In this document: one piece after another, positions 1-64,000 of the stretch
Position numbering within the stretch: position 1 is the stretch's first letter
How the letters are laid out: each line of letters begins with the position of its first letter
NCBI GenBank assembly: GCA_036490475.1
Contig: DASXDT010000006.1
Coordinates: 1,612,001-1,676,000, forward strand
Direction of reading: 5' to 3'
DNA: 64,000 bases
DNA from: Candidatus Tumulicola sp.
GTDB taxonomy: Bacteria > Vulcanimicrobiota > Vulcanimicrobiia > Vulcanimicrobiales > Vulcanimicrobiaceae
The notes under the pieces: generated by a model
The model's input: the letters and a program-made list of their open reading frames with translations, nothing else
Told to the model about the DNA's origin: nothing
Databases searched by the model: none
Program-made: the position numbers and the translations under genes

Positions 1-264
1 AAATACTTGACGGTTTTCGATCAGGGAACGAACGATTTCTATCAGTACAATGTGAAAGGCACCGAGGCCACGCTCAAGCATACGGTAGCACTCTCAGGTT
101 CCAGCGACTGCGCCCAGACCTGGATCGCGACGGGCGTCGTGTATTGCGGCGACGCGGGTAACGACAACGGGGAAGTGTTCAAGTACCCGGCCGGCGGATC
201 GCCGGTGGCGGTTCTTACCGGGAACTTCGACGAACCGCTCGGCACGGTGGCTGTCGAGAAATAA
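1..264 (+). CDS. C-terminal end of a secreted lipoprotein-family protein (5' end outside window)
   Basis: The open frame runs in from the window edge and gives 87 residues ending at TAA. It is closely similar to the last 87 residues of the lipoprotein at 1701-2720, at about 70% identity by eye: both contain KYLTVFDQ, an 18-residue block beginning SSDCAQTW, and a C-terminal EPLGTV. It is therefore the end of a paralogous gene, in the same orientation, and the two are separated by an unrelated gene on the other strand. Two cysteines (in DCAQ and VYCGD) are kept in both copies. The function of the family is unknown; repeated short Gly/Asp strands suggest a beta-propeller-like fold. It is followed by a strong hairpin that resembles the one behind the second copy. 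Confidence 0.8.
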   Translation, partial: KYLTVFDQGTNDFYQYNVKGTEATLKHTVALSGSSDCAQTWIATGVVYCGDAGNDNGEVFKYPAGGSPVAVLTGNFDEPLGTVAVEK

Positions 265-276
265 TTCTCTACACAA

Positions 277-306
277 AGAGCACCGGCTTATGCGCGCCGG
301 TGCTCT
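277..306 (+). terminator. hairpin terminator between convergent lipoprotein genes
   Basis: A perfect 11-bp stem (AGAGCACCGGC with GCCGGTGCTCT) encloses an 8-nt loop. It lies 12 nt after one stop codon and 38 nt before the stop of the facing gene. There is no clear T-run, so intrinsic termination may be weak. The stem core is the same as in the hairpin at 2756-2785, so it was probably duplicated with the gene. Confidence 0.6.
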
Positions 307-344
307 CGTGACGATCGGAAATCGATCGGCATGCTGCCGATTAG

Positions 345-1496
345 CTACTGCTCGAGTACGTGCAGCGTATCATCCGCGGTGGAGGTGTAGTAGAGCACGG
401 TGTCGCTGTCGCTCGTTCCGTAAGCGGCAAGACCGAAGACGTGCGCGGTCTTACTCGTATCGAGCGTTTTGGTGGCCAATACCTTACCGTTCGGCGTTAT
501 TTCCACCAACGTATTTCCGCCCTTCGTATTCGCTAGAATAAGATTGCCGTTCGGCAGCAGGGCAGACGCTACGGGTGCGTTGAGCGGAGAGCCGCTGTAG
601 ACCAGCGTCGCGCACGTATCCGTCGGATGCTTGCACGTGAATTTCTTTCCGCCGGGCTGAACCGCGATCTCGTCTTTGTCGAGTAAGTTGCTGGCATTCG
701 AGATGGAAACGAGCGTGTTGTCGGCTCCATCTACCACGTACAACGTGTCGTTGCAAAGGGGTCCGTTTCGCGTCGCATTGTATTGCAGGCCGGACGGCCC
801 TAAGGTTGTCCAACCCGAACCATTTTTGCCAAAACCGGAGACCACTTCGGTCGAGGTGGTCTTTCCGCCACTGACCGAAATGAACGACAACTTAACGAGC
901 GCGCCGGTCTTGGAATCGGACACATAAATATCTTCAGGCGCGTACGGCAAACCGCAGAATGCATCTGCATCGGCAAATGGAGCCTCGAGGTGTGATTTTA
1001 AGCTCTTCTCGAGGTTACCGGATTGGTCGAACTGCCCGACCGAACCGCTGGTCATTCCGCTGCCGTACACTTGGTTGGCCTCGGTGATGGCGTCGCCGTC
1101 GCATCCGTTGATCTTCGTGTTCTGCGTAAACGTGGCAGGCTTCGCATTCTGATGAGGATCGAGGACCTCGATCGTCGAGCCTTTGCCTGCTGCGCCGGCG
1201 GAGTTTTCGAAGTTACAAACGAGCAGCTGCCCCGCCTTTAGGCCGAAGGTCGAGCGAACCCGCACGACCGCGCGCGGGCCTTTGTCGCCGTTCTTAGGAT
1301 CGACAGTCGAACCGATCACGACGTCCTTCGTAAGTTTCTTCAAGATCGACGTCGTGTCGACGGCTGCGGGCGCCGCTTGAAAGACGGGACTCGTTCCCGT
1401 TGCTCCGGTTGGCACCGCGGTATTCCCCCCGCACGCCGAGGTCGCAAAAAGCGTTCCCGCGACTAACACAATCGCGCGACCGTTCAAAGATGGCAT
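345..1496 (-). CDS. secreted lipoprotein, predicted beta-propeller-like (unknown function)
   Basis: This 383-residue protein has a lipoprotein signal peptide with lipobox TSAC and the acylated Cys at position 22, followed by a Gly/Thr/Pro-rich linker. The mature part has repeated strand-rich stretches with NG, GN and GS turns; the last third (NLILANTKGG, PNGKVLATK) resembles NHL/ScyD-type propeller repeats. No catalytic signature is seen. The start is ATG with AAGGGAG 12 nt upstream. A nearly identical AAGGGAG-containing stretch precedes the divergent lipoprotein gene at 1701, so the 204-bp spacer probably carries promoters for both. The protein probably sits in the envelope; its partner or ligand cannot be named. 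Confidence 0.75.
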   Translation of the reverse strand: MPSLNGRAIVLVAGTLFATSACGGNTAVPTGATGTSPVFQAAPAAVDTTSILKKLTKDVVIGSTVDPKNGDKGPRAVVRVRSTFGLKAGQLLVCNFENSAGAAGKGSTIEVLDPHQNAKPATFTQNTKINGCDGDAITEANQVYGSGMTSGSVGQFDQSGNLEKSLKSHLEAPFADADAFCGLPYAPEDIYVSDSKTGALVKLSFISVSGGKTTSTEVVSGFGKNGSGWTTLGPSGLQYNATRNGPLCNDTLYVVDGADNTLVSISNASNLLDKDEIAVQPGGKKFTCKHPTDTCATLVYSGSPLNAPVASALLPNGNLILANTKGGNTLVEITPNGKVLATKTLDTSKTAHVFGLAAYGTSDSDTVLYYTSTADDTLHVLEQ

Positions 1497-1700
1497 CCTA
1501 AAATCTCGCTCCCTTGCAGTGATGATAATTTTGGGTTCGAAGCGCCTCGTCCGTCGCCTGCACGAAACGCTTGATTTGACGCCACGACCAAGCGTTTAGC
1601 AATGCAGCCGAGTGCAAGGTCGTTGGCGCGTACCCGATAAAGTAGCTCCTTCTACGAGCGGCTTCGACCCGCCCGTTTCTGCTTACAAGGGAGTTACTTG

Positions 1701-2720
1701 ATGAATCCGACCGGGTTAATGAAATTCGCCGGTGCTGTCGTTGCACTTTCGCTAGCTTCGGCGTGCGCCGGTGGCTCGGTGGTCGCGCCGGCGAGCACCA
1801 CGCCGAACGGCTCGTACATCGGCAAGACGTTGTTCGTGCAGGGGAGACCGGTGACTGCGGCCCGCCTGAATCTGAACCCGATGCCGCATTACACGACGAA
1901 CGTTCCCGATACAGATGCGAAGAGGTCGAAGGACTTCGAGTACACGATCAGCTTTTACGGCACGTACGCAAGCATCTTTGACTATCCGAAGAGCGTCAAC
2001 CAAATCGGTACCATTAACAATGTCGGCGGTCAAGGATGCACGAACGTCCTGTACGGCTACGGTAAGAAGACGTTCTGGATCATGGCGGCATATAACCAGA
2101 TCACGGAGTACTCGGTTCCGAAGAAGCAGATCGCGAACCTCGAAGTCTCGTCCCACACGATGCCATCGAGTTGCGCGCTCAATAAGTCCGGAGATCTCGC
2201 GGTCGGCATCTTGGACGGAACGAACTCCGGCGGGGTCTACATTTGGAAGGAAGCGAAAGGCGATCCCACGATCTACACCTCGCCGCTCTCGGAAGAGTAT
2301 TTCGACGGCTACGACAACAAGGGAAATCTCTTTTTCGACGGCTTTACCAAAGAAGGTTACTTCCAGCTCGAGGAGCTCCCGCAGGGTAGCCAAACCGTCC
2401 AAACGATCACGACCAGCAACACGGTGCAGTTTCCGGGTTCCGTGCAGTGGGACGGCAAGTATCTAACGGTGTTCGATCAAATCGCGAACGACATGTACCT
2501 ATACACGGTCAAAGGCACGCAGGCGACGCTAAAGAAAACCATCGCATTCCAGGGCTCGAGCGACTGTGCGCAGACGTGGATCGCTACGGGCGTTGTGTAT
2601 TGTGGAGACGCGGGGAACAATAACGGCGAAGTGTTCAAGTATCCAGAGGGAGGTTCGCCGATTGCCGTCTTCGTGGGTGACTTCGTCGAGCCGCTCGGCA
2701 CGGTTGCAGCAGCAAAATAA
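1701..2720 (+). CDS. secreted lipoprotein, paralogue of the truncated gene at the window start
   Basis: This is a 339-residue protein. The start is ATG at 1701, preceded by AAGGGAG with a 7-nt spacer; a TTG one codon earlier fits the ribosome-binding site less well. The signal peptide ends in lipobox ASAC with Cys22. The mature region is rich in aromatic residues, Gly and Asn and has regularly spaced strand-like segments, consistent with a beta-propeller or similar surface protein. The last 87 residues match the partial gene at 1-264, which indicates tandem duplication followed by, or including, insertion of the oppositely oriented lipoprotein gene. No enzymatic motif is visible. It ends just before a bidirectional terminator. 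Confidence 0.78.
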   Translation: MNPTGLMKFAGAVVALSLASACAGGSVVAPASTTPNGSYIGKTLFVQGRPVTAARLNLNPMPHYTTNVPDTDAKRSKDFEYTISFYGTYASIFDYPKSVNQIGTINNVGGQGCTNVLYGYGKKTFWIMAAYNQITEYSVPKKQIANLEVSSHTMPSSCALNKSGDLAVGILDGTNSGGVYIWKEAKGDPTIYTSPLSEEYFDGYDNKGNLFFDGFTKEGYFQLEELPQGSQTVQTITTSNTVQFPGSVQWDGKYLTVFDQIANDMYLYTVKGTQATLKKTIAFQGSSDCAQTWIATGVVYCGDAGNNNGEVFKYPEGGSPIAVFVGDFVEPLGTVAAAK

Positions 2721-2755
2721 CTCGATTCCCCCTTCGACGTAGGGATGGCGCAAAC

Positions 2756-2785
2756 AAAGAGCACCGGTGTACGCCGGTGCTCTTT
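2756..2785 (+). terminator. bidirectional intrinsic terminator
   Basis: A 12-bp perfect stem (AAAGAGCACCGG with CCGGTGCTCTTT) closes a 6-nt loop. The plus strand continues with TTTTCTTT, and the complement of the other side is also T-rich. It sits between the stops of the convergent lipoprotein and comM genes, so it can serve both. It shares its stem core with the hairpin at 277-306. Confidence 0.85.
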
Positions 2786-2806
2786 TCTTTGACGTACATT
2801 CGCGGC

Positions 2807-4339
2807 TTACGCCGCGGCTCCGAGCCGCTCGAGGCTTCGATACTGCACGGCTTCGGCGACGTGCTCGGCGGCGATGCCGGCGCTTCCAGTGAGGTCGGCG
2901 ATCGTTCGCGCGACGCGGGCGATTCGATCCAGAGCACGAGCTGAAAACTGCCGCCGGGCGCTGGCTAACGCCAGCAGACGCATCGCGGGTTCGTCGAGCG
3001 AGCAATAGCGACGTGTTGCGTTCGCTGGAATCTCCGCGTTACAAGAAAGTGCCGCGCCGTCGAAGCGGCGCCGCTGCCGCTCGCGCGCCGACAGAACGCG
3101 AGCGCGAATCGCGTCGGAATGCTCGCCACCGTCGTAGCGCACCATATCGTCGAACGGCACCCGCGCGATTTCGATTTGAATGTCGATGCGATCGAGGAGT
3201 GGGCCGGAAAGCTTTCCGACATACTTGGCGACGGCCGCATCGTCGCAGCGACACTCGGAATTGCGCGCACCGCGATAACCGCACGGACACGGATTCATCG
3301 ATGCGACCAGTTGAAAGCGCGCCGGGTATGCAAACGTGCCGGCCGCGCGTGCGATCGTTACCACACCTTCCTCGATCGGCTGGCGCATCACCTCGATCGC
3401 GCTGCGCGAAAACTCCGGCAGCTCGTCGAGAAACAGCACGCCGTGATGCGCGAGCGATATCTCGCCGGGTTTGGCGAGCGCTCCGCCGCCGACCAACGCC
3501 GTTTGCGAAATCGTATGGTGCGGATACCGAAACGGTCGCGAACGAACGATGCCGGTGTCGCGCAGCAGTCCGGCGACGCTGTAGATTTTCGTGACGTCGA
3601 GTGCCTGCGCGTTGTTCATCGGCGGTAAGATCGAAGGCAACCGGCGCGCGAGCATCGTTTTGCCGCAGCCGGGCGGCCCGACGAGCAAGACGTTGTGACC
3701 CCCGGCAGCCGCGACCTCCAGTGCGCGCTTGGCCGCGAGTTGGCCGCGCACGTCGTAGAAATCGCCTTCGCGCGGCGCCTTCTCGGCCGATTCGTCACCC
3801 GGCGGGCGCGTCCGGCGCCACTTCGATCCGTTTCCAGCAATGACCGCGACCGCATCGAGCAATCGTTCCACTGCATAGATGTGTATGCCGTCGACCATCA
3901 GCGCTTCGGCGGCATTTGCAGCCGGAACGATGAGCTTGCGAAACCCGGCCGCTCGCGCGCCCAATACCATCGGCAAGATGCCGTTGACGCTTTGCAACGA
4001 TCCGTCGAGCGCGAGTTCGCCTAGCGCAACGACGGTTCGCAATGCGTTGCGATCGACTTGTTCGTCGATGCCGATCAGCGCGAGCGCGATCGCGAGATCG
4101 AAGGCCGGCCCGGCTTTACGTACGTCGGCCGGAGAGAGATTGACGAGCAACCGTCCCGCCGGAAAAGATAGGCCAGAGTTGAAGATCGCCGCTCGCACGC
4201 GGTCGCCGGCTTCGCGCAGCGCGCGGTCGGGCAAGCCGATGATCGCGAATGCGGGCGTGCCGGCCGAGCTGTCGGCCTCGACGCGCACGACGTAGCCCTC
4301 GATACCGAGCATCGCCGCCGAGAAGGCCAACGAAAGCAT
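2807..4339 (-). CDS. comM: YifB/ComM family Mg-chelatase-like AAA+ ATPase
   Basis: The 510-residue product has the typical family length and three-part architecture. An N-terminal ChlI/Lon-like domain (about 20-150) includes the family block IIGLPDRALREA. The AAA+ core has Walker A GPPGCGKT at 221-228 and Walker B VLFLDE at about 301-306. A short Cys-rich NPCPCGYRG stretch lies near 350, and a C-terminal helical domain ends the protein. ComM-type proteins are hexameric helicases that extend branch migration during integration of transformed DNA (known for the proteobacterial enzyme). The assignment here is by family, and a competence role is not proven. The gene lies 41 nt behind the SRPBCC gene on the same strand and may be co-transcribed with it. 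Confidence 0.92.
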   Translation of the reverse strand: MLSLAFSAAMLGIEGYVVRVEADSSAGTPAFAIIGLPDRALREAGDRVRAAIFNSGLSFPAGRLLVNLSPADVRKAGPAFDLAIALALIGIDEQVDRNALRTVVALGELALDGSLQSVNGILPMVLGARAAGFRKLIVPAANAAEALMVDGIHIYAVERLLDAVAVIAGNGSKWRRTRPPGDESAEKAPREGDFYDVRGQLAAKRALEVAAAGGHNVLLVGPPGCGKTMLARRLPSILPPMNNAQALDVTKIYSVAGLLRDTGIVRSRPFRYPHHTISQTALVGGGALAKPGEISLAHHGVLFLDELPEFSRSAIEVMRQPIEEGVVTIARAAGTFAYPARFQLVASMNPCPCGYRGARNSECRCDDAAVAKYVGKLSGPLLDRIDIQIEIARVPFDDMVRYDGGEHSDAIRARVLSARERQRRRFDGAALSCNAEIPANATRRYCSLDEPAMRLLALASARRQFSARALDRIARVARTIADLTGSAGIAAEHVAEAVQYRSLERLGAAA

Positions 4340-4380
4340 TGCATCGTGCTTTCTGCGCGCGCCGGTTCGTTTGACAAGAG

Positions 4381-4857
4381 CTAGTGTTGCGTTGCGACGG
4401 CCTCGTCGAGCCGGTCGTAGCTCATCGACATGCCGTCGGTCATTCCCGACTGAAGTGCGCCGTCGCGATGTTCCTTGGATTCGAACCGAATCGTGATGGA
4501 GAACGCGGTGCCGCTGCCATTCTCTACGAACACAGTGGTCACGTGCGCGCTGCCCGGAACGCCGTCCATCCTCTCGATGATGACGATGCGCTCGGGCGCT
4601 GCAATCTCTCGAAACTCGCCGCTCACGCCAAACTCTTTGCCGCTTGCATCGTTACGCCAGACATAGCGGTAACGGCCCCCGACGCGCAGATCGATATCGC
4701 ATTCCGGCATGCCCCAACCGGGCGGCCCCAATAACCACTTCTGAACGTATTGGCATTTGGTGTGGTACGCGAAGACGAGGTCGCGTGGTGCGTCAAAGTT
4801 CCGCGTGACGCGAATCTCTAGATCGTTGGGCGTTGTGACGACGACGGAAGAAGGCAT
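4381..4857 (-). CDS. SRPBCC (AHSA1-type) domain protein
   Basis: A 158-residue single-domain protein of the START/Bet v1-like fold. Family features are the N-terminal strand IRVTRNFDAP with a following helix DLVFAYHT, the WLLGPPGWGMP loop, the GGRYRYVWRN strand pair, and the long C-terminal helix ending near the last residue. Such proteins bind small hydrophobic ligands or act as Aha1-like chaperone modules; the ligand cannot be read from the sequence. It follows the ArsR-type regulator by only 12 nt. ArsR plus AHSA1 pairs are a very common bacterial gene couple, so it is probably the target of that repressor. Confidence 0.88.
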   Translation of the reverse strand: MPSSVVVTTPNDLEIRVTRNFDAPRDLVFAYHTKCQYVQKWLLGPPGWGMPECDIDLRVGGRYRYVWRNDASGKEFGVSGEFREIAAPERIVIIERMDGVPGSAHVTTVFVENGSGTAFSITIRFESKEHRDGALQSGMTDGMSMSYDRLDEAVATQH

Positions 4858-4869
4858 GCTCTACTCCTC

Positions 4870-5211
4870 TTATCGTTTGCGGGCTTGTAACTCGCCGGCG
4901 AGCAGCGCGTCCAGCCGTTCATAATTGGCTTCCCACAGTTGTTGCAAATGTTCGATCCAGCTTTCGGCATCTGCGATCGCCCGGGTGTCCACGCTCGCGG
5001 GGCGCCGTTGCGCCTCGCGGCTGCGTCGGATTAACCTTGCGCGTTCCAGAATTTTCAGATGTCGCGAAATTGCCGGCTGGCTGATCGTGAACGACTCTTT
5101 CAATTCGTTCACGCCCGCCGCCCCGCGAGCGAGACGCTCCAAGATGGTGCGGCGCGTGCTGTCCGAGAGGGCGAAGAAGACGGCATCGAGCCGGTCGGCC
5201 GTGGCTTGCAT
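4870..5211 (-). CDS. ArsR/SmtB-family transcriptional regulator
   Basis: This 113-residue winged-helix protein has the typical N-terminus (DAVFFALSDSTRRTIL) and a helix-turn-helix around residues 36-61 (ELKESFTISQ, AISRHLKILE). It lacks the CxC metal site of true ArsR/SmtB sensors in the alpha-3 helix, so it belongs to the metal-free subgroup usually paired with SRPBCC proteins. It is the first gene of an operon with the SRPBCC gene. The promoter just upstream overlaps an inverted repeat, which suggests autorepression. The start ATG lies 11 nt behind the predicted -10 element, so the transcript may have almost no leader; an AAGGA that could serve as ribosome-binding site overlaps the -10. Confidence 0.88.
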   Translation of the reverse strand: MQATADRLDAVFFALSDSTRRTILERLARGAAGVNELKESFTISQPAISRHLKILERARLIRRSREAQRRPASVDTRAIADAESWIEHLQQLWEANYERLDALLAGELQARKR

Positions 5212-5221
5212 AATGTATTCC

Positions 5222-5251
5222 TTATATAACCGATACCGTATATAAAGTCAA
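5222..5251 (-). promoter_or_regulatory. arsR promoter with overlapping inverted repeat (candidate operator)
   Basis: On the minus strand, TTGACT (5251-5246) and TATATA (5228-5223) are separated by 17 bp, a good -35/-10 pair. A 7-bp inverted repeat TTATATA/TATATAA (5222-5228 and 5239-5245) covers the spacer and the -10. A dimeric winged-helix repressor bound here would block RNA polymerase. The ATG lies at 5211, so the leader is only about 5 nt. Confidence 0.6.
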
Positions 5252-5317
5252 GAACGTACGTTTCGAGCTACGGCCTGCCGGGCGGAATGAACCACCGGGC
5301 GTTGGAATCCGCGCGGG

Positions 5318-7105
5318 ATGCATCTGACGCCGCTCGATTGGACGATCATCATTGTCTCGCTCGGCGTCACGTTTCTGCCGGCCATTCTGCTGGCTCGCCG
5401 GGCCGGCCGCAACATCACCGAATTCTTTGCAGCGGGCCGGCAGGCGCCGTGGTGGCTGATCGGCATCTCGCTGGTTGCGACAACATTTTCGACCGACACT
5501 CCCAACCTGGTTACCAACTTGGTGCGCGACGGCGGCGTCGCGGAAAATTGGGTGTGGTGGTCGTTCTTGTTGACCGGCCTGGCGACGGTCTTTTTTTACG
5601 CGCGCTTGTGGCGGCGCAGCGGCGTGCTGACCGACCTCGAATTTTACGAGTTGCGCTATTCGGGGAAGGCTGCATCGTTCGTACGCGGCTTCCGCGCGAT
5701 CTACCTCGGCTTGTTCTTTAACTGCGTCATTATCGCGACCGTCAACTTAGCCGCCGTGAAAATTGCCGTTATCTTGTTCGGCTGGCCGCGGTTCGAAACG
5801 TTGCTGCTGTTAGCCGCGGTTCCGATCGTCTTCGCAGCGACCGCCGGTTTATGGGGCGTGATGGTCACCGACCTGATCCAGTTCGTCATCACGATTACGG
5901 CGGCGTTCGCAGCGGCGTACTTTGCGATTCACGCGCCCGGCGTCGGCGGTTTGCACGGGCTCATCGCGCACGTCAACGCCACGCATCCGAGCATGCTCGC
6001 GCTCGTGCCGAACTTCTCGGATTGGCCGACGGCGCTTGCGATTTTCGTCATCCCGCTCACCGTGCAATGGTGGTCGGTGTGGTACCCCGGTTCGGAACCC
6101 GGCGGTGGAAGTTACGTCGCTCAGCGCATGCTGGCGGCTCGCACCGAATCCGACGCCGCATTCGGAACGCTAACGTTCGCGGCCATGCACTACGCGCTGC
6201 GCCCGTGGCCGTGGATCGTCGTCGCGCTCGCATCGACCATCGTGTATCCGTCGCTGCACGATATCGCGGTGCGCTTTCCGAACGTACCGGCAAACCTGAT
6301 CGGCAACGACATCGCGTATCCCGCGATGCTGGTGTTTCTACCGGCCGGCTTTGCCGGGTTTATGGTCGCCGGTTTGTTCGCCGCGTATCGCTCGACGATC
6401 GAAACGCATCTCAACTGGGGAACGTCGTACCTGGTGCACGATTTCTTTCAGCGCTTCGTGCGGCCCGGCGCCACCCAACGCGAACTGGTATTGACCGGAC
6501 GTCTCGTTACCGTGGGACTGATGGCGGCGGGCGTCGTGTTTTCGTTGTTCTTAGATAACGCGAAGAGCGCGTTCGATCTGTTATTGTCGATCGGTGCCGG
6601 CACCGGTTTGATCTACTTGCTGCGTTGGTTTTGGTGGCGCATCAACGCGTGGAGCGAAGTGAGCGCTATGGCCTCGTCGTTCGCAATTTCGCTGGGATTT
6701 TTCGTGGCCGGAAAATACGGCCGTCACGTCCCCGACACGTCGATTCTCCTGTGGACCGTCGGCGTCACCACGGTCGTGTGGCTGGCGGTAACGTTCCTCA
6801 CCGCACCGGTGCCGGCGGCCACGCTGGCGGCCTTTTACGCCAAGGTACGCCCCGGCGGCCCGGGTTGGCGGGTGGTGCGGCAAGCGTCCGGATTACCGCC
6901 CTCGCCGGACTCGCCGGCGCATGCGCTGATAGGCTGGGTTTTCGGTCTGGCGGCCATCTACGGAGCGCTGTTCGCGACCGGTGAATTCATCTACGGCCGG
7001 GTGCTTCCGGGCGTCATTTGGACGGTCGTTGCCGTATCCGCGACCACCGGGCTGTTTTGGGCCGGCGGACGCCTCTGGACGTCCAAAACGCCCAATTCCG
7101 GCTAA
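5318..7105 (+). CDS. sodium:solute symporter (SSS family)
   Basis: A 595-residue polytopic membrane protein with about 14 hydrophobic segments, the usual size for SGLT-type sodium/solute symporters. Family marks are the N-terminal LDWTIIIVSL helix, the AAGRQAPWWLIGISL segment with the following TTFSTDTP helix that forms part of the substrate and sodium site, and a later IYLLRWFWWRINAW block. The substrate may be a sugar or myo-inositol-like compound; the adjacent ribose-type ABC importer makes a sugar more likely, but this is inference. The start at 5318 has no good Shine-Dalgarno sequence. The 112-bp gap to the next gene contains that gene's ribosome-binding site, so separate transcription is possible. 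Confidence 0.88.
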   Translation: MHLTPLDWTIIIVSLGVTFLPAILLARRAGRNITEFFAAGRQAPWWLIGISLVATTFSTDTPNLVTNLVRDGGVAENWVWWSFLLTGLATVFFYARLWRRSGVLTDLEFYELRYSGKAASFVRGFRAIYLGLFFNCVIIATVNLAAVKIAVILFGWPRFETLLLLAAVPIVFAATAGLWGVMVTDLIQFVITITAAFAAAYFAIHAPGVGGLHGLIAHVNATHPSMLALVPNFSDWPTALAIFVIPLTVQWWSVWYPGSEPGGGSYVAQRMLAARTESDAAFGTLTFAAMHYALRPWPWIVVALASTIVYPSLHDIAVRFPNVPANLIGNDIAYPAMLVFLPAGFAGFMVAGLFAAYRSTIETHLNWGTSYLVHDFFQRFVRPGATQRELVLTGRLVTVGLMAAGVVFSLFLDNAKSAFDLLLSIGAGTGLIYLLRWFWWRINAWSEVSAMASSFAISLGFFVAGKYGRHVPDTSILLWTVGVTTVVWLAVTFLTAPVPAATLAAFYAKVRPGGPGWRVVRQASGLPPSPDSPAHALIGWVFGLAAIYGALFATGEFIYGRVLPGVIWTVVAVSATTGLFWAGGRLWTSKTPNSG

Positions 7106-7217
7106 ACTCTCCACAGATTGCACAAGTAAGTGTCGCACATTGTGGACAACGAAGGCCAAAATTCGCCATCTGCCCAACCTCCGGCTTGGCATTTCGAACG
7201 CATAAGGAGAAGCTATT

Positions 7218-8180
7218 TTGACGTATTTGCGCGCGGCCGGGACCCTCATATTGATCGCGTCGATAACGGCGTGCGCGCACGGTGGATCCAACGCGTCGAG
7301 CTCGTCATCGGCGCAGCCGGCGACGGCCTCTTCGGGGGCCAAGACGATCGGGGTATCCATTCAGAACCGCGAGGCGCAGTTCTACCAGGACATGGAAGCC
7401 GGCATGAAATCGGAAGCAACCAAGCACGGCTACAATGTTACCTTCGTCGATGCCAATCGCGACAACGCCCAGCAGCAAAGCCAAGTCGAAGACTTCGTTT
7501 CCAAAAAGGTTGATGCCATCGTTTTGACGCCGTACGACTCGCAGGCCATCGGCAGCGCGATCGTCGAGGCTAATACTGCCAATATACCGGTCTTTACGGC
7601 CGATATCGCCAACGCGAGTTCGCAGGGCAAAGTCGTCGCGCACGTTGCAAGCGATAACGTACAAGGCGGATACGTCGCCGGAACGCTTATCTGTAAAGCC
7701 GTGGGCGGCAAAGGCGACGTGGCGATTATCGACGAGCCCGAAGTAACCAGCGTACAAGACCGCGTCAAAGGCTTTAAACAAGCCGTTGCCAAGCTGTGCC
7801 CGGACGTGAAGATCGTCGCCGACGTCGACTCCGGCGGCGCGCGCACGAAAGCCAACAGTGACGCCGGCGATATTTTGCAAGCGCACAAAGACCTCGTCGG
7901 AATCTTCGGAATTAACGACGATTCGGCGCTCGGCGCGGTTGCTGCCGTGGGCGCCGCAGGCATGACCGGAAAAGTTGCGATCGTCGGTTACGACGCTGGA
8001 CCCGAAGCGCGCGCGGCCATCGCGAAGGGCACGATGTACGGCGACGCGTTGCAGCATCCTAAGGATATCGGTGCGGCGACGATCGATGCGATCGCGACGT
8101 ATTTCGCCGGCAAGACGCCGCCTCCGATCGTGCACATTCCCGTCGGAACCTTCACGCGCGACGACGCGGCCGCCCATTAG
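7218..8180 (+). CDS. ribose-type ABC transporter substrate-binding lipoprotein
   Basis: A 320-residue periplasmic-binding-protein type 1 (LacI-like) sugar-binding protein. TTG is the start: AAGGAGA at 7204-7210 lies 7 nt upstream. The signal peptide ends in lipobox ITAC with Cys19, followed by a Ser/Ala linker. The mature protein starts with IGVSIQNREAQFYQDM and has the family pattern of DANRD..QQ..QVEDF, then VDAIVLTPYDS, and near the end GIFGINDDSALGAV and VGYDAGPEA. It should capture a sugar (ribose, xylose or a similar one) outside the membrane and deliver it to the permease encoded two genes downstream. It forms an operon with the ATPase and permease genes. Confidence 0.92.
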   Translation: MTYLRAAGTLILIASITACAHGGSNASSSSSAQPATASSGAKTIGVSIQNREAQFYQDMEAGMKSEATKHGYNVTFVDANRDNAQQQSQVEDFVSKKVDAIVLTPYDSQAIGSAIVEANTANIPVFTADIANASSQGKVVAHVASDNVQGGYVAGTLICKAVGGKGDVAIIDEPEVTSVQDRVKGFKQAVAKLCPDVKIVADVDSGGARTKANSDAGDILQAHKDLVGIFGINDDSALGAVAAVGAAGMTGKVAIVGYDAGPEARAAIAKGTMYGDALQHPKDIGAATIDAIATYFAGKTPPPIVHIPVGTFTRDDAAAH

Positions 8181-8220
8181 CGTTTCCATTCCGACGACGA
8201 CCGCCGCTCCGCTGCTCGAA

Positions 8221-9699
8221 ATGCGCGGAATCGGCAAGTCGTTTCCCGGCGTTCGCGCGCTAAACGACGTTTCGCTCGAATTACGCACCGGCGAAGTGCT
8301 GGCGCTGGCGGGTGAAAACGGCGCGGGCAAATCGACCTTGATGAAAATATTGTCCGGCGCACAGCGCGCCGACGAGGGCAGCATTTTCGTCGACGGCACG
8401 CAGGCGCAGATCGATTCGCCGCGCGACGCGGAGCGGTTTGGGATCGGCATGATCTATCAGGAGTTCACGCTGGTACCGCAACTCGATGTGGCCGAAAATA
8501 TCGGACTCGGTAACGAGCCGACGCACGCGCTACTCATCGACCGCCGAGCGTTGCGCGAAAAGGCCAAGCGGGCGTTGGACGAACTCGGCCTTCAGTTGCC
8601 GCTCGACGTGCCGGCCGAACGGTTGTCGATCGGACAGCAACAGGTCGTCGAAATCGCCAAAGCGCTCGCACGCAAGGCGCGCATCATCGTGATGGACGAA
8701 CCGACCGCGGCGCTCACCGACCGCGAGATCGAGGGATTGTTTGCCATCGTCGCGCGGCTCAAGGCGGCCGGAGCCGGCATCATCTACATCTCTCATCGCA
8801 TGGACGAACTGCCGCGTATCGCCGATCGCATCGCGGTGCTACGCGATGGCGCGATCGTCGAAACCCGCGCCACCGCTGCGTTTCCGCGCGACGAGATCGT
8901 GCGGGCGATGGTCGGGCGCCAACTGAGCTCGTATTTTCCCGAGATTCCGCCGCTCGATTCGGACGCTCCGGTCGTTCTCGACGTGCAACACGTTCGTAGC
9001 GGGCCGCTCGTTCGCGACGTGAGCTTCGCCGTCCGTTCGGGTGAGATCGTCGCGTTGGCCGGATTGATCGGCGCCGGTCGCACCGAAATCTTGCGCTCGA
9101 TCGCGGGCGCCGACCGGCGAGAAGCCGGAAGCATCGCGGTCGACGGTAAGCCGGTCGCGGCCAAGAACCCATCCGGCGCGATCCACGCCGGCATCGCGTT
9201 TATCACCGAGGATCGCAAGGCGCAGGGCTTGGTGTTGGGAATGACCGTCCGCGAAAATGTGACGCTGGCGCACTTGGGTGAGTTCGTCGGCGCGGATCGC
9301 TTGATCGATCGCGAGCGCGAGCGGTCGACGGCCAAAACCGAAATCGCATCGTTGCACATTCGTACCACCGGCACCGAGCAGCTGGTGGGAACTCTCTCGG
9401 GCGGCAATCAACAAAAAGTCGTGCTGGCGAAATGGCTTTTGGGAAAGGCGCGCGTGTTTTTATTCGACGAGCCCACCCGCGGAATCGACGTGGGCGCGAA
9501 GGCCGAGATTTACGGTCTGATGTTGCAGCTCGCGGCGCGTGGCGCGGCGATCGTAATGGTTTCGAGCGACTTGCCCGAAGTGCTTGGCATGTCACACCGT
9601 ATTCTGGTGGTTCGCGGCGGCGCCATCGTGGCCGAGTTCGCGCGCAGCGACGCTTCGGCCGAACGAGTGATCGCGATCGCGACCGGAGCCGCGGCATGA
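8221..9699 (+). CDS. rbsA: ribose-type ABC transporter double ATPase (RbsA-like)
   Basis: The protein contains two complete nucleotide-binding domains. The first has Walker A GENGAGKST at residues 31-39, an LSIGQQQ signature and Walker B IIVMDEP. The second begins near residue 250, has a degenerate P-loop region (GLIGAGRTEIL), signature LSGGNQQ and Walker B VFLFDEP; this asymmetry is normal for the family. The first conserved strand (PLLEMRGIGKSF) begins upstream of the ATG at 8221, so the true start is probably earlier. No ATG, GTG or TTG is available in frame between the preceding stop and 8221; ATT at 8176 (overlapping that stop) or 8188, or CTG at 8212, are the only candidates. It energises sugar uptake with the neighbouring permease. 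Confidence 0.92.
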   Translation: MRGIGKSFPGVRALNDVSLELRTGEVLALAGENGAGKSTLMKILSGAQRADEGSIFVDGTQAQIDSPRDAERFGIGMIYQEFTLVPQLDVAENIGLGNEPTHALLIDRRALREKAKRALDELGLQLPLDVPAERLSIGQQQVVEIAKALARKARIIVMDEPTAALTDREIEGLFAIVARLKAAGAGIIYISHRMDELPRIADRIAVLRDGAIVETRATAAFPRDEIVRAMVGRQLSSYFPEIPPLDSDAPVVLDVQHVRSGPLVRDVSFAVRSGEIVALAGLIGAGRTEILRSIAGADRREAGSIAVDGKPVAAKNPSGAIHAGIAFITEDRKAQGLVLGMTVRENVTLAHLGEFVGADRLIDRERERSTAKTEIASLHIRTTGTEQLVGTLSGGNQQKVVLAKWLLGKARVFLFDEPTRGIDVGAKAEIYGLMLQLAARGAAIVMVSSDLPEVLGMSHRILVVRGGAIVAEFARSDASAERVIAIATGAAA

Positions 9700-10703
9700 A
9701 CCCGGCGGCACGTCGAAACTACTGGCTGCGATTCGCCGGTGCGATCGTACTCTTCGTCATCATCGTTATGGTCGTCGACGTTTCGACGCACGGTGCGTTT
9801 CTGCAACCGGCCAACATCGTGCGCGTGCTGCGACAGATCACCTACAACTGCATCCTCGGCGTCGGGCAAACGTTCGTCATCGTGACCGGTGGCATCGATC
9901 TCTCGGTTGGCTCGTTGGTGGCGCTGACCGGCGTTGTGGCGGCGCTGTTCGCCAACTCGCTCCACCTCAGCGGATTTGCGCTGATCGCTTCGACGCTCGT
10001 GGTGACGGTGGCGGTCGGCGCCGTCGCCGGCTGGATCAACGCATTGCCGGTCGTGCGGCTCGGGCTCCCTCCGTTTATCACGACGCTCGCGATGCTCCAA
10101 ATGGCACTGGGTCTGTCGTTCATTTTGTCGCACGGCCGTCCGGTGGCGCTGCAGAGCAGCGCGTTTGCGAATACCGGGATCGGGTCGTTCTTCGGCGGAG
10201 TGACGTCGGCGCTCCATTTACCCAGCATTCCGATTCCGGTCGTGTGGATGCTCGCGATCGTGGCGGTCGCGTCGGTGTTGTTGATGCGCACTCGGTTCGG
10301 ACGCTACGTGTTCGCGATCGGCGGCAACGAAGAAGCCGCGCGTCTCGCCGGCATCAACGTGGCGCGCGTGAAAACGCTCGTGTACGTGATTAGCGGCGGC
10401 TGCGCGGCGGTCGTCGGTTTCTTGTATATGGCGCTGTTTTCGTCGGGTTCGCCGCAGACCGGCACGGGCGACGAACTGCTGGAGTCGATTGCGGCCGTCG
10501 TCGTCGGCGGAACCAGTTTAGCCGGCGGGCGCGGCAGCATCGTGGGCACGTTTTTCGGCGCCTTGCTGATCGGCGTGCTGTACAACGCGATGAACCTTCT
10601 GGGCGTCGATTCCTACCTGCAGAAGATCGTGCTGGGTGCCGTGATTCTGCTCGCCGTCGTCCTCGACGGCGAAGTGCGAAAGCGAGTGCTCAAGAGCGGC
10701 TAG
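9696..10703 (+). CDS. rbsC: ribose-type ABC transporter permease (RbsC-like)
   Basis: A 335-residue membrane protein of the BPD_transp_2 family with 8-10 hydrophobic segments. Family marks are QTFVIVTGGIDLSVGS in the second segment, VVRLGLPPFITTLAML, the cytoplasmic EAARLAGINV coupling loop, and GGTSLAGGRG near the end. The start ATG overlaps the ATPase stop (ATGA), indicating translational coupling. It forms the inner-membrane channel of the importer. The gene ends 6 nt from the convergent secreted-protein gene, leaving no room for a conventional terminator between them. Confidence 0.95.
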   Translation: MNPAARRNYWLRFAGAIVLFVIIVMVVDVSTHGAFLQPANIVRVLRQITYNCILGVGQTFVIVTGGIDLSVGSLVALTGVVAALFANSLHLSGFALIASTLVVTVAVGAVAGWINALPVVRLGLPPFITTLAMLQMALGLSFILSHGRPVALQSSAFANTGIGSFFGGVTSALHLPSIPIPVVWMLAIVAVASVLLMRTRFGRYVFAIGGNEEAARLAGINVARVKTLVYVISGGCAAVVGFLYMALFSSGSPQTGTGDELLESIAAVVVGGTSLAGGRGSIVGTFFGALLIGVLYNAMNLLGVDSYLQKIVLGAVILLAVVLDGEVRKRVLKSG

Positions 10704-10709
10704 ACGCCG

Positions 10710-11378
10710 CTAGAACGGAAAGTCGTTCTGCGTGAAGCCGTTGTTGGTTTTGAGATTGTCGACGATTTGATCCAAAACGATCTGGTTGCCCTGATATAAG
10801 ATCTGGCGGACCGGCCAATGCGTCACTTGCGAGAAGTACAGAATCTGCTCGCTGATGCCGTCGTCGCCCGACGGGTTGGCGACCTTGAGATCGATACGAT
10901 CGGTCGCTACGCCGTCGATCTTGCCACCCGGCGCCTGCGTGAGCGTGCCGGGCGTCTTCAGATACGTGAGCACGACGTTCTGTAACAAGCCTTCCGGCAT
11001 CGTGATGCCGCGCAGCGAGAGCGCGCGCGGGTCGGTCAGCGAAATCTTCAAATGAATGCCCGAGAAGAAGCCGCCTTGATGACCGCTGACCTGATCGCCG
11101 CCGGTCCATACCCCGCCCGAGCCTTTGTCGTCTCCCGACTGGATCAAGGTTTTGATGAAATGCGGTTTCATAAACCAGTATTCGTACACGCGATTTTGCG
11201 AACGGTCACCCTTGACCTCATGTACGTGAATGATGCAGTGGTAATCGTTGGTCGCCGCAAAGGCCTGATCGAACGCCGTGATGGCAGGAACGATGGCGTT
11301 GTCGGCACGTGCCGCGGGCGTCGCGACGGCAAATACCATCAGCGCGAACGAACAGACGGCGGCGAACGGACGATTCAA
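10710..11378 (-). CDS. secreted LolA/DUF1571-like protein
   Basis: A 222-residue protein with a Sec signal peptide and a probable signal peptidase I site after ARA (about residue 25). The mature chain alternates strands around a central helix, with segments such as YHCIIHVHEVKG, EYWFMKPHFIKT, DRIDLKV and EQILYFSQ. These recall outer-membrane lipoprotein-sorting (LolA) or DUF1571 proteins, which bind lipid or lipoprotein acyl chains; this assignment is tentative. TTG is the start, preceded by AGGAGG with a 7-nt spacer. It follows the UspA-type gene by 27 nt and is the last gene of the long minus-strand run. Confidence 0.65.
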   Translation of the reverse strand: MNRPFAAVCSFALMVFAVATPAARADNAIVPAITAFDQAFAATNDYHCIIHVHEVKGDRSQNRVYEYWFMKPHFIKTLIQSGDDKGSGGVWTGGDQVSGHQGGFFSGIHLKISLTDPRALSLRGITMPEGLLQNVVLTYLKTPGTLTQAPGGKIDGVATDRIDLKVANPSGDDGISEQILYFSQVTHWPVRQILYQGNQIVLDQIVDNLKTNNGFTQNDFPF

Positions 11379-11405
11379 CGGGAGTCCTCCTACAGGTGGG
11401 CGACG

Positions 11406-12005
11406 TCAGGCAAGCTCTTCTCCGAAGAGCTTGCCATGCTTTCCTTCGACCCCGATGAGGACGTCGCATTTGGCGTCGGCGGCGATCTCCTGAATCGCGG
11501 TGCCGAGACGGGCGCCGGCGTACTTCCCTTCTAGATACGAGCCGAGGATGAGCAGATCGGCTTTTTCGCGCTTGGCGATTTCGATCACGGCTTCGGACGT
11601 GGCTCGAGTCTTCACGGTTTCCGTTCGCAGGTTGACGTTATTTTCGTTGGCGATCGTTTCGGCCGCGCCAAGGGCATCCAGCGCCGCTCGCTCTTCATCG
11701 GGCATTTCGGCGTCGGGTGGGAGCGTGCGCGGCACCTCGATGACGTAGAGTGCTAACAACTCCGAGCGTTCGCCACGCGCCAGTTTTACGGCCAGCGCCA
11801 TCATGTGCCGCGAATTAATTTCCGGTGAAAACACCACGATGATGCTGCCGACCATTTGCTTGACCTCGCGCGTGGTCTGCGCCGCCATCTTTTGCACTTG
11901 CGACTCGGGCGGGTGGAGCATCCAATAGAGCACTGCGCCGATGCTGCAGGCGATTAGGAGCGCGACGACCGCGCCGATCGGATCGACGTGTACCGAAGCG
12001 TTCAT
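11406..12005 (-). CDS. membrane-anchored universal stress protein (UspA domain)
   Basis: A 199-residue protein. One N-terminal transmembrane helix (about 10-30, VALLIACSIGAVLYWML) is followed by a UspA domain: GSIIVVFSPEIN strand, LLALYVIEVP, and the ATP-binding-type LGSYLEGKYAGARLGTAIQEI loop close to the canonical G-2x-G-9x-G(S/T) pattern. A membrane tether on a Usp domain is unusual; most are soluble. The start overlaps the stop of the upstream 68-aa gene as ATGA. Together with that gene and the amino-acid permease it forms a translationally coupled trio, so it may regulate the permease. Soluble Usp domains fused to or encoded with transporters are known in other families. Confidence 0.82.
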   Translation of the reverse strand: MNASVHVDPIGAVVALLIACSIGAVLYWMLHPPESQVQKMAAQTTREVKQMVGSIIVVFSPEINSRHMMALAVKLARGERSELLALYVIEVPRTLPPDAEMPDEERAALDALGAAETIANENNVNLRTETVKTRATSEAVIEIAKREKADLLILGSYLEGKYAGARLGTAIQEIAADAKCDVLIGVEGKHGKLFGEELA

Positions 12006-12208
12006 CGGCGCTGCGCGTTGCGCGCGAGGTACGCGAGCGCGATCCGGTAGCTGCCGAGCGCGACCATGGCGCCACCTAACGCGAGGCCGGGAATCGCTTG
12101 CGCGTACGAACCACTCGCGACAACCGCCGTAATCACTCGGACGAGGAGAAACGCGCCGCACACCGCGATCAGGCCGGCCAGGGCGAGGCGGATCGCGACG
12201 ATCGTCAT
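12002..12208 (-). CDS. small two-helix membrane protein
   Basis: This 68-residue protein has two hydrophobic segments (about 5-27 and 36-60) and a basic C-terminal tail (LARNAQRR). It overlaps both neighbours by 4 nt (ATGA on each side), lying between the amino-acid permease and the tethered UspA protein, which argues strongly that it is a real gene. No family was recognised. By position it is most likely an accessory subunit or assembly factor of the permease. Confidence 0.72.
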   Translation of the reverse strand: MTIVAIRLALAGLIAVCGAFLLVRVITAVVASGSYAQAIPGLALGGAMVALGSYRIALAYLARNAQRR

Positions 12209-13824
12209 TGCGGCAGCGCAGCCGCTTTGCGCGCGTCGCTGGCTTTGACGTTGGCGATGTACTCGTCCATCAGCTCTAACTCGCCCGCATCGCGAAGGAT
12301 GTCGGTTTGTTGCGCGCGCCAGTTACGCTGCTCGGAGCCCAACACCGGAAGATTGCGGCGTCGCCGGTAGATGAAGTACGCGACCAATCCCAGCACGAGC
12401 CAGCTGGGGCCGGCGACGCGGCCGATCGGATGCGTGAACAGCGTAAACACCAGAATCGAAAAAATTCCGAAAAACCCGATGACCGCAACCAACGGAAACT
12501 CCGCGCGCTCGCCTTTTACCATGATCGGCAGGTTGAATGGAATTTTAAACTTGCGTGGGCTCAGCGGATCGTTGAGGCGCAGCGCGATCAACGCCAAGAA
12601 GACGAACGAATAGCTGGTGGCGGCACCGAAGGCGTAGAGATCCGCCAAAAAGTCGAGACCGGTTTCGTGACGGAAGAAGTGCGCGTACAGTGTCATCGCG
12701 CCCGGATACAGCGATGGGAACGAGGCGAAGAGAAGCTCCAGAATCGCCACGCCGCAAAAGGCTGCGATCGAAACGGCCGGCGTGCGAAACTTCGGATGGA
12801 CGCGTTGAAAAAGCGACGGCAGCAGATTCGACCGGCTCATCGCGTAGGCGATGCGCGAACTTCCGAAGATACCCGAGTTGGACGAGATCAGCAGCAGCAC
12901 CGCACCGAGCAGCGGAACGTAGAGCGCGGCGATCGCGCCGAAATACGGGATCTGTGCCGCTAAGAGCGCTACGGCCTTACCCTGGTTGTCGCCGTTGTTC
13001 GGAAAAATTTGCCAGAACTGCATCGGGTGGCCGGCCGCGTCGTGAATCGGATGCCACGGCTGCATGCCCAGCGCGAGGTTGGAATAAGCCAGCGCAAAGA
13101 TCAGGATCGTGAGAATCAGCGAGATCGACGTACGAGGGATGATGCTGGCCGGACGTTGCGTCTCTTGCGCTGCTTGCGAGATCGACTCTAGGCCGACGAA
13201 CGAAATGATGGCCAGCGACGTGCCCAGCATCAAATGGTACGGCGACGGCCAGCTGACGTGCATCGTATGCAGCAGCAACTCCGGCCGGAACGCGAACAAG
13301 AAGCCGAAACACAAGATCAGCGATTCGCTGACCACGTCCAATGCCGATACGATGCCGTTAAAAGCGGTGCTCTCGCGTACGCCGATCACGTTGAGCAGCG
13401 CCAATCCAACGATCAGTCCCAGCGTCACACCGAAATGCACCCACGGATGCAGCGATCCGGTGAACGCCGGAATCAGTTGGCTCATGTAGTCGACGCACGT
13501 CCAGGCGAACAGCGTTACATCGATGGTGAAATCGAGCAATACCGCCCAGCCCGCGATAAACCCGAAGATGTCGCCCAAGCCGCGCAGCACGAAGTACTGG
13601 CCGCCACCCGCGACCGGATACGTCGCTGCCAGTTCGGTATAGGCGAGACCGATGCAGACGTAGACGATGCCCGCAAACAAAAACGCGACGTTGGTCGCGC
13701 CGGCGGCGGCTGCCAATACGAGGCCGAGTCCGACAAAAATATCGGCCCCGACGTCGGAGTAACCCCACGAAAACGAACCCCACGGGGTTACAGAGCGGCG
13801 TAGTTCGGGTTTGGAGGCGGGCAC
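12205..13824 (-). CDS. APC-family amino-acid permease
   Basis: A 539-residue, 12-helix amino acid-polyamine-organocation transporter. The first helix carries the family signature with GADIFVGLG; then come AGIVYVCIGLAYTELAATYPVAGG in the second and third helices and SFVGLESISQAAQETQRP in helix 6. The cytoplasmic C-terminal tail is about 60 residues. Members import cationic or neutral amino acids by proton symport or exchange; the substrate cannot be fixed here. The start is GTG with AAGGGA 6 nt upstream, 9 nt after the yraN stop. It is coupled to the 68-aa protein and the UspA protein behind it. Confidence 0.92.
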   Translation of the reverse strand: MPASKPELRRSVTPWGSFSWGYSDVGADIFVGLGLVLAAAAGATNVAFLFAGIVYVCIGLAYTELAATYPVAGGGQYFVLRGLGDIFGFIAGWAVLLDFTIDVTLFAWTCVDYMSQLIPAFTGSLHPWVHFGVTLGLIVGLALLNVIGVRESTAFNGIVSALDVVSESLILCFGFLFAFRPELLLHTMHVSWPSPYHLMLGTSLAIISFVGLESISQAAQETQRPASIIPRTSISLILTILIFALAYSNLALGMQPWHPIHDAAGHPMQFWQIFPNNGDNQGKAVALLAAQIPYFGAIAALYVPLLGAVLLLISSNSGIFGSSRIAYAMSRSNLLPSLFQRVHPKFRTPAVSIAAFCGVAILELLFASFPSLYPGAMTLYAHFFRHETGLDFLADLYAFGAATSYSFVFLALIALRLNDPLSPRKFKIPFNLPIMVKGERAEFPLVAVIGFFGIFSILVFTLFTHPIGRVAGPSWLVLGLVAYFIYRRRRNLPVLGSEQRNWRAQQTDILRDAGELELMDEYIANVKASDARKAAALPQ

Positions 13825-13833
13825 GAGATTCCC

Positions 13834-14178
13834 TTAAAAGGCGTCGCGCAGCAGCCGAACGTGTCCGGCATCGAACGCGACGATGTCGAAGCGCATGCTC
13901 CGGCCGGGAGCGACGATCTGTGCGTAGTCGGCCGCGATGCGCCGCAGCGTGCGGCGCTTGCGCGCATCGACCGAGGCGACGGCCGAACCATACGACTTGC
14001 CGTCGCGGCGCCGAACCTCGACGATCACCAGCGTGCTGCCGTCCAAGCAGACCGCGTCGATTTCGCCGCCCGGCACCCGGACGTTGCGCTCGAGCACGCG
14101 GTACCCGCACGACGTAAGAAATTGAACGGCGGCATCTTCTCCGGCACGGCCCTTCTCGGTGCGGCTAAACGTTTTCAC
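13834..14178 (-). CDS. yraN: YraN/UPF0102 family endonuclease-like protein
   Basis: A 114-residue protein with the restriction-endonuclease-like fold of the YraN family. It has the conserved N-terminal KGRAGEDAAVQFL, the RNVRVPGGEID acidic position, and VIVEVRRRDGKSYGSAVASVDARK. These give the E-x(n)-D-ExR(K) arrangement of PD-(D/E)XK enzymes. The biological role of the family is unsettled. The gene starts with GTG inside the end of rnhB (14-nt overlap). The rnhB-yraN order is common in bacteria, and the pair is the expected tail of a trmD-rplS-lepB-ylqF-rnhB block. Confidence 0.92.
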   Translation of the reverse strand: MKTFSRTEKGRAGEDAAVQFLTSCGYRVLERNVRVPGGEIDAVCLDGSTLVIVEVRRRDGKSYGSAVASVDARKRRTLRRIAADYAQIVAPGRSMRFDIVAFDAGHVRLLRDAF

Positions 14179-14860
14179 GTTCCTCTGCGAAGTCCAGCGC
14201 TAACTGCGCGTCGCGAACGCGCGCCCAGCCGGCGCGGTGATGAACGCTCGGGCCGTGTTCCCGTAACGCGACGATGTGTTCGGGCGTAGCGTAGCCTTTG
14301 TGATGCGCGAATCCGTAGCGATCGTCTTCGCGATCGAGTTCGACTAACAGCGCATCGCGGTAGACCTTCGCGACGATCGATGCCGCTGCCACGATCGCGC
14401 AACGCGCGTCGCCACGAATCAGCGGTTCTTGCGGCCCGGCATACGAACGAATCCGCACCGCGTCGGTGATCAAATATTCGGGCGCGCACCAGAGCGCCCC
14501 GATCGCCCGTTCCATCGCCAGCACGCTAGCCCAATAGATGTTGAGCCGGTCGATCTCGGCCACGCTGCACACGCCGACGCCCCATGCGACCGCGCTGGTT
14601 TTTACGATTTCTGCGATCTCGATACGCAGCTCCGGACGAACTTGCTTGGAATCGTTGAGACCGCGAATGAACAACGGTTTCGACGCGACGACGCAGGCCG
14701 CGACGACCGGTCCGGCCAGCGGTCCGCGTCCCACTTCGTCGACGCCGGCAACCAGCGTAAAGCCCTTTTCGCGCGCGGCCGATTCGAACTGATGCATCCG
14801 GTGCAGCCGCCGGCGCTCGCGCTCGTAAGCGTTCTTCGTCTTACGTTGCTTTGGGTTCAT
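14165..14860 (-). CDS. rnhB: ribonuclease HII
   Basis: A 231-residue type 2 RNase H that cleaves the RNA strand of RNA-DNA hybrids and single ribonucleotides embedded in DNA. The signature GVDEVGRGPLAGPV (about 40-53) supplies the first Asp-Glu pair of the DEDD active site. GLNDSKQV follows, then the second Asp in LITDAV and the later SIVAKVYRD block. An extra basic N-terminus of about 30 residues is present and may be extended relative to compact homologues. The start overlaps the end of ylqF by 20 nt. Confidence 0.95.
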   Translation of the reverse strand: MNPKQRKTKNAYERERRRLHRMHQFESAAREKGFTLVAGVDEVGRGPLAGPVVAACVVASKPLFIRGLNDSKQVRPELRIEIAEIVKTSAVAWGVGVCSVAEIDRLNIYWASVLAMERAIGALWCAPEYLITDAVRIRSYAGPQEPLIRGDARCAIVAAASIVAKVYRDALLVELDREDDRYGFAHHKGYATPEHIVALREHGPSVHHRAGWARVRDAQLALDFAEERENV

Positions 14861-15644
14861 CGACCACTTCGAACGTCAATCGTCCGAACGTCCCTTCGTT
14901 GAGCGTGCGCATGTACGCCGTCGCGGCATTGTGCAAATCGTACTCGCCGCCGCGTCGCACGAAACCGCGAGCGCGGGCGAACTCCGCCAGATCGGGTATC
15001 GATGTTTTGCCGTGCTCGGTCGCCCAGGAGTGAAATGCGGCGACCACCTCTTCGGCATCGAATCGGTCGCGCGGCACTGCATTGGAGATAGCGAGTTTCC
15101 ACTGCGCGTCGGGCGTCGCGATCTTCGGCACGAGAATGCCGGGCGTGTCCATCAGTTCGATGCCGGGTGCGAGCTTGAACCACTGCAATTGCCGCGTGAC
15201 GCCGGCGCGATTTTCGGTTTTTGCGACGCCCTTGCGCAAGAGTGCGTTGACGATCGTGGACTTGCCGGAGTTGGGAAGACCGACGATGAGCGCGCGCGAG
15301 GCTTTACCGGTGCGCCGGATGTCTTCGATCGTTTTACGCAACGTGGTGACGCTGCCGATCGAGCGTCCGTCGACCGCCGCGGCCGAGACGTTCTTTGCGG
15401 CAAACCACTCCAGCCAACGTTTGGTCGCATGCGGATCGGCGAGATCTTCGCGATTGAGCGCTACGAGGTGCGTGCGCGAACCGATCATGCGCAAGAGATC
15501 CGGATTGCGTCCGCTGCGCGGCACGCGGGCGTCGACCACTTCGACGACGGTATCGATCAGCTTGAGGTATTCGGACATGCGGCGCATCGCCGCGACCATA
15601 TGTCCCGGATACCACTGGATGGGACGCTCGAGCTGTGCCGGCAT
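14841..15644 (-). CDS. ylqF: ribosome biogenesis GTPase (YlqF/RbgA)
   Basis: A 267-residue circularly permuted GTPase required for late assembly of the 50S subunit. The N-terminus has the family motif IQWYPGHM. The G motifs come in permuted order: G4 NREDLAD (about 60), then G1 GLPNSGKST (about 120) and G3 DTPG (about 165). The C-terminal domain is the RNA-binding ANTAR-like helical part. The gene starts 3 nt after the third lepB stop; there is no Shine-Dalgarno sequence, so coupling is likely. Confidence 0.94.
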   Translation of the reverse strand: MPAQLERPIQWYPGHMVAAMRRMSEYLKLIDTVVEVVDARVPRSGRNPDLLRMIGSRTHLVALNREDLADPHATKRWLEWFAAKNVSAAAVDGRSIGSVTTLRKTIEDIRRTGKASRALIVGLPNSGKSTIVNALLRKGVAKTENRAGVTRQLQWFKLAPGIELMDTPGILVPKIATPDAQWKLAISNAVPRDRFDAEEVVAAFHSWATEHGKTSIPDLAEFARARGFVRRGGEYDLHNAATAYMRTLNEGTFGRLTFEVVDEPKAT

Positions 15645-15647
15645 CTC

Positions 15648-16157
15648 TTACAGGGTGCCCATATCGGCGGGCGGCCAAATGCCGGCCAGCGCCCGGCCGA
15701 TCAACTGGTCTTCAGGCACCGGGCCGAAGACGCGCGAGTCCTCGCTGCCGGCGCGGTTGTCGCCGAGCACGAACACGTCGCCCTTCGGCACCGTGATGGG
15801 CGCGAACGACCGGCCGTCGGAAAAATGCACGTACGGTTCGGCCAGCGGTGTGCCGCCGATCGAGACGATGCCCCGATCGATGCGAATACGGTCGCCCGGC
15901 AATCCGATCACGCGTTTGATGTACACGGCTCGCGCGCCCTCATCGTGCCGGAATGCGACGATGTCGCCGCGTTTGGGCGCCGCAAATTTATACGCGAAAG
16001 TGTTCACGACAACGTACTCGCCGGACGAAATGTGGGGTGCCATCGAGAGGCCCGAAACTTGCGACGTTCGCACGAAAAATGCGGCGACGATAAGGGCAAG
16101 GACGGCCAGTTGAAATGCGATGTTCGCGAACGACCGCCACGACAGCAATCGGGTCAC
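15648..16157 (-). CDS. lepB: signal peptidase I, third tandem copy (short form)
   Basis: A 169-residue S26 signal peptidase. There is one N-terminal transmembrane segment, catalytic Ser38 in GLSMAPH and Lys81 in YIKRVIG, followed by GDIVAFR-type box C and the GDNR motif VLGDNRAGSEDSR. GTG at 16157 is chosen as start; it lies 20 nt after the previous stop and gives one transmembrane helix at the N-terminus. Compared with the two upstream copies it lacks the second N-terminal helix and about 50 residues of the insert between the Lys and GDNR boxes. It cleaves signal peptides of Sec or Tat substrates at the outer face of the membrane. Confidence 0.88.
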   Translation of the reverse strand: MTRLLSWRSFANIAFQLAVLALIVAAFFVRTSQVSGLSMAPHISSGEYVVVNTFAYKFAAPKRGDIVAFRHDEGARAVYIKRVIGLPGDRIRIDRGIVSIGGTPLAEPYVHFSDGRSFAPITVPKGDVFVLGDNRAGSEDSRVFGPVPEDQLIGRALAGIWPPADMGTL

Positions 16158-16177
16158 GGACGAGGGTGTTCGCGGTG

Positions 16178-16915
16178 CTAGAGGATACGGGCCTGCGAAA
16201 ACGGCCAGAAGATCAAAAACGCGCGGCCGGTGAAGCCGGCCCGGTCGCCCGCACGCGCGCCGGTCGCAAAACGCCCGGTAAGCTGTGCGAATCCCCAGAT
16301 ATGCGAATCTTCGGAATCGTTGCGATTGTCGCCGAACATCATAAAGCAGTTTGCCGGAATACGATCGGGCGCGGTCCACTGCGATTTCGGCGGCACGTTC
16401 GCCGACGATGAATCCAGCCGCTCCCAGTCGCCGCCGATCTCCTTGACGAAGATGCCGTAGTCGCGAATCTGTAAGTCGTACTGCGGTTTTTCTGCGATGT
16501 ACGGTTCGCTGAGCGCGGTGCCGTTCACATAGACCGTGCCGGAGCGCACTTCCAGGCGGTCGCCCGGGCGGCCAATCACTCGCTTGATAAAGTCGTCGGT
16601 CGTCGGTACCGGCGGCGGGAAGACGACGATGTCGCCGCGGTTCGGAGTGTGGAACCGATATTCGAACTTGTCGACCAGCAAGACGTCGTGAATCTGCAGC
16701 GTCGGAACCATCGACGCGGTCGGAATGTAGTAGGTGCGCGCGACGAACGTGATCAGCACCCACGCCGCCAATCCGGCGATGATGAACGGGTCGAGAAACT
16801 CTTTGGCGACGGCCGAGCTTCGACCGCTCGATCCCGCAACGACCGGACGCAGCGATAAGACGATGCGAACGAGCGCGATGACCGCGACGATGATGAGGAG
16901 TTCTTGCGGCGTCAT
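16178..16915 (-). CDS. lepB: signal peptidase I, second tandem copy
   Basis: A 245-residue S26 signal peptidase with two N-terminal hydrophobic stretches. The catalytic Ser68 is in TASMVPTL, the general base Lys111 in FIKRVIGRPGD, and the GDNRNDSEDSH box is near residue 205. The ATG start is followed by TPQELL, which matches the N-terminus deduced for the neighbouring copy. It lies 28 nt behind that copy and 20 nt before the third. Three lepB genes in a row probably process different substrate sets or provide dosage; this cannot be decided from sequence. Confidence 0.93.
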   Translation of the reverse strand: MTPQELLIIVAVIALVRIVLSLRPVVAGSSGRSSAVAKEFLDPFIIAGLAAWVLITFVARTYYIPTASMVPTLQIHDVLLVDKFEYRFHTPNRGDIVVFPPPVPTTDDFIKRVIGRPGDRLEVRSGTVYVNGTALSEPYIAEKPQYDLQIRDYGIFVKEIGGDWERLDSSSANVPPKSQWTAPDRIPANCFMMFGDNRNDSEDSHIWGFAQLTGRFATGARAGDRAGFTGRAFLIFWPFSQARIL

Positions 16916-16943
16916 GACAGGTGCGTCGGGCTTTCCGTTCGGG

Positions 16944-17693
16944 CTAGCGTAAAATGTGAAATCTGGCCCACGGCCACAGTGTTAGGAACGCTCGTCCGGC
17001 AAAATGCGCGCGGACCTTTCGGCCGGACAACGGCCCCGATGCATACCCCCCCGAGGTTTGCGCGAAGCCCCAAACGTGCGAATCGTCCGAGTAATTTCGA
17101 TTGTCGCCGAGCATGAAATAGAATCCTTCGGGGACTCGATTGGGAACCTGCCACGCACCGCGCGGCGGAATATTGGCGGCTTGCGGACTCAACCGCGTCC
17201 AACCGGCGCCCGGATCGCGAACCGAGATGCCGTAGTTCTCGATACGTAAATCGTATCGCGGCGCCTGATTTTCGTACGGTTCGATCAGGGCCGCACCGTT
17301 GCGGTACACCGACCCGCCGTACACGGCAATCGTATCGCCGGGTACGCCGATCACGCGTTTGATGAAATTGTCGCCCGCCGATGGCACCGGCGGCTCGAAC
17401 ACCGCGACATCGCCGGGCTGCGGATGATGGAGACGGTAGGCAATCTCGTCTACCAGTACCACGTCGCCGACTTGCAAGGTCGGTACCATCGATACCGACG
17501 GAATGTAGTACGGGCGAATGACGAACGTAACCAAAAACAGCGCCAGCAGCCCGGCTACCAACAGTCCGTCGAGGTACTCGCGGGCGATGGCAGCGGCGCT
17601 CGAGCGCCGGACATTGTGAGCCGGAGCGACTGAGAGTGCGAACCGGGCGACGGCGAAGACCGCTAAAATTCCGAGAAGTTGAAGCGGCGTCAG
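16944..17693 (-). CDS. lepB: signal peptidase I, first tandem copy (probable CTG start)
   Basis: Signal peptidase I with SVSMVPTL (Ser68), FIKRVIGVPGD (Lys112) and GDNRNYSDDSH. The first ATG, GTG or TTG in the frame would remove a conserved N-terminal segment. Extending upstream to CTG at 17693, 5 nt after the rplS stop, gives 249 residues. It also adds about 44 residues that align with copy two from its first residue (TPLQLLGILAVFAVAR against TPQELLIIVAVIALVR), placing the catalytic Ser at position 68 in both. A CTG initiation codon is therefore inferred. It is translationally close to rplS. Confidence 0.85.
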   Translation of the reverse strand: MTPLQLLGILAVFAVARFALSVAPAHNVRRSSAAAIAREYLDGLLVAGLLALFLVTFVIRPYYIPSVSMVPTLQVGDVVLVDEIAYRLHHPQPGDVAVFEPPVPSAGDNFIKRVIGVPGDTIAVYGGSVYRNGAALIEPYENQAPRYDLRIENYGISVRDPGAGWTRLSPQAANIPPRGAWQVPNRVPEGFYFMLGDNRNYSDDSHVWGFAQTSGGYASGPLSGRKVRAHFAGRAFLTLWPWARFHILR

Positions 17694-17698
17694 GGCGG

Positions 17699-18049
17699 CT
17701 ACTTAGTAACTTTACGTTCCTTGATGCGCGCGGCCTTACCGATCTTATCGCTAAGGTAATACAGGCGGCTGCGGCGTACGATACCGCGCTTGCCGACTTC
17801 GATGCGTTCGACGCGCGGGCTATGCACGAGAAACGACTTCTCGACACCGACGCCGTGTGCGACGCGGCGCACCGTGATCGAGGCGCCCGAGCCGCCGCCC
17901 TTGCGAACGGTGACCACGCCTTCGAACATCTGGGTGCGTTCTTTTCCGCCCTCGATCACTTTGGAAAACACCTTGACCGTATCGCCGGTGCGAAACTCCG
18001 GGATCGATTCCTTGAGTTGGTCCCGATTAAGGGCATCGATGACGTTCAT
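17699..18049 (-). CDS. rplS: 50S ribosomal protein L19
   Basis: A 116-residue protein of the L19 family, located at the 30S-50S interface. It shows the conserved FRTGDTVKVFSKVIEGGKERTQ-type N-terminal part, FEGVVTVRKGGG, and the C-terminal VRRSRLYYLSDKIGKAARIKE. Normal length. It follows trmD by 68 nt, as in the classical rpsP-rimM-trmD-rplS operon, but rpsP and rimM are not present upstream in this window; a TPR gene diverges there instead. Confidence 0.98.
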   Translation of the reverse strand: MNVIDALNRDQLKESIPEFRTGDTVKVFSKVIEGGKERTQMFEGVVTVRKGGGSGASITVRRVAHGVGVEKSFLVHSPRVERIEVGKRGIVRRSRLYYLSDKIGKAARIKERKVTK

Positions 18050-18117
18050 GGCGCTTTCTACTCGAAAAAAGGCAGCGGGCGCTTAAAGACCCGGCCGGTG
18101 ACAACCAGGGTAGTTTA

Positions 18118-18825
18118 TCACGGCCCTTCCTCGGCGTGCAAGGCGTCGGCGGGTAAGCGCGCGTTGTGGGCGGCTGTTCGCAGGCGGGATTGCTCCCGCC
18201 GCCAGCCCGCAATCTTGGCGTGATCCCCCGACAATAACACCTCGGGAACCGCCACGCCGCGGAAGACCGGCGGCCGGGTGTAGCTCGGATAATCGAGGGC
18301 GCCATCCGAAAATGATTCGGAATCGAGCGATTCCGGCCGAATCGCCCCATCGAGCAAGCGGACCGTCGCGTCGACGATGGCCAGGGCCGGAATTTCGCCG
18401 CCGGTGAGCACGAATTCGCCTAACGAGAACATCTCGAGCGGGTAGAGGCCGGCCAGGCGGTCGTCGATGCCCTCGTAGTGACCGCACACCACGACGAGGC
18501 GGTCCAGGGCCGCCAAACGCTGCGCGTCCGCCTGCCGAAACGGCGTCCCGACCGGGCTGGTCAGCGCGATCACCCGTCGCTCGTCCGGCGGCGCGCTCGA
18601 AAGAATTGCGTCCAGCGCGCGGGCGATCGGCTCGAGCCGCATCACCATCCCCGGTCCGCCGCCGTAGGGCGGCGCGTCGGCGCGCTCGCCGGCGCCGAGG
18701 CCCTCGAGCAAGTGGTGGTAGCGAACGTCGACAATGCCACGTTCGACAGCGCGCCCGACGATCGACAGACCGACGAACGGTGCGAACACCTCCGGGAAAA
18801 GCGTAATCACGTCGACCGTGAACAT
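18118..18825 (-). CDS. trmD: tRNA (guanine-N1-)-methyltransferase TrmD
   Basis: A 235-residue SPOUT methyltransferase that makes m1G37 in tRNAs and prevents frameshifting. Features are FTVDVITLFPEVF at the start, YGGGPGMVM, the trefoil-knot SAM pocket with CGHYEGIDDR and SLGEFVLTGGE, and the C-terminal VPEVLLSGDH. The start could be ATG at 18825 (family-like MFTVD) or ATG at 18834. The second one lies in a CATG palindrome shared with the start of the divergent TPR gene, so the promoter of trmD must lie within that gene. It heads the long minus-strand gene run. Confidence 0.95.
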   Translation of the reverse strand: MFTVDVITLFPEVFAPFVGLSIVGRAVERGIVDVRYHHLLEGLGAGERADAPPYGGGPGMVMRLEPIARALDAILSSAPPDERRVIALTSPVGTPFRQADAQRLAALDRLVVVCGHYEGIDDRLAGLYPLEMFSLGEFVLTGGEIPALAIVDATVRLLDGAIRPESLDSESFSDGALDYPSYTRPPVFRGVAVPEVLLSGDHAKIAGWRREQSRLRTAAHNARLPADALHAEEGP

Positions 18826-18832
18826 TGGGCTC

Positions 18833-19309
18833 ATGTTCCGTCTGCTGCGGCGTTTCGCTTCCCGCCGGGTGCGTTCGCCGCGCGATCGGGCACTCGCGGC
18901 GTTGCGCAGACGCGACTTCGCCGTCGCCGAAGCCGAGTTGACGGCGCTGCTGGCCGCGCCGGCTTCGCCCGGCGAGCGGGCGTTTTTATCGAACAAGCGC
19001 GGGGTCGCACGAATGGGGCTCCATCTCCCGGATGCGGCCCGTTCGGATTTCGAATCGGCGCTGGCGGCGGTCGCGACGTTCGCGCCGGCACTGACCAACT
19101 TGGGAAACCTCGCGTTGGAAGCCGGCGATATCGACGGAGCGATCGCGCTCTACGAAGCCGCATTGCGCTCCGATCCCGAAAATGCGGTTGCGTGCTTAAA
19201 TTTGGGCGTCGCCTACAAACGAAGCGGACGCATCGAGGAGAGCGTGCGATCGTTGCGTCGCGCGCAAGTGCTGGAGCGACCTAAATTCGCGCGCCGGTTT
19301 CGGTTGTAA
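18833..19309 (+). CDS. TPR-repeat protein
   Basis: A 158-residue protein with at least three tetratricopeptide repeats in its C-terminal two thirds (for example ALTNLGNLALEAGDIDGAIALY and VACLNLGVAYKRSGRI). These form a helical scaffold for protein binding. The N-terminus is very basic (RLLRRFASRR). No signal peptide or other domain is seen, and the partner is unknown. Its ATG sits in the same CATG as one of the two possible trmD starts, so the two divergent genes overlap or nearly overlap at their 5' ends. At its 3' end it overlaps the convergent unknown gene by 29 nt. Confidence 0.75.
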   Translation: MFRLLRRFASRRVRSPRDRALAALRRRDFAVAEAELTALLAAPASPGERAFLSNKRGVARMGLHLPDAARSDFESALAAVATFAPALTNLGNLALEAGDIDGAIALYEAALRSDPENAVACLNLGVAYKRSGRIEESVRSLRRAQVLERPKFARRFRL

Positions 19310-19748
19310 TCGTTTCCAAATACTTGAACAGTTGCGGCAGCGTAATCTCTTCGAGCGCGGTGAGGCTCGTATTCGATTCTTCGCCGGGCCCTTCGTCTCG
19401 AATGTAGCAACGCGTTTCGGTTGCGGAGTCTTCGCTAACGAAGGCGACCGCAAAACTTCGGTGCGGCTGTTCGTCGTAAATCTTCATCGTGTGCGGATTT
19501 ACGATTTCGATCGAGTGGCTTTGTGCGTTCGCATCGAAGATCAAGATGTGCAACTGATCGAGATTGGTAATCTCAATCGAACCGACGGTAAACACGTTCT
19601 TTACCGAAAAGAACGCGCGACCGCGACGTTGACGGCCCGATAGTTCGTAGAAAACGTGGCGCCCGATGAAGCGGTCGAGAATTTGCCGAAGCGCGGCCGG
19701 CGACGCCAGCGTCTCGGTTCTGTTGCCTCGCGTATAGATGATCTTCAC
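19281..19748 (-). CDS. conserved-looking protein of unknown function (155 aa)
   Basis: A frame with GTG start at 19748 encodes 155 residues. The composition is protein-like and less Arg/Ala-rich than antisense frames in this region: strand-rich (KNVFTVGSIEITNL, QLHILIFDANAQ, SIEIVNPHTMKIYDE), acidic, and with a final helix PQLFKYLETITTET. A short N-terminal KIIYTRGNRTETL would begin a first strand. No family was recognised, although an SH3-like or PilZ-like small barrel is imaginable. It overlaps the 3' end of the TPR gene and diverges from the TatA/B-like gene. No Shine-Dalgarno sequence precedes the start. Confidence 0.55.
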   Translation of the reverse strand: MKIIYTRGNRTETLASPAALRQILDRFIGRHVFYELSGRQRRGRAFFSVKNVFTVGSIEITNLDQLHILIFDANAQSHSIEIVNPHTMKIYDEQPHRSFAVAFVSEDSATETRCYIRDEGPGEESNTSLTALEEITLPQLFKYLETITTETGARI

Positions 19749-19833
19749 GGCCGGACCGTGGTGCTTGCACGGCCTTGCAGGCGAGCCCTTTCGATGCAGG
19801 CCACGGTGCGGTTCGCACCGCAGAAATCCGGCT

Positions 19834-20097
19834 ATGTTCTCGCTCCCCGATATCGCGGTGGTTTCGGTCCTGGCCCTGCTGCTGTTCGGACCGGACCGTT
19901 TGCCCAAGATGATGCGACAAGCCGGCCGTTTTATGCGCGAGGTGCAGAACACGTCGGCGTCCTTCGTCTCCGAGATGGAGCGGGCGGCCGACGCCTCCGA
20001 GCACGCGCCGCCTCCTCCCGCGCCCGCATATGAGCCCCCGGAGCCCGAACGCACGCTTCCGGCGCCTACCACCCCGCCAGGCGACGCCAAAGCCTGA
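19834..20097 (+). CDS. tatA: TatA/TatB-like twin-arginine translocase subunit
   Basis: An 87-residue protein with one N-terminal transmembrane helix (LPDIAVVSVLALLLF), the hinge FGPDRLP typical of TatA/TatB, an amphipathic helix (KMMRQAGRFMREVQNTSAS) and a Pro/Ala/Glu-rich disordered tail. It forms part of the pore or receptor that exports folded proteins carrying a twin-arginine signal. Distinguishing TatA from TatB is not safe; the longer amphipathic helix leans to TatB. No tatC is nearby. Its end overlaps the convergent transglycosylase gene by 32 nt. Confidence 0.85.
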   Translation: MFSLPDIAVVSVLALLLFGPDRLPKMMRQAGRFMREVQNTSASFVSEMERAADASEHAPPPPAPAYEPPEPERTLPAPTTPPGDAKA

Positions 20098-20599
20098 GTA
20101 CGCGCGCTACGTAATCGCGCGTTTCCGCGTACGGCGGAATGCCCCCATAGCGTGCGACGGCGCCCGGGCCGGCGTTATAAGCCGCCAACGCCAACGGATA
20201 CCGGTACGCTCCGCGACTGCGGAACCGATCGATCAGGTCACGCAGATAGCGCGCGGCTGCAGCGATGTTGGCGTACGGATCGTCCGGATCGGTGCGCAGA
20301 CCAGCGGCGGTTTCGGGCATCAGCTGACCCAAACCGCGCGCCCCGGCCGGCGAAACGGCCGATGGATTCCAACACGACTCGACCGCGATCAGCGCGACCA
20401 GCAGGCGCGCGTCCAAGCGCTGCGCGTCGGCTTGTTGGATGGCCGCAGTCGCCAGCGACTCCGATTCGCCGGGGTTCAACTGCGGATTGAAATAGCGCAA
20501 AGCCAGCGCGTACGAATCGACGATCGGCGTATCGGCGCGCGCCGGCAGCGACGGAAACAGGGCGGCGAAGCCGCAGAATGCGGCGGCGAATCGTTTCAC
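20066..20599 (-). CDS. SLT-family lytic transglycosylase
   Basis: A 177-residue secreted enzyme. The signal peptide ends near PARADT. The SLT domain shows the catalytic Glu in LLVALIAVESCWNP, then SPAGARGLGQLMPET, DPYANIAAAARYL and the C-terminal ALAAYNAGPGAVARYGGIPPYAET. It cleaves the MurNAc-GlcNAc bond of peptidoglycan with formation of 1,6-anhydro-MurNAc. GTG is the start. The gene diverges from the ECF sigma factor gene, with 71 bp between the starts. A role in wall remodelling or in insertion of envelope machines is inferred. Confidence 0.93.
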   Translation of the reverse strand: MKRFAAAFCGFAALFPSLPARADTPIVDSYALALRYFNPQLNPGESESLATAAIQQADAQRLDARLLVALIAVESCWNPSAVSPAGARGLGQLMPETAAGLRTDPDDPYANIAAAARYLRDLIDRFRSRGAYRYPLALAAYNAGPGAVARYGGIPPYAETRDYVARVLRLWRRLAGW

Positions 20600-20670
20600 T
20601 TGTTGGAAAGTGCCCGCCGAATTGGGATACGCGGGCTAACATTCTGCCGCCGAACGGCCTCTATTGTGCG

Positions 20671-21216
20671 ATGAGGCTCGAGATCGTCGAAGCCGCTCGA
20701 ACGGGCGGCGCGGAGCACCTGGAGGCGCTGATCCGCGAAGTGTGGCCGCATGCGTTCCGGATCGCGCTCACGGTGTTGCACGATGCGACGCTGGCCGAAG
20801 ACGCGGCACAAGAAGCCTGTGCGATCGTGTACGCTCGCGTGGCCGGCTTGCGCGACGGCGCGTCGTTCAAAGTGTGGTTCTACCGCATCGTCGTGCGCGA
20901 AGCGTGTCGTATTCGACGACTCGCGCAGCGCGGCGCGTGCGAGACGCAACCTGCGTTGAGGAGCGGCGACGTGGAACGCGCGGTCGTTCGTTTAGATCTC
21001 GCGGCGGCGCTGGCCAAGCTTTCGCCGTCGCAGCGCACGGTTACGGTGCTGCATTTTTACGCCGGCCTCAGCGGCGCCGAAATAGCGAGCGTACTCGGTA
21101 TACCGCACGGCTCGGTGCGCTTTCATCTATTTCGAGCACGTAAGCGTTTAGGGCGCTTATTAAGCGACGACACGGACGCGCTGCCGTTCGAAGGTATGGT
21201 GTTGGATGCGGTCTGA
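20671..21216 (+). CDS. ECF-type RNA polymerase sigma factor
   Basis: A 181-residue sigma-70 family factor with region 2 (HAFRIALTVLHDATLAEDAAQEACAIVY-like block, WFYRIVVREACR) and region 4 (LAKLSPSQRTVTVLHFYAGLSGAEIASVLGI, a helix-turn-helix, then VRFHLFRARKRL). Regions 1 and 3 are absent, as in ECF factors. The next gene starts inside its end (11-nt overlap) and encodes a small membrane protein at the place where an anti-sigma factor is normally found. The giant glycosyltransferase follows in the same unit, so envelope glycosylation may be the controlled process. Confidence 0.9.
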   Translation: MRLEIVEAARTGGAEHLEALIREVWPHAFRIALTVLHDATLAEDAAQEACAIVYARVAGLRDGASFKVWFYRIVVREACRIRRLAQRGACETQPALRSGDVERAVVRLDLAAALAKLSPSQRTVTVLHFYAGLSGAEIASVLGIPHGSVRFHLFRARKRLGRLLSDDTDALPFEGMVLDAV

Positions 21217-21460
21217 GATCGAGGCCTACGTGTACGACATCGTAGCGGTGCGAGAACCCGCGCCGAACCTTGCGGCGATCCGCGCACGTGCGCATAGCGT
21301 CGCGGGCGTGGCGCACGCGAGGCGGCCGTCCGAGACCGTCATGCCGGCGTTGATCGCCATCGGTATGCTGGCGTGCTTGCTCGTCGGCCAGGTCGCCGCC
21401 CCACTTTCAACGGCGACGAGCATCCGAACGCCGGCGCCGGCTCCCGCACAAACGGCTTGA
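21206..21460 (+). CDS. small membrane protein, candidate anti-sigma factor
   Basis: An 84-residue protein with a 45-residue cytoplasmic-type N-terminus, one transmembrane segment (about 46-65, MPALIAIGMLACLLVGQVA) and a short Ser/Thr/Pro tail. No ZAS zinc motif (HxxxCxxC) is present, so it is not a classical zinc anti-sigma factor. It overlaps the sigma factor gene by 11 nt at the front. At its end TTGA combines the next gene's start with its own stop, so all three are translationally coupled. The anti-sigma role is inferred from position and topology only. Confidence 0.65.
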   Translation: MRSEIEAYVYDIVAVREPAPNLAAIRARAHSVAGVAHARRPSETVMPALIAIGMLACLLVGQVAAPLSTATSIRTPAPAPAQTA

Positions 21461-24400
21461 AGCGGTTCCCCTGGGTCCTGGCAGGCGTGGTCGCCGCCGG
21501 CTTCGTGCTGCGCTTCGGGCTGATTTCGGATCGCGGATTCACGACCGATCTATCGACGTTCGAGTTCTGGGCGACGTCGCTGGCCGAACGTGGCTTCGCG
21601 AATTTTTATGCCGGCGCCGGTTTCGCCGATTATCCGCCTGGCTATCTCTACGTGCTGGCCGCGCTCGGACACGTTTGGGAAGCCTTCTTTAAAGCCGGCG
21701 ATTCCGGACACTACGTCGTGCTCGCGCTGTTGGTGAAACTGCCGGCAATCGTTGCCGATGCATGCGCCGGCATCTTGCTGTACGCGCTAACTCGGCGTTT
21801 CGCGTCGACCGGATGGGCGCTGGGCGCGGCCGCGCTCTATCTGCTCAATCCGGCGGTTATCTACAACTCCGCGGCGTGGGGCCAGGTCGACTCGGTCGCT
21901 GCGGGGTTGGCATTGCTCGCCATCTATTGCTTGCTGCGTTCCGACGACGCGCCGTCCGATCGCATCGGTTGGTGGATCGTGGCGGCATGGCTGGTTATCG
22001 CGTCTTCGCTGTTGATCAAGCCGCAAGCCGCGGTGGTGCTGCCGTTCATGCTGGCGTTTGCGTTCGTCGATCCGGTGCGGCGCCGTTCGCGCGCCGTTGC
22101 AAGCTCGATCGGCATCCTGCTCGGATTGCTTCTGGCGATTGCATTAACCGAACCGTTCCATCCCGGCAATCCGGTCGAAGCGCTGGCGTGGCTGTTGCAG
22201 CGATATGCGTTCGGCTCGAGCATCTACGCGTTCAACTCGGTCAACGCATTCAATCTGTGGGCGATTCGCGGCCAACTCTGGCAACCCGATACCACACCAA
22301 TCACCGCGTTCGGCGGGCTTCCGCTCGGACCGCAATACGTGTGGGGCTTGGTTTTGCTCGCCGGAGCATTGGGCTTGGTGCTGTGGCGATACGTGCAGAC
22401 CAAGACCTCGCGCGCGCTCCTGGAGAGCTGCGCGATCGCGACGTTGGCTTTTTTCGTGCTTTCGACGCGCATGCACGAGCGCTATTCGTTCGACGGCTTG
22501 TTGTTTACGATTGCGTGCATACCGTTCGCGACCCGCTACCTGTGGGGTGCGATCGTGCTGACCGTGGTGCTGTTCGCCAACCTGCAATACGCGTTGCAAT
22601 ATTTGCACGCGATGCAATTTCCGCTGGCCGGCGTCGACACGCACAACCTTTGGGGAGCTGCGACGACGGTCTTTGCGCTGTTGGCCGTCGGCACTTTTTT
22701 TTGGCTGGGTTACCAGTTCTTGGGTGCGGAACAGGTAGCCGACGCGAGGCCTGCGCGCGCGGGCGGTCGCCGGTGGTTCGATCCCGCCGAAGGGCTAACG
22801 GCGCTGCGCGTTCCGCTCGATTATATCGTGATGGGTGCGCTCGGCGCTGGCAGTTTCGTCTTGTCGTTCGTTAATTATTGGCGCCCGGACGGAAGTTCGT
22901 GCTGGACGATGGGCAGCATTCGGCACTGCGGCATCTTCGACGAGTTGTACTTCGCGCGTGCCGGCGAAGAGTATCTCCAGAATTTTCGCATCTACGAAAA
23001 CACGCATCCGCCGCTGAGTAAGTTGTTGGTGACGCTGTCGATGATGCTCTTCGGCGGGTTGGCACACGGAGACACTCCGTACGGCTGGCGTTTTCTGGAC
23101 GTGGTATTCGGCGCGCTGGTCGTAATGCTGCTGTACGCGTTCGCCAAACGCGTCACCGGTTCGACGATGTTTGCTGGAATCGCGGCGCTGCTACTGATCT
23201 GCGACGGTATGCATTTCGTTCAATCGCGTATCGCGACGCCCGAAGGCTTCGTCGTATTTTTTGCAACGCTGGCGACCTACGCGTTCTATCGCTTCTGGCT
23301 GGCTTCCCAAGCGAGCGAAGGCCGCCACGTAAGGGTGCCGCGATGGGCGTTTGCTGCGGCCGGCGGCGTTGCCATGGCGGCCGGTTCGATCGGCGCGCTC
23401 CTCGGGCAACGTATCTGGGCGTTCGATACGGCAACGACGGTATTGGCCGCGTTATACATTGCGTGCGGCGCGTACCTGGCGATTCGAAGCGTCGCGTTCG
23501 AGCGGATGTTCGGCGCCGGCCGCGAGCAGACGTTCGCCGATGGATCGTACGCGTTAACCAACACCGCCGGAACGACGCTGTACGCGCCCGACGGCGGGAC
23601 GATCGACGACCGCGGCAGGATCGTGCGCGGCGCCCGCTCGAGCAATCGCGGCGGCGTGCTGTCCTACGACGACGACGAGTTGCGAATCGAGTACCGGCGC
23701 GGCCCGAGCGTGCGTTATGCGACGCCGGCCGGAACCGCGACCTACGCCGGCGGCGCGATCGTATCGCAAAGCGGAACGGAATCCGGACGGGCGTCGACGC
23801 TGTGGCTCGTGTTGTTCACCATCGCGCTGGGCTGTCTGGTGAGCAGCAAGTGGTACGGCGTGATGGGTTTCGGGGTGAGCTTCTTGGTGCTGATCGGCGT
23901 CGGATTGCAGCGTTTCGTGTGGAAATGCCGGCCGGCGTTATGGGGCAATCCGCGCGGGTTTCGATTGGACGTAGCATTGGCTACGATCGTTTTGATCTCG
24001 GCCACGGTATACGCGCTGGTGTGGGTGCCGGATCTCGCGCGCCACTCGCCCGATCCCAACGAGGTTCACAGCCTCAACGACGTCGTGTACCGGCAATATT
24101 CGATGTTCGAGTATCACGACGTCACGGTGCGCAACGCGACGCATCCGTATTCATCGAAGTGGTGGGAGTGGCCGTTGGATTTGGTGCCGGTTGCGTACTA
24201 CTACAGCGATCGGCGCGCGGACACATCGAATCCGGCCGGCTGTTGCATAGAAGAAGTAACGTCGATGCCCAATCCGATGATTTTGTGGTTCGGGCTGGTG
24301 TGCGTGCCGATCGTCGCCGTGCTGGCCTGGCGCGAACGCAACAAGGCCTACGTGCTGATCGTGCTGACGTATTTGTTGCAGTGGCTACCCTGGATGCGAT

Positions 24401-24663
24401 CGCCGCGCATCACGTTCGCGTACCACTTTTACGTAGACATTCCGCTGATCTGTCTGTGCAACGCGATCGTGCTGCAACGCACCTGGCTGTGGGGACGGCG
24501 CGCGGAAAGGCGATCGTTCGCAGGCGCCGTGGTGGCGGCGTACGTTTCGATCGCGGTTGCGGCGTTCGTGTATTTCTACCCGATTCTTTCGGCACATGGC
24601 ATCGCGTGGAACCAATGGCACCAGCGAATGTGGATCGGGAGTTGGATTATCGGCCCGGGATGA
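21457..24663 (+). CDS. giant fused GT-C glycosyltransferase: mannosyltransferase-like domain + PMT (GT39) domain
   Basis: A 1068-residue polytopic protein. The chosen start is TTG at 21457, overlapping the previous stop (TTGA). Residues 1 to about 430 form one GT-C module of about ten helices, with a luminal-type acidic loop (FTTDLSTFEFW) and YPPGYLYVLAALG, like bacterial polyprenol-phosphate-dependent mannosyltransferases. From about 451 a second module has the protein O-mannosyltransferase signatures: FDELYFARAGEEYL with the acidic pair (about 494) and THPPLSK (about 516), then GCLVSSKWYGVMG. An extracytoplasmic insert of about 100 residues (about 682-778) lies where PMTs carry loop domains. 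It probably mannosylates exported proteins or a glycolipid using a lipid-linked sugar. Confidence 0.85.
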   Translation: MKRFPWVLAGVVAAGFVLRFGLISDRGFTTDLSTFEFWATSLAERGFANFYAGAGFADYPPGYLYVLAALGHVWEAFFKAGDSGHYVVLALLVKLPAIVADACAGILLYALTRRFASTGWALGAAALYLLNPAVIYNSAAWGQVDSVAAGLALLAIYCLLRSDDAPSDRIGWWIVAAWLVIASSLLIKPQAAVVLPFMLAFAFVDPVRRRSRAVASSIGILLGLLLAIALTEPFHPGNPVEALAWLLQRYAFGSSIYAFNSVNAFNLWAIRGQLWQPDTTPITAFGGLPLGPQYVWGLVLLAGALGLVLWRYVQTKTSRALLESCAIATLAFFVLSTRMHERYSFDGLLFTIACIPFATRYLWGAIVLTVVLFANLQYALQYLHAMQFPLAGVDTHNLWGAATTVFALLAVGTFFWLGYQFLGAEQVADARPARAGGRRWFDPAEGLTALRVPLDYIVMGALGAGSFVLSFVNYWRPDGSSCWTMGSIRHCGIFDELYFARAGEEYLQNFRIYENTHPPLSKLLVTLSMMLFGGLAHGDTPYGWRFLDVVFGALVVMLLYAFAKRVTGSTMFAGIAALLLICDGMHFVQSRIATPEGFVVFFATLATYAFYRFWLASQASEGRHVRVPRWAFAAAGGVAMAAGSIGALLGQRIWAFDTATTVLAALYIACGAYLAIRSVAFERMFGAGREQTFADGSYALTNTAGTTLYAPDGGTIDDRGRIVRGARSSNRGGVLSYDDDELRIEYRRGPSVRYATPAGTATYAGGAIVSQSGTESGRASTLWLVLFTIALGCLVSSKWYGVMGFGVSFLVLIGVGLQRFVWKCRPALWGNPRGFRLDVALATIVLISATVYALVWVPDLARHSPDPNEVHSLNDVVYRQYSMFEYHDVTVRNATHPYSSKWWEWPLDLVPVAYYYSDRRADTSNPAGCCIEEVTSMPNPMILWFGLVCVPIVAVLAWRERNKAYVLIVLTYLLQWLPWMRSPRITFAYHFYVDIPLICLCNAIVLQRTWLWGRRAERRSFAGAVVAAYVSIAVAAFVYFYPILSAHGIAWNQWHQRMWIGSWIIGPG

Positions 24664-24678
24664 CGGGCCGATTCGTCG

Positions 24679-24960
24679 TTAGATGTTGAAGTTTTGGCGC
24701 AGTTCGCTGATGCGTTGCTGCACCAAGGTGCGAACCTGACCGTTGATGCGATCTTTTTGCTCGTCCGGCAAGCGGCGATAGATCATGTAGCCTGCGGCCG
24801 ACAAGAGGCCGCCAAGCAGCCCGACAACCAGCGCGCGTCCGACTTCGGCGCCTTCGACCTCGTCGTTGCGATGCTCGTCCTGAGCGTCGCCCTGATGCCC
24901 GTTACCGTTCGGCGAACTCCACTGCTGTTGGGGGGGCGACGAACGAAATGATTCCGACAT
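24679..24960 (-). CDS. small single-pass membrane protein
   Basis: A 93-residue protein with a hydrophilic, Gln/Asn/Ser-rich N-terminus, one transmembrane segment (about 42-60, RALVVGLLGGLLSAAGYMIY) and a charged C-terminal helix (QKDRINGQVRTLVQQRISELR). The overall plan resembles YtxH-type proteins. It has a strong ribosome-binding site, AAGGAG with a 7-nt spacer. It lies 24 nt behind prp, at the place where rpmA (ribosomal protein L27) is expected in most bacteria. Function unknown. Confidence 0.7.
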   Translation of the reverse strand: MSESFRSSPPQQQWSSPNGNGHQGDAQDEHRNDEVEGAEVGRALVVGLLGGLLSAAGYMIYRRLPDEQKDRINGQVRTLVQQRISELRQNFNI

Positions 24961-24984
24961 TGTATTCTCCTTGCAACTGCTGAC

Positions 24985-25344
24985 CTACTTACCCGCATTC
25001 GGCCGGGTTGTTGCACCGCCCCGTCGGGCGTGCACGATATGGACGTGCTGGGGAAACTGTTCGGCGATCTGGCGCACCGCTAACTCGGCCGTTTCGACGA
25101 TGGCCACCACCGCCGGATCGTCGCGCACGCCCGCCGGCCAAGCCATTTCCAGCTCGCCGGATTGCTGTGTCGCCTCGAGCGGTATCTTGGCGTGCTCCTC
25201 GAGTCCGAGCCGGGCGGCCTGGAGGATCGCCGAAACGCCGGCGCAGACCACGTCCTCGCCCGCCACCGCAAAATCGGCATGCCCAAAAGCACGAACCGCG
25301 GCCAGTCGGCCGCGGTCGTCGCGTAAAAAGGAAACCTCGAGCAT
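24985..25344 (-). CDS. prp: ribosomal-processing cysteine protease Prp
   Basis: A 119-residue Prp family protein. The catalytic dyad is His22 in FGHADFA and Cys34 in DVVCAGVSA, with the usual AxGEDxVCAxVS context. Prp removes an N-terminal extension of ribosomal protein L27 in Firmicutes and relatives. The gene lies 7 nt after rplU, as expected for rplU-prp-rpmA, but rpmA does not follow. The ATG at 25344 gives the family N-terminus MLEVSFLRD. Confidence 0.9.
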   Translation of the reverse strand: MLEVSFLRDDRGRLAAVRAFGHADFAVAGEDVVCAGVSAILQAARLGLEEHAKIPLEATQQSGELEMAWPAGVRDDPAVVAIVETAELAVRQIAEQFPQHVHIVHARRGGATTRPNAGK

Positions 25345-25351
25345 CGCGGCC

Positions 25352-25666
25352 TTACGGCAGCGAGATTTTGTCGATCCGGATTTCCGCGAAGGGCTGGCGG
25401 TGGCCGTTGAGCTTGCGCACGCGCTTCTTCGGCTTATAGCGGAAAACCAGAATCTTCTTGTCTTTGGACTGGCGGAGCACGGTGCCGCTGACGCTTGCGC
25501 CGTCCAGCACTGGGCTGCCGATCTTGACGTCGGCGCCGGCACCGGCCAGAATGACCCGGTCGAACTTGACGTCGTTGCCGTCGGCTCCGGCAGGCATATC
25601 GCAGCGGATAACGTCGCCTTCGGCGACTTTAAATTGCTTGCCGCCGGTCTCGATGATCGCGTACAT
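25352..25666 (-). CDS. rplU: 50S ribosomal protein L21
   Basis: A 104-residue protein of normal length. It has the universal N-terminus MYAIIETGGKQFKV, then GDVIRCDMP, VKIGSPVLDGASVSGTVL and the C-terminal RYKPKKRVRKLNGHRQPF that binds 23S rRNA. ATG at 25666 is chosen because it gives exactly this N-terminus and stands 9 nt after a good -10 element; a TTG two codons earlier is inferior. It is the first gene of the rplU-prp pair. Confidence 0.98.
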   Translation of the reverse strand: MYAIIETGGKQFKVAEGDVIRCDMPAGADGNDVKFDRVILAGAGADVKIGSPVLDGASVSGTVLRQSKDKKILVFRYKPKKRVRKLNGHRQPFAEIRIDKISLP

Positions 25667-25675
25667 AACCAACGT

Positions 25676-25704
25676 ACGATATCAGCCGCGTGGGTCCGTG
25701 TCAA
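25676..25704 (-). promoter_or_regulatory. rplU promoter, apparently leaderless
   Basis: On the minus strand the consensus -35 TTGACA (25704-25699) and the -10 TATCGT (25681-25676) are separated by 17 bp. The rplU ATG follows after only 9 nt, so transcription should begin at or within a few bases of the start codon. No Shine-Dalgarno sequence is present. Confidence 0.75.
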
Positions 25705-25757
25705 ATACGCGACCGCCTCCGCAGGCGCCGGCGATGGGTTGCGCTTATGTACCTGCG

Positions 25758-26621
25758 ATGATTGTCGAGCTACGCGACGTCGACAAGTCCTACGGACCGA
25801 TTCGCGCCCTAAACGGCTTGTCTTTCGGCGTCGATCCCGGTGAGATCGTTGGCATTTTGGGACCCAACGGCGCGGGGAAGACGACGGCGATCGACATCCT
25901 GCTCGGACTACGACGCCCCGACCGCGGGATTGCCAAGCTCTTTGGCGAGCCGCCGACAAAGGCTGCAGCGCGGCGCCACGCCGGGGTTACCCCCCAAGAG
26001 AGCGGCTTTCCGGATGCACTTACAGTCGAAGAGATCCTGCGCTTTACGGCAGTGCACTATAGCCGGCCGCGCTCGATCGACCAGACGCTCGAGGATTTCA
26101 ATTTAAGCGATTTGCGCGGACGCCGGGCGGGATCGTTGTCGGTGGGGCAAGCTCGGCGGCTAGCTTTGGCGCTGGCCTTCGTGGGCGACACCGAGCTGGT
26201 GGTGTTGGACGAGCCGACGGCCGGACTCGATGTCGAATCGCGTCACCGCTTGTGGGAGTTCGTCCGTCGCAACCGCGATGGCCGGGCGATTCTCTTTTCG
26301 ACCCACTATTTAGAAGAAGCCGAAGCCGCCGCGACGCGCATCGTGGTCATCGATGGGGGAAGGCTTCGTTTCGACGGCGACCCCCTCGCGTTGCGCACGA
26401 AGTTTGGCTTGCGGCGAGTCCGCTACGTCGGCGCGCCGCTCGACGCGATGCACGACGCGCTAGTGACCAGCGATGTAGACGGGCGTACGACAGTGCTGAC
26501 GGCCGATAGCGATGCGTACGTCCGTGCGTTGGTCCGCGGCGGATACGAGTTCTCACAACTTGAGGTGACCGCGCCATCGTTGGAAGAAGCGTTTCTCGCT
26601 CTGACGCGAGAGCAGCAATGA
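25758..26621 (+). CDS. ABC-2 type exporter ATP-binding protein
   Basis: A 287-residue ATPase of the DrrA/CcmA-like group: Walker A GPNGAGKTT at 35-43, a Q-loop in VTPQESGF, a variant signature LSVGQARRLALA, Walker B LVVLDEPTAGLD and H-loop FSTHYLEEAE. The C-terminal extension of about 75 residues is typical for drug or lipid exporters of this group. The gene is coupled (ATGA) to a permease gene, so they form one exporter of the homodimer-homodimer kind. Substrate unknown. Another ATG at 25734 is possible but adds eight residues not matching the family. Confidence 0.93.
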   Translation: MIVELRDVDKSYGPIRALNGLSFGVDPGEIVGILGPNGAGKTTAIDILLGLRRPDRGIAKLFGEPPTKAAARRHAGVTPQESGFPDALTVEEILRFTAVHYSRPRSIDQTLEDFNLSDLRGRRAGSLSVGQARRLALALAFVGDTELVVLDEPTAGLDVESRHRLWEFVRRNRDGRAILFSTHYLEEAEAAATRIVVIDGGRLRFDGDPLALRTKFGLRRVRYVGAPLDAMHDALVTSDVDGRTTVLTADSDAYVRALVRGGYEFSQLEVTAPSLEEAFLALTREQQ

Positions 26622-27361
26622 GCGCGACTCGTATCGCGTGGGCCCACGCCCGTATCGCAATTCTGGATCTCATACGCTCGCCCGGGTACGTCGTTCCGAC
26701 CGTGGTTTTTCCGGCGATGTTTTTCGCGATATTCGCGCTTCCGGCCGCCCGGCACGATTCGCAAACCGCCGCATACGTAACATTGTCGTTTATGGCGTGG
26801 GCGATCGTCGGCGTGACGCTCTATCAGTTCGGCGTCGGTATAGCGGCCGATCGCGGACGGCCGTGGGAGCGCTTCTTGCGCGTTCTGCCGGCGGGCACGC
26901 TGGTTCGCCTGTTCGCGCGCATCGTGTGCGCGCTCGCGTTCGGTGCGCTGGCTGCGGGCTGCGTTGCTATCCTGGCTCTGGCGGCGACGCCGCTGCATTT
27001 GCCGGCGGCCGCGTGGCTTGCAGCCGGGACGTTCTGTCTGCTGGCCGGCGTGCCGTTCGTGTTGATCGGCACGGCAATCGGCTATTGGTGCGCCGCGCGC
27101 GCTGCCGTTCCGATCGCTACGGCCAGCAATCTCTTGCTTGCGTACGCCGGCGGTTTGTGGATGTCGCCAAGCGAGTTGCCGGGCGTGGTGCGAACGATAT
27201 CGCCGTTTCTTCCGACGCGTCAGTTCGGCGAGCTGTTATGGAGCGTCGTAACGCCGGGAAACCGGTTATGGCCGGCGCTTGGATTGTGCGCCTACGCCGC
27301 GATCTTTGGGGCGTTGACGATCGCCGGCTATCGCCGTGACGAACACCGGCGTTACGCGTAA
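26618..27361 (+). CDS. ABC-2 type exporter permease
   Basis: A 247-residue membrane protein with six hydrophobic segments. Family features are the N-terminal SPGYVVPTVVFPAMFFAIFA, a cytoplasmic loop DRGRPWERFLRVLPAG between helices 2 and 3, and GLWMSPSELPGVVRTISPFLPTRQ between helices 5 and 6. It partners with the preceding ATPase. Its stop codon lies inside a perfect 17-bp hairpin that also contains the stop codon of the convergent phosphatase gene. Confidence 0.92.
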   Translation: MSATRIAWAHARIAILDLIRSPGYVVPTVVFPAMFFAIFALPAARHDSQTAAYVTLSFMAWAIVGVTLYQFGVGIAADRGRPWERFLRVLPAGTLVRLFARIVCALAFGALAAGCVAILALAATPLHLPAAAWLAAGTFCLLAGVPFVLIGTAIGYWCAARAAVPIATASNLLLAYAGGLWMSPSELPGVVRTISPFLPTRQFGELLWSVVTPGNRLWPALGLCAYAAIFGALTIAGYRRDEHRRYA

Positions 27362-27377
27362 ACGCCGGTGTTCGTCA
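27337..27377 (+). terminator. hairpin overlapping both stop codons of a convergent gene pair
   Basis: A perfect 17-bp stem with a 7-nt loop (27354-27360): TGACGAACACCGGCGTT pairs with its exact complement at 27361-27377. The TAA of the permease gene (27359-27361) and the TGA of the minus-strand phosphatase gene (27375-27377) lie within the structure. There is no T-run; it may act as a bidirectional transcription stop or as a 3' mRNA stabiliser. Confidence 0.7.
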
Positions 27378-28976
27378 GGCCGTGGCAGGTACGGGTGCGA
27401 TATACGCGGTCAAAACGGCGACATCGTCCGGGATGGGCCGCCGCCCGATCACGCGGTCCAGAATCCGCTGTGCCAAATCTGGTGCGGTGTCGTCACCGAG
27501 GTCCGCGAGCGCCGATTCTAGGCGCGCGAATCCGGCGTCGATGTTCCGGTCGAACTCGATCAACCCGTCGGTGAAGAAAACGACCAGCGTACCGGCTGCC
27601 GTTTCGATCGTCCGAGAGGTTGTAAAGCTGTCCCCCAGACCTAGTAGCGGAGCGGAGGAGGCGACCTCTTCGACGCGTCCGTCGGGATAGCGCACGAGCG
27701 GGCCTGGATGGCCCGCGGAGGCGATTTCCATGCGGTGCGCGACCGGATCGTAGATCGCGCTGATGGCGGTCGCGAACACGTCGTCGTTATCCATGCGCAG
27801 CGTTTGGTCGGCGATACGCAACATCGAGCCAACCGACGGGTCCAGCAAGGCTGCGACCCGCATCGCTTGGCGAATCTTCGTCATGATCAGGGCTGCCGCA
27901 AGGCCGTGGCCGCCGACGTCGCCGATCGACAGAGCGACGTGGCCGTTCGACAGCTCGAATGCGTCGAACCAATCGCCGCCGATGGTCGATTCCGAACTCG
28001 ACGGCCGGTACGCCGCACTGAGATGCAGGTGGTCGATGCGAGGCAGGACGTTTGGCAACGCCGACTCTTGCATGCGGACGGCGATGGTACGCTCTCGTCC
28101 GAAGGATCGCGCGTTGGCAAGTGCCACTCCGGCACGCCGCCCAAGTTCTTCTGCGAACAGGCGATCCGTCGTGTCGAAAAGCGCTGCCGATCCGGCCTGG
28201 CGATCCGCTTCGTCGACGAAGAGCGTGAGCGCACCGCTCGCGACACCGTTGTGGACGATCGGTACGGTTAGCGTCGTTGCGATGTCCAAGTCGCCGAGCG
28301 TCCCGGCAAAGAGCGGCGACGTTCGATCGATCGAAAGCCAATCGTCATCGTGGCTCCTCGCATCCAGTGCGGCGCGTAGTGCATCGGTGGCCGCGCCGGC
28401 ATCCGGCCGGCGAGAGCGGACGACGACTTGGCGCTTTTCGAATTCGTCGACGGCCTGGATCGCGCACAACGTCGCGAACGTGTCGACGGCGATATCCGCA
28501 ATGGCCGAGAGCGTCACCTGAAAATCGAGCGACGACGAAAGCAGCGTCGACGCCGCGTCGATCGCTCGTAACCGCTTTTCAATCTGAACGTGCCGGCGAT
28601 CTTCGTGCGCCTCGAGCAGGCGAAACGCGGTGACGTCGCGCGAGATTACGAGCATCCGCTCCGGCCACTCTTCGCCCGGCATCGAGGAGACGGTAACGTC
28701 CCACCACCGTTCGCGGCCTTCGACATCGTAACGGCCGACGAAGTGCCCGACTCCGCCGCCGCGCGCAGTTTCGATCGCGTCGTCGGCGGCTAAGCGGTGT
28801 TCGCCCGTCCAGAACATCCGCCAATCGGCACCGGCAACATCGGCGAAGTTTTTGATACAAAGCGCGGTCCGGCCGTTTTCGTTGATCGAAACGAGCCGCG
28901 CGCCGGCGTCCAAAATCTTGACGCAATCGGAGCTCTCGAAAACGATCCGCTGGAAGTACGTCGGGTCCGAACTCAT
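27375..28976 (-). CDS. PAS-GAF-PP2C (SpoIIE/RsbU-type) serine phosphatase
   Basis: A 533-residue regulator. An N-terminal PAS-like domain (about 5-135) contains ILDAGARLVSINENG, a central GAF-like domain (about 150-310) has SGALTLFVDEADRQ, and a C-terminal PP2C/SpoIIE domain has the metal-binding signatures GGDWFDAF, IGDVGGHGLAAAL, TAISAIYD, VFFTDGLIE and PDDVAVL. Such RsbU-like enzymes dephosphorylate anti-anti-sigma factors in response to a sensed signal. No RsbV/RsbW partner is encoded nearby. The start overlaps the stop of the Rieske gene (ATGA). The link to Fe-S genes suggests redox or oxygen sensing, but this is only inference. Confidence 0.88.
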   Translation of the reverse strand: MSSDPTYFQRIVFESSDCVKILDAGARLVSINENGRTALCIKNFADVAGADWRMFWTGEHRLAADDAIETARGGGVGHFVGRYDVEGRERWWDVTVSSMPGEEWPERMLVISRDVTAFRLLEAHEDRRHVQIEKRLRAIDAASTLLSSSLDFQVTLSAIADIAVDTFATLCAIQAVDEFEKRQVVVRSRRPDAGAATDALRAALDARSHDDDWLSIDRTSPLFAGTLGDLDIATTLTVPIVHNGVASGALTLFVDEADRQAGSAALFDTTDRLFAEELGRRAGVALANARSFGRERTIAVRMQESALPNVLPRIDHLHLSAAYRPSSSESTIGGDWFDAFELSNGHVALSIGDVGGHGLAAALIMTKIRQAMRVAALLDPSVGSMLRIADQTLRMDNDDVFATAISAIYDPVAHRMEIASAGHPGPLVRYPDGRVEEVASSAPLLGLGDSFTTSRTIETAAGTLVVFFTDGLIEFDRNIDAGFARLESALADLGDDTAPDLAQRILDRVIGRRPIPDDVAVLTAYIAPVPATA

Positions 28977-29269
28977 CCGACGAGTATTTCGCCGTCTTTC
29001 AATTCGACGGCATACGTGGAGAGCGGTATGACCGCGGGAAGCGTTAACGCTTCGCCCGTTCGAACGTCGAAGGTTGCACCATGCCGGGGGCACACGATGC
29101 ATTTCCCATCCAGCTTGCCTTGATCGAGCGGAGCGCCATCGTGCGAGCAGACGTCTTCGATCGCAAAGAAATTGCCATCGACGTTGCAGATAAGGATTTC
29201 TTGACCGTCTACGACGACGCGTCTGGTCGTGCCGGGCGCGATGTCGGCAACGTTAGCGACGGACCGCAC
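28973..29269 (-). CDS. Rieske [2Fe-2S] ferredoxin
   Basis: A 98-residue Rieske domain protein. The cluster ligands are Cys41/His43 in CSHDGAPL and Cys60/His63 in CPRHGATF, with the usual spacing of small soluble Rieske ferredoxins of the dioxygenase/nitrite-reductase subunit group. It has no disulfide cysteines of the cytochrome bc1 type. The GTG start is 2 nt after the sufB stop, so it is co-translated with an Fe-S assembly gene. Similar small ferredoxins stand next to suf genes in several bacteria. Confidence 0.93.
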   Translation of the reverse strand: MRSVANVADIAPGTTRRVVVDGQEILICNVDGNFFAIEDVCSHDGAPLDQGKLDGKCIVCPRHGATFDVRTGEALTLPAVIPLSTYAVELKDGEILVG

Positions 29270-29271
29270 CG

Positions 29272-30696
29272 TTAGCCGACGGCGCCTTCCATTTCCATCT
29301 TGACGAGCCGGTTTAGCTCGACCGCATATTCCATCGGCAATTCCTTGACGAAGAAGTCGAAGAATCCGTTGACGATCATCGCGGTCGCGTCGGCCTCGGA
29401 GAGCCCGCGGCTCATCGCATAAAACAACTGCTCTTCGCCGATTTTACTGACGCTAGCTTCGTGTTCGACGGTCGAACGCTGTTCGTGAATTTTCATCGTC
29501 GGCTTGGTGTCGCTGGACGAATGGTCGTCCATGATCAGGGCGTCGCAGCGCACGCGCGTTTTCGCACCGGTCGCGCCCGGATAGATCTCGACCAATCCGC
29601 GGTAGGTGGTCTTGCCGCCATGCGCGCTCACGCTCTTGTTGGTGACGACCGACGTCGTGTTGGGTGCGGCGTGAATCACTTTCGCGCCCGCGTCTTGATG
29701 CTGCCCGTCGCCGGCAAACGCCATCGACAGAATTTCACCGCGCGCGCCTTCGCCCATCAAGTAGATAGCCGGGTACTTCATCGTCAGCCGCGAGCCGAGG
29801 TTGCCGTCGACCCATTCGACCGTCGCATTCTTGTGCGCGAACGCGCGCTTGGTGACGAGATTGAAGATGTTGCGATACCAATTTTGGATCGTCGTGTAGC
29901 GGATCGACGCATCTTCCATCGCGACCAGTTCTACCACCGCCGAATGCAGCGACGAGGTTGAAAACTTCGGCGCCGTGCAGCCCTCGATGTAGTGCACTTT
30001 GGAACCCTTGTCGGCGATGATCAGGGTCCGTTCGAATTGGCCCATGTTCTCGGCGTTGATCCGGAAGTAGGCCTGCAGCGGCATGGCGACTTCGACGCCC
30101 GGCGGCACGTAGATAAACGACCCGCCCGACCAGACGGCCGAGTTGAGCGCAGAGAACTTGTTGTCGCCCTGCGGAATGATGGTTGCGAGATACTTACGGA
30201 CGATATCCGGATACTTCTTGACCGCCGTGTCCATGTCGCAAAACAGCACGCCCTGCTCGTCGAGCGCCTTGCTCGTGTTGTGATAGACGACTTCGGACTC
30301 GTACTGGGCCGAGACGCCGGATAGAAACTTACGCTCCGCTTCCGGAATGCCTAAGCGATCGAACGTTCGCTTGATGTCGTCCGGGACGTCGTCCCAGGAC
30401 CGTTCGGTTCGGTCGGTCGAGCGCACGAAATAATGGATGTCGGCGAAGTCGATCTCATTCAGCCGGGCGGTGTCGCCCCAGGCCGGCATCGGCTTGCTCA
30501 AAAACAGTTCGTAGGCGCGCAGGCGAAACTCGAGCATCCATTGCGGCTCGTCCTTCATGGCGCTGATGCGCGCGACGATCTCTCGCGTCAGGCCTTTGTC
30601 GGATTTGAAGACGTAGTTTTCCTGATCGTGAAACCCATGGCGGTAGTCTTCGCCGATATTTTCGGGGGAAACCGGGGTCTCGAGTTGTGTCACCAT
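29272..30696 (-). CDS. sufB: Fe-S cluster assembly scaffold SufB
   Basis: A 474-residue SufB with near-standard length. Conserved blocks are the N-terminal [11 protein letters not shown], then [44 protein letters not shown] with the conserved Cys, [26 protein letters not shown] and the C-terminal [17 protein letters not shown]. SufB forms the SufBC2D scaffold on which clusters are built. SufC, SufD and SufS are not adjacent; only the Rieske ferredoxin and the phosphatase follow. Expression starts from a promoter with almost no leader. Confidence 0.97.
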
Positions 30697-30705
30697 ATCG
30701 AAGTA

Positions 30706-30734
30706 AGCGTACCCCCCTGCGGAGACATAGTCAA
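30706..30734 (-). promoter_or_regulatory. sufB promoter, apparently leaderless
   Basis: On the minus strand -35 TTGACT (30734-30729), a 17-bp spacer and -10 TACGCT (30711-30706) are followed by the sufB ATG after 9 nt. A run of G (30712-30717) within the spacer could be mistaken for a Shine-Dalgarno site but would not be transcribed. Confidence 0.65.
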
Positions 30735-30789
30735 GATAATGAAGTAGGAAGTTGAAAATCCCTGCGGGCCGCTTGCTGATTTCCTGTGC

Positions 30790-31024
30790 AGAAGGGGTTT
30801 ACAGGGGGGGGCGCAGGGGATATGATTGGCGCCGGACCCTGGGTGGGGTCCACGGTTCAAAGGGAAGGCGCGCCCTTACGCGCCATAGCGGCGAGTCGCC
30901 CGTGCACCGCTCAAAAGCGCCGGCAAGAGCTCGTCGAAAGGTCGGGGACGTGACCGCATAGCGGACGCCAGCCGACGAGTCCGGAGGTGGGATTCCCCCG
31001 AGGTCAAGGAGACCCTGGTACAAA
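30790..31024 (+). ncRNA. long structured 5' leader of speD, candidate cis-regulatory RNA
   Basis: The only stretch of more than 300 bases without a gene (30697-31024) lies between sufB and speD. Its right part is full of complementary segments: 30834-30839/30846-30851 (GGACCC/GGGTCC), 30867-30872/30879-30884 (GGCGCG/CGCGCC), 30887-30891/30907-30911, and a long-range 7-bp stem 30930-30936/30973-30979 (CTCGTCG/CGACGAG). The last encloses small hairpins at 30940-30955 or 30954-30964. Finally 31002-31005/31011-31014 (GGTC/GACC) holds AAGGA, the likely speD ribosome-binding site, in its loop. No known riboswitch consensus (SAM, cobalamin, glycine, TPP, guanidine) was recognised. The left part (30735-30790) holds nothing clear beyond the sufB promoter. 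Confidence 0.5.
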
Positions 31025-31438
31025 TTGAAGGCACTCGGTAGGCACATTGTGTGCGAGTTTTCGGGTTGCGACCCGCGCGTTCTGTCCGACATCGACGATA
31101 TCGCTGCCATGATGGTTGCGGCGGCAAAGGCCGCTAACGCTACTATTATGGAGAGCGCCTTCCATCGTTTCGAGCCGCAAGGCGTTTCCGGAACGGTGAT
31201 CCTGGCCGAATCACATCTATCGGTCCACACCTGGCCCGAGAAGGGCTATGCCGCGATGGATTTTTATACATGCGGCGATCATACCGACCCTTGGCTTGCT
31301 TGCGAACACGCAGCTCGAGTTCTCAGTGCGCGCAGCGTATTGACGACCGAGTTCAAGCGCGGGATCGAGAAGAGCGACGGAGAGTTCACCCACGTGGTCG
31401 GCCGCGATCACGATTTACGCGTCTTATCGGCGTCGTAA
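31025..31438 (+). CDS. speD: S-adenosylmethionine decarboxylase proenzyme (prokaryotic class)
   Basis: A 137-residue proenzyme that cleaves itself to generate a pyruvoyl group and then decarboxylates AdoMet to supply the aminopropyl donor for spermidine. The self-processing serine is Ser63 in AESHLSVHTWPE; His68 and Cys83 (YTCGDH) complete the known catalytic set with the same numbering as the Thermotoga enzyme. TTG is taken as start because KALGRHI directly follows, as in other members. AAGGAG lies 13 nt upstream. The long leader suggests regulation of the message. speE lies 1 kb downstream, separated by a lipoprotein gene and a terminator. Confidence 0.95.
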   Translation: MKALGRHIVCEFSGCDPRVLSDIDDIAAMMVAAAKAANATIMESAFHRFEPQGVSGTVILAESHLSVHTWPEKGYAAMDFYTCGDHTDPWLACEHAARVLSARSVLTTEFKRGIEKSDGEFTHVVGRDHDLRVLSAS

Positions 31439-31597
31439 GTTAACCTTCGTTCGTATTTCTAAAAACAAATGGACTAGCGTCGCTTTATAGGCGACCGATA
31501 AGCATGCGCGCGATTGCGTCGGAAGGCATCGCGTGCGACCCGTCAAAGGTCGACGCACAACGGTTCCCCACACCATTCAGTGAGGTTAATTTTCCCG

Positions 31598-32314
31598 ATG
31601 CGTATCACTACCATAGCCATTGGCGCTGCGATCGTTGCAGCCGCAGCGATGAGCGCTTGCGCAAGTCGCGGCGTCGTCCCATCGCAAAGTTTCGCTTCGA
31701 GCAACGGAACTACGGCGATGCTTGCCGCAAAAGCGACGCCGACGCCGACCGCTTGCGAAAAGACCAGTCCACCGATGTACTATTTCGCCGGCAACTGCGT
31801 CGCGTTCACGCTCAAGGAGACGGCGACTACGACGGTGTTCCTTGGCAAATACAAGCCGTACGACGGCATCAAGATTACGACCGTGTTTAGCAAGAATAGC
31901 GGCGGCCCAGCAGGCGGCATCAAAGCCGTTATGGGTGATGCGACCGGCAAGGGTGACATCACCGGCAAGGTCGGAGGCAAGGCCTTCAAGCTGTACGGCG
32001 ACGGAAACGATTGCTTCTATAGAGGGAAATTAGGGCCGTGCCGGGGCAAGTCATTCCTCTACGCCGAGCTGATCAACAACAGCGGCTCCACGATTAAGCC
32101 GGTCGACACGCCGAAGTTCACTATCGTCGATACGAACGGGTTTCCCGGAAAGAAGTGCTTCCCCGCCGAGTACCAAAAAGGCGGTTGGGTGCCCGAAGAC
32201 AATCTATTCGCAGCACCAAAAGGAAACACGTTGGAACTTCCGTCAGTGGCAAATGACGGGAGCCTCTACTACCTTCCGCATGCACAATTCATCGTCGCGG
32301 GCGTCTGCGAGTAA
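31598..32314 (+). CDS. secreted lipoprotein of unknown function
   Basis: A 238-residue protein with a lipoprotein signal peptide (lipobox MSAC, Cys21) and a Thr/Pro linker (TPTPTAC). The mature part is strand-rich with GGKAFKLYGDG and KFTIVDTNGFPG segments and contains four further cysteines that could form disulfides. No domain was recognised; it does not resemble the lipoproteins at the start of the window except in style. ATG at 31598 is preferred because a signal peptide starts there; GAGG lies 12 nt upstream. It is closed by a strong intrinsic terminator. Confidence 0.7.
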   Translation: MRITTIAIGAAIVAAAAMSACASRGVVPSQSFASSNGTTAMLAAKATPTPTACEKTSPPMYYFAGNCVAFTLKETATTTVFLGKYKPYDGIKITTVFSKNSGGPAGGIKAVMGDATGKGDITGKVGGKAFKLYGDGNDCFYRGKLGPCRGKSFLYAELINNSGSTIKPVDTPKFTIVDTNGFPGKKCFPAEYQKGGWVPEDNLFAAPKGNTLELPSVANDGSLYYLPHAQFIVAGVCE

Positions 32315-32335
32315 CCAATAACTGTCGCGAGTCCG

Positions 32336-32367
32336 AGAACCCCGCCAAGTGGCGGGGTTCTTTTTTT
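32336..32367 (+). terminator. strong intrinsic terminator
   Basis: The 11-bp stem AGAACCCCGCC/GGCGGGGTTCT has a 4-nt loop and is followed directly by a run of seven T residues (32361-32367). It closes the lipoprotein gene and insulates the speE-gcv operon, whose first start codon is 23 nt further on. Confidence 0.93.
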
Positions 32368-32389
32368 CTGCGGCCAATCTGAGACGGGA

Positions 32390-33277
32390 ATGCCCAAAAC
32401 CGAACATTGGCAATGGTACGTCGAGCGTTTCGCGCCCGGCGAGGAGCACCATCACGCCGTCGAACGCTCGCTGTTCGAAGGCCATTCCGAGTTTCAGCAA
32501 GTGGCCGTCGTCGAATCCGCCGTTTTCGGCAAAATGTTGATTCTCGACGGAGATACGCAGAGTTCTCAGCGCGACGAGCGCATCTATCACGAAACGCTCG
32601 TTCATCCGGCGTTGGCCGCGTCGGGCGACGTGCGCGACGTGTTGATCCTGGGCGGCGGCGAAGGCGCGACCCTGCGCGAAGTATTGCGCGCACCCGGCGT
32701 ACGCACGTGCACGATGGTCGACATCGATGGACTCGTGGTCGATCTTGCGAAACGGCTGTTGCCGGAATGGTCGGACGGCGCGTTCGACGATTCGCGCGCG
32801 CGCGTCATCGTCGGCGACGCGCTCGCGTATATGCGCGACGACTCGGCAGCCTATCAAACGATCGTTTCGGATCTCACCGAGCCGCTCGAGGACTCGCCCA
32901 GCAACATTCTTTTTAACGACGACGTTTTCGCCTTAATCAAGGCGCGCCTCGCGCCGGGCGGCGTCTACGTTCTGCAAGCCAGCACGGCCGCGGTGCATAA
33001 CGCGTCGCTGCATTGCAAGATGGCGCGCACCTTGCGGCGCCATTACGCTCACGTTGCGTCGTTTTACACACACGTGCCCGCCTTCGATACGGATTGGGCG
33101 TTCTTGGCCTGTAGCGACCGCATCGACGTCGCCTCCCTAGAGGCGACCACTATCGAACGCTACTGCGCGTCGCTGCAAGGTGAAAGCTTCTTTTACGACG
33201 CCGAAACGCATCGGCGGCTCTTTTCGCTGCCGCTGTATTTACGTCGCGCACTGGCCGCGCCGGGAGACGTGTTTTAA
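32390..33277 (+). CDS. speE: spermidine synthase (polyamine aminopropyltransferase)
   Basis: A 295-residue SAM-like methyltransferase-fold enzyme that transfers the aminopropyl group of decarboxylated AdoMet to putrescine. It shows the N-terminal strand domain with GKMLILDGDTQSSQRDE, YHETLVHPAL, the nucleotide-binding LILGGGEGATLREVLR with the acidic MVDID, and the catalytic-type Asp in IVSDLTEPLED. It starts the operon that continues into the glycine cleavage genes. The by-product, 5'-methylthioadenosine, would be handled by the phosphorylase at 61959-62756. Confidence 0.94.
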   Translation: MPKTEHWQWYVERFAPGEEHHHAVERSLFEGHSEFQQVAVVESAVFGKMLILDGDTQSSQRDERIYHETLVHPALAASGDVRDVLILGGGEGATLREVLRAPGVRTCTMVDIDGLVVDLAKRLLPEWSDGAFDDSRARVIVGDALAYMRDDSAAYQTIVSDLTEPLEDSPSNILFNDDVFALIKARLAPGGVYVLQASTAAVHNASLHCKMARTLRRHYAHVASFYTHVPAFDTDWAFLACSDRIDVASLEATTIERYCASLQGESFFYDAETHRRLFSLPLYLRRALAAPGDVF

Positions 33278-33730
33278 ATGGCCATCGACTTTAACCGGGC
33301 TCCGTTCGCATGGGAGAAAGAGCGCGGAAATTTCGTCGCGCTGCTCGATCTGAAGCTAGAAAAGGTGGAGCACGGACGTGCCGTGATGCGCATGCCGTTC
33401 CGGCCGGAAATCACCAACGGAAGCGGCGGCGTCCACGGCGGAGCGATCGTAAGCTTGTGCGATACCGTGTTTTACGTCGCGCTCGCATCGATCTTTGGGC
33501 GCGATCAAGATACGACGACGGTCTCTCTGCAGTGTAACTTTCTCGCGCCGGCGCGTCCGCCGCACGATTTGTTGGCCGAAGCCCGCGTGCTCAAGGCCGG
33601 GCGGCGCATCGTCTATGGCGAAGTCTACGTTCGCAGCGGCGAGAAAATCGTCGCGCACGCCACGCTCAATTTCTTGAATACGAACCCGCAAGAGAAGCCC
33701 CAACGACCGGTCGAGGAGGCCGCAAAATGA
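33278..33730 (+). CDS. PaaI-type hotdog thioesterase
   Basis: A 150-residue acyl-CoA thioesterase-like protein of the PaaI/hotdog fold. It has the central block GSGGVHGGAIVSLCDTVF, in which the HGG turn and the Asp match the active-site helix of PaaI, then TTTVSLQCNFLAPARP and the C-terminal GEKIVAHATLNFL. The substrate is unknown. It begins directly after the speE stop and is coupled to gcvT by an ATGA overlap, so it is a true member of the operon. Confidence 0.9.
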   Translation: MAIDFNRAPFAWEKERGNFVALLDLKLEKVEHGRAVMRMPFRPEITNGSGGVHGGAIVSLCDTVFYVALASIFGRDQDTTTVSLQCNFLAPARPPHDLLAEARVLKAGRRIVYGEVYVRSGEKIVAHATLNFLNTNPQEKPQRPVEEAAK

Positions 33731-34839
33731 CCAGCGACACTTCGTTGCGGCAAACCGCACTGCACGATCGCCATCTCGCCGGTGCGGCGCGGATGGTGCC
33801 GTACGCGGGGTTCTCGATGCCGGTGCAGTACGCCGGCATTTTGCAGGAGCACGCCGCCGTGCGCCATCGGGCCGGCTTATTCGATCTTTCGCACATGGGG
33901 CAATTCGAACTGACCGGTGATGCGGTCGCCGAATGGGCCGACGGCTTGTGCACCAACGCCGTCGCCACCATGAAACCGTGGCAAGCGCGCTACAACATCT
34001 TTTGTAACGAACGCGGCGGCGCGCACGACGACACGATTTTTTACCGGCTCGACGGCCGCTGGTTGTTGGTCGTCAACGGCGCTAACGTGGACAAGATGTG
34101 GGATCTGCTGAACGACGCGTTGCCGGCAAACGGCATCGAATTGCAAAGCTTTCACGGGAAGCGCGCGCTCATCGCGATTCAAGGGCCGAAGTCGGTCGAG
34201 ATGCTGGCGAGTCACGTGCCGGTGGACATCGGTGCGCTCAAATACTACTTTTGCACCGAAACGACGGTCGACGGCGTGCCCGCTCTTCTCGCCCGCACCG
34301 GTTACACCGGCGAAGACGGTTTCGAACTGTTCGTCGACGGCGATGCGGCCTCCGGACTATGGAAAAACCTGCTGGATCGCCATTCCGGCGAGGGCCTCGA
34401 GGCGTGCGGTCTGGGCTCGCGCGACGTGCTGCGCTTGGAAGCCGGCATGCCGTTATACGGCCACGAGCTAACCGAAGAGATCACGCCGATTCAGGCCGGG
34501 CAAAGCTGGGCAGTTAAATTGAATAAGTCGTTCACGGGTCGCGACGCGCTCGAAGCGCAGGTCGCGGCCGGCGACTATTCGCGCATCGCGGGCTTGATCA
34601 TGACCGGTCCCGTGCCGGCGCGCGAAGGTTACGCCGTGCAGCATGGTGGTCAAAACGCGGGCGACATTCGCAGCGGTTCGCGCGCTCCGTCGGTCGAAAA
34701 CAAGAACGTTGCGACGGCGTTGCTCGATCCCGGCGCAGCCGCGCTCGGGACCGAACTCGAGGTCGAAATTCGCGGTAAGTCGCATCCGGCGACCGTCGTT
34801 CCGCTTCCATTTTACAAGCGCAGTCAGCCAAGCAAATAG
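33727..34839 (+). CDS. gcvT: glycine cleavage system T-protein (aminomethyltransferase)
   Basis: A 370-residue T-protein that takes the aminomethyl group from the H-protein lipoyl arm and forms 5,10-methylene-tetrahydrofolate and ammonia. It shows the N-terminal GARMVPYAGFSMPVQY, AAVRHRAGLFDLSHMG, the folate-site Asp in a VVNGANVDK context, YTGEDGFEL and GLGSRDVLRLEAGMPLYGHEL. It overlaps the thioesterase gene (ATGA) and is followed by gcvH after 14 nt. Confidence 0.96.
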   Translation: MTSDTSLRQTALHDRHLAGAARMVPYAGFSMPVQYAGILQEHAAVRHRAGLFDLSHMGQFELTGDAVAEWADGLCTNAVATMKPWQARYNIFCNERGGAHDDTIFYRLDGRWLLVVNGANVDKMWDLLNDALPANGIELQSFHGKRALIAIQGPKSVEMLASHVPVDIGALKYYFCTETTVDGVPALLARTGYTGEDGFELFVDGDAASGLWKNLLDRHSGEGLEACGLGSRDVLRLEAGMPLYGHELTEEITPIQAGQSWAVKLNKSFTGRDALEAQVAAGDYSRIAGLIMTGPVPAREGYAVQHGGQNAGDIRSGSRAPSVENKNVATALLDPGAAALGTELEVEIRGKSHPATVVPLPFYKRSQPSK

Positions 34840-34853
34840 GAGAACGTAGAAAA

Positions 34854-35231
34854 GTGGGCCGGCCAGAAGAGCTGTTGTACAGCAAAGAGCACGAGTGGGT
34901 GCGCGTCGAAGGCGACACGGCAACCATCGGCATTACCGATTACGCCGCGGATTCGATGGGAGACGTCGTCTACGTCGAGCTTCCGAAGGTCGGCGCGGGC
35001 GTCAAACAATTTGGAACCGCAGGCGTGGTGGAATCGGTCAAGGCCGTTTCGGACTTGTACGCTCCGGTCGCGGGAGAGGTCGTCGAGATCAACGATACGT
35101 TGGAAAACGATCCCGCCGCCGTCAACAAAGATCCGTTTGGAAGCGGCTGGCTTTTCAAAGTGAAGCTCGAAGGCGGAACGCCTCCCGAAGGTCTGCTCGA
35201 TGCCGGCGAGTACGAGCGGCTTACGGCCTAG
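34854..35231 (+). CDS. gcvH: glycine cleavage system H-protein
   Basis: A 125-residue lipoyl carrier with GTG start and AGGAGA upstream (34838-34843). The lipoylated residue is Lys63 in VESVKAVSDLYAP; the HEWVRVEG and GITDYAADSMGDVVYVELP blocks are standard. It shuttles the aminomethyl group between P- and T-proteins. The P-protein alpha subunit gene starts on the last base of its stop codon. The L-protein (dihydrolipoamide dehydrogenase) is not in the window. Confidence 0.98.
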   Translation: MGRPEELLYSKEHEWVRVEGDTATIGITDYAADSMGDVVYVELPKVGAGVKQFGTAGVVESVKAVSDLYAPVAGEVVEINDTLENDPAAVNKDPFGSGWLFKVKLEGGTPPEGLLDAGEYERLTA

Positions 35232-36592
35232 TGTACGCTCCACATACGGACGCCGACGTCGAGGCGATGCTCGCCGTCGTCGGTGTTGGTTCGCTCGAAG
35301 AGTTGATGCGCGTACCCGAAGCCATCGCGTTGCGCGATCCGCTCGATATCGTTCCGTCGCTGCCGGAATATCAGCTCGCCCGCCGTTTCGATCGCATCGC
35401 CGAGCGCAACGACGGCGTCGGCTTTCGCTCGTTTCTGGGCGGCGGCGCGTACCGTCATTACGCACCGCCTGCGATTTCCGCGCTGGTCATGCGCGGCGAG
35501 TTTCTTACGGCCTACACGCCCTATCAGGCGGAAGTGTCGCAAGGCTACTTGCAAGCGATCTACGAGTGGCAGAGCTACATCTGCTTGCTCACCGGGATGG
35601 ACGTCTCGAACGCATCCGTATACGACGGGGCGACGGCGTTGGCCGAAAGCACGATCATGGCGATCAACGCGACCGGGCGGCGCAAAGTGCTCGTGTCGCG
35701 GGCCGTGCATCCAAATTATCGCGCGGTTCTACAAACGTATTGCGACGGTCTCGACGTCGAGGTCGATGAAGTCGGTTACGCCGCAGACGGGACGACCGAT
35801 CTCGCCGCACTCGAAGCCGCCGTAGCGAGCAACCAATACGCGGCCATCGCGATCCAGTCCCCGAATTTCTTTGGTAGCGTCGACGCACTACCGAAAAAAA
35901 CTGCCGATGCGGTGCGCGCATCCGAAACAGTCATCATCGCCGTGGTCGCCGAGGCATTGTCGCTGGCGGCACTCACGCCACCCTCGGAATGGGGCGCGAA
36001 CATCGTCGCTGGCGAGGCACAAAGCTTCGGCGTGCCGGTTGCCTACGGCGGACCGTACGTCGGCTTTATCGCGGCCACCAAAGAACATTTACGCCGCATT
36101 CCCGGACGTTTGGCAGGCAAGAGCGTCGACGATTCGGGACGCACCGCCTACGTGTTGACGTTGCAGGCGCGCGAGCAGCATATCCGGCGCGAACGCGCCA
36201 CCTCCAACATCTGCACTAACCAAGCACACTGCGCCCTCATCGCAACGATCTACCTCGCGTTGATGGGCCGGTCCGGATTGCGCGACGTCGCATCGCTCAA
36301 CTGTAAGCGCTCGCGCGAAGCCGCGACCGCCCTGTCGAGCATCGACGGGATCGACTTGCGCTTCAACGCGCCGTTCTTCAACGAGTTCGTTGTCGATTTC
36401 CACCGGCCCGCGGCCGGCGTGCTCGACGCGTTAGCGCGTCGTGAGATCCTGGGCGGAATCGACTTGGGCCGGTATTATACAGAGTTGCGCACTTGCGCAC
36501 TCGTCACAGCGACCGAACTCACCACCAGCGGCGACATCGCGGCGCTCGCAACCGCACTCGAGGAGGAAGCGCGTGGCCGCGCCGTCGTCTGA
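35231..36592 (+). CDS. gcvPA: glycine dehydrogenase (decarboxylating) subunit 1
   Basis: A 453-residue alpha subunit of the two-gene type P-protein. GTG at 35231 overlaps the gcvH stop by one base and gives the normal N-terminus (YAPHTDADVEAML). Conserved blocks are FLGGGAYRHYAPPA, FLTAYTPYQAEVSQG, MDVSNASVYDGATALAE, then IAIQSPNFFG, and TLQAREQHIRRERATSNICTNQ. With GcvPB and PLP it decarboxylates glycine and loads the lipoyl arm. The 3' end overlaps gcvPB by 20 nt. Confidence 0.96.
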   Translation: MYAPHTDADVEAMLAVVGVGSLEELMRVPEAIALRDPLDIVPSLPEYQLARRFDRIAERNDGVGFRSFLGGGAYRHYAPPAISALVMRGEFLTAYTPYQAEVSQGYLQAIYEWQSYICLLTGMDVSNASVYDGATALAESTIMAINATGRRKVLVSRAVHPNYRAVLQTYCDGLDVEVDEVGYAADGTTDLAALEAAVASNQYAAIAIQSPNFFGSVDALPKKTADAVRASETVIIAVVAEALSLAALTPPSEWGANIVAGEAQSFGVPVAYGGPYVGFIAATKEHLRRIPGRLAGKSVDDSGRTAYVLTLQAREQHIRRERATSNICTNQAHCALIATIYLALMGRSGLRDVASLNCKRSREAATALSSIDGIDLRFNAPFFNEFVVDFHRPAAGVLDALARREILGGIDLGRYYTELRTCALVTATELTTSGDIAALATALEEEARGRAVV

Positions 36593-38126
36593 CCGTACCG
36601 CAACCCCCGTCATTTTCGAACTCGGCAGCGAGGGGCGCGCCAACCGTTACGTCGAGCCGGGCGAACCGCTTGAAAGCTTTCTACCTTCGGAAGCACTTCG
36701 AGCCGATCTGCCGCTGCCGAATCACAGCGAACTGGACGTCGTGCGTCATTACACGCGTCTGTCGCAACGAACGTTTGGTATCGACTTAGGGTTTTATCCG
36801 CTGGGTTCGTGTACGATGAAGTACAACCCGCGGATCAACGACGCGATGGCCGCCAAGCCCGAGTTCGCGCAGCTACACCCGTACACGCCGGACGCGTACG
36901 CGCAAGGCGCCCTCGCGGTAATGTACGAGTTGGAACGCAATCTCAGCTCGCTGTTCGGGATGGCGGCGTTTTCGCTCAATCCGGCGGCCGGTGCACACGC
37001 CGAACTCACCGCGCTGTTGATCGCTAAGCGCTATTTTCGCGATCGTGGAGAAACCAAGCGCGATAAGGTGATCGTTCCGGACACCGCGCACGGAACCAAT
37101 CCGGCGTCGGCCGCTATGTGCGGATTCCACGTGATTTCGTTGCCGAGCGACGAGCGCGGACGCGTCAGCGTCGAAGCGCTGTCGCAGGTTGTCGGCGACG
37201 ACACGGCCGTGTGCATGATGACCAACCCTAATACGCTGGGTTTATTCGAAGAGAGTATCGCCGCCGTTGCCGCCGTCGTGCACGCCGCGGGCGGATTGAT
37301 GTACTACGACGGCGCGAACGCGAACGCGTTGATGGGCAACGCGCGACCGGGCGACATGGGCTTCGACCTCATGCACCTCAACACGCACAAGACGTTTACG
37401 ATCCCGCACGGCGGCGGCGGCGCGGGCCACGGCCCGATCGGCGTGGCCGCGCACCTGGTCGACTATTTGCCGACGCCGGTCGTGGTAGCCACCGAACGTG
37501 GCGGAGATGCATCCGGGGCGCCGAGTGACAGGCTGACGTTCCGTTTGGACTTCGACCGGCCGAAATCGATCGGTCCGGTGCGTTCGTTCTGGTCCAACTT
37601 CGCGCACGCCGTGCGCGCCCTGGCATATATCTACGCCAACGGGGCCGAGGGGCTGACGCGCGTTTCGCAACTGGCGGTGCTGAATGCTAATTATCTGCGC
37701 GTGAAGATCGCGGAGTTTCTCGAAACGCCCTACGCCGAGATTTGCCGCCATGAGTTCGTCGTTTCGGCCCAGAGTCTCAAACGAGAAACCGGCGTTCGTG
37801 CGCTCGACATCGCGAAGGCGCTGCTCGACCGCGGGTTCATGGCACCAACGATGTATTTTCCGCTGATCGTCCCCGAGTGCTTGATGATCGAACCGACCGA
37901 AACCGAGTCGAAAGAAACGCTCGACGAGTTCGTCGGCGCGCTACGAGAAATCGTGTCGCGGGCACATTCCGCTCCGGACGAATTGTTCGCCGCGCCGGTC
38001 ACGACCGTCGTTGGACGGGTCGACGAAACGCTGGCAGCGCGTCGCCCGGACCTTCGTTGGGAAGCGCGGGCGCAACAGGAGAAGGACCCCTCGACTGTAA
38101 AAAAAGTGACTAAAGTTAATTTTTAG
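36573..38126 (+). CDS. gcvPB: glycine dehydrogenase (decarboxylating) subunit 2
   Basis: A 517-residue beta subunit that carries the PLP cofactor. GTG at 36573 has AGGAGG with a 6-nt spacer inside the end of gcvPA. Marks are YPLGSCTMKYNPRIN, HPYTPDAYAQGALA, AHGTNPASAAMCGF and the PLP lysine in LNTHKTFTIPHGGGGAG (about residue 273). It has a C-terminal extension of about 40 residues ending in a Lys-rich tail. The stop is 10 nt before the cysteine dioxygenase gene. Confidence 0.96.
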   Translation: MAAPSSDRTATPVIFELGSEGRANRYVEPGEPLESFLPSEALRADLPLPNHSELDVVRHYTRLSQRTFGIDLGFYPLGSCTMKYNPRINDAMAAKPEFAQLHPYTPDAYAQGALAVMYELERNLSSLFGMAAFSLNPAAGAHAELTALLIAKRYFRDRGETKRDKVIVPDTAHGTNPASAAMCGFHVISLPSDERGRVSVEALSQVVGDDTAVCMMTNPNTLGLFEESIAAVAAVVHAAGGLMYYDGANANALMGNARPGDMGFDLMHLNTHKTFTIPHGGGGAGHGPIGVAAHLVDYLPTPVVVATERGGDASGAPSDRLTFRLDFDRPKSIGPVRSFWSNFAHAVRALAYIYANGAEGLTRVSQLAVLNANYLRVKIAEFLETPYAEICRHEFVVSAQSLKRETGVRALDIAKALLDRGFMAPTMYFPLIVPECLMIEPTETESKETLDEFVGALREIVSRAHSAPDELFAAPVTTVVGRVDETLAARRPDLRWEARAQQEKDPSTVKKVTKVNF

Positions 38127-38136
38127 GAGAGAGCCG

Positions 38137-38688
38137 GTGTTTCGTTCATTCGTCGAGGACCTTCGCTCGCTTGACCCGCTGCGGCGAGGTCCCGAGCAAA
38201 TGTCCCGCTTGCTTGCGGATGCCTCCAACGCAGGCGAGCATTTTGATCCCTACGTGAAAGCGTCGGAATCGTACACGCGGACGTGTTTATATGCCGACGA
38301 CCGATTCGAGGTGCTGATCCTCGATTGGACGGCCGGCGCAAGCTCGTCGATCCACGACCACGGCGGCCAGCACTGTTGGTTCGTGGTGCTCGAAGGCAAC
38401 CTGATCGTTCAGAATTACGACCGCGTCGACGATTGCAGTACGACCGGCCGCGCGGTGCTGGAATGGCGCTCGTGGGAAAATCTCGAGTCCGGAGCGCTGG
38501 ACGTTCGATCCGGCCCCTACGACATTCACCGCGTCGCGAGCGACGGCAGACGCGCACTATCGTTGCACGTGTATGCGAAGCCACTGAGCGAATTCTTGGT
38601 GTACGAACCAACATTGGCGCGCTGTCAAACCGCGTACGGCAACTACGACCGCATCATACGCCCCGTGGAGCTCGGGATATCTTCGTGA
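38137..38688 (+). CDS. cysteine dioxygenase (type I)
   Basis: A 183-residue cupin. The iron ligands are His73 and His75 in SSIHDHGGQHCW and His131 in PYDIHRV, in the arrangement of bacterial cysteine dioxygenases, which oxidise L-cysteine to cysteine sulfinate with O2. GTG start with GGAGAGAG upstream. The next gene starts on its stop (GTGA). 3-mercaptopropionate dioxygenase is an alternative specificity that the sequence does not exclude. Confidence 0.88.
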   Translation: MFRSFVEDLRSLDPLRRGPEQMSRLLADASNAGEHFDPYVKASESYTRTCLYADDRFEVLILDWTAGASSSIHDHGGQHCWFVVLEGNLIVQNYDRVDDCSTTGRAVLEWRSWENLESGALDVRSGPYDIHRVASDGRRALSLHVYAKPLSEFLVYEPTLARCQTAYGNYDRIIRPVELGISS

Positions 38689-40058
38689 GCGACTGTGAGG
38701 TAGCGATCGTAGGCGGCGGCTTCAGCGGTATCACCGTCGCGGCGCAGCTCGCTCGCCTCGCTCCCGAGGGTCTTTCGGTACGTCTTTTTGAGGACGGCGC
38801 GCTGGCCCGCGGCGCGGCCTACGGAACCCGGCATGGCGAACATCTGCTCAATACGCGCGCCTCGGCTATGACGGCGCTGGTCGACGAGCCCGACCATTTC
38901 GTCCGCTGGTTGGACGGGTCGGCGCAGCCGCACGAGTTCGTATCTCGTCGCACCTACGGTGACTATCTCGAATCGATCGCAACCGACACGTTTGCGCATC
39001 CGGGATTCAAGCGCGTCGAGGACCGTGTCGAATCGGTCGAACGGCTTCCGCAAGGCGGTTTTTCGATCACCGACTCGCAAGGCCGTTCGACTCGAAGCAC
39101 CTACACCGTGCTGGCCGTCGGGCACGCATCTCCGGCGACCGGCTTTCTGCCGGCCGCGATGATTGCGTCGGATCGCTTCGTCTCCGACCCGTGGCGGTTC
39201 GACTACTCGGCAGTCGAAGGCGACGTTCTGGTGATCGGGTCGGGCTTGACAGCGCTGGACGCCGTTTCCGCGCTGCGCACCGGCGGGCATCGAGGCCGCA
39301 TCGACGTGGTTTCCCGGCATGGCCGCTTCCCGCAAACGCACACGGAATTCCCGGCCCCCTACGACGCCGCTCCGCTGCTCGACGCGAGCGACGCGCGGCG
39401 TCTGCTACGCAGTTTCCGCCAGTGCCTGGTAGCGGCGGCGAATCGCGGCTACGACTGGCGATGCGTGGTCGACGCCCTACGCCCGCACAGCGAATCGCTG
39501 TGGCGCCGCTTGCCGGAGGCCGAACGTCTGCGCTTCGACCGTCATCTGCGTGCCCGTTGGGAACTGCGCAGGCACCGCGCGCCGCAACCGGTGGCCGAAG
39601 CGCTCGAGGTCTATCGCGATTCTGGCCGGCTCGGCGTGTATGCCGGCAGCGTTCATAGCTATCGGGATTCGCGCGTGGAAATCGCTCTCTCGAACGGATC
39701 GACCGTAACGCTAGAACCGCGCTGGATCGTCAACTGCACGGGTCCCGCCCGCGGCATGGCCGCGTTCGACCGCGCGCCGTTGGCCGAACTGCGCCGCGTC
39801 GGCGCGCTATCGCCGGCGGCGTCGGGCCGCGGCGTCAGGGTCGATGGCTCGATGCACCCGATCGGACGCGATGGAACGGCCGTTCCCGGCCTGTTCGCTG
39901 TCGGGCCCCTGGCCGGGGGCAGCTTCTTCGAGTCGACCGCCGTTCCAGAGCTTCGCGTCCAGGCGCGAGCGGCGGCCGCGGCGATCGTTAAGGAGCGGGC
40001 AGCCGGGGCCACGGTCGGCTACTTGTCGATGACGATGCCGACTCGCGACCTCACCTGA
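38685..40058 (+). CDS. FAD/NAD(P)-binding oxidoreductase
   Basis: A 457-residue flavoprotein with an N-terminal dinucleotide-binding motif VAIVGGGFSG (GxGxxG), a glutamate-ending second strand (VRLFEDG), a second Rossmann motif GDVLVIGSGLTALDA around 180, and a C-terminal FAD-closing GTAVPGLFAVGPLAGGSFFES. This resembles the HpnW/YdhS-like group (NAD_binding_9) whose reactions are mostly unknown. GTG start overlapping the dioxygenase stop suggests joint action on a sulfur compound or amino acid. It is the last certain gene of the speE-gcv operon. Confidence 0.85.
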   Translation: MSDCEVAIVGGGFSGITVAAQLARLAPEGLSVRLFEDGALARGAAYGTRHGEHLLNTRASAMTALVDEPDHFVRWLDGSAQPHEFVSRRTYGDYLESIATDTFAHPGFKRVEDRVESVERLPQGGFSITDSQGRSTRSTYTVLAVGHASPATGFLPAAMIASDRFVSDPWRFDYSAVEGDVLVIGSGLTALDAVSALRTGGHRGRIDVVSRHGRFPQTHTEFPAPYDAAPLLDASDARRLLRSFRQCLVAAANRGYDWRCVVDALRPHSESLWRRLPEAERLRFDRHLRARWELRRHRAPQPVAEALEVYRDSGRLGVYAGSVHSYRDSRVEIALSNGSTVTLEPRWIVNCTGPARGMAAFDRAPLAELRRVGALSPAASGRGVRVDGSMHPIGRDGTAVPGLFAVGPLAGGSFFESTAVPELRVQARAAAAAIVKERAAGATVGYLSMTMPTRDLT

Positions 40059-40145
40059 TCTCGAGCGCCTTCCCGGATTGCTGAAGGCCCGCGAGGACGT
40101 GCAAAAAGAGCAGAATTTCCGGCAGGCGCTTTGACCTTGGGGCGC

Positions 40146-40151
40146 TATAAT
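40146..40151 (+). promoter_or_regulatory. consensus -10 element of the Nudix gene, leaderless
   Basis: A perfect TATAAT ends 10 nt before the ATG at 40162, so transcription should start within about 4 nt of the initiation codon. A matching -35 is weak; TTGACC at 40131 is only 9 bp away and cannot be the partner. Confidence 0.6.
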
Positions 40152-40161
40152 TGGCGGGACG

Positions 40162-40644
40162 ATGCGCATCAAGCACGAGGTGTCGGCCGGTGGTTTGGTT
40201 CTACGCCCGAGCGATCGGGGGTATGATGCGCTGCTTATCGGCCGCGGAAACCCGCCTCGAATCTGGACGTTGCCCAAGGGGCACGTCGAGGCTCGAGAAT
40301 CGCGTCAGCAGACCGCGTTGCGCGAAGTGCGCGAAGAAACCGGTTGCTGGGGCGAAATCGTCACGAGCCTTAGTGACATCTCGTATTGGTTTTACGTCGG
40401 CGCGACCAAGCACCGCAAGTCGGTGACGTTCTTTTTGATGCGCTATTTGTCGGGCGACCCGTCGAATCACGATCATGAGGTCGACGAAGCGCGCTGGTTC
40501 GACATGGCGCAAGCGCGCAAGACGCTCAAGTACGTTAACGAGAAGCGTTTGGTCGACATGGCCTCGGAGTTTTTGGTCGCTAACCCGGGCGCGTTCGAGG
40601 ATGCCGTCGCGGTACCGGATCTCGGCCAACGACGACTGTCTTGA
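40162..40644 (+). CDS. Nudix hydrolase
   Basis: A 160-residue MutT/Ap4A-hydrolase-type enzyme. The Nudix box spans residues 40-62 (GHVEARESRQQTALREVREETG pattern, G-5x-E-7x-REUXEEXGU satisfied), preceded by IWTLPKG. The N-terminal SAGGLVLRP and the pattern EVDEARWF resemble diadenosine polyphosphate hydrolases. It hydrolyses a nucleoside diphosphate linked to some moiety. Its transcript appears leaderless. scpA starts on its stop codon (TTGA). Confidence 0.92.
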   Translation: MRIKHEVSAGGLVLRPSDRGYDALLIGRGNPPRIWTLPKGHVEARESRQQTALREVREETGCWGEIVTSLSDISYWFYVGATKHRKSVTFFLMRYLSGDPSNHDHEVDEARWFDMAQARKTLKYVNEKRLVDMASEFLVANPGAFEDAVAVPDLGQRRLS

Positions 40645-41396
40645 CCGCCGGGTCGCTTCAAACCGTCGAAACGCCCGAACGGCCGGCGTGCCGGGTAAGC
40701 GTCGACGTTTTCGACGGGCCGCTCGACTTATTATTGGGGTTGATCAAAGAACAGCGCTTAGACGTTGCGACCGTTCCATTGGCTGCCGTGGCCGCACAGT
40801 ATCTCGCGTACGTGCGCGCGATGCAAGCCCTCGACGTCGAGTTGGCCGCCGATTATCTGGTGATTGCGGCGACGCTGGTGTTTTTGAAGTCGCGGGCGTT
40901 GTTGCCGGCGATTCCACTGGAACTGGAAGACGAAACCGAAACGCCCGAGGCGGTCGAGGAACGATTGCGGCGGCGTTTGATCGCGTATTCGCAATATCGC
41001 GATCTCGGCATGCAGTTGCGCGACCGTCAAGCCGAGGCTGCCGGATATTTTTATCGCGATGCCGGCGACCCGGCCGGTACCTTGGTGCAACGTTACGCGG
41101 TCGATCCGGAACGTCTGCGTCGCGCGTTCATTGCGATGCTCACGCAAGCCAGGCCTGAAAAGCGTTCGATCGCCCGCGAGCGCATTTCGCTGTTGGCGTC
41201 GATGGATTACGTTTCGCGCCGGCTCAAAGAATTAGGCGAGGCAACGTTCGGAGACTTGTGCCGCGAACTCGGTATGACGCGTGAGATCGTCGTGGTGACG
41301 TTCTTGGCAATGCTCGAATTGGTTCGGCGCCACCGCATCGGCTTCGCGCAGGAACAACCATTCGCGGACATTCTCCTCTGCTGGGGTGCGGCGTGA
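40641..41396 (+). CDS. scpA: segregation and condensation protein A
   Basis: A 251-residue kleisin subunit of the SMC-ScpAB condensin complex. The N-terminus has the family block VFDGPLDLLLGLIKEQRLDV, then YLVIAATLVFLKSRALLP. The C-terminal winged helix contains TFGDLCREL and VVTFLAMLELVRRHRI. TTG start at 40641 overlaps the Nudix stop. scpB follows through a GTGA overlap. No smc gene is seen here. Confidence 0.95.
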   Translation: MTAGSLQTVETPERPACRVSVDVFDGPLDLLLGLIKEQRLDVATVPLAAVAAQYLAYVRAMQALDVELAADYLVIAATLVFLKSRALLPAIPLELEDETETPEAVEERLRRRLIAYSQYRDLGMQLRDRQAEAAGYFYRDAGDPAGTLVQRYAVDPERLRRAFIAMLTQARPEKRSIARERISLLASMDYVSRRLKELGEATFGDLCRELGMTREIVVVTFLAMLELVRRHRIGFAQEQPFADILLCWGAA

Positions 41397-41977
41397 CGGT
41401 TGCCGAGAATGAAGCCGAAGCCGTCGCGATCGAAGAGGCGGTTGCCCGGCTCATCCTTCCGGTCGAAGCGTTGTTATTCGTTGCGGCCGAACCGCTGTCG
41501 ATCAAGCGTTTGGCCAAACTCACCGGCGCCGGCGAAGTCGAACTGGCTGCGACGCTAGCGCGCCTTTCCGCCGACTACGCCGAACGCGGACTGGTCGTAC
41601 GCGAAGTTGCCGGCGGCTATCGCTTCGCATCGTCGCCGCTGGCTCGCGATGTGGTCGAATCGTATTTGCTGCCGCCCAGAACCACCTTATCGACGCCGGC
41701 CCTCGAGGCGTTGGCGATCGTCGCGCACATGCAGCCGGTCACGCGCGCCGAAATCGAATCGATTCGCGGCGTCAACTCCGATAGCGTCGTGAATACGTTG
41801 CTCGATCGCACGTTCATCGCTGAAGCCGGCCGCAAAGACGTGGTCGGGCGCCCGATGCAATACACCACGACGCCGTTTTTCTTAGAATCGTTCGGGTTGA
41901 GTTCGTTGGACGAACTGCCGGAGCTCGAGCTTGAATCCGGTCAAGCCCTCGAGCTCGGCCTCTCACAACCCAACTAA
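41393..41977 (+). CDS. scpB: segregation and condensation protein B
   Basis: A 194-residue protein with two winged-helix domains: LPVEALLFVAAEPLSIKRLAKL in the first, and TTLSTPALEALAIVAHMQPVTRAEIE with GVNSDSVVNTLLDR in the second. It binds the ScpA kleisin as a dimer. The C-terminus is acidic and Glu/Leu-rich. GTG start, overlapping the scpA stop. Confidence 0.95.
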   Translation: MTVAENEAEAVAIEEAVARLILPVEALLFVAAEPLSIKRLAKLTGAGEVELAATLARLSADYAERGLVVREVAGGYRFASSPLARDVVESYLLPPRTTLSTPALEALAIVAHMQPVTRAEIESIRGVNSDSVVNTLLDRTFIAEAGRKDVVGRPMQYTTTPFFLESFGLSSLDELPELELESGQALELGLSQPN

Positions 41978-41983
41978 CACGCC

Positions 41984-42847
41984 ATGCGAATTGGTATGCA
42001 CGTTCGCACCGGGGGCGGCTATGCGGCCGCCGTGCAGCACGCTGCAGCGGCCGGTTGTACCGCGCTGCAAGTGTTCTCGTCGAATCCACGCAGCTATCGC
42101 GTCGCGCCGCCCGACGAAGTCGCGCTCGGCGAGTTTGCGCGCCTGCGACGCGAAGCCAACCTCGATCCGTGCGCGATTCACACCGCGTACCTGGTGAATT
42201 TGGCGAGCGACGATCCAAAGATTTTCGCCGGATCGGAGCGTCTGCTGCGCGCCGATCTCGACGTCGCGCGTATCGGCGGGATGCGCTTCGTCAACACGCA
42301 CTTGGGTTCGTACGGCGAGCGCGATCGCGAGGACGGATTCCGTGCGATCTGCGCGGCGCTGGAACGCGCGTTGTCGGACATCGCGCCCGAGGTGTTTTTG
42401 GTTCTCGAAAACTCCGCCGGCGCCGGCAACTTAGCCGGCGGCACGCTCGAAGAACTCGGGCGCATCGTGCGGACCGTCGGGCATCCGCAGTTGGGCGTGT
42501 GCCTCGATACCGCGCACGCGTGGGCGGCCGGGTATCGTATCGACTCCGCCGAGGAAGTCGACCGCTTCGTCGAGATCGCCGAAACCGAAATCGGGGTCGC
42601 CCGCATCTTGATGTTCCATTTTAACGACACGCAAGTGGAGTTGGGCGCGGCGCGCGACCGCCATTGGCACATCGGCGACGGCAAGATCGGTTTGGACGGC
42701 TTTCGCGCTCTGATCGCGCACCCGGAACTGCGCGAGAAGACCGCCATTTTGGAAACGCCCGGCAGCGATGACGACGACGTTCGCAACGTGCAAACCGTCT
42801 TGGCGCTCGAGCGCGGCGCAAATCGCGCCCGCGCTTCCGATGGCTAA
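41984..42847 (+). CDS. nfo: endonuclease IV (AP endonuclease)
   Basis: A 287-residue TIM-barrel, three-metal AP endonuclease that incises DNA at abasic sites. Family blocks are MRIGMHVRTGGG at the start, QVFSSNPRSYR, IHTAYLVNLAS, NTHLGSYGERDRE, FLVLENSAGAGN with the catalytic Glu, GVCLDTAHAWAAGY, MFHFNDTQVELGAARDRHWHIGDGKIG and the final AILETPG. All zinc-ligand positions appear present. dinB starts within its last codons. Confidence 0.96.
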   Translation: MRIGMHVRTGGGYAAAVQHAAAAGCTALQVFSSNPRSYRVAPPDEVALGEFARLRREANLDPCAIHTAYLVNLASDDPKIFAGSERLLRADLDVARIGGMRFVNTHLGSYGERDREDGFRAICAALERALSDIAPEVFLVLENSAGAGNLAGGTLEELGRIVRTVGHPQLGVCLDTAHAWAAGYRIDSAEEVDRFVEIAETEIGVARILMFHFNDTQVELGAARDRHWHIGDGKIGLDGFRALIAHPELREKTAILETPGSDDDDVRNVQTVLALERGANRARASDG

Positions 42848-43913
42848 CGGCGGCTTCGTTCGCGCGATCGCGCATTTCGATATCGACGCATTCTATGCCA
42901 GCGTCGCGGTTCGTGACGACCCTCGGTTGCGCGGATTGCCGGTGGCCATCGCGGGCTCCAGTCGCCGCGCGGTCGTGTTAACCGCATCCTACGAAGCACG
43001 GCCGTTCGGCGTGCGTTCGGCCATGCCGTTGTACCGGGCGAAAGAAGCGTGTCCGCAGTTGGTCGTTGTGCCGCCCGACATGCAAAAATATCGAGCCGTA
43101 TCGCGCGAGGTGTTCGCGATTTTCAACGCACGTTCGAACGCCGTCGAAGGTCTGTCGCTCGACGAAGCGTTCGTCGATCCGGGCGACGTCTCGTTCGATC
43201 GGGCGGTCGAGTTCGCCGGCGAACTTCGTCGCGACGTTCTGGCCGCGACGGGTTTGACGATTAGTGCGGGCATTGCGACCGGCAAACTGGTTGCGAAGAT
43301 TGCATCGGATTGCTGTAAGCCCGACGGTTTGCTGGCGATCGCACCCGGCACCGAAACCGAATTCCTCGCGCCGATGGCGGTTGGCAAGTTGTGGGGGATC
43401 GGCCCCAAAACCGAGAGCCGTTTGAACGCGCTCGGCATCGCGACCATCGGCGATTTAGCGCGTGCCGAAGGGCTCGAGAGGGTCTTCGGCTCGTCGGCCG
43501 CGCGAATGCGCGACCTGGCCGTGGGAATCGACGCGCGACGGCTCGAGACGGGACGCGAAACGAAGTCGATCTCAACCGAGGAAACGTTCGAATACGACGT
43601 GCGCGACGAACGCGAGCTGGTGTCGATGTTACGCGTACAAGCGACCGAGCTGGCGCAAAAACTTGCAGAAGAACATGCGATCGCGCGTACCGTCGGAATC
43701 AAAATTCGTCGCGGCGACTTCAGCACCATCGGCCGTCAGACGCACTTGGCCGAGCCGACTCGTTCGGCGCGGCGAATCTTCGATGCGGCGGTCGTCTGCC
43801 TCAAGCGGGCAGAGTTGCGCGGCGCTCCGGTGCGATTGCTGGGCACGCGCGTGGCCTCGATCGAAAGCGGCGGTGCGGTACAGATCGGGCTGTTCTCGCG
43901 CCCTGCGTCATGA
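42840..43913 (+). CDS. dinB: DNA polymerase IV (Y-family)
   Basis: A 357-residue translesion polymerase. Catalytic acidic residues lie in HFDIDAFYASVAV (start) and LSLDEAFVD, with steric-gate-type Phe in the first motif, TASYEARPFGVRSAMP in the fingers, KIASDCCKPDGL in the palm and KLWGIGPKTESRL in the thumb; the little-finger domain follows. The C-terminus ends in QIGLFSRPAS, resembling a beta-clamp binding motif (QxxLF). The start at 42840 overlaps nfo by 8 nt. Its stop forms the palindrome TCATGA with the stop of the convergent helicase gene. Confidence 0.95.
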   Translation: MANGGFVRAIAHFDIDAFYASVAVRDDPRLRGLPVAIAGSSRRAVVLTASYEARPFGVRSAMPLYRAKEACPQLVVVPPDMQKYRAVSREVFAIFNARSNAVEGLSLDEAFVDPGDVSFDRAVEFAGELRRDVLAATGLTISAGIATGKLVAKIASDCCKPDGLLAIAPGTETEFLAPMAVGKLWGIGPKTESRLNALGIATIGDLARAEGLERVFGSSAARMRDLAVGIDARRLETGRETKSISTEETFEYDVRDERELVSMLRVQATELAQKLAEEHAIARTVGIKIRRGDFSTIGRQTHLAEPTRSARRIFDAAVVCLKRAELRGAPVRLLGTRVASIESGGAVQIGLFSRPAS

Positions 43914-46019
43914 TGCTTCGCGGGCGCCCGCACCCGTCTGATTCCAGGCGCGTAACTCTTCGAACATCTCGGGCGCCGTCACGCCTCGAGTGGCCCGCTC
44001 CGACGCCGTAACGACCACGCTGCAACGCGCGCGAGCCACCGCATAGACGAACGCATCCCGTTCGCGTGTGTAATATTTTTCGGCCGCTTTCGTCGCCGTA
44101 ACGTAGTAGCTAAACTTCGCGGTGCGCGAGACGCGCGCCTCGCCGACGTTCTCGCGCGGCACGACGCCGAGGCGCGGGCTCATCAGAAAATTGTCGGGCG
44201 CGTACCAAAGCGGAAACGAGCCCGGGCGAACGCCGGCGACGACCACGTGGTCGAACTCGCGGCCACGCACTGCATCGATCGATGCGAGGCTGACGCGACC
44301 GCCGGCGTCGGAATCTTCGCACGCTTCCAAGTCGCTCGTCGCGCGCGCCCGCGCGAATTCGAGCACATCGGACAGGGTAGTGCTGGGCGATTCTCGTTCG
44401 AACGCCCGCAAACGCTGCAGCAAGCGGTGCAGCACGAGTTGTTGCGCCGTAGCGCGTGCGGATCCGGGTTCGCCTTCGCGCGCCAGGCCTTGACTCCAAA
44501 CCGTTCGAGCCAGTTCTTCGATACCGGCTCGCCCGAGAAGCGACGTCCAGTTCGCGCGCAGTTCGCGAAAACGCAGCAGCGTCGCTCGAGCATCATCCGG
44601 TAGATCCGCGTCTCGCTCGCCGCGCAGAACGTTCCAACCGAGTCGCAGATCGCGTTTGGCATCCCACCGGCTAGCTCGTTCGGTCGGTGCCGGCTCGTTG
44701 TCGAGGACAAACAGCGGCGTTTGCGGATCGGACGGCTCGGCGCATAACATTGCGAGCGAAGCATCCGACAGCCCGAGCGCCTGATTGGATAGCGTACGCA
44801 GCAGCCAGTCGTGCTTAAACGGATCGTAGGCGTTCCACAACAGCGCGGTCGCGTCGAGAGCGCGCCGGTCGGCAAAGGTATTGACGTCGCCGAGTGTGGC
44901 CACCGGAACGTCGCGGTCGAGCAACGCGGACTCGTACCGCTCCACGTGGCGGACCGAGCGGAACAGCACCGCAATTCGCTCGGGCGGCGTGCCGGCGTCG
45001 ATCCATTCGCGCACGCAACGCGCGATGAAATCGGCTTCCTCGTGCGCGGTTTTAGGGCGAAAAAAGCGCAACTGCGTTCCATCGTTAGCGAACGGCATCG
45101 CCGCGCGCCGGACAATCGCCGCGCGCGCCGCAAGCAATACCGGCGGGGAGCGAAACTGCTCGGTCAACTCGATACGCTCGGCGCCTTCGATCGCCGTCAC
45201 GTTTCGGCCGGCCAGTGTCACGCCCGCGAGACTGTCGCCGAAGACTAGCCGCAACAGTGTCAGCTCGGCGTTCGTCATGCCGTCGGCATCGTCGACCAAC
45301 ACGAAACGAGGATGCGACCCGATCGAGGCGTTGCCCGGATCGGCGCGCAATGCCGCGATCGCCATGCTCACCGCGTCGCGAGCGGTCATGCATCCGGACG
45401 CCGCGACGTCGACGACGTATCTGCGATACAGCGCCGCAAGAATTTTTGTGAGGTCGACTTCGCGCCGGTACTGTCGCTGCAGCTCGGTGGCATCGACTGC
45501 GAGCGAGTCGTGATAGTCGCGCTTGAGCGCCGACAACAGGCGCGGATCGACGAAATTCGGTGGGCGTCCATAAAATTCGGTCGCTCCCGCCAGCGCGCGT
45601 CGCTGGAAGGCGTCGGGATCGAGATCCTGTTCGAGCAATCGGCGAATCAACCGGAATGCGGAGTTAAGGAAACGCGCGGGCGAGCGCAAGCCAGGCACTT
45701 CCGGATCGAGTTGCTCGGCCGAAAAGGCGCTCCAATCGAGCGCGAAGAGCGGCTCGCACGCACGTGCGAACGCGCTCTCGGCTTCGACATCGTCGACGAT
45801 CCGCACGCCGTGAGGTAACCACAGGCGACCCAAGCGTGCGAAGTCGTCCCGATCGCGCAAGCGTAGCACGTCCCCACTCGGACACGACTCCGCAAGCCGC
45901 TTCAAACGCGCGTCGAGCGCGACGGTTTTGCCGGTGCCGGCATCGCCGCTCGCGACGACGCACGCGTCCGACGGCGCATCGACGATACGCAGTTGCTGCG
46001 AGTCGAGGGTGATGCTCAT
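43908..46019 (-). CDS. divergent UvrD/AddA-like superfamily 1 helicase without nuclease domain
   Basis: A 703-residue protein. N-terminal LDSQQLRIV (Q-motif-like) and Walker A GDAGTGKT (25-32) are clear, and the Walker B region reads FVLVDDADG (about 243). A 1A/2A two-domain layout is indicated by LTEQFRSP and the C-terminal YAVARARCSVVVTAS, which matches motif VI. Motif III (VTLAGRNVTAIEGA) lacks the usual GDxxQ, and motif V (SIDAVRGREFDHVVVAG) replaces the normal THxSKGLE. Helicase activity may therefore be altered. No nuclease domain is present; that function lies in the upstream gene, which overlaps it by ATGA. It is probably an AddAB/RecBCD-like end-processing partner. Confidence 0.8.
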   Translation of the reverse strand: MSITLDSQQLRIVDAPSDACVVASGDAGTGKTVALDARLKRLAESCPSGDVLRLRDRDDFARLGRLWLPHGVRIVDDVEAESAFARACEPLFALDWSAFSAEQLDPEVPGLRSPARFLNSAFRLIRRLLEQDLDPDAFQRRALAGATEFYGRPPNFVDPRLLSALKRDYHDSLAVDATELQRQYRREVDLTKILAALYRRYVVDVAASGCMTARDAVSMAIAALRADPGNASIGSHPRFVLVDDADGMTNAELTLLRLVFGDSLAGVTLAGRNVTAIEGAERIELTEQFRSPPVLLAARAAIVRRAAMPFANDGTQLRFFRPKTAHEEADFIARCVREWIDAGTPPERIAVLFRSVRHVERYESALLDRDVPVATLGDVNTFADRRALDATALLWNAYDPFKHDWLLRTLSNQALGLSDASLAMLCAEPSDPQTPLFVLDNEPAPTERASRWDAKRDLRLGWNVLRGERDADLPDDARATLLRFRELRANWTSLLGRAGIEELARTVWSQGLAREGEPGSARATAQQLVLHRLLQRLRAFERESPSTTLSDVLEFARARATSDLEACEDSDAGGRVSLASIDAVRGREFDHVVVAGVRPGSFPLWYAPDNFLMSPRLGVVPRENVGEARVSRTAKFSYYVTATKAAEKYYTRERDAFVYAVARARCSVVVTASERATRGVTAPEMFEELRAWNQTGAGAREAS

Positions 46020-47356
46020 TGTCCGAAACGCGACGGTTCGGGTGGCGGCCGGTACGCGCAGGCCGTTGCGTACGCGCAGTACGTGCACGCGTACGGGTCG
46101 GTCGTTTCGTCGAAGCGTTCGATGCCATCGCTTGCGAGACGCTCGCTCAAGTCGATCATATGCGTTCGAGCGCGCTCGAGTTCGAGCGTCCCGATCGTGC
46201 CGCGCGCCGATTTCGAACGGTCGTCGGGCGGTTCGCCCGGGACGACCTCGAGCACGATCGGTCGAACGTCGAGCGTCGCGTCTTTGAGCGGCAGCAGCGC
46301 CAGCCGCGTGACGCGGTCGCCGGCTTCGGTTCTGGCCCAATAGTAGAACGGCAGCTGAAAATCGTGCAGCTTTCGCACTTTTTCTCGATACTCTGCGGCC
46401 GACGTCGCGATGCTGCCGGTCTTATAATCGACCACTCCGACGCCGCCGGTGCGAAGATCGCGATCGAGCCGGTCGATAAAGCCGACGAACTCGCGACCGC
46501 CGAGTTCGACGTTGGCCGGAACTTCGCGACCGATCACTTCGAACGGCGCCGTCTGCTGTTGTACCAGTAGCCAGTCGACGTAGCGTTGCGCGGTTCTAAA
46601 CGCGCGGCGCGATTGCAGCTCGAACTCGACCGCCGTTTCGAATCCGTCGCGGTTGCGTTCGAATGCCCAGCGTACGCATTGCTCGATGCGGTCGCGCATA
46701 TACGCCTCTTCGGTCGCTGCCGGGCGCGGAAATTCACCGTGGAAGTCCTCGAGCGCGAGGTGAAATGCGGTGCCATAAGCGGCCGCCGACGACTGCGGAT
46801 CTTCGATCGCCGCACACGAGTAGCGGTAAAACCACTTGCGCGCGCACTCGACGTATGCGTTCAGTGACGACGCGCTGAAATGCCGGCGGCGCGGAACGAC
46901 GCCGCGACTTGGTTCGGCGGTGCCGGTCTCGCACAGCGCGAACGCGGCGGCATCGTCCGTACCGGAGCTCGCGTCGAGCGCGTCGTCGTCCGGCAGCGCG
47001 AACGCCGTTAGAACCGCATCGCGCAATTCGCCGCCGGATGCCCCCAGATCGACGCGTCGTCGAAGCGCGCGCAATCGCGCGCAAAAGTTGGATACCGTCT
47101 CGCGTTCGGATGGGCTCAAACCTAAGCGCGAATGCTCGGCCGCCTCGAACGGATCGTCGGTGCGCGCGGCGGCGGTTGCCACGGCTGCGGCCGTATCGTT
47201 CGGAATTTGCGAACACGGCGAGCGCAACAGCCCAAGAAATTGCGAGCGGTCTTGGCTGGCGCACCAAGCGACGGTTCCGTCGACGAACGAGCGAACGTAC
47301 CGAGAATGGAAATCCACTAGCGACACAATTACGGATTTTGCAAGGCGACCCTGCAC
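46016..47356 (-). CDS. PD-(D/E)XK nuclease with [4Fe-4S] cysteine staple (AddB-like C-terminal domain)
   Basis: A 446-residue protein with the RecB/AddB-type nuclease fold: His199 (AYGTAFHLAL), Asp295 (GFIDRLD) and D310-Y-K312 (VVDYKTGS). The four cluster cysteines have AddB spacing: Cys171 (ECARKW) far upstream, and Cys424, Cys427 and Cys433 (CTYCAYATAC) at the end. The first 150 residues, including FLGLLRSP, look like a remnant of the helicase-like part of AddB, which normally adds about 600 residues. The protein is thus only the final third of an AddB-like subunit. GTG start, 21 bp from the divergent ubiX start. Cotranslation with the helicase gene suggests a heterodimer. Confidence 0.82.
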   Translation of the reverse strand: MQGRLAKSVIVSLVDFHSRYVRSFVDGTVAWCASQDRSQFLGLLRSPCSQIPNDTAAAVATAAARTDDPFEAAEHSRLGLSPSERETVSNFCARLRALRRRVDLGASGGELRDAVLTAFALPDDDALDASSGTDDAAAFALCETGTAEPSRGVVPRRRHFSASSLNAYVECARKWFYRYSCAAIEDPQSSAAAYGTAFHLALEDFHGEFPRPAATEEAYMRDRIEQCVRWAFERNRDGFETAVEFELQSRRAFRTAQRYVDWLLVQQQTAPFEVIGREVPANVELGGREFVGFIDRLDRDLRTGGVGVVDYKTGSIATSAAEYREKVRKLHDFQLPFYYWARTEAGDRVTRLALLPLKDATLDVRPIVLEVVPGEPPDDRSKSARGTIGTLELERARTHMIDLSERLASDGIERFDETTDPYACTYCAYATACAYRPPPEPSRFGQ

Positions 47357-47362
47357 GCGGCG

Positions 47363-47368
47363 TATAAG
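47363..47368 (+). promoter_or_regulatory. candidate -10 element of ubiX, leaderless
   Basis: TATAAG ends 9 nt before the GTG start of ubiX. TTGCAA at 47338-47343 could be the -35 but the spacer is 19 bp, longer than usual. It would give a transcript beginning at or next to the start codon. Confidence 0.4.
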
Positions 47369-47377
47369 CCGTCGGAC

Positions 47378-47938
47378 GTGCGACGCATCATCGTCGGAAT
47401 CAGTGGCGCCTCCGGCAGCGCGTATGGGTACATGGCGTTACAGGCGCTGCGCTCGGTGGGCGGCATCGAAACGCATTTGGTGCTCACCGAGTCGGCACGC
47501 CGAACGATACAGCTCGAAACTGAGATGACCGGCGAGGATTTCGAGGCGCTGGCCGACGTCGTGCATCGCGAAGACGATCTAGCGGCCGCGATTTCGAGCG
47601 GTTCGTTCGTTACCGAGGGCATGCTGGTCGTGCCGTGCTCGATTAAAAGCGCGAGCGCAATCGCTTACTCGTTCAACTCTACGCTGCTCGTTCGCGCGGC
47701 CGACGTGTGTCTCAAAGAAGGCCGGCGCGTCGTCTTGGTGGTTCGCGAAACGCCACTGCACGTCGGCCACTTGCGTACCCTGGTGCGTCTGGCCGAAATC
47801 GGCGCGGTGATCTTACCGCCGATTCCCGCGATGTACGCCAATCCGCAGAGCGTCGACGACATCGTCGCGCACACCGTCGGAAAGGCGCTGGATCAGTTCG
47901 GCATCGCCAACGAGCTGTTCAAGCGCTGGCGTTCGTAA
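47378..47938 (+). CDS. ubiX: flavin prenyltransferase UbiX
   Basis: A 186-residue enzyme that attaches a dimethylallyl group to FMN, producing the prenylated flavin used by UbiD-type decarboxylases. Conserved blocks are RIIVGISGASGSAYG at the start, VVPCSIKSASAIAYSFNSTLLVRAADV in the middle, RRVVLVVRETPLHVGHLRTL and LPPIPAMYANPQSVDDIV near the end. GTG start. No ubiD gene lies in this window. Its 3' end overlaps the convergent nucleotidyltransferase gene by 20 nt. Confidence 0.95.
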   Translation: MRRIIVGISGASGSAYGYMALQALRSVGGIETHLVLTESARRTIQLETEMTGEDFEALADVVHREDDLAAAISSGSFVTEGMLVVPCSIKSASAIAYSFNSTLLVRAADVCLKEGRRVVLVVRETPLHVGHLRTLVRLAEIGAVILPPIPAMYANPQSVDDIVAHTVGKALDQFGIANELFKRWRS

Positions 47939-48701
47939 CGCCCCCTTCGCCGCGTAGCAACTCTCGTGCCAGCGCGACGTCGCCGGCTCGATCGACGTTG
48001 ACGCCCGCGTCGGCATAGGGCGAAACGATCGCGCGAACCGTCGCGCCCAGAATTCGCCCCGCGCGCTGTTCGGCTTGAGCGATCGTCAAGCGGCCTAATG
48101 CGAAACGGGCCAGTACGTCCCAACCGAACAGCGAGGCTAAGCGTACCGGCCGCTTGCGCGCCGCACCCAATCGTTCGATAAAGCGTTCGAGCCCCGGCAG
48201 CGTGCGCGGCTTCAGCGAGGCCAAGCCGGCGCCGCAATAGGTTCCATCGCGCAGCCGCGCCCACGTGTGTGGAATGGTTGGGTAGCGCGCTTCGTGCGTG
48301 CTGCGTTCGATGCAGCCGTAGCCGGCGTCGGGATCGATTGCAAGAACGCGATCCACGAAGTCGTCGACCGCCGCGGGTGTGAGCACCGGCAAGTCCGATG
48401 TAACGATCGCAACCGAATCGTCGCCCCGAAAACCTACCAATCCGTTGCGTAAGCTGTCGGTGATACGCGGGCCGTCCGGCCGTCGCTGGGATGCGAGCGC
48501 GAGCGCCGGCGAGTCGTGCATCGCGGGTGGAGCGACCACGCAAATCGATGCGATATGCGACGACTCCGAAAGCGCGCGTAACACTCGCTCGACGAGCGTG
48601 ATGCCTTCGATCTCGATGAACGCTTTATTCGGCACGTCCTGCAGCGCCGATACGGCATCGGGCGGGCCGCCGGCCAGAACGACCGCATTGATGGCTTTCA
48701 A
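47919..48701 (-). CDS. MobA-like nucleotidyltransferase
   Basis: A 260-residue NTP-transferase of the GT-A Rossmann fold. It begins NAVVLAGGPPDA (LAGG signature of sugar-phosphate or molybdopterin nucleotidyltransferases), KAFIEIEGITLVERVL, then IVTSDLPVLTPAAVDDFV with the metal-binding Asp and a late GVNVDRAGD. It should transfer a nucleotidyl group to a phosphosugar or cofactor; the substrate cannot be stated. The TTG start overlaps the ispE stop (TTGA), so it is coupled to an isoprenoid gene and might be a CTP-dependent enzyme of that pathway. IspD is an alternative, but the sequence lacks convincing IspD marks. Confidence 0.82.
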   Translation of the reverse strand: MKAINAVVLAGGPPDAVSALQDVPNKAFIEIEGITLVERVLRALSESSHIASICVVAPPAMHDSPALALASQRRPDGPRITDSLRNGLVGFRGDDSVAIVTSDLPVLTPAAVDDFVDRVLAIDPDAGYGCIERSTHEARYPTIPHTWARLRDGTYCGAGLASLKPRTLPGLERFIERLGAARKRPVRLASLFGWDVLARFALGRLTIAQAEQRAGRILGATVRAIVSPYADAGVNVDRAGDVALARELLRGEGGVTNASA

Positions 48702-49558
48702 CCGCGCCAGCGTTCGGCCGCGCGGAACGGCGCGATGATCCGCGTGAAATCGTCGCTCAATCGAACGGCGGCCGCGATCCTTTCGGCACGCTCGCGATCG
48801 GGCGCCAGCGCGAACACGCAGGCTCCCGAGCCGGCCAACAACGGATTACGCGAACCGGCCTGTCGCAATGCTTCGAGGGCCCGTGCGATCGGCGGCGCTT
48901 CTTCGCAGACGACCGACTGGAAATCGTTCCACATGAGGTCTTCGACGGCGGTGAAATCGCCGCGCTGCAGCGCCTCGCCGGCGGCCAGCGAGCGCGAGAC
49001 GTTGCGCGGACGCACATCGCGCTGCAGCCCGTCGATGCGCGCGTAGGCATAGGCTGTCGAAACGGCCGCCGGCGGGGCGACGATCGTGACCCACCACGGC
49101 GGAACGGCGCCGAGCGGCGTCACGCGCTCGCCGGTGCCCTCCACCAGCGCCGCCGTCTCGCTCAGAAAAAACGGAACGTCGGAGCCGAGCGAGCGTGCCA
49201 CCGCTAAAGCGTCGAACGGCTCGACCGGCCCCAGTTGGCCGTCAGCCGCCAACAAGAGCACGGTGGCCGCGTCGCTCGAACCGCCGCCTAGGCCCGCTTG
49301 CGTGGGAACCCGTTTCCGTAAATGAAGCGCGAACCGCGGGTCGCCGAGCGCGCGAGCTGCTCGCACGACGAGATTGTCGTCGCCGGCTAAATCTGGACAA
49401 TCGCACGAAAAAGCAAACACCGCGGCCGGTTCGTACTCCAGCTCGTCACCGAACCCAAGCGGAACCATCACGGAGCGCACGCCGTGGTAGCCGTCCGGCC
49501 GGCGGGCCAGCACCTCGAGCGTCAGGTTGATTTTCGCCGGAGCGAGCGCTCGAGCCAT
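48698..49558 (-). CDS. ispE: 4-diphosphocytidyl-2-C-methyl-D-erythritol kinase
   Basis: A 286-residue GHMP kinase of the MEP isoprenoid pathway. It shows APAKINLTLEVLARRPDGYH at the start with the catalytic-type Lys and the pathway-specific DGYH. The ATP-binding PTQAGLGGGSSDAATVL lies at about 100, and LAGSGACVFAL near the end. ATG at 49558 is preceded by GGGAG with a 5-nt spacer and yields the normal N-terminus. It diverges from the glycosidase gene, with 85 bp between starts. Confidence 0.95.
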   Translation of the reverse strand: MARALAPAKINLTLEVLARRPDGYHGVRSVMVPLGFGDELEYEPAAVFAFSCDCPDLAGDDNLVVRAARALGDPRFALHLRKRVPTQAGLGGGSSDAATVLLLAADGQLGPVEPFDALAVARSLGSDVPFFLSETAALVEGTGERVTPLGAVPPWWVTIVAPPAAVSTAYAYARIDGLQRDVRPRNVSRSLAAGEALQRGDFTAVEDLMWNDFQSVVCEEAPPIARALEALRQAGSRNPLLAGSGACVFALAPDRERAERIAAAVRLSDDFTRIIAPFRAAERWRG

Positions 49559-49643
49559 CGCCGCTCCCAATCCTCGGCAGCCCACCCTAATCCTCCGAGC
49601 GCGCTGCGCGGGGAGGCACCGCAGTAAGGCGTGCCGCAAAGGT

Positions 49644-52115
49644 ATGGCCCGAATGGGTCCCAGTTACGACGCTCAGCGCAACGAGTTTTGCGCCTACGTG
49701 CTGCGCGAGTCGCAAACACCGTACGGCCTGTTGCTCGGCAACCTCAAAACGTTCGCGCAGTCGACGGCCAAGGGTGGTGTCCGCGGTCTGTGGGACGCCG
49801 ACACGGATCAGATCATCTTCGGAATGCATCACATCGCCTACCGGCTGCAGACGCCCGACAAGCCGCCGCAAACGCTGTTCCCGCATCAGTTCGAGCGCGA
49901 GCTCACGTTCTTACCGTACGCGCAAATTTCAGAGTTCACGCTGGCCGACCGCGTGCACGTCACCGAAGCGTTTTACGTTCCGCACGGAGGGCGCTTTTCA
50001 CGCGCGGTGTGTTTTGTGGTCGACGTCACCCTGTACAATCCCGGGCGCGAAGACGTCGACGTCGAGGTGTTTCCGTGGGCAATGTTGGTCGGGCAGCGCT
50101 TTTACGGCGAGCCCGAACACGAAGTGCGCGCTTGGACCGACGGGCGGTTCATTTGCTCGAGAAACTTGGAAACCGGCGGCGAACGCTGGTGGGGCGGCTC
50201 GCGCAAGCCCGAAGCCATCCAGCTATCGTTACGCGAACAAGCGTTGCTCGAATCGATGCGCCGCTCGGGCCTCAAAAGCGATAGCACGGTCGCGCCGGGG
50301 CTCGAGGACGTCACGCCCGAGCAAGCCGAGCTGGTCAGCCGCCGCATCTTCGGCGCGTTCGAGTACGCGGTGCGCGTCGCACCCGGTGCGCGCGAATCGT
50401 TACGCCTAGCGGTCGTGTACCACAAGGACGGCACGGATCAGAGCCGCCCGGTGCTCGAATCATTGCTCGACGACCCGCGCGTTCTGCACGATACGCAACG
50501 CTACTTCGCCGAAAAGTTGGGCGACGCGCGCTTTATGACGCCGTCGCCGCACATCAGCCGCGGCGTCGCCTGGGCCAAAGCCAACATGCTGCGGGTCGTC
50601 AAGGAATATCCGCACGGTTGGGGTTCCACCAACTCGCCGCCTTCGGACATTTTGGTGTCGCGCGATACGTCGTGGTTCGTTCACGGTTTCGATTACTTTT
50701 GGCCCGAGTTCAGCCGCAATGCGATCGAGGTCTTCAACCGCGCCATCGACCCGAGCGGTTTGATGGTCGAATACGTGCGCGGCGTCAGCGGCTATAAAAC
50801 CGCCTACGATTTGAATATCAACGACGATACGCCGCTGCACGTGATCGCGATGCTGCATCATTATAACGCCACACTCGACGACGAGTGGGTCAAGCGCAAC
50901 CTCGAACTAGTGATCAAGCTGATCGACTACATGCTGACCCAGCGCGACGATCGGGGCTTAGTGTTCTGCACGGCTAAGGGCGTCGACATGTACGGCATCT
51001 CGTCGTGGCGCAACATCATTCCGTATTACACGCTCGACGGCGCGGTGACCGAAATCAACGCCGAAGCGGTGTACGCGCTCGAAGCCGCCGCCATGTTGTG
51101 CGCCGTTGCGGGCGACAACGACCATTGGCAAACGTACGTTACGGAAGCTCAAAAGCTGCGCGAAGCGATGATGGAGCATCTGTTCAACGACGATACGCGA
51201 GCGTTCGTACTGAACTACGATCAGGATCGCAACTACCAGGACAACTTTACGGCCGACGAGATCTTTCCGGTGCTGTTCGGCGTTGCCGGTCCGCAAGAAC
51301 GGCGTGCGATTCTGTCTCGGCTCAACGAGGCCGATTTCGTAACGCCGGTCGGACTACGAACGATCTCGACCGCCGACGCGTGGTACTTTCCGTCGTACGG
51401 CTTCGGCTTGCTGGGCGGCGTTTGGCCCGATCTGACGTTGTGGTTTGCGGTCGCACTGGCGCGCAACGGCATGACCGATACGGCCGTGTCGTTTTTGAAC
51501 GCCACCTACGAGGCGATGGAAGGCGGCAGCCCGCGTAATACCGTCCCGGGCGAGTTCGCGGAATGGTTCGACGGCGGCTCGCTGAGCAATCGCGGAATGT
51601 ACCTGTCGCCTTGGACGAGCGCCAAGTATCTGTGGGCCGTTGCGGAAACGGTGGGCGGCATGGACGGCTACCGAACCAGCGGACGCCCGCATCTCGCGCC
51701 GCTGCGGCCGAAGGGCTGGGATTGGGTCGCGGCCGCCCGCGTGCACTGGGGCGGAAAGCGGCGCACCTACCTGATCGATTTGCGTAACGACGTGATCTAC
51801 GCCGACATGCCCGAGCTGTCGGCCGAAGATCCGTTTACCTGCATCTACGCGGGCCGCGACGTAAGCGACGAAGTGACGACCTCGCCGGTCGAGGTCGGAG
51901 CGGTGGCGTTCGAAGACGAAGAAGGCGCGGTGCGCATCTTCGTTTGCAATATGCTGGACGCCGCTCGCAACGTGTCGCTCGAGTTCCGCGGCAGCACGGC
52001 GCGCATCGACATGGTAGCCGGCGAGCTGCGCGAGGTGCATCTGCACGGCAGCCCCAGCGACCGCAAGGCGCGTGCCGCCAAACTCGACGTGGTTCCGCAG
52101 ACGGTGCGGGCCTAG
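49644..52115 (+). CDS. large six-hairpin glycosidase (amylo-alpha-1,6-glucosidase/GH15-like)
   Basis: An 823-residue protein without signal peptide. The N-terminal beta-sandwich (about 1-290, with LRESQTPYGLLLGNL, VTEAFYVPHGGRFSR) leads into an (alpha/alpha)6 barrel (about 300-700) with SRDTSWFVHGFDYFWPEF, GYKTAYDLNINDDTPLHV, ITTEINAEAVYALEAA-type helices and GGVWPDLTLWFAVALA. A final beta domain follows (about 710-823). The architecture matches glycogen-debranching or glucoamylase-like inverting hydrolases, whose acids would be the Asp/Glu of DINDDTP and WPEF/GEFAEWFDGG. The substrate is uncertain (alpha-glucan, trehalose or rhamnoside). ATG at 49644 is chosen; ATG at 49653 is also possible. 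Confidence 0.8.
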   Translation: MARMGPSYDAQRNEFCAYVLRESQTPYGLLLGNLKTFAQSTAKGGVRGLWDADTDQIIFGMHHIAYRLQTPDKPPQTLFPHQFERELTFLPYAQISEFTLADRVHVTEAFYVPHGGRFSRAVCFVVDVTLYNPGREDVDVEVFPWAMLVGQRFYGEPEHEVRAWTDGRFICSRNLETGGERWWGGSRKPEAIQLSLREQALLESMRRSGLKSDSTVAPGLEDVTPEQAELVSRRIFGAFEYAVRVAPGARESLRLAVVYHKDGTDQSRPVLESLLDDPRVLHDTQRYFAEKLGDARFMTPSPHISRGVAWAKANMLRVVKEYPHGWGSTNSPPSDILVSRDTSWFVHGFDYFWPEFSRNAIEVFNRAIDPSGLMVEYVRGVSGYKTAYDLNINDDTPLHVIAMLHHYNATLDDEWVKRNLELVIKLIDYMLTQRDDRGLVFCTAKGVDMYGISSWRNIIPYYTLDGAVTEINAEAVYALEAAAMLCAVAGDNDHWQTYVTEAQKLREAMMEHLFNDDTRAFVLNYDQDRNYQDNFTADEIFPVLFGVAGPQERRAILSRLNEADFVTPVGLRTISTADAWYFPSYGFGLLGGVWPDLTLWFAVALARNGMTDTAVSFLNATYEAMEGGSPRNTVPGEFAEWFDGGSLSNRGMYLSPWTSAKYLWAVAETVGGMDGYRTSGRPHLAPLRPKGWDWVAAARVHWGGKRRTYLIDLRNDVIYADMPELSAEDPFTCIYAGRDVSDEVTTSPVEVGAVAFEDEEGAVRIFVCNMLDAARNVSLEFRGSTARIDMVAGELREVHLHGSPSDRKARAAKLDVVPQTVRA

Positions 52116-52117
52116 CC

Positions 52118-52594
52118 GTGTTTTCGCCGGAGCGCCGCTTTGCCACCATCGTGCTGGCAGCCGGTACGATCGTGCTGCTGGTCGCCATCGCGATCGGGCA
52201 GCGCATGGGAGATCGCGTGCTCGACCAAGTCACCGGATCGGGCAACCAGAACGCCTCGGTGACGGCCGTGACGCCCGAGCCGACCCAATCCGCCGGCGCC
52301 TACGGACCGGATTGGAAACGCTCGGAGTCTTTGGCGGGAGCCGCCGACCCGCGCTTTCCCGACCCGCGCATTCCGCCGCAGCCGCTGCCCACGCCGCTGC
52401 CGACGCCCAAGGCCACGCCCGCGCCGGTTGCCTCGCCGACCCCGACCGATACGATCAACCCGAACATCCCGATCTGGCGGCAGAAGCCGATGCCGACGGC
52501 CACCCCCAGCGGCGAGCCGTCGGCCGAACCGGCCGTTTCGGGCTCCCCCAGCGAGCATCCCGAGTCGCGCTCGACCCCGCCGCTAATACACTAG
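52118..52594 (+). CDS. membrane-anchored proline-rich protein
   Basis: A 158-residue protein with a GTG start 2 nt after the glycosidase stop. It has a basic N-terminus, one transmembrane helix (about 9-28, ATIVLAAGTIVLLVAIAIG) and a long extracytoplasmic-type tail rich in Pro, Thr, Ser and Ala (PLPTPLPTPKATPAP). Such tails act as spacers in or through the wall and are candidate O-glycosylation sites; a mannosyltransferase of PMT type is encoded elsewhere in this window. No domain was recognised. Confidence 0.65.
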   Translation: MFSPERRFATIVLAAGTIVLLVAIAIGQRMGDRVLDQVTGSGNQNASVTAVTPEPTQSAGAYGPDWKRSESLAGAADPRFPDPRIPPQPLPTPLPTPKATPAPVASPTPTDTINPNIPIWRQKPMPTATPSGEPSAEPAVSGSPSEHPESRSTPPLIH

Positions 52595-52621
52595 TCCGAA
52601 CCCGCTCCCGGCTGGTACGAT

Positions 52622-53515
52622 ATGGGCATGGAACAGGGAACGATCGCGGTTAAGCGCGGCCTCGCGCAGATGCTCAAAGGCGGCGTCATCATGGACGTCG
52701 TCACCCCCGAACAAGCCGTCGTCGCGCAAGAAGCCGGCGCGGTCGCCGTCATGGCGCTCGAACGCATTCCGGCGGATATCCGTGCGGACGGCGGGGTCGC
52801 TCGCATGAGCGGTTTGGAGCTGATTCGCGGGATCATGGACGCGGTGACGATTCCTGTTATGGCCAAGGTGCGCATCGGACATTTCGCCGAGGCCCAAGTG
52901 CTGCAATCGCTGGGTGTCGATTACATCGACGAATCCGAAGTCTTGACGCCGGCTGACGACAAGTACCACATCGAAAAAGATCCGTTCACGACGCCGTTCG
53001 TGTGCGGCGCTCGCAATTTGGGCGAAGCCCTGCGCCGTATCGCTGAAGGCGCGGCCATGATTCGCAGCAAGGGCGAAGCGGGCAGTGGAAATATCGTCGA
53101 GGCGGTGCGGCATATGCGCGCCATCGGCGATTCTATTCGCGAACTGACGGTCGCGCCGCCCGAGGAACTGGTTTCGCGAGCTCGCGATTTGGGCGCTCCG
53201 CTGGAGTTGGTGCGCCAAGTCGCACGCGAAGGCAAGCTACCCGTCGTGTTGTTCTGCGCCGGCGGCGTGTCCACGCCGGCCGACGCGTCGCTGATGATGC
53301 AGCTCGGCGCCGAGGGCATCTTCGTGGGCAGCGGTATTTTCAAATCGACCGACCCGAAAAAGTTCGCGCGCGCCGTCGTCGATGCCACGACCCATTACGA
53401 CGATCCGAAGGCCGTGATGGACGCGTCTCGTTCGCTGGGCGCGTCGTCGGCGATGCCCGGTCTCGACATCCGCACGATGGACGAATCGCAACTGCTGTCG
53501 ACCCGCGGTAACTAA
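52622..53515 (+). CDS. pdxS: pyridoxal 5'-phosphate synthase, synthase subunit PdxS
   Basis: A 297-residue (beta/alpha)8 enzyme that makes PLP from ribose 5-phosphate, glyceraldehyde 3-phosphate and ammonia from PdxT. Very strongly conserved blocks are [60 protein letters not shown], and [14 protein letters not shown] near the end. ATG at 52622 and at 52628 are both possible. It supplies the cofactor of glycine decarboxylase and the Orn/Lys/Arg decarboxylase of this window. Confidence 0.98.
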
Positions 53516-53520
53516 CAAAC

Positions 53521-54132
53521 TTGGCGGGTCCCATCGTCGGCGTTCTTGCGTTGCAAGGTGACGTCGTCGAACACGTTGCCGCTCTGGAACGCTCGGGTGC
53601 GCGGCCGGTGGCGGTGAAGCGTCTCGACCAATTGACGTCGATCGAAGGCTTGATCGTACCCGGCGGTGAGTCGACCACCGTTATGCGCTTGTTGGACCGC
53701 GCGGGCTTGGCCGAGCCGATCGTCGCCCGCGTGCGGGCCGGCATGCCGCTGTGGGGAACGTGCATGGGACTCATCGTGGCCGCTCGCGAGGTGATCGGCG
53801 TCGAGCAGCCGTCGCTCGACCTGATCGACGTCTCGGTGCGCCGGAACGCCTTTGGGCGTCAGAACGAGTCGGTCGAAGTGGATTTGCCGATTGCCGTTCT
53901 CGGGCCGGAACCGTTTCCCGCAATCTTCATACGCGCGCCATGGATCGAGCGCGCCGGCCCGAGCGTCGACGTGCTGGCCGAACGGGACGGACACGGCGTG
54001 ATGGTGCGCCAAGGCAACGTTCTCGGCACCTCATTTCATCCGGAATTGAGCGGCGACGGACGCGTGCATGCATATTTTCTTTCGATGATTCGGCAGCGCG
54101 ACGACGTAGGGAAGGCTTCAAGCGCGGCGTAA
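53521..54132 (+). CDS. pdxT: pyridoxal 5'-phosphate synthase, glutaminase subunit PdxT
   Basis: A 203-residue class I glutamine amidotransferase. The nucleophile is Cys81 in LWGTCMGLI; the His-Glu pair is in FHPELSGD near residue 176. Family blocks VGVLALQGDVVEHV and LIVPGGESTT are present. It delivers ammonia through the PdxS core. TTG start, 5 nt after pdxS; no other start fits the family N-terminus. Confidence 0.95.
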   Translation: MAGPIVGVLALQGDVVEHVAALERSGARPVAVKRLDQLTSIEGLIVPGGESTTVMRLLDRAGLAEPIVARVRAGMPLWGTCMGLIVAAREVIGVEQPSLDLIDVSVRRNAFGRQNESVEVDLPIAVLGPEPFPAIFIRAPWIERAGPSVDVLAERDGHGVMVRQGNVLGTSFHPELSGDGRVHAYFLSMIRQRDDVGKASSAA

Positions 54133-54146
54133 CACATCGTCTCAAG

Positions 54147-54440
54147 ATGACGCCGGACCCAGCCTCCGAGGAACGCTCACAAGGAGGTTTTGAAGGTCAC
54201 ATACCGCCGGTCGAGCCGTTGCTGACCGAGGTGATCGTCGCGCTCTCCCTCGCCGCGCACGCGTATCTTACCAGCCAAGACGAACGTTCCATCGACCTGC
54301 CGGCGGCCGAAATTGCTATCGACGTCGCCGCCGCTGCCTTCGATCGAGTGAAAGAACGGCTGTCGCCCGACCAGCGCTTGGCGATCACGCAAATGCTGAC
54401 CGAGACGCGCATGACGTTCGTGCGTAAACGAGACGCGTAG
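54147..54440 (+). CDS. DUF1844-like small protein
   Basis: A 97-residue helical protein. The middle and end resemble DUF1844 proteins: a hydrophobic helix TEVIVALSLAAHAYL, then DLPAAEIAIDVAAAAFDRVKERLSPDQRLAITQMLTETRM-like helices, with the family ending (L-x-E-x-R-M-x-F-V). The function of that family is unknown. Start ATG at 54147. A perfect AAGGAGG occurs inside the gene (54181-54187) but no in-frame start follows it at a useful distance. The next gene begins 12 nt after the stop. Confidence 0.65.
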   Translation: MTPDPASEERSQGGFEGHIPPVEPLLTEVIVALSLAAHAYLTSQDERSIDLPAAEIAIDVAAAAFDRVKERLSPDQRLAITQMLTETRMTFVRKRDA

Positions 54441-54452
54441 GCTTGGCTTGAC

Positions 54453-54983
54453 GTGAGCGACGTACTCGTATTGAACTTCACGTACGAGGCGTTGAACGTC
54501 ACGAGTTTCCAACGCGCCGTCAAGATGCTGTTCGCTGGTAAAGCCGAACTACTGCACGGCCGCGACCGCACGATCGCTTCGACCACGTACGAAATGCGAA
54601 TGCCCTCGATCATTCGCATGCTATATTATATTCGCAGGCCCATGCAGAAGGTCGCGCTCACCAAGAAGAACGTGCTGATTCGCGACGATCATAAGTGCCA
54701 ATATTGCGGCATCCACGGCGAAAAACTCATGACGGTCGACCACGTAACGCCCAAGAGCCGCGGCGGCCCGTCGACCTGGGAAAATTTAGTCTGCGCCTGC
54801 ATGCGCTGCAATAACCGCAAGAACAACCGCACGCCGGACGAGTGCAACATGAAGCTCGCGCGCCGGCCGCGCCAGCCTAAATACATTCCGTGGATTCAAA
54901 TCAAGCGCAACACCTTGCCGGACGAATGGGGTAAGTTTTTGTTCTTGTACAACGTTTCCATCGACGAGCGTGTAGAAGTCTGA
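54453..54983 (+). CDS. HNH endonuclease family protein
   Basis: A 176-residue protein. The C-terminal half carries an HNH/McrA-like zinc domain: Cys82 and Cys85 (CQYCG), Asp96-His97 in MTVDHVTPKSRGG, Asn111 (WENL), Cys116 and Cys119 (CMRCNNRKNNRTP). The N-terminal half (VLVLNFTYEALNVTSFQRAVKML) is typical of a widespread stand-alone chromosomal group that is not part of an intron or phage. The natural role of this group is not established. GTG start. It is followed after 1 nt by the GT-C membrane protein gene. Confidence 0.92.
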   Translation: MSDVLVLNFTYEALNVTSFQRAVKMLFAGKAELLHGRDRTIASTTYEMRMPSIIRMLYYIRRPMQKVALTKKNVLIRDDHKCQYCGIHGEKLMTVDHVTPKSRGGPSTWENLVCACMRCNNRKNNRTPDECNMKLARRPRQPKYIPWIQIKRNTLPDEWGKFLFLYNVSIDERVEV

Positions 54984-54984
54984 C

Positions 54985-56487
54985 GTGCGCCGGCGCTGGG
55001 CGGTCGCGGCCGGCGCTCTGCTGGTGTTGGGATTCGGGTTGCGCGTCGCCCTGTATTTTCCGCTGGCTGCGTTTCCCATCGACTCCGACGGCGTTCTGGC
55101 GGGGTTGTGCGCGTTGGCCGTTCGCACCGGGCAACATCCGGCGTTTTTCCCCGGTGGCTATCGACTTGGCGCGGCCAGTTGTTACGTTACCGCGGCGTTT
55201 TTTACGTTCGCCGGTGCGTCGCGAACGGCGTTGGCGCTGACCGGTCTAACGTGGGGCGCGTCGTACGTAGCGGCATCGGCGGCGTTCGCGCGCGCCGCGC
55301 TCGGCGCGCGCGCCGGATGTTTTGCGATCGCATTTGCGGCCTTTCCCGCCGCTGCATTTCTCACGGTGACGTACGTGCCGTGGGGGTACGGTGAGATCGC
55401 GGCATCGTGCGCCCTGACGCTGTGGCTGGCGGTACTCTTGCGTCGCCGCGAATCGACGTGGTTGGCTGCAGCGTTTGGTTTAAGCGCGGGGGCCGGCGTG
55501 TGGATGTCGCTGCAGACCGCGATGGTCACGCTGCCTGCGCTCGTCTGGATCGTGGCGCACCGGCGGCCTACCCGTCGCGAATGGCTCGCGTGTGCCGTCG
55601 CCGCCTGTGCCGGCTCGTGGCCGTGGCTCGTCGCCAACGTCAGCGGCGGCTTTCCCACCTTCGCGCATAACTGGGTCGCCGTACCGGTATCCGGTGCCGG
55701 CGCACTGTGGTCGAACGCAGTGTGGTTTTTCACGTCGCCGCTTCCGCAGCTTTTTACCTACGGCGGAGGGCCGTCGACGTGGTTGCCGTTAACCGCCGGG
55801 ATACTGCTGGCGCTCGGCGCGCTCGTTGCTTCGCTGCGCGACGACGCTGCGACCAGCGATGGTGCGTTGCGACCACGCGAGTTGGCGTGGTTGTGCGCGG
55901 GTGTTGCGCTGGCAACGTTCTTGCTCGACGTATTTTCGACCGCCGGTTCGGTGCGGGGCTGGACCGTGCGCTATCTAACGCCGCTGTATGTCGTCGCGCC
56001 CATCGCCTTCGCGCTCGGAATCGACTGGCTGTGGCGAAGCCGTCTGCGCGCGCTCGCGCTTGCCGCATTGGCCCTGCTGATTCTTCCGAACGTCGCGCTG
56101 TACGATTTGCCGGGCACGCCGGGTCGCGCCGTGTTGGGCGCGCAGCTGGACGCCGATCGCAAGATGCGCGCCTTCCTCGCATCGCATCGCATCGGTCTGG
56201 TGTACGGCGATTATTTCGACGTCTATCACATCAATTTCGACGCGCGCGGAACGGCGGCGGTGCCGTCGATCCCGGCGCTCGATTATCTCGGGTACGGCGC
56301 GACGCTCGGCCGATCCCCAGTCGCGTGGGCAGTCGTGCTGCCGCCCGGCGCCGGCGTACCGGCAGCGCTTGCGGGGTTAGGCGCCGGCGGTGGAGTCGAG
56401 GGCTTCGGCGGCACGCGCCTGTTCGTTGCGTCGCATCGTAGCGGCGATGCTGCCGAATTGCTTGCGGCGTTGCGCCTTATACGGTAA
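54985..56487 (+). CDS. GT-C-like polytopic membrane protein
   Basis: A 500-residue membrane protein with 10-12 hydrophobic segments. The loop after the first helix (LYFPLAAFPIDSDGVLAGLCAL) has the acidic DSD pair typical of the first outer loop of GT-C glycosyltransferases using lipid-linked donors, followed by a PGGYRLGAASCYV segment. The C-terminal 130 residues form a soluble Gly/Ala-rich domain. Acceptor and donor are unknown. GTG start 1 nt after the HNH stop. Confidence 0.75.
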   Translation: MRRRWAVAAGALLVLGFGLRVALYFPLAAFPIDSDGVLAGLCALAVRTGQHPAFFPGGYRLGAASCYVTAAFFTFAGASRTALALTGLTWGASYVAASAAFARAALGARAGCFAIAFAAFPAAAFLTVTYVPWGYGEIAASCALTLWLAVLLRRRESTWLAAAFGLSAGAGVWMSLQTAMVTLPALVWIVAHRRPTRREWLACAVAACAGSWPWLVANVSGGFPTFAHNWVAVPVSGAGALWSNAVWFFTSPLPQLFTYGGGPSTWLPLTAGILLALGALVASLRDDAATSDGALRPRELAWLCAGVALATFLLDVFSTAGSVRGWTVRYLTPLYVVAPIAFALGIDWLWRSRLRALALAALALLILPNVALYDLPGTPGRAVLGAQLDADRKMRAFLASHRIGLVYGDYFDVYHINFDARGTAAVPSIPALDYLGYGATLGRSPVAWAVVLPPGAGVPAALAGLGAGGGVEGFGGTRLFVASHRSGDAAELLAALRLIR

Positions 56488-56543
56488 GAAAGCGCCGCAA
56501 CGGCGGGGCGGACCGGCACCTTCGGCGTACTCGCTCAGGCGCG

Positions 56544-58034
56544 ATGGACTTGGATCAATCGAAGGCCCCCTATTTTCAAGCACTGCTCGACTATGTCGAC
56601 TCGGGCGTGCTGCCATTTCACACGCCGGGCCATATCCAAGGAAACGGCATGGACCTGGCGTTTCGCGAGTTCGTCGGCGACAATATCTGCGCGATCGACC
56701 TGACGCCCATGCCGGGCATCGACGATTTGCTGCAGCCGGTTGCGGCCATCAAGGAAGCACAAGAACTGGCCGCGCTCGCGTGGGGCGCCGATCACACGTT
56801 TTTCTTGACCAACGGCTCGACCAGCGGCAATCAATGCATGATGATGACCGCGGTAAACCCGGGCGACAAGATTGCCGTTCCGCGCAACTCGCATAAGTCG
56901 ATGCTCGGCGGGCTGGTAATGAGCGGCGCGCATCCGATCTACATGCAGCCCGAAGTCGACGAAGATCTGCACATGGATCATTGCGTCACGCCCGAGACGG
57001 TTGCGCGGACGCTCGAAGAATATCCGGACTTGGTCGCCGTGTACGTCGTATCGCCGACCTACTACGGAGTCGCCGCGGATCTTGCGTCGATCGAACGGAT
57101 CGTGCACGATGCAGGCAAGCTGATGCTGGTCGACGAGGCCTGGGGACCGCATTTCCATTTCCATCCGGCGTTGCCGTTGTCGGCCACGCAAGCCGGCGCC
57201 GATTTGTCCATCAATTCCACGCACAAAATGCTGTCGGCATTCTCCCAGTGCGCGATGTTGCACCAAAAGGGTCCACGCGTGCGGCTCGACCGGCTAAAGG
57301 CCGTGCTCAAGATGTTCTTGTCGACGTCGCCCAACCTCCCGATGGTCGCGTCGTTGGACGTCGCACGCAAGCAGATGGCGACAGAAGGCGGTGCCTTGTT
57401 GTCGCGCACGATCGAACTGGCCGAAGAAACGCGCCGTCGCATCAATCGTATCGAAGGGTTGTATTGCTTCGGAGAGGAGTTGCAGGGCCGTAAAGGCGTC
57501 TTCGATCTCGATCCCACCAAGATCGCGGTTACGGTGACCGGTTTGGGCTACACCGGCTACGAAGCGTCCGAGATTCTACGTTATCGCTACAACATTCAAG
57601 TCGAGTTGGCGGATCTGTTCAACGTGGTCGCGCTGTTCACGATCGGCACCACGCGCGACGCCGCCGACCGTCTGGCGTTCGCCTTCGAGGAGATGGCGCA
57701 CGACGACCGCGCGGTGGATATGTATGCGGCCTCGGGCATCTTGGAGCGGCGCGTGAATCGCGGAAATTATCGGTTGCCGAAGATCCCGAAGATGCGCATG
57801 CTGCCACGCGACGCCTTCCTAGCGGAAACCGATTCGGTTCCGTTTCGCGATTCTGCCGGGCGCATTTGCGCCGAAACGATCGCACCCTATCCTCCCGGTA
57901 TCCCGGTCATCGCGCCGGGCGAGGAGTTGACCAAAGAGCTGGTCGATTATTTGCGATTGGAGATGAAAGCCGGCGTGCGCATTCAAGGCCCGTACGACGA
58001 CGAGCTGCGCACGATTCGAGTGGTGAAGGAGTAG
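56544..58034 (+). CDS. Orn/Lys/Arg decarboxylase family protein (SpeA-like)
   Basis: A 496-residue fold-type I PLP enzyme. Marks are LPFHTPGHIQGNG at the start, the TNGSTSGNQCMMM cofactor loop, VVSPTYYGVAADL, the cofactor Asp in LMLVDEAWGPHFHFHP, and the Schiff-base lysine in NSTHKMLSAFSQ (about residue 227). The C-terminal decarboxylase domain includes PYPPGIPVIAPGE. This short form without the N-terminal wing domain is like Bacillus SpeA (arginine decarboxylase). Its product agmatine, or putrescine or cadaverine, would feed SpeE. The exact amino-acid substrate is not certain. Confidence 0.9.
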   Translation: MDLDQSKAPYFQALLDYVDSGVLPFHTPGHIQGNGMDLAFREFVGDNICAIDLTPMPGIDDLLQPVAAIKEAQELAALAWGADHTFFLTNGSTSGNQCMMMTAVNPGDKIAVPRNSHKSMLGGLVMSGAHPIYMQPEVDEDLHMDHCVTPETVARTLEEYPDLVAVYVVSPTYYGVAADLASIERIVHDAGKLMLVDEAWGPHFHFHPALPLSATQAGADLSINSTHKMLSAFSQCAMLHQKGPRVRLDRLKAVLKMFLSTSPNLPMVASLDVARKQMATEGGALLSRTIELAEETRRRINRIEGLYCFGEELQGRKGVFDLDPTKIAVTVTGLGYTGYEASEILRYRYNIQVELADLFNVVALFTIGTTRDAADRLAFAFEEMAHDDRAVDMYAASGILERRVNRGNYRLPKIPKMRMLPRDAFLAETDSVPFRDSAGRICAETIAPYPPGIPVIAPGEELTKELVDYLRLEMKAGVRIQGPYDDELRTIRVVKE

Positions 58035-58086
58035 CGGCGACCGCCGGGTAACGCCTCGAAAACACGTCACCGCGTGAGGGTCAGAA

Positions 58087-59622
58087 GTGGCCGTTCGAGC
58101 AGAATCGCTCTCCCCAAGCTGGGAGCTATCGCAGCTCCTCGATATTTTTCCGCTCGCAATCCGTCAAGCACTCGTTCGTCTCGGCAACGTCGATGAAATC
58201 ATCGAGGTCGTGCTCGACTTGGGGCGTCCGCCCGAAGCACGCTTCGAACACGACTTCACCTACCTGATCGACGCCGCCGTCACGCACGAAGATATCGCGC
58301 ACGTCTGTTCGCGGATATCTGCCTTCGGCGCCGACAACCGCGCGGGCATCGAGCAGACGCTGCATCGCATCAGCGCCATTCGCAATCGCACCGGTAAGAT
58401 TGTGGGGCTGACGTGTCGCGTCGGCCGCGCGGTGTACGGAACGATCGACATCTTGCTCGACGTACTGCGAAGCGGTCGTTCGATCTGTTTGCTCGGCCGT
58501 CCGGGCGTCGGCAAAACTACGATGCTGCGCGAGTGCGCGCGCATTCTTTCCGAAGATCGTAAGCGCGTGGTCATCGTCGACACCTCCAACGAGATCGCCG
58601 GCGACAGCGACGTTCCGCATCCGGGAATCGGGCTGGCGCGGCGCATGCAAGTCGCCGATCCGGCGCTACAGCACGCCGTGATGATCGAGGCGGTCGAGAA
58701 TCACATGCCGCAGGTCATCGTGATCGACGAAATCGGTACCGAAGCCGAAGCGTTGGCCGCTCGAACTATCGCCGAACGCGGCGTTACACTCATCGGTACG
58801 GCGCACGGCCAGACGCTCGAAAATCTGCTGATGAATCCGACGCTGTCGGATCTGGTTGGTGGCATCAGTGCCGTGACGCTTTCGGACGAAGAAGCGCGCC
58901 GCCGCGGCACCCGCAAAACCGTGCTGGAACGCAAGGCGCCGCCGACGTTCGACATGGTCGTCGAAATTCACGACCGCGACCGGCTGGCGATCCACAAGAA
59001 CGTCGCCGACGTGATCGACGCGCTGCTGCGCGGGTATCAGCCGCAGCCCGAAATCCGCCAGCGCGAAGCCAGCGGCGCGGTAACGGTCGTCCAAGAAGCC
59101 GACACGGAGTCGATGCCGCAGCTGTCCGAAGCGTACGCCGAACCGAACGAAGGGGACGAACGCGACCGGCCGCTGTCGATCTTTCCCTACGGCGTTTCGC
59201 GCAATAAAATCGAGCGGGCCATCCATAATTTGCGGGTAAGGGCGGCGATCGCGCGGACGTTTGACGACGCCGACGTCGTACTGACGCTCAAGACGCTCGA
59301 ACGCAAACAGCACCCCAAACTCAAGCAGATCGCATCCGACAACGTGCCGATCTATTCGATTAAAACGAATACGACCACACAGATCCAAACCGCTCTGCGC
59401 GACGTGTTCAATCTTGGTTCGATCGACCAGGAAGATATCGCGGTGCGAGAAGCCGAGGAAGCGGTCTATCAGGTTTTGTTAACGAGTCAAGCCATCGAGT
59501 TGTCGCCGCAGACGTCGTACGTTCGGCGTATGCAGCATCAGCTCGCCGAACGGTATCGGCTGCAATCGCAGAGCACCGGTCTCGAGCCGAACCGCCGCGT
59601 ACGAATTTTTAAGACCTCTTAG
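58087..59622 (+). CDS. R3H-domain AAA+ ATPase (Ycf45/SpoIIIAA-like)
   Basis: A 511-residue protein. The N-terminal domain is followed by a secretion-ATPase-like AAA+ core with Walker A GRPGVGKTTM (about 137-146), VVIVDTSNEIAGDSDVPHPG, Walker B-type VIVIDEIGTEAEA and GTAHGQTLENLL. After a linker, a middle region and a C-terminal R3H nucleic-acid-binding domain (about 455-511) contain RRMQH. This is the architecture of plastid/cyanobacterial Ycf45 and relatives of SpoIIIAA; function undetermined. GTG start with GAGGG upstream. tmk starts on the last base of its stop codon. Confidence 0.88.
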   Translation: MAVRAESLSPSWELSQLLDIFPLAIRQALVRLGNVDEIIEVVLDLGRPPEARFEHDFTYLIDAAVTHEDIAHVCSRISAFGADNRAGIEQTLHRISAIRNRTGKIVGLTCRVGRAVYGTIDILLDVLRSGRSICLLGRPGVGKTTMLRECARILSEDRKRVVIVDTSNEIAGDSDVPHPGIGLARRMQVADPALQHAVMIEAVENHMPQVIVIDEIGTEAEALAARTIAERGVTLIGTAHGQTLENLLMNPTLSDLVGGISAVTLSDEEARRRGTRKTVLERKAPPTFDMVVEIHDRDRLAIHKNVADVIDALLRGYQPQPEIRQREASGAVTVVQEADTESMPQLSEAYAEPNEGDERDRPLSIFPYGVSRNKIERAIHNLRVRAAIARTFDDADVVLTLKTLERKQHPKLKQIASDNVPIYSIKTNTTTQIQTALRDVFNLGSIDQEDIAVREAEEAVYQVLLTSQAIELSPQTSYVRRMQHQLAERYRLQSQSTGLEPNRRVRIFKTS

Positions 59623-60236
59623 TGTTTTTGGCGTTCGAGGGGATCGAAGGCAGCGGCAAAAGCACGCTGCTGGCTTCGGTTGCGTCTGCCTTGTTGCAGC
59701 GCGGTTTGGATTCGCTGACCACGCGCGAACCGGGTGGGACGCCGCTGGGCGACGCGGTGCGTGGAATCTTCTTGTCGCGCTCGTCGGCGATCGGACCGAT
59801 GGCCGAAGCGCTGCTGATCAACGCGGCGCGCGCCCAGCACGTCGCCGATGCGATCGCTCCGCGGTTGCGGACCGGCGGCATCGTCTTGTGCGATCGCTAC
59901 GTCGATTCCACATTGGCGTATCAGGGATACGGCCGCGGGCTCGGGCTAGACATCTTACGCGCCGTGTGCGACGCGGCCACCGGCGGGTTGGCACCGGATT
60001 GCACCTTCGTGCTCGACATTCCGATCGACGTTTCGCGCGCGCGCACGGCCCAACGCGCCGGCACGATCGACCGGGTCGAAGCCGAAGATGACGCGTTCCA
60101 TCAGCGCGTGCGGCAAGGATTTCTGGCGTTGGCCGCGCAGCCGGGTCGCGTGTTGTTGGATGGACGGCTCGAGCCGGCGCAGTTGCTCGAGCAAACGTTA
60201 ACCGTAATGCGCGACCGCTTTGGTGACGCATCGTGA
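59622..60236 (+). CDS. tmk: thymidylate kinase
   Basis: A 204-residue kinase converting dTMP to dTDP. The P-loop EGIEGSGKST is at 6-15, the substrate-binding TREPGGTPLG at about 35, the DRYVDSTLAYQGYGRG block at about 90, and the LID region lies around RAQRAGTIDRVEAED. It has a short N-terminus with GTG start and overlaps the R3H ATPase gene by one base and holB by 4 nt (GTGA). Confidence 0.96.
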   Translation: MFLAFEGIEGSGKSTLLASVASALLQRGLDSLTTREPGGTPLGDAVRGIFLSRSSAIGPMAEALLINAARAQHVADAIAPRLRTGGIVLCDRYVDSTLAYQGYGRGLGLDILRAVCDAATGGLAPDCTFVLDIPIDVSRARTAQRAGTIDRVEAEDDAFHQRVRQGFLALAAQPGRVLLDGRLEPAQLLEQTLTVMRDRFGDAS

Positions 60237-61258
60237 GTGCCGCTCGCTTCGATGTCGCGAGCGCGGCCGCGCCGAAACGTTTTTTCGAAACGCTGCCGCG
60301 CGAAAAAATGGCGCACGGCTATCTATTCGTCGGGCCGGCCGGCGCCGGCAAGAAAACCTTCGCGCGGCGTTTGGCGCAGTCGCTGCTGTGCGAGTCGCCG
60401 GGTACGCCGGCGGCCGCCGGGTACGATGGAACGTGCCGTTCGTGCGTGTTGTTTCAATCCGGCGACGACACGCGCCATCCCGACTTTTTCGATCACACGG
60501 GCGAACTGCGCATCGGCGAGGGTGACGCGTCGGGCGGATTTCACGAAGACGGAGGACTGTCGGCCCGCCAACTCGTCCGCCAGCTGGCGTTGCAATCGTA
60601 TGCGGGCGGCGGTCGCGTGTTGTTGATGGGCGACGTCACGTTCGCAACCGACGCGGCACCCAACGCACTGCTGAAGTTTCTCGAGGAGCCGCCCGGCGCG
60701 GTCACCACGATCGTGACGACGTCGGCGCCCGATTCGCTGCTTCCGACGATCCGCTCGCGCCTGGTCGAAATAGCGTTTCCCCCGATGACTGCAGAAGATA
60801 TCGCCGGCGTTCTACGCGCGCACGGTCATGACGAAACGCAGGCGCGCCGTGCGGCCGCGTTGGCCGGCGGGAATGCGGCGCGCGCCCTGGCCATGCTCGC
60901 AGGTGAGGATTCGCTTCGCGAAACGGTGGCAGCTTGGTTTTTTTCCGGTGCGCGCGGCGTGACCGCCTCATCGCAGTGGGCGACGCGCGAAACGCTGGGC
61001 GAAGGCTTGGATCTGGTGAAATCGTTGGCGCGGGATTGGATCGCCGCGGGGACGCTGGGTGTGGCGGCCCAGCCGTTGGCCCCGGATTACGCCAAGGCGA
61101 TTGCCGAGCTACGCCCGTTGGATCGTAGCGCTGCGTTCCGGCTGTTGCAAAAACTCGACGACGTGCACCGCATGTCGCAAACCAACGTTACGCCCGCGTT
61201 GGTAGCCGACATCGTTCGAATGGCACTGGCGCCGGGCGAGTTCACCACGAGCGCTTGA
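60233..61258 (+). CDS. holB: DNA polymerase III delta' subunit (clamp-loader)
   Basis: A 341-residue AAA+ clamp-loader subunit. It has HGYLFVGPAGAGKKTFARRLA (degenerate-lysine P-loop region), the sensor/arginine-finger region TDAAPNALLKFLEEPPGAVTTIVTTS, LLPTIRSRL, and a C-terminal collar domain. Of the four zinc cysteines of the E. coli protein, three are recognisable (LLC, then GTCRSC); the second is replaced. The location directly after tmk is the usual tmk-holB order. The 3' end overlaps the convergent membrane-protein gene by 17 nt. Confidence 0.92.
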   Translation: MSAARFDVASAAAPKRFFETLPREKMAHGYLFVGPAGAGKKTFARRLAQSLLCESPGTPAAAGYDGTCRSCVLFQSGDDTRHPDFFDHTGELRIGEGDASGGFHEDGGLSARQLVRQLALQSYAGGGRVLLMGDVTFATDAAPNALLKFLEEPPGAVTTIVTTSAPDSLLPTIRSRLVEIAFPPMTAEDIAGVLRAHGHDETQARRAAALAGGNAARALAMLAGEDSLRETVAAWFFSGARGVTASSQWATRETLGEGLDLVKSLARDWIAAGTLGVAAQPLAPDYAKAIAELRPLDRSAAFRLLQKLDDVHRMSQTNVTPALVADIVRMALAPGEFTTSA

Positions 61259-61946
61259 ACGCGACGTCGTCGTACTGTTTAGCGAACGGGAACGCTAAGT
61301 ACGACAGCGCCAACGCCCGCGCGACCGCCATCACGAGCTGTCCGCCGAGCGGCGGAAGGTGTATCAACAGAAACGGAAGCGCCAGCGGTACCGCCGCGTA
61401 GTACACGGCAAAAAATACGACGGCCAGAACGATCGAACCGAGCACGTTTTCGCGCACGGCGCGGAACGACGCCGCAAGCGCGAGGGATCCGGGCATGCCG
61501 CCGATGGCGGCCGCCGGTATCGTGTAGATCAAGAAGAATGCGGCAACCGCGCCGAGCGCCAGCCCGACGATGCCTCCCAAAAATGATCCGAGAAATGACG
61601 CCGCCCACACGACGAACTGAAACCCGATGGCCGCGAGCGCGATGCCGCCAAACTTTGCGCGCGATTCGTCCCACGCATCGTCGAACGAACCGCGGCGGCC
61701 GCGCCAGACGTTGCCGGCTTGCACGATGGCCACGCCGAACGCCCACAAGTACACGAGTTGCGACAGCATTTGAAAGATGCCCGCGCCGCTGCCGCCCAAC
61801 GGGTCGGTGAACAGCGTTGAGAGCCGGTCGAACAACACGTCGACCACCGCCGCCAGCAACGGAACGGCGAGGATCGACAGGTGGCGCGCCAGCAACGGAA
61901 AGGCGCGCAGGTACGTCAGGACGTCGACCGAGCCGATCTTACGCAC
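61242..61946 (-). CDS. polytopic membrane protein of unknown function
   Basis: A 234-residue protein with about six hydrophobic segments (starting LLARHLSILAVPLLAAVVDVLF), a central loop VWRGRRGSFDDAWDESRAKFGG, and small-residue-rich helices like those of glycerophosphoryl-diester or YjgN-type membrane proteins. The function cannot be stated. GTG start with AAGGA 6 nt upstream. It lies 12 nt behind the MTA phosphorylase gene and is probably in one operon with it. Confidence 0.72.
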   Translation of the reverse strand: MRKIGSVDVLTYLRAFPLLARHLSILAVPLLAAVVDVLFDRLSTLFTDPLGGSGAGIFQMLSQLVYLWAFGVAIVQAGNVWRGRRGSFDDAWDESRAKFGGIALAAIGFQFVVWAASFLGSFLGGIVGLALGAVAAFFLIYTIPAAAIGGMPGSLALAASFRAVRENVLGSIVLAVVFFAVYYAAVPLALPFLLIHLPPLGGQLVMAVARALALSYLAFPFAKQYDDVAFKRSW

Positions 61947-61958
61947 GAGATTTCCTTG

Positions 61959-62756
61959 TCAAATTCGCGCGTTGTCGAGCGCGTGCTGACAACTGCAGTC
62001 GGCGTCCACCTCGATGCGTGCGATGATTTCAGCCAATACTTCTCGTAACCGCTCGTTATTGCGCGCGAACATCTCGACCACCGACTGCACCGACACCGGC
62101 GGCATGCCCTCGAGACCGACGTCGTAATCGGTGATCAACGACACGTTCACGTAGCACATTTCGAGCTCGCGCGCTAAGTAACTTTCGGGATATTGCGTCA
62201 TGTTGATGACTTCCCAGCCCTGGCTTTGATACCACTTCGACTCGGCTCGGGTCGAAAAGCGCGGTCCGGAGATCACCACGACGGTTCCCCGGTCGTGCGT
62301 TTCGATGCCGCACCCGCGCAACGCATCCACAGCCAACGGGCGCAGCGTCGGACAATACGGATCGGCGAACGAAACGTGCGTCGTCGGCGGGCCGTCGTAG
62401 AACGTGTCGCGACGTCCGCTCGTGCGGTCGACGAGTTGATCGCAAACCACCATGGATCCGGGTGCGACATCGCGATTGAGCGATCCGGAAGCGGTTGGTG
62501 CGAGGATCCAGCGTACGCCGAGTTTCTTCATGGCATAGACGTTGGCACGATAGTTCACGGCATGGGGCGGAAAGCGGTGGTGCGCTCCGTGGCGCGCTAA
62601 AAAGGCTACGCGCTTTCCGCCGATCGTGCCGATCGAAATGCGATCGCTGGTGGCCCCGTACGGCGTTTCGATCCACGCTTCGTGCGTGTCGTCCATCAGC
62701 GAATAAAAACCGGAACCACCAAACACGCCGATGTCGGCGCTCAACGTTTCGTTCAT
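61959..62756 (-). CDS. mtnP: S-methyl-5'-thioadenosine phosphorylase
   Basis: A 265-residue purine nucleoside phosphorylase of the PNP/MTAP class 2 family. It has the N-terminal IGVFGGSGFYSL, FLARHGAHHRFPPHAVNYRANVYAM with the phosphate-binding ArgHis, LAPTASGSLN, GPRFSTRAES and INMTQYPE near the base site. It splits methylthioadenosine from SpeE into adenine and methylthioribose 1-phosphate. Methylthioinosine as substrate is possible. GGGAG lies just before the start. It diverges from the peptide-binding lipoprotein gene 74 bp away. Confidence 0.93.
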   Translation of the reverse strand: MNETLSADIGVFGGSGFYSLMDDTHEAWIETPYGATSDRISIGTIGGKRVAFLARHGAHHRFPPHAVNYRANVYAMKKLGVRWILAPTASGSLNRDVAPGSMVVCDQLVDRTSGRRDTFYDGPPTTHVSFADPYCPTLRPLAVDALRGCGIETHDRGTVVVISGPRFSTRAESKWYQSQGWEVINMTQYPESYLARELEMCYVNVSLITDYDVGLEGMPPVSVQSVVEMFARNNERLREVLAEIIARIEVDADCSCQHALDNARI

Positions 62757-62829
62757 TCACTCCCGCAGGCGCTCGGCGCCGTCGGCGGTGTTCGAGGTGG
62801 CGCCGTCGTCCCCTCGAACGCTGGCGCCC

Positions 62830-64000
62830 ATGCGCCGCTACGTGTGGGCCGTACTCGCCTTGCTCGCTGCCGGCTGTTCGGCTCGATCGACGCAGGCCGA
62901 AGGCGGACGCCTGCCCTGGACCGTTCCACACGTTCTGCGGATTGGAATTGCGAGCGATCCCGATCGCTTAAACCCGTACCTTTCGGAGATGGACGTCAGT
63001 TACGACATCGCGTCCCTGGTCTATTCGTACCTCATCGTCGCCGATGCGCGCGGCCGTTTGATTGGCGACCTGGCGTTGGCGGTTCCGTCGCGCGCCAACG
63101 GCGGCATTTCACCCGACGGACGCACCTACGTGTACCGCTTGCGCCGTAACGTCATTTGGCACGACGGTGCGCCGTTCACTTCCGCCGACGTTGTCGCGTC
63201 CTGGCGAGCGGTGATGGATCCGCGTAACGATACGTTCGAGCGGGAAGGGTACGACGAAGTTACTTCGATTCGAACGCTCGGCCGGTACGCGATCGCCATT
63301 CGCCTGCGGCGTCGATACCCGCCGTTCGTATCGCGCTTTTTCGCACCGTTGCAAGAGGGTGGCAAACCCATTTTGCCGGCCCACGTCCTGCGGCGCGAAC
63401 GCAGCTTCAACGCCGGTCCACTGTCGAGCGCGCCGGTCGGAACCGGGCCGTTTCGTTTCGTTTCTTGGGCGCGTGGCGATCGCATCGTGCTCGAGCGTTT
63501 CGACCGCTACTTTAAGGGCCGGCCGAAGCTGCAACGCATCGAGCTGACCGTCGTTCCAAACGACCGTTCGTTGGCGCTCGCGCTGCAGACGCACCGTGTC
63601 GACCTCATCGCCGCCGCTTCGCCCGCGTTGTTGCCGGAATATCGTAGCGCCGCGGGCACGGTCGTTTCGACCGCGCCGTGGAATTCGCAAGGCGCGCTGT
63701 TTGCCAACTCGTCGAAGCCGGCGCTGTCCGACTCGCGCGTTCGCCGCTCGATCGCGGACGCAGTGCCGTACGACGAGATACTGCGCGACGTAGCGGGCGG
63801 TTCGTTCCGTCCGGCGCTCGACAGCCTGCCACCCACTGCGATCGGCTACCGGGTCTTTGCTGCGCGCACGCAGCAGCTGGAAAATGCTGCCCGCGAACTC
63901 GACGCGGCGGGATGGCGCATGGGCCCCGACGGAACGCGCCGTCGCGGAGGAACGCGGCTCGATTTGACGTTGGCGACGATTGCCGGCAACGCACAGTTCG
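62830..64000 (+). CDS. peptide/solute ABC transporter substrate-binding lipoprotein (SBP_bac_5), 3' end outside window
   Basis: The open frame begins with ATG at 62830 and runs off the window after 390 codons. A short lipoprotein signal (LLAAGCSA) places the Cys near residue 16. It has the family-5 pattern VLRIGIASDPDRLNPYLSEMDVSY-like start, LVYSYLIVAD, the ISPDGRTYVYRLRRNVIWHDGAPFTSADVVASW block, GTGPFRFVSW and ALQTHRVDLIAA. It binds peptides or nickel/glycoside-like solutes at the cell surface. The permease genes would be expected outside the window. Confidence 0.9.
   Translation, partial: MRRYVWAVLALLAAGCSARSTQAEGGRLPWTVPHVLRIGIASDPDRLNPYLSEMDVSYDIASLVYSYLIVADARGRLIGDLALAVPSRANGGISPDGRTYVYRLRRNVIWHDGAPFTSADVVASWRAVMDPRNDTFEREGYDEVTSIRTLGRYAIAIRLRRRYPPFVSRFFAPLQEGGKPILPAHVLRRERSFNAGPLSSAPVGTGPFRFVSWARGDRIVLERFDRYFKGRPKLQRIELTVVPNDRSLALALQTHRVDLIAAASPALLPEYRSAAGTVVSTAPWNSQGALFANSSKPALSDSRVRRSIADAVPYDEILRDVAGGSFRPALDSLPPTAIGYRVFAARTQQLENAARELDAAGWRMGPDGTRRRGGTRLDLTLATIAGNAQF

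Follow-up and report, generated by a model that had tools for sequence, protein, structure and literature searches.

AdoMet is the substrate of SpeD, the adenosylmethionine decarboxylase, and the genes of polyamine metabolism have been connected with RNA elements on several occasions. Feedback by spermidine acting through RNA is known for polyamine genes, and the spermidine riboswitch, a variant of SAM-I, is found in the leaders of such genes, speD included (PMC10853860). Two further conserved RNA elements, the odc1 and potE motifs, lie near bacterial polyamine genes (PMC8632094). A search of the open-licence literature returned no description of the RNA presented here or of structured RNAs from Candidatus Eremiobacterota. 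As set out below, the comparison of related sequences supports well a real, conserved structured leader RNA of speD that is absent from Rfam.

The speD locus and its predicted transcript

The window analysed here is a 64,000-nt stretch of DNA from Candidatus Tumulicola sp. Between the start of sufB (30696, minus strand) and the TTG start codon of speD at 31025 lies a gap of 328 nt, in agreement with an earlier reading of the sequence alone (hereafter the sequence-only reading), which had pointed to a large gene-free stretch 5' of speD. In gene order, speD is followed by a speE-kind polyamine aminopropyltransferase, a call whose scores fall under the curated cut-offs; the protein encoded between speD and this spermidine synthase gene (31598-32311) has no NCBIfam match. 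The relatives recovered via SpeD carry the label Candidatus Eremiobacterota, an uncultured bacterial lineage, and a search for SpeD was positive in 53 of 60 relatives. The coordinates of all features are collected in Table 1.

Table 1. Position and support of the features of the speD leader (window coordinates).
Feature	Position	Strand	Support or remark
Predicted sigma-70-type speD promoter: TTTACA, 17-bp G-rich spacer, TATGAT	30798..30826	+	sole promoter-like site in 30600-31100
P0, 5' hairpin GGACCCU/GGGGUCC	30834..30851	+	mean z -2.2 over 73 leaders, 58 under -1
Pseudoknot stem: GGG 30862-30864 / CCC 30873-30875 (P2 loop)	30862..30875	+	80/81 sequences pair
P2: GGCGCG 30867-30872 / CGCGCC 30879-30884	30867..30884	+	99.6% of cells paired
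P3 30889-30895/30930-30936, bearing P3b 30898-30905/30917-30924 over internal loop AAGAG	30889..30936	+	
P4 arm: 30941-30944/30973-30976, inner helices, apical stem 30954-30957/30961-30964	30941..30976	+	
3' motif GGAGGUGGGAUUCC, sampled-phylum-wide	30983..30997	+	invariant in alignment; perfect anti-SD complement GGAGGUG
GGUC/GACC hairpin presenting Shine-Dalgarno AAGGAG (31006-31011)	31002..31014	+	lineage-restricted
speD, adenosylmethionine decarboxylase, TTG start	31025..31438	+	TIGR03330, E 3.4e-42

Of 81 relatives, 75 have an equivalent promoter site directly 5' of the RNA. Because of the position of the promoter, transcription is expected to start near 30833, and the leader RNA beginning at 30790 in the sequence-only reading has to be shortened to match. 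The predicted start is upstream of all conserved stems, so that the objection raised in the same reading, a transcription start downstream of 30980, does not apply. No terminator-like site was detected on the plus strand of the leader. The 17-bp promoter spacer (30804-30820) consists of the G-rich tract GGGGGGGGCGCAGGGGA, and G-runs recur in the spacers of many promoters of the family. At one locus (L026, on the minus strand 5' of speD) the promoter region forms a long inverted repeat, GGGAGACGGTGTAAAGCAC ... GTGCTTTACACCGTCCCCC, with the -35 box inside it.

Comparative evidence for the leader fold

The single-sequence fold of 30790-31060 has an energy of -106.1 kcal/mol, against an average of -107.9 kcal/mol for its shuffles (z +0.36), and 116 of 200 shuffles equal or exceed the native leader in stability. 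Folding energy alone thus shows nothing, and the evidence for structure is comparative only. The single-sequence fold also contains a long-range stem of 7-9 bp joining ~30794-30802 with ~31018-31026, but since its 5' strand overlaps the -35 box this stem should be absent from the transcript; the long-range 7-bp stem of the sequence-only reading is therefore probably not part of the mRNA. Of the other complementary pairs named there, several individual ones fall outside the conserved fold, whereas its broader point, that stems exist here, is borne out by conserved stems with compensatory changes.

A closely similar leader precedes speD in all 30 same-family loci first retrieved, and RNAalifold predicted 36 pairs in these 30 leaders, 16 of them showing compensatory double changes. 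In the main covariation test, a plain MAFFT alignment (33 sequences) served for scoring a hand-written 33-pair structure: the pair cells form in 96.9% of cases, two-sided changes occur in 16 of the 33 pairs, and the covariation score is 0.283. Controls in which the partners were slid by 1-3 columns gave 22-45% paired cells, 2-5 two-sided pairs and scores of 0.04-0.08, and a shuffled control gave 7.1 pairs with two-sided changes, as against the 16 observed. The stems are thus conserved among relatives, and the lack of such conservation, the other objection foreseen from the sequence alone, falls away. When 81 sequences were aligned to the model the number of pairs with two-sided changes reached 25 of 33, a count that leans towards structure because the alignment was fitted to the model. 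The leader shares with riboswitches its place 5' of a metabolic gene and its conserved RNA structure. A protein-coding cause of the conservation is ruled out, since the core lengths cover all three residues modulo 3 and stops leave no frame open throughout all sequences.

The individual elements differ in how they are maintained. P0 varies in sequence and length among relatives, and both f2 sequences are without it. The H-type pseudoknot occurs with AGG/CCU in three sequences and with GGU/ACC in one, and shifted registers give 0-44. Two-sided changes were counted in the 81-sequence alignment at 4 of 6 pairs of P2, 6 of 7 of P3 and 5 of 7 of P3b; the outer four pairs of P4 are 100% paired, three of them with two-sided changes (apical stem, 4/4). 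P3b is absent from L048; in this divergent sequence and in the likewise divergent L049 the pseudoknot and the helices of P3 and P4 persist, with altered base pairs. The joining regions of the alignment hold invariant unpaired positions. An invariant C.GGAGGUGGGAU lies 3' of P4 and is followed by the YUCC arm, the Shine-Dalgarno sequence and the start codon. A loop-loop pairing of GUGGGAU with an upstream CCAC, picked out by eye, was set aside as it is present in only part of the family.

Nearest the start codon, AAGGA (31006-31010) occupies the loop of GGUC (31002-31005) and GACC (31011-31014), as had been read from the sequence. In fixed register all four pairs of this hairpin are present in 26 of 78 family leaders, and most leaders do not have it. 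Five covarying versions were found (GGUC/GACC, ACUC/GAGU, GUUC/GAGC, GCUC/GAGC and AUCC/GGAU), and the outer pairs form in 81 of 156 cases, compared with a maximum of 79 in 1000 shuffles. Because the sequences are related, this covariation gives modest support to a lineage-restricted element. The mean unpaired probability of the Shine-Dalgarno sequence in the predicted ensemble is 0.55, which suggests weak sequestration.

With Rfam 15 there was no match for the window at gathering scores, for the leader at E<=5, or for the relatives with short leaders, and the earlier statement that the leader fits none of the known consensus patterns holds at this lenient threshold. A search for SAM-I (RF00162) gave no match in the leader at E<=5 and none across the whole genome at E<=1, where the control genomes were positive.

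Distribution of the core RNA and the 3' motif

The covariance-model search among relatives suggested in the sequence-only reading was made with R1, a model of the core, in 149 genomes of the phylum. R1 matches 87 of them. The window's family, with 99 genomes, accounts for 85 of these and a sister family for the other two. Judged by the positions of SpeD, the matches immediately precede speD, save two that lie at contig ends (G038, G123). Family genomes that are unmatched also have no SpeD, or a SpeD fragment only (G031), and are mostly incomplete assemblies. The sole strong match in the window's own genome is at speD; a second, weak one (E 0.2) was taken as chance. More than one match was found only in G019, which has two copies of SpeD, and in G123, where the second match, immediately 5' of speD, covers an incomplete copy of the RNA at the beginning of a contig; both doubles are assembly-related. 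G109 also has a second SpeD copy, which begins at a contig end, its leader falling outside the contig. R1 had no match in 44 genomes from speD loci of many other phyla, a set without a positive control and hence weak evidence. Two loci labelled Bacillota (L060, L071) resemble each other around AAGCGGGGUGRGAAUGRAGCC, in the last 150 nt 5' of speD; this stretch may be a different speD leader element.

The long domain is absent from the other families of the phylum, which retain GGAGGUGRRA...CUCC before speD. The pattern GGAGGUGRRA...YUCC is present in 66 of 71 speD leaders across the sampled phylum; the five exceptions are L168, with the weaker GAGGUGAAAUCUU, L175 and L179, with none, and L009 and L045, with variants. 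In its strict form the pattern has 43 matches in the 149 genomes, 37 of them at speD as judged by SpeD and R1 positions, and one of the six elsewhere (G039) is in apparent coding sequence unrelated to speD. The reversed pattern, as a control, has 5 matches. A looser pattern finds a single site in the window's genome, at speD, and the 3' motif is nearly unique to this gene. The end of the motif lies 22-68 nt before the start codon at a widely variable distance from the promoter, which points to a role in RNA. In three f3 speD loci (L040, L042, L043) the SpeD start is apparently shifted, and a short GAAAGCACCCGG-type insertion follows a UUG.

GGAGGUG is the exact complement of the anti-Shine-Dalgarno CACCUCC in the 16S end of relatives, GGATCACCTCCTTT; the sequence was taken from relatives because the window's own assembly yielded no 3' end of the 16S rRNA. 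The duplex of GGAGGUG with the anti-Shine-Dalgarno is predicted at about -14 kcal/mol, versus a mean of -8.4 kcal/mol for the real ribosome-binding site, and GGAGGUG outscores the real Shine-Dalgarno sequence in 79 of 79 family leaders. There is no consistent start codon after GGAGGUG. Either GGAG (30983-30986) or GGG (30989-30991) can pair with a common C-rich arm (30993-30997), and in most leaders two overlapping hairpins sharing this arm are possible. As GGAG hardly varies, the YUCC arm is supported mainly by its retention. Ribosome standby and decoy Shine-Dalgarno elements are strong anti-Shine-Dalgarno complements located 5' of the true ribosome-binding site and held in a hairpin. The strong complement and the two predicted alternative hairpins would fit a site of either kind.

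Proposed function and comparison with known systems

Because the stems are conserved and the predicted transcription start lies upstream of them, a cis-regulatory structured RNA for speD is well supported. The leader ends at the ribosome-binding site and probably sets the amount of SpeD, with translational control as its most likely role; the sensing of a metabolite or polyamine is plausible, given which gene the leader precedes and how compact and conserved its fold is. The reading we favour, and hold on balance to be probable, is that the structured 5' leader acts in cis on translation initiation, with metabolite feedback suggested by the gene context. In this scheme the leader, from ~30833 to 31024, would regulate initiation on the adenosylmethionine decarboxylase mRNA, the pseudoknot together with the P3/P3b and P4 arms would serve as a receiving domain, and the 3' module would be the output. 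In the output, the C-rich arm would have three possible partners, GGAG, GGG and, by a weak pairing, the true Shine-Dalgarno sequence, and GGAGGUG, as the stronger partner of the anti-Shine-Dalgarno, may keep the 30S subunit off the start codon as a standby or decoy. From gene context, the likeliest signal would be AdoMet, dcAdoMet or spermidine, giving translational feedback.

A narrower version of this explanation is a classical riboswitch, in which the pseudoknot/P3/P4 domain binds AdoMet, dcAdoMet, MTA or spermidine and thereby alters access to the ribosome-binding site. The compact pseudoknotted fold, the invariant unpaired positions of the joining regions and the exclusive link to speD all speak for it, as does the precedent of RNA-based spermidine feedback on polyamine genes (PMC10853860), and it is a serious contender at somewhat less than an even chance. 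Weighing on the other side, many conserved positions sit in helices that are missing from L048 or replaced by other helices in L018 and L019, and only the window's family and a sister family have the proposed receiving domain. Other families keep the 3' motif without the domain, which suggests that sensing may not need it.

A leader that works constitutively, as a 5' stabiliser or a standby site, and raises speD expression without sensing would account for a 5' hairpin of variable sequence and for the strong anti-Shine-Dalgarno complement, but the conservation of the joining regions and the link to one gene exceed what a simple stabiliser needs, and we consider this unlikely, though worth keeping in view. 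Slightly more doubtful is the binding of a protein (SpeD itself, a CsrA-type or a ribosomal protein) that blocks or aids initiation. GGA does occur in hairpin loops, in GUGGGAU and in the AAGGA of the Shine-Dalgarno hairpin, yet not every motif loop has GGA, as GUGAAAU (L050), GUGAGAC (L051) and GUGGGUU (L171) show. It is possible, but rather improbable, that the RNA is a switch in which GGAGGUG, as a decoy Shine-Dalgarno sequence, captures or releases 30S subunits upstream of speD by the choice of hairpin; spermidine synthesis would then be linked with the availability of ribosomes or the level of polyamines, and the pseudoknotted domain would be a lineage-specific sensor.

A DNA operator for a transcription factor at the 3' motif, the remainder being passive leader, could draw on the partial dyad formed by GGAG...CUCC, but the motif is far downstream of the promoter at a variable distance and always within about 70 nt of the start, and the rest of the leader has compensatory changes of the RNA type, which makes an operator very improbable. 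Least credible of all is an upstream ORF or leader peptide sensing the pathway, as in speF or eukaryotic adenosylmethionine decarboxylase mRNAs: a GUG frame beginning in GGAGGUG closes near the speD start within about 10-14 codons in some leaders, but in 53 of 81 leaders it stays open for 20 codons or more, GUG is replaced by GUC in several f3 leaders, and neither another conserved start codon nor the conserved short ORF of uORF-controlled polyamine leaders (odc1, speFL type) was found.

The cis-acting regulatory leader favoured here would matter in two respects. Known polyamine-sensing riboswitches comprise one class in the literature searched (PMC10853860), which describes none from this uncultured phylum; a second RNA, structured but unrelated to that class, exclusive to speD and represented by 81 sequences, would make RNA-level control of spermidine synthesis directly testable. 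It is also unusual in itself that a conserved anti-Shine-Dalgarno complement should surpass the real ribosome-binding site in strength.

Among described systems, the spermidine riboswitch is likewise a structured leader of polyamine genes including speD, for which feedback is the natural reading (PMC10853860). It has the four-stem fold of SAM-I and acts by transcription termination in the cases tested, whereas the present leader has a different fold, no SAM-I match and no terminator-like site on the plus strand. The odc1 element places an upstream ORF before ornithine decarboxylase (PMC8632094); the present leader precedes speD and has no conserved ORF. The AdoMet riboswitches of Rfam (SAM-I to SAM-VI and SAM-SAH) bind the substrate of SpeD, but none matches the leader. 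A pseudoknot is also used by the SAM-II riboswitch. What sets the present motif apart from standby or decoy Shine-Dalgarno elements is its conservation ahead of a single metabolic gene throughout the sampled phylum, together with its combination, in one family, with a pseudoknotted domain.
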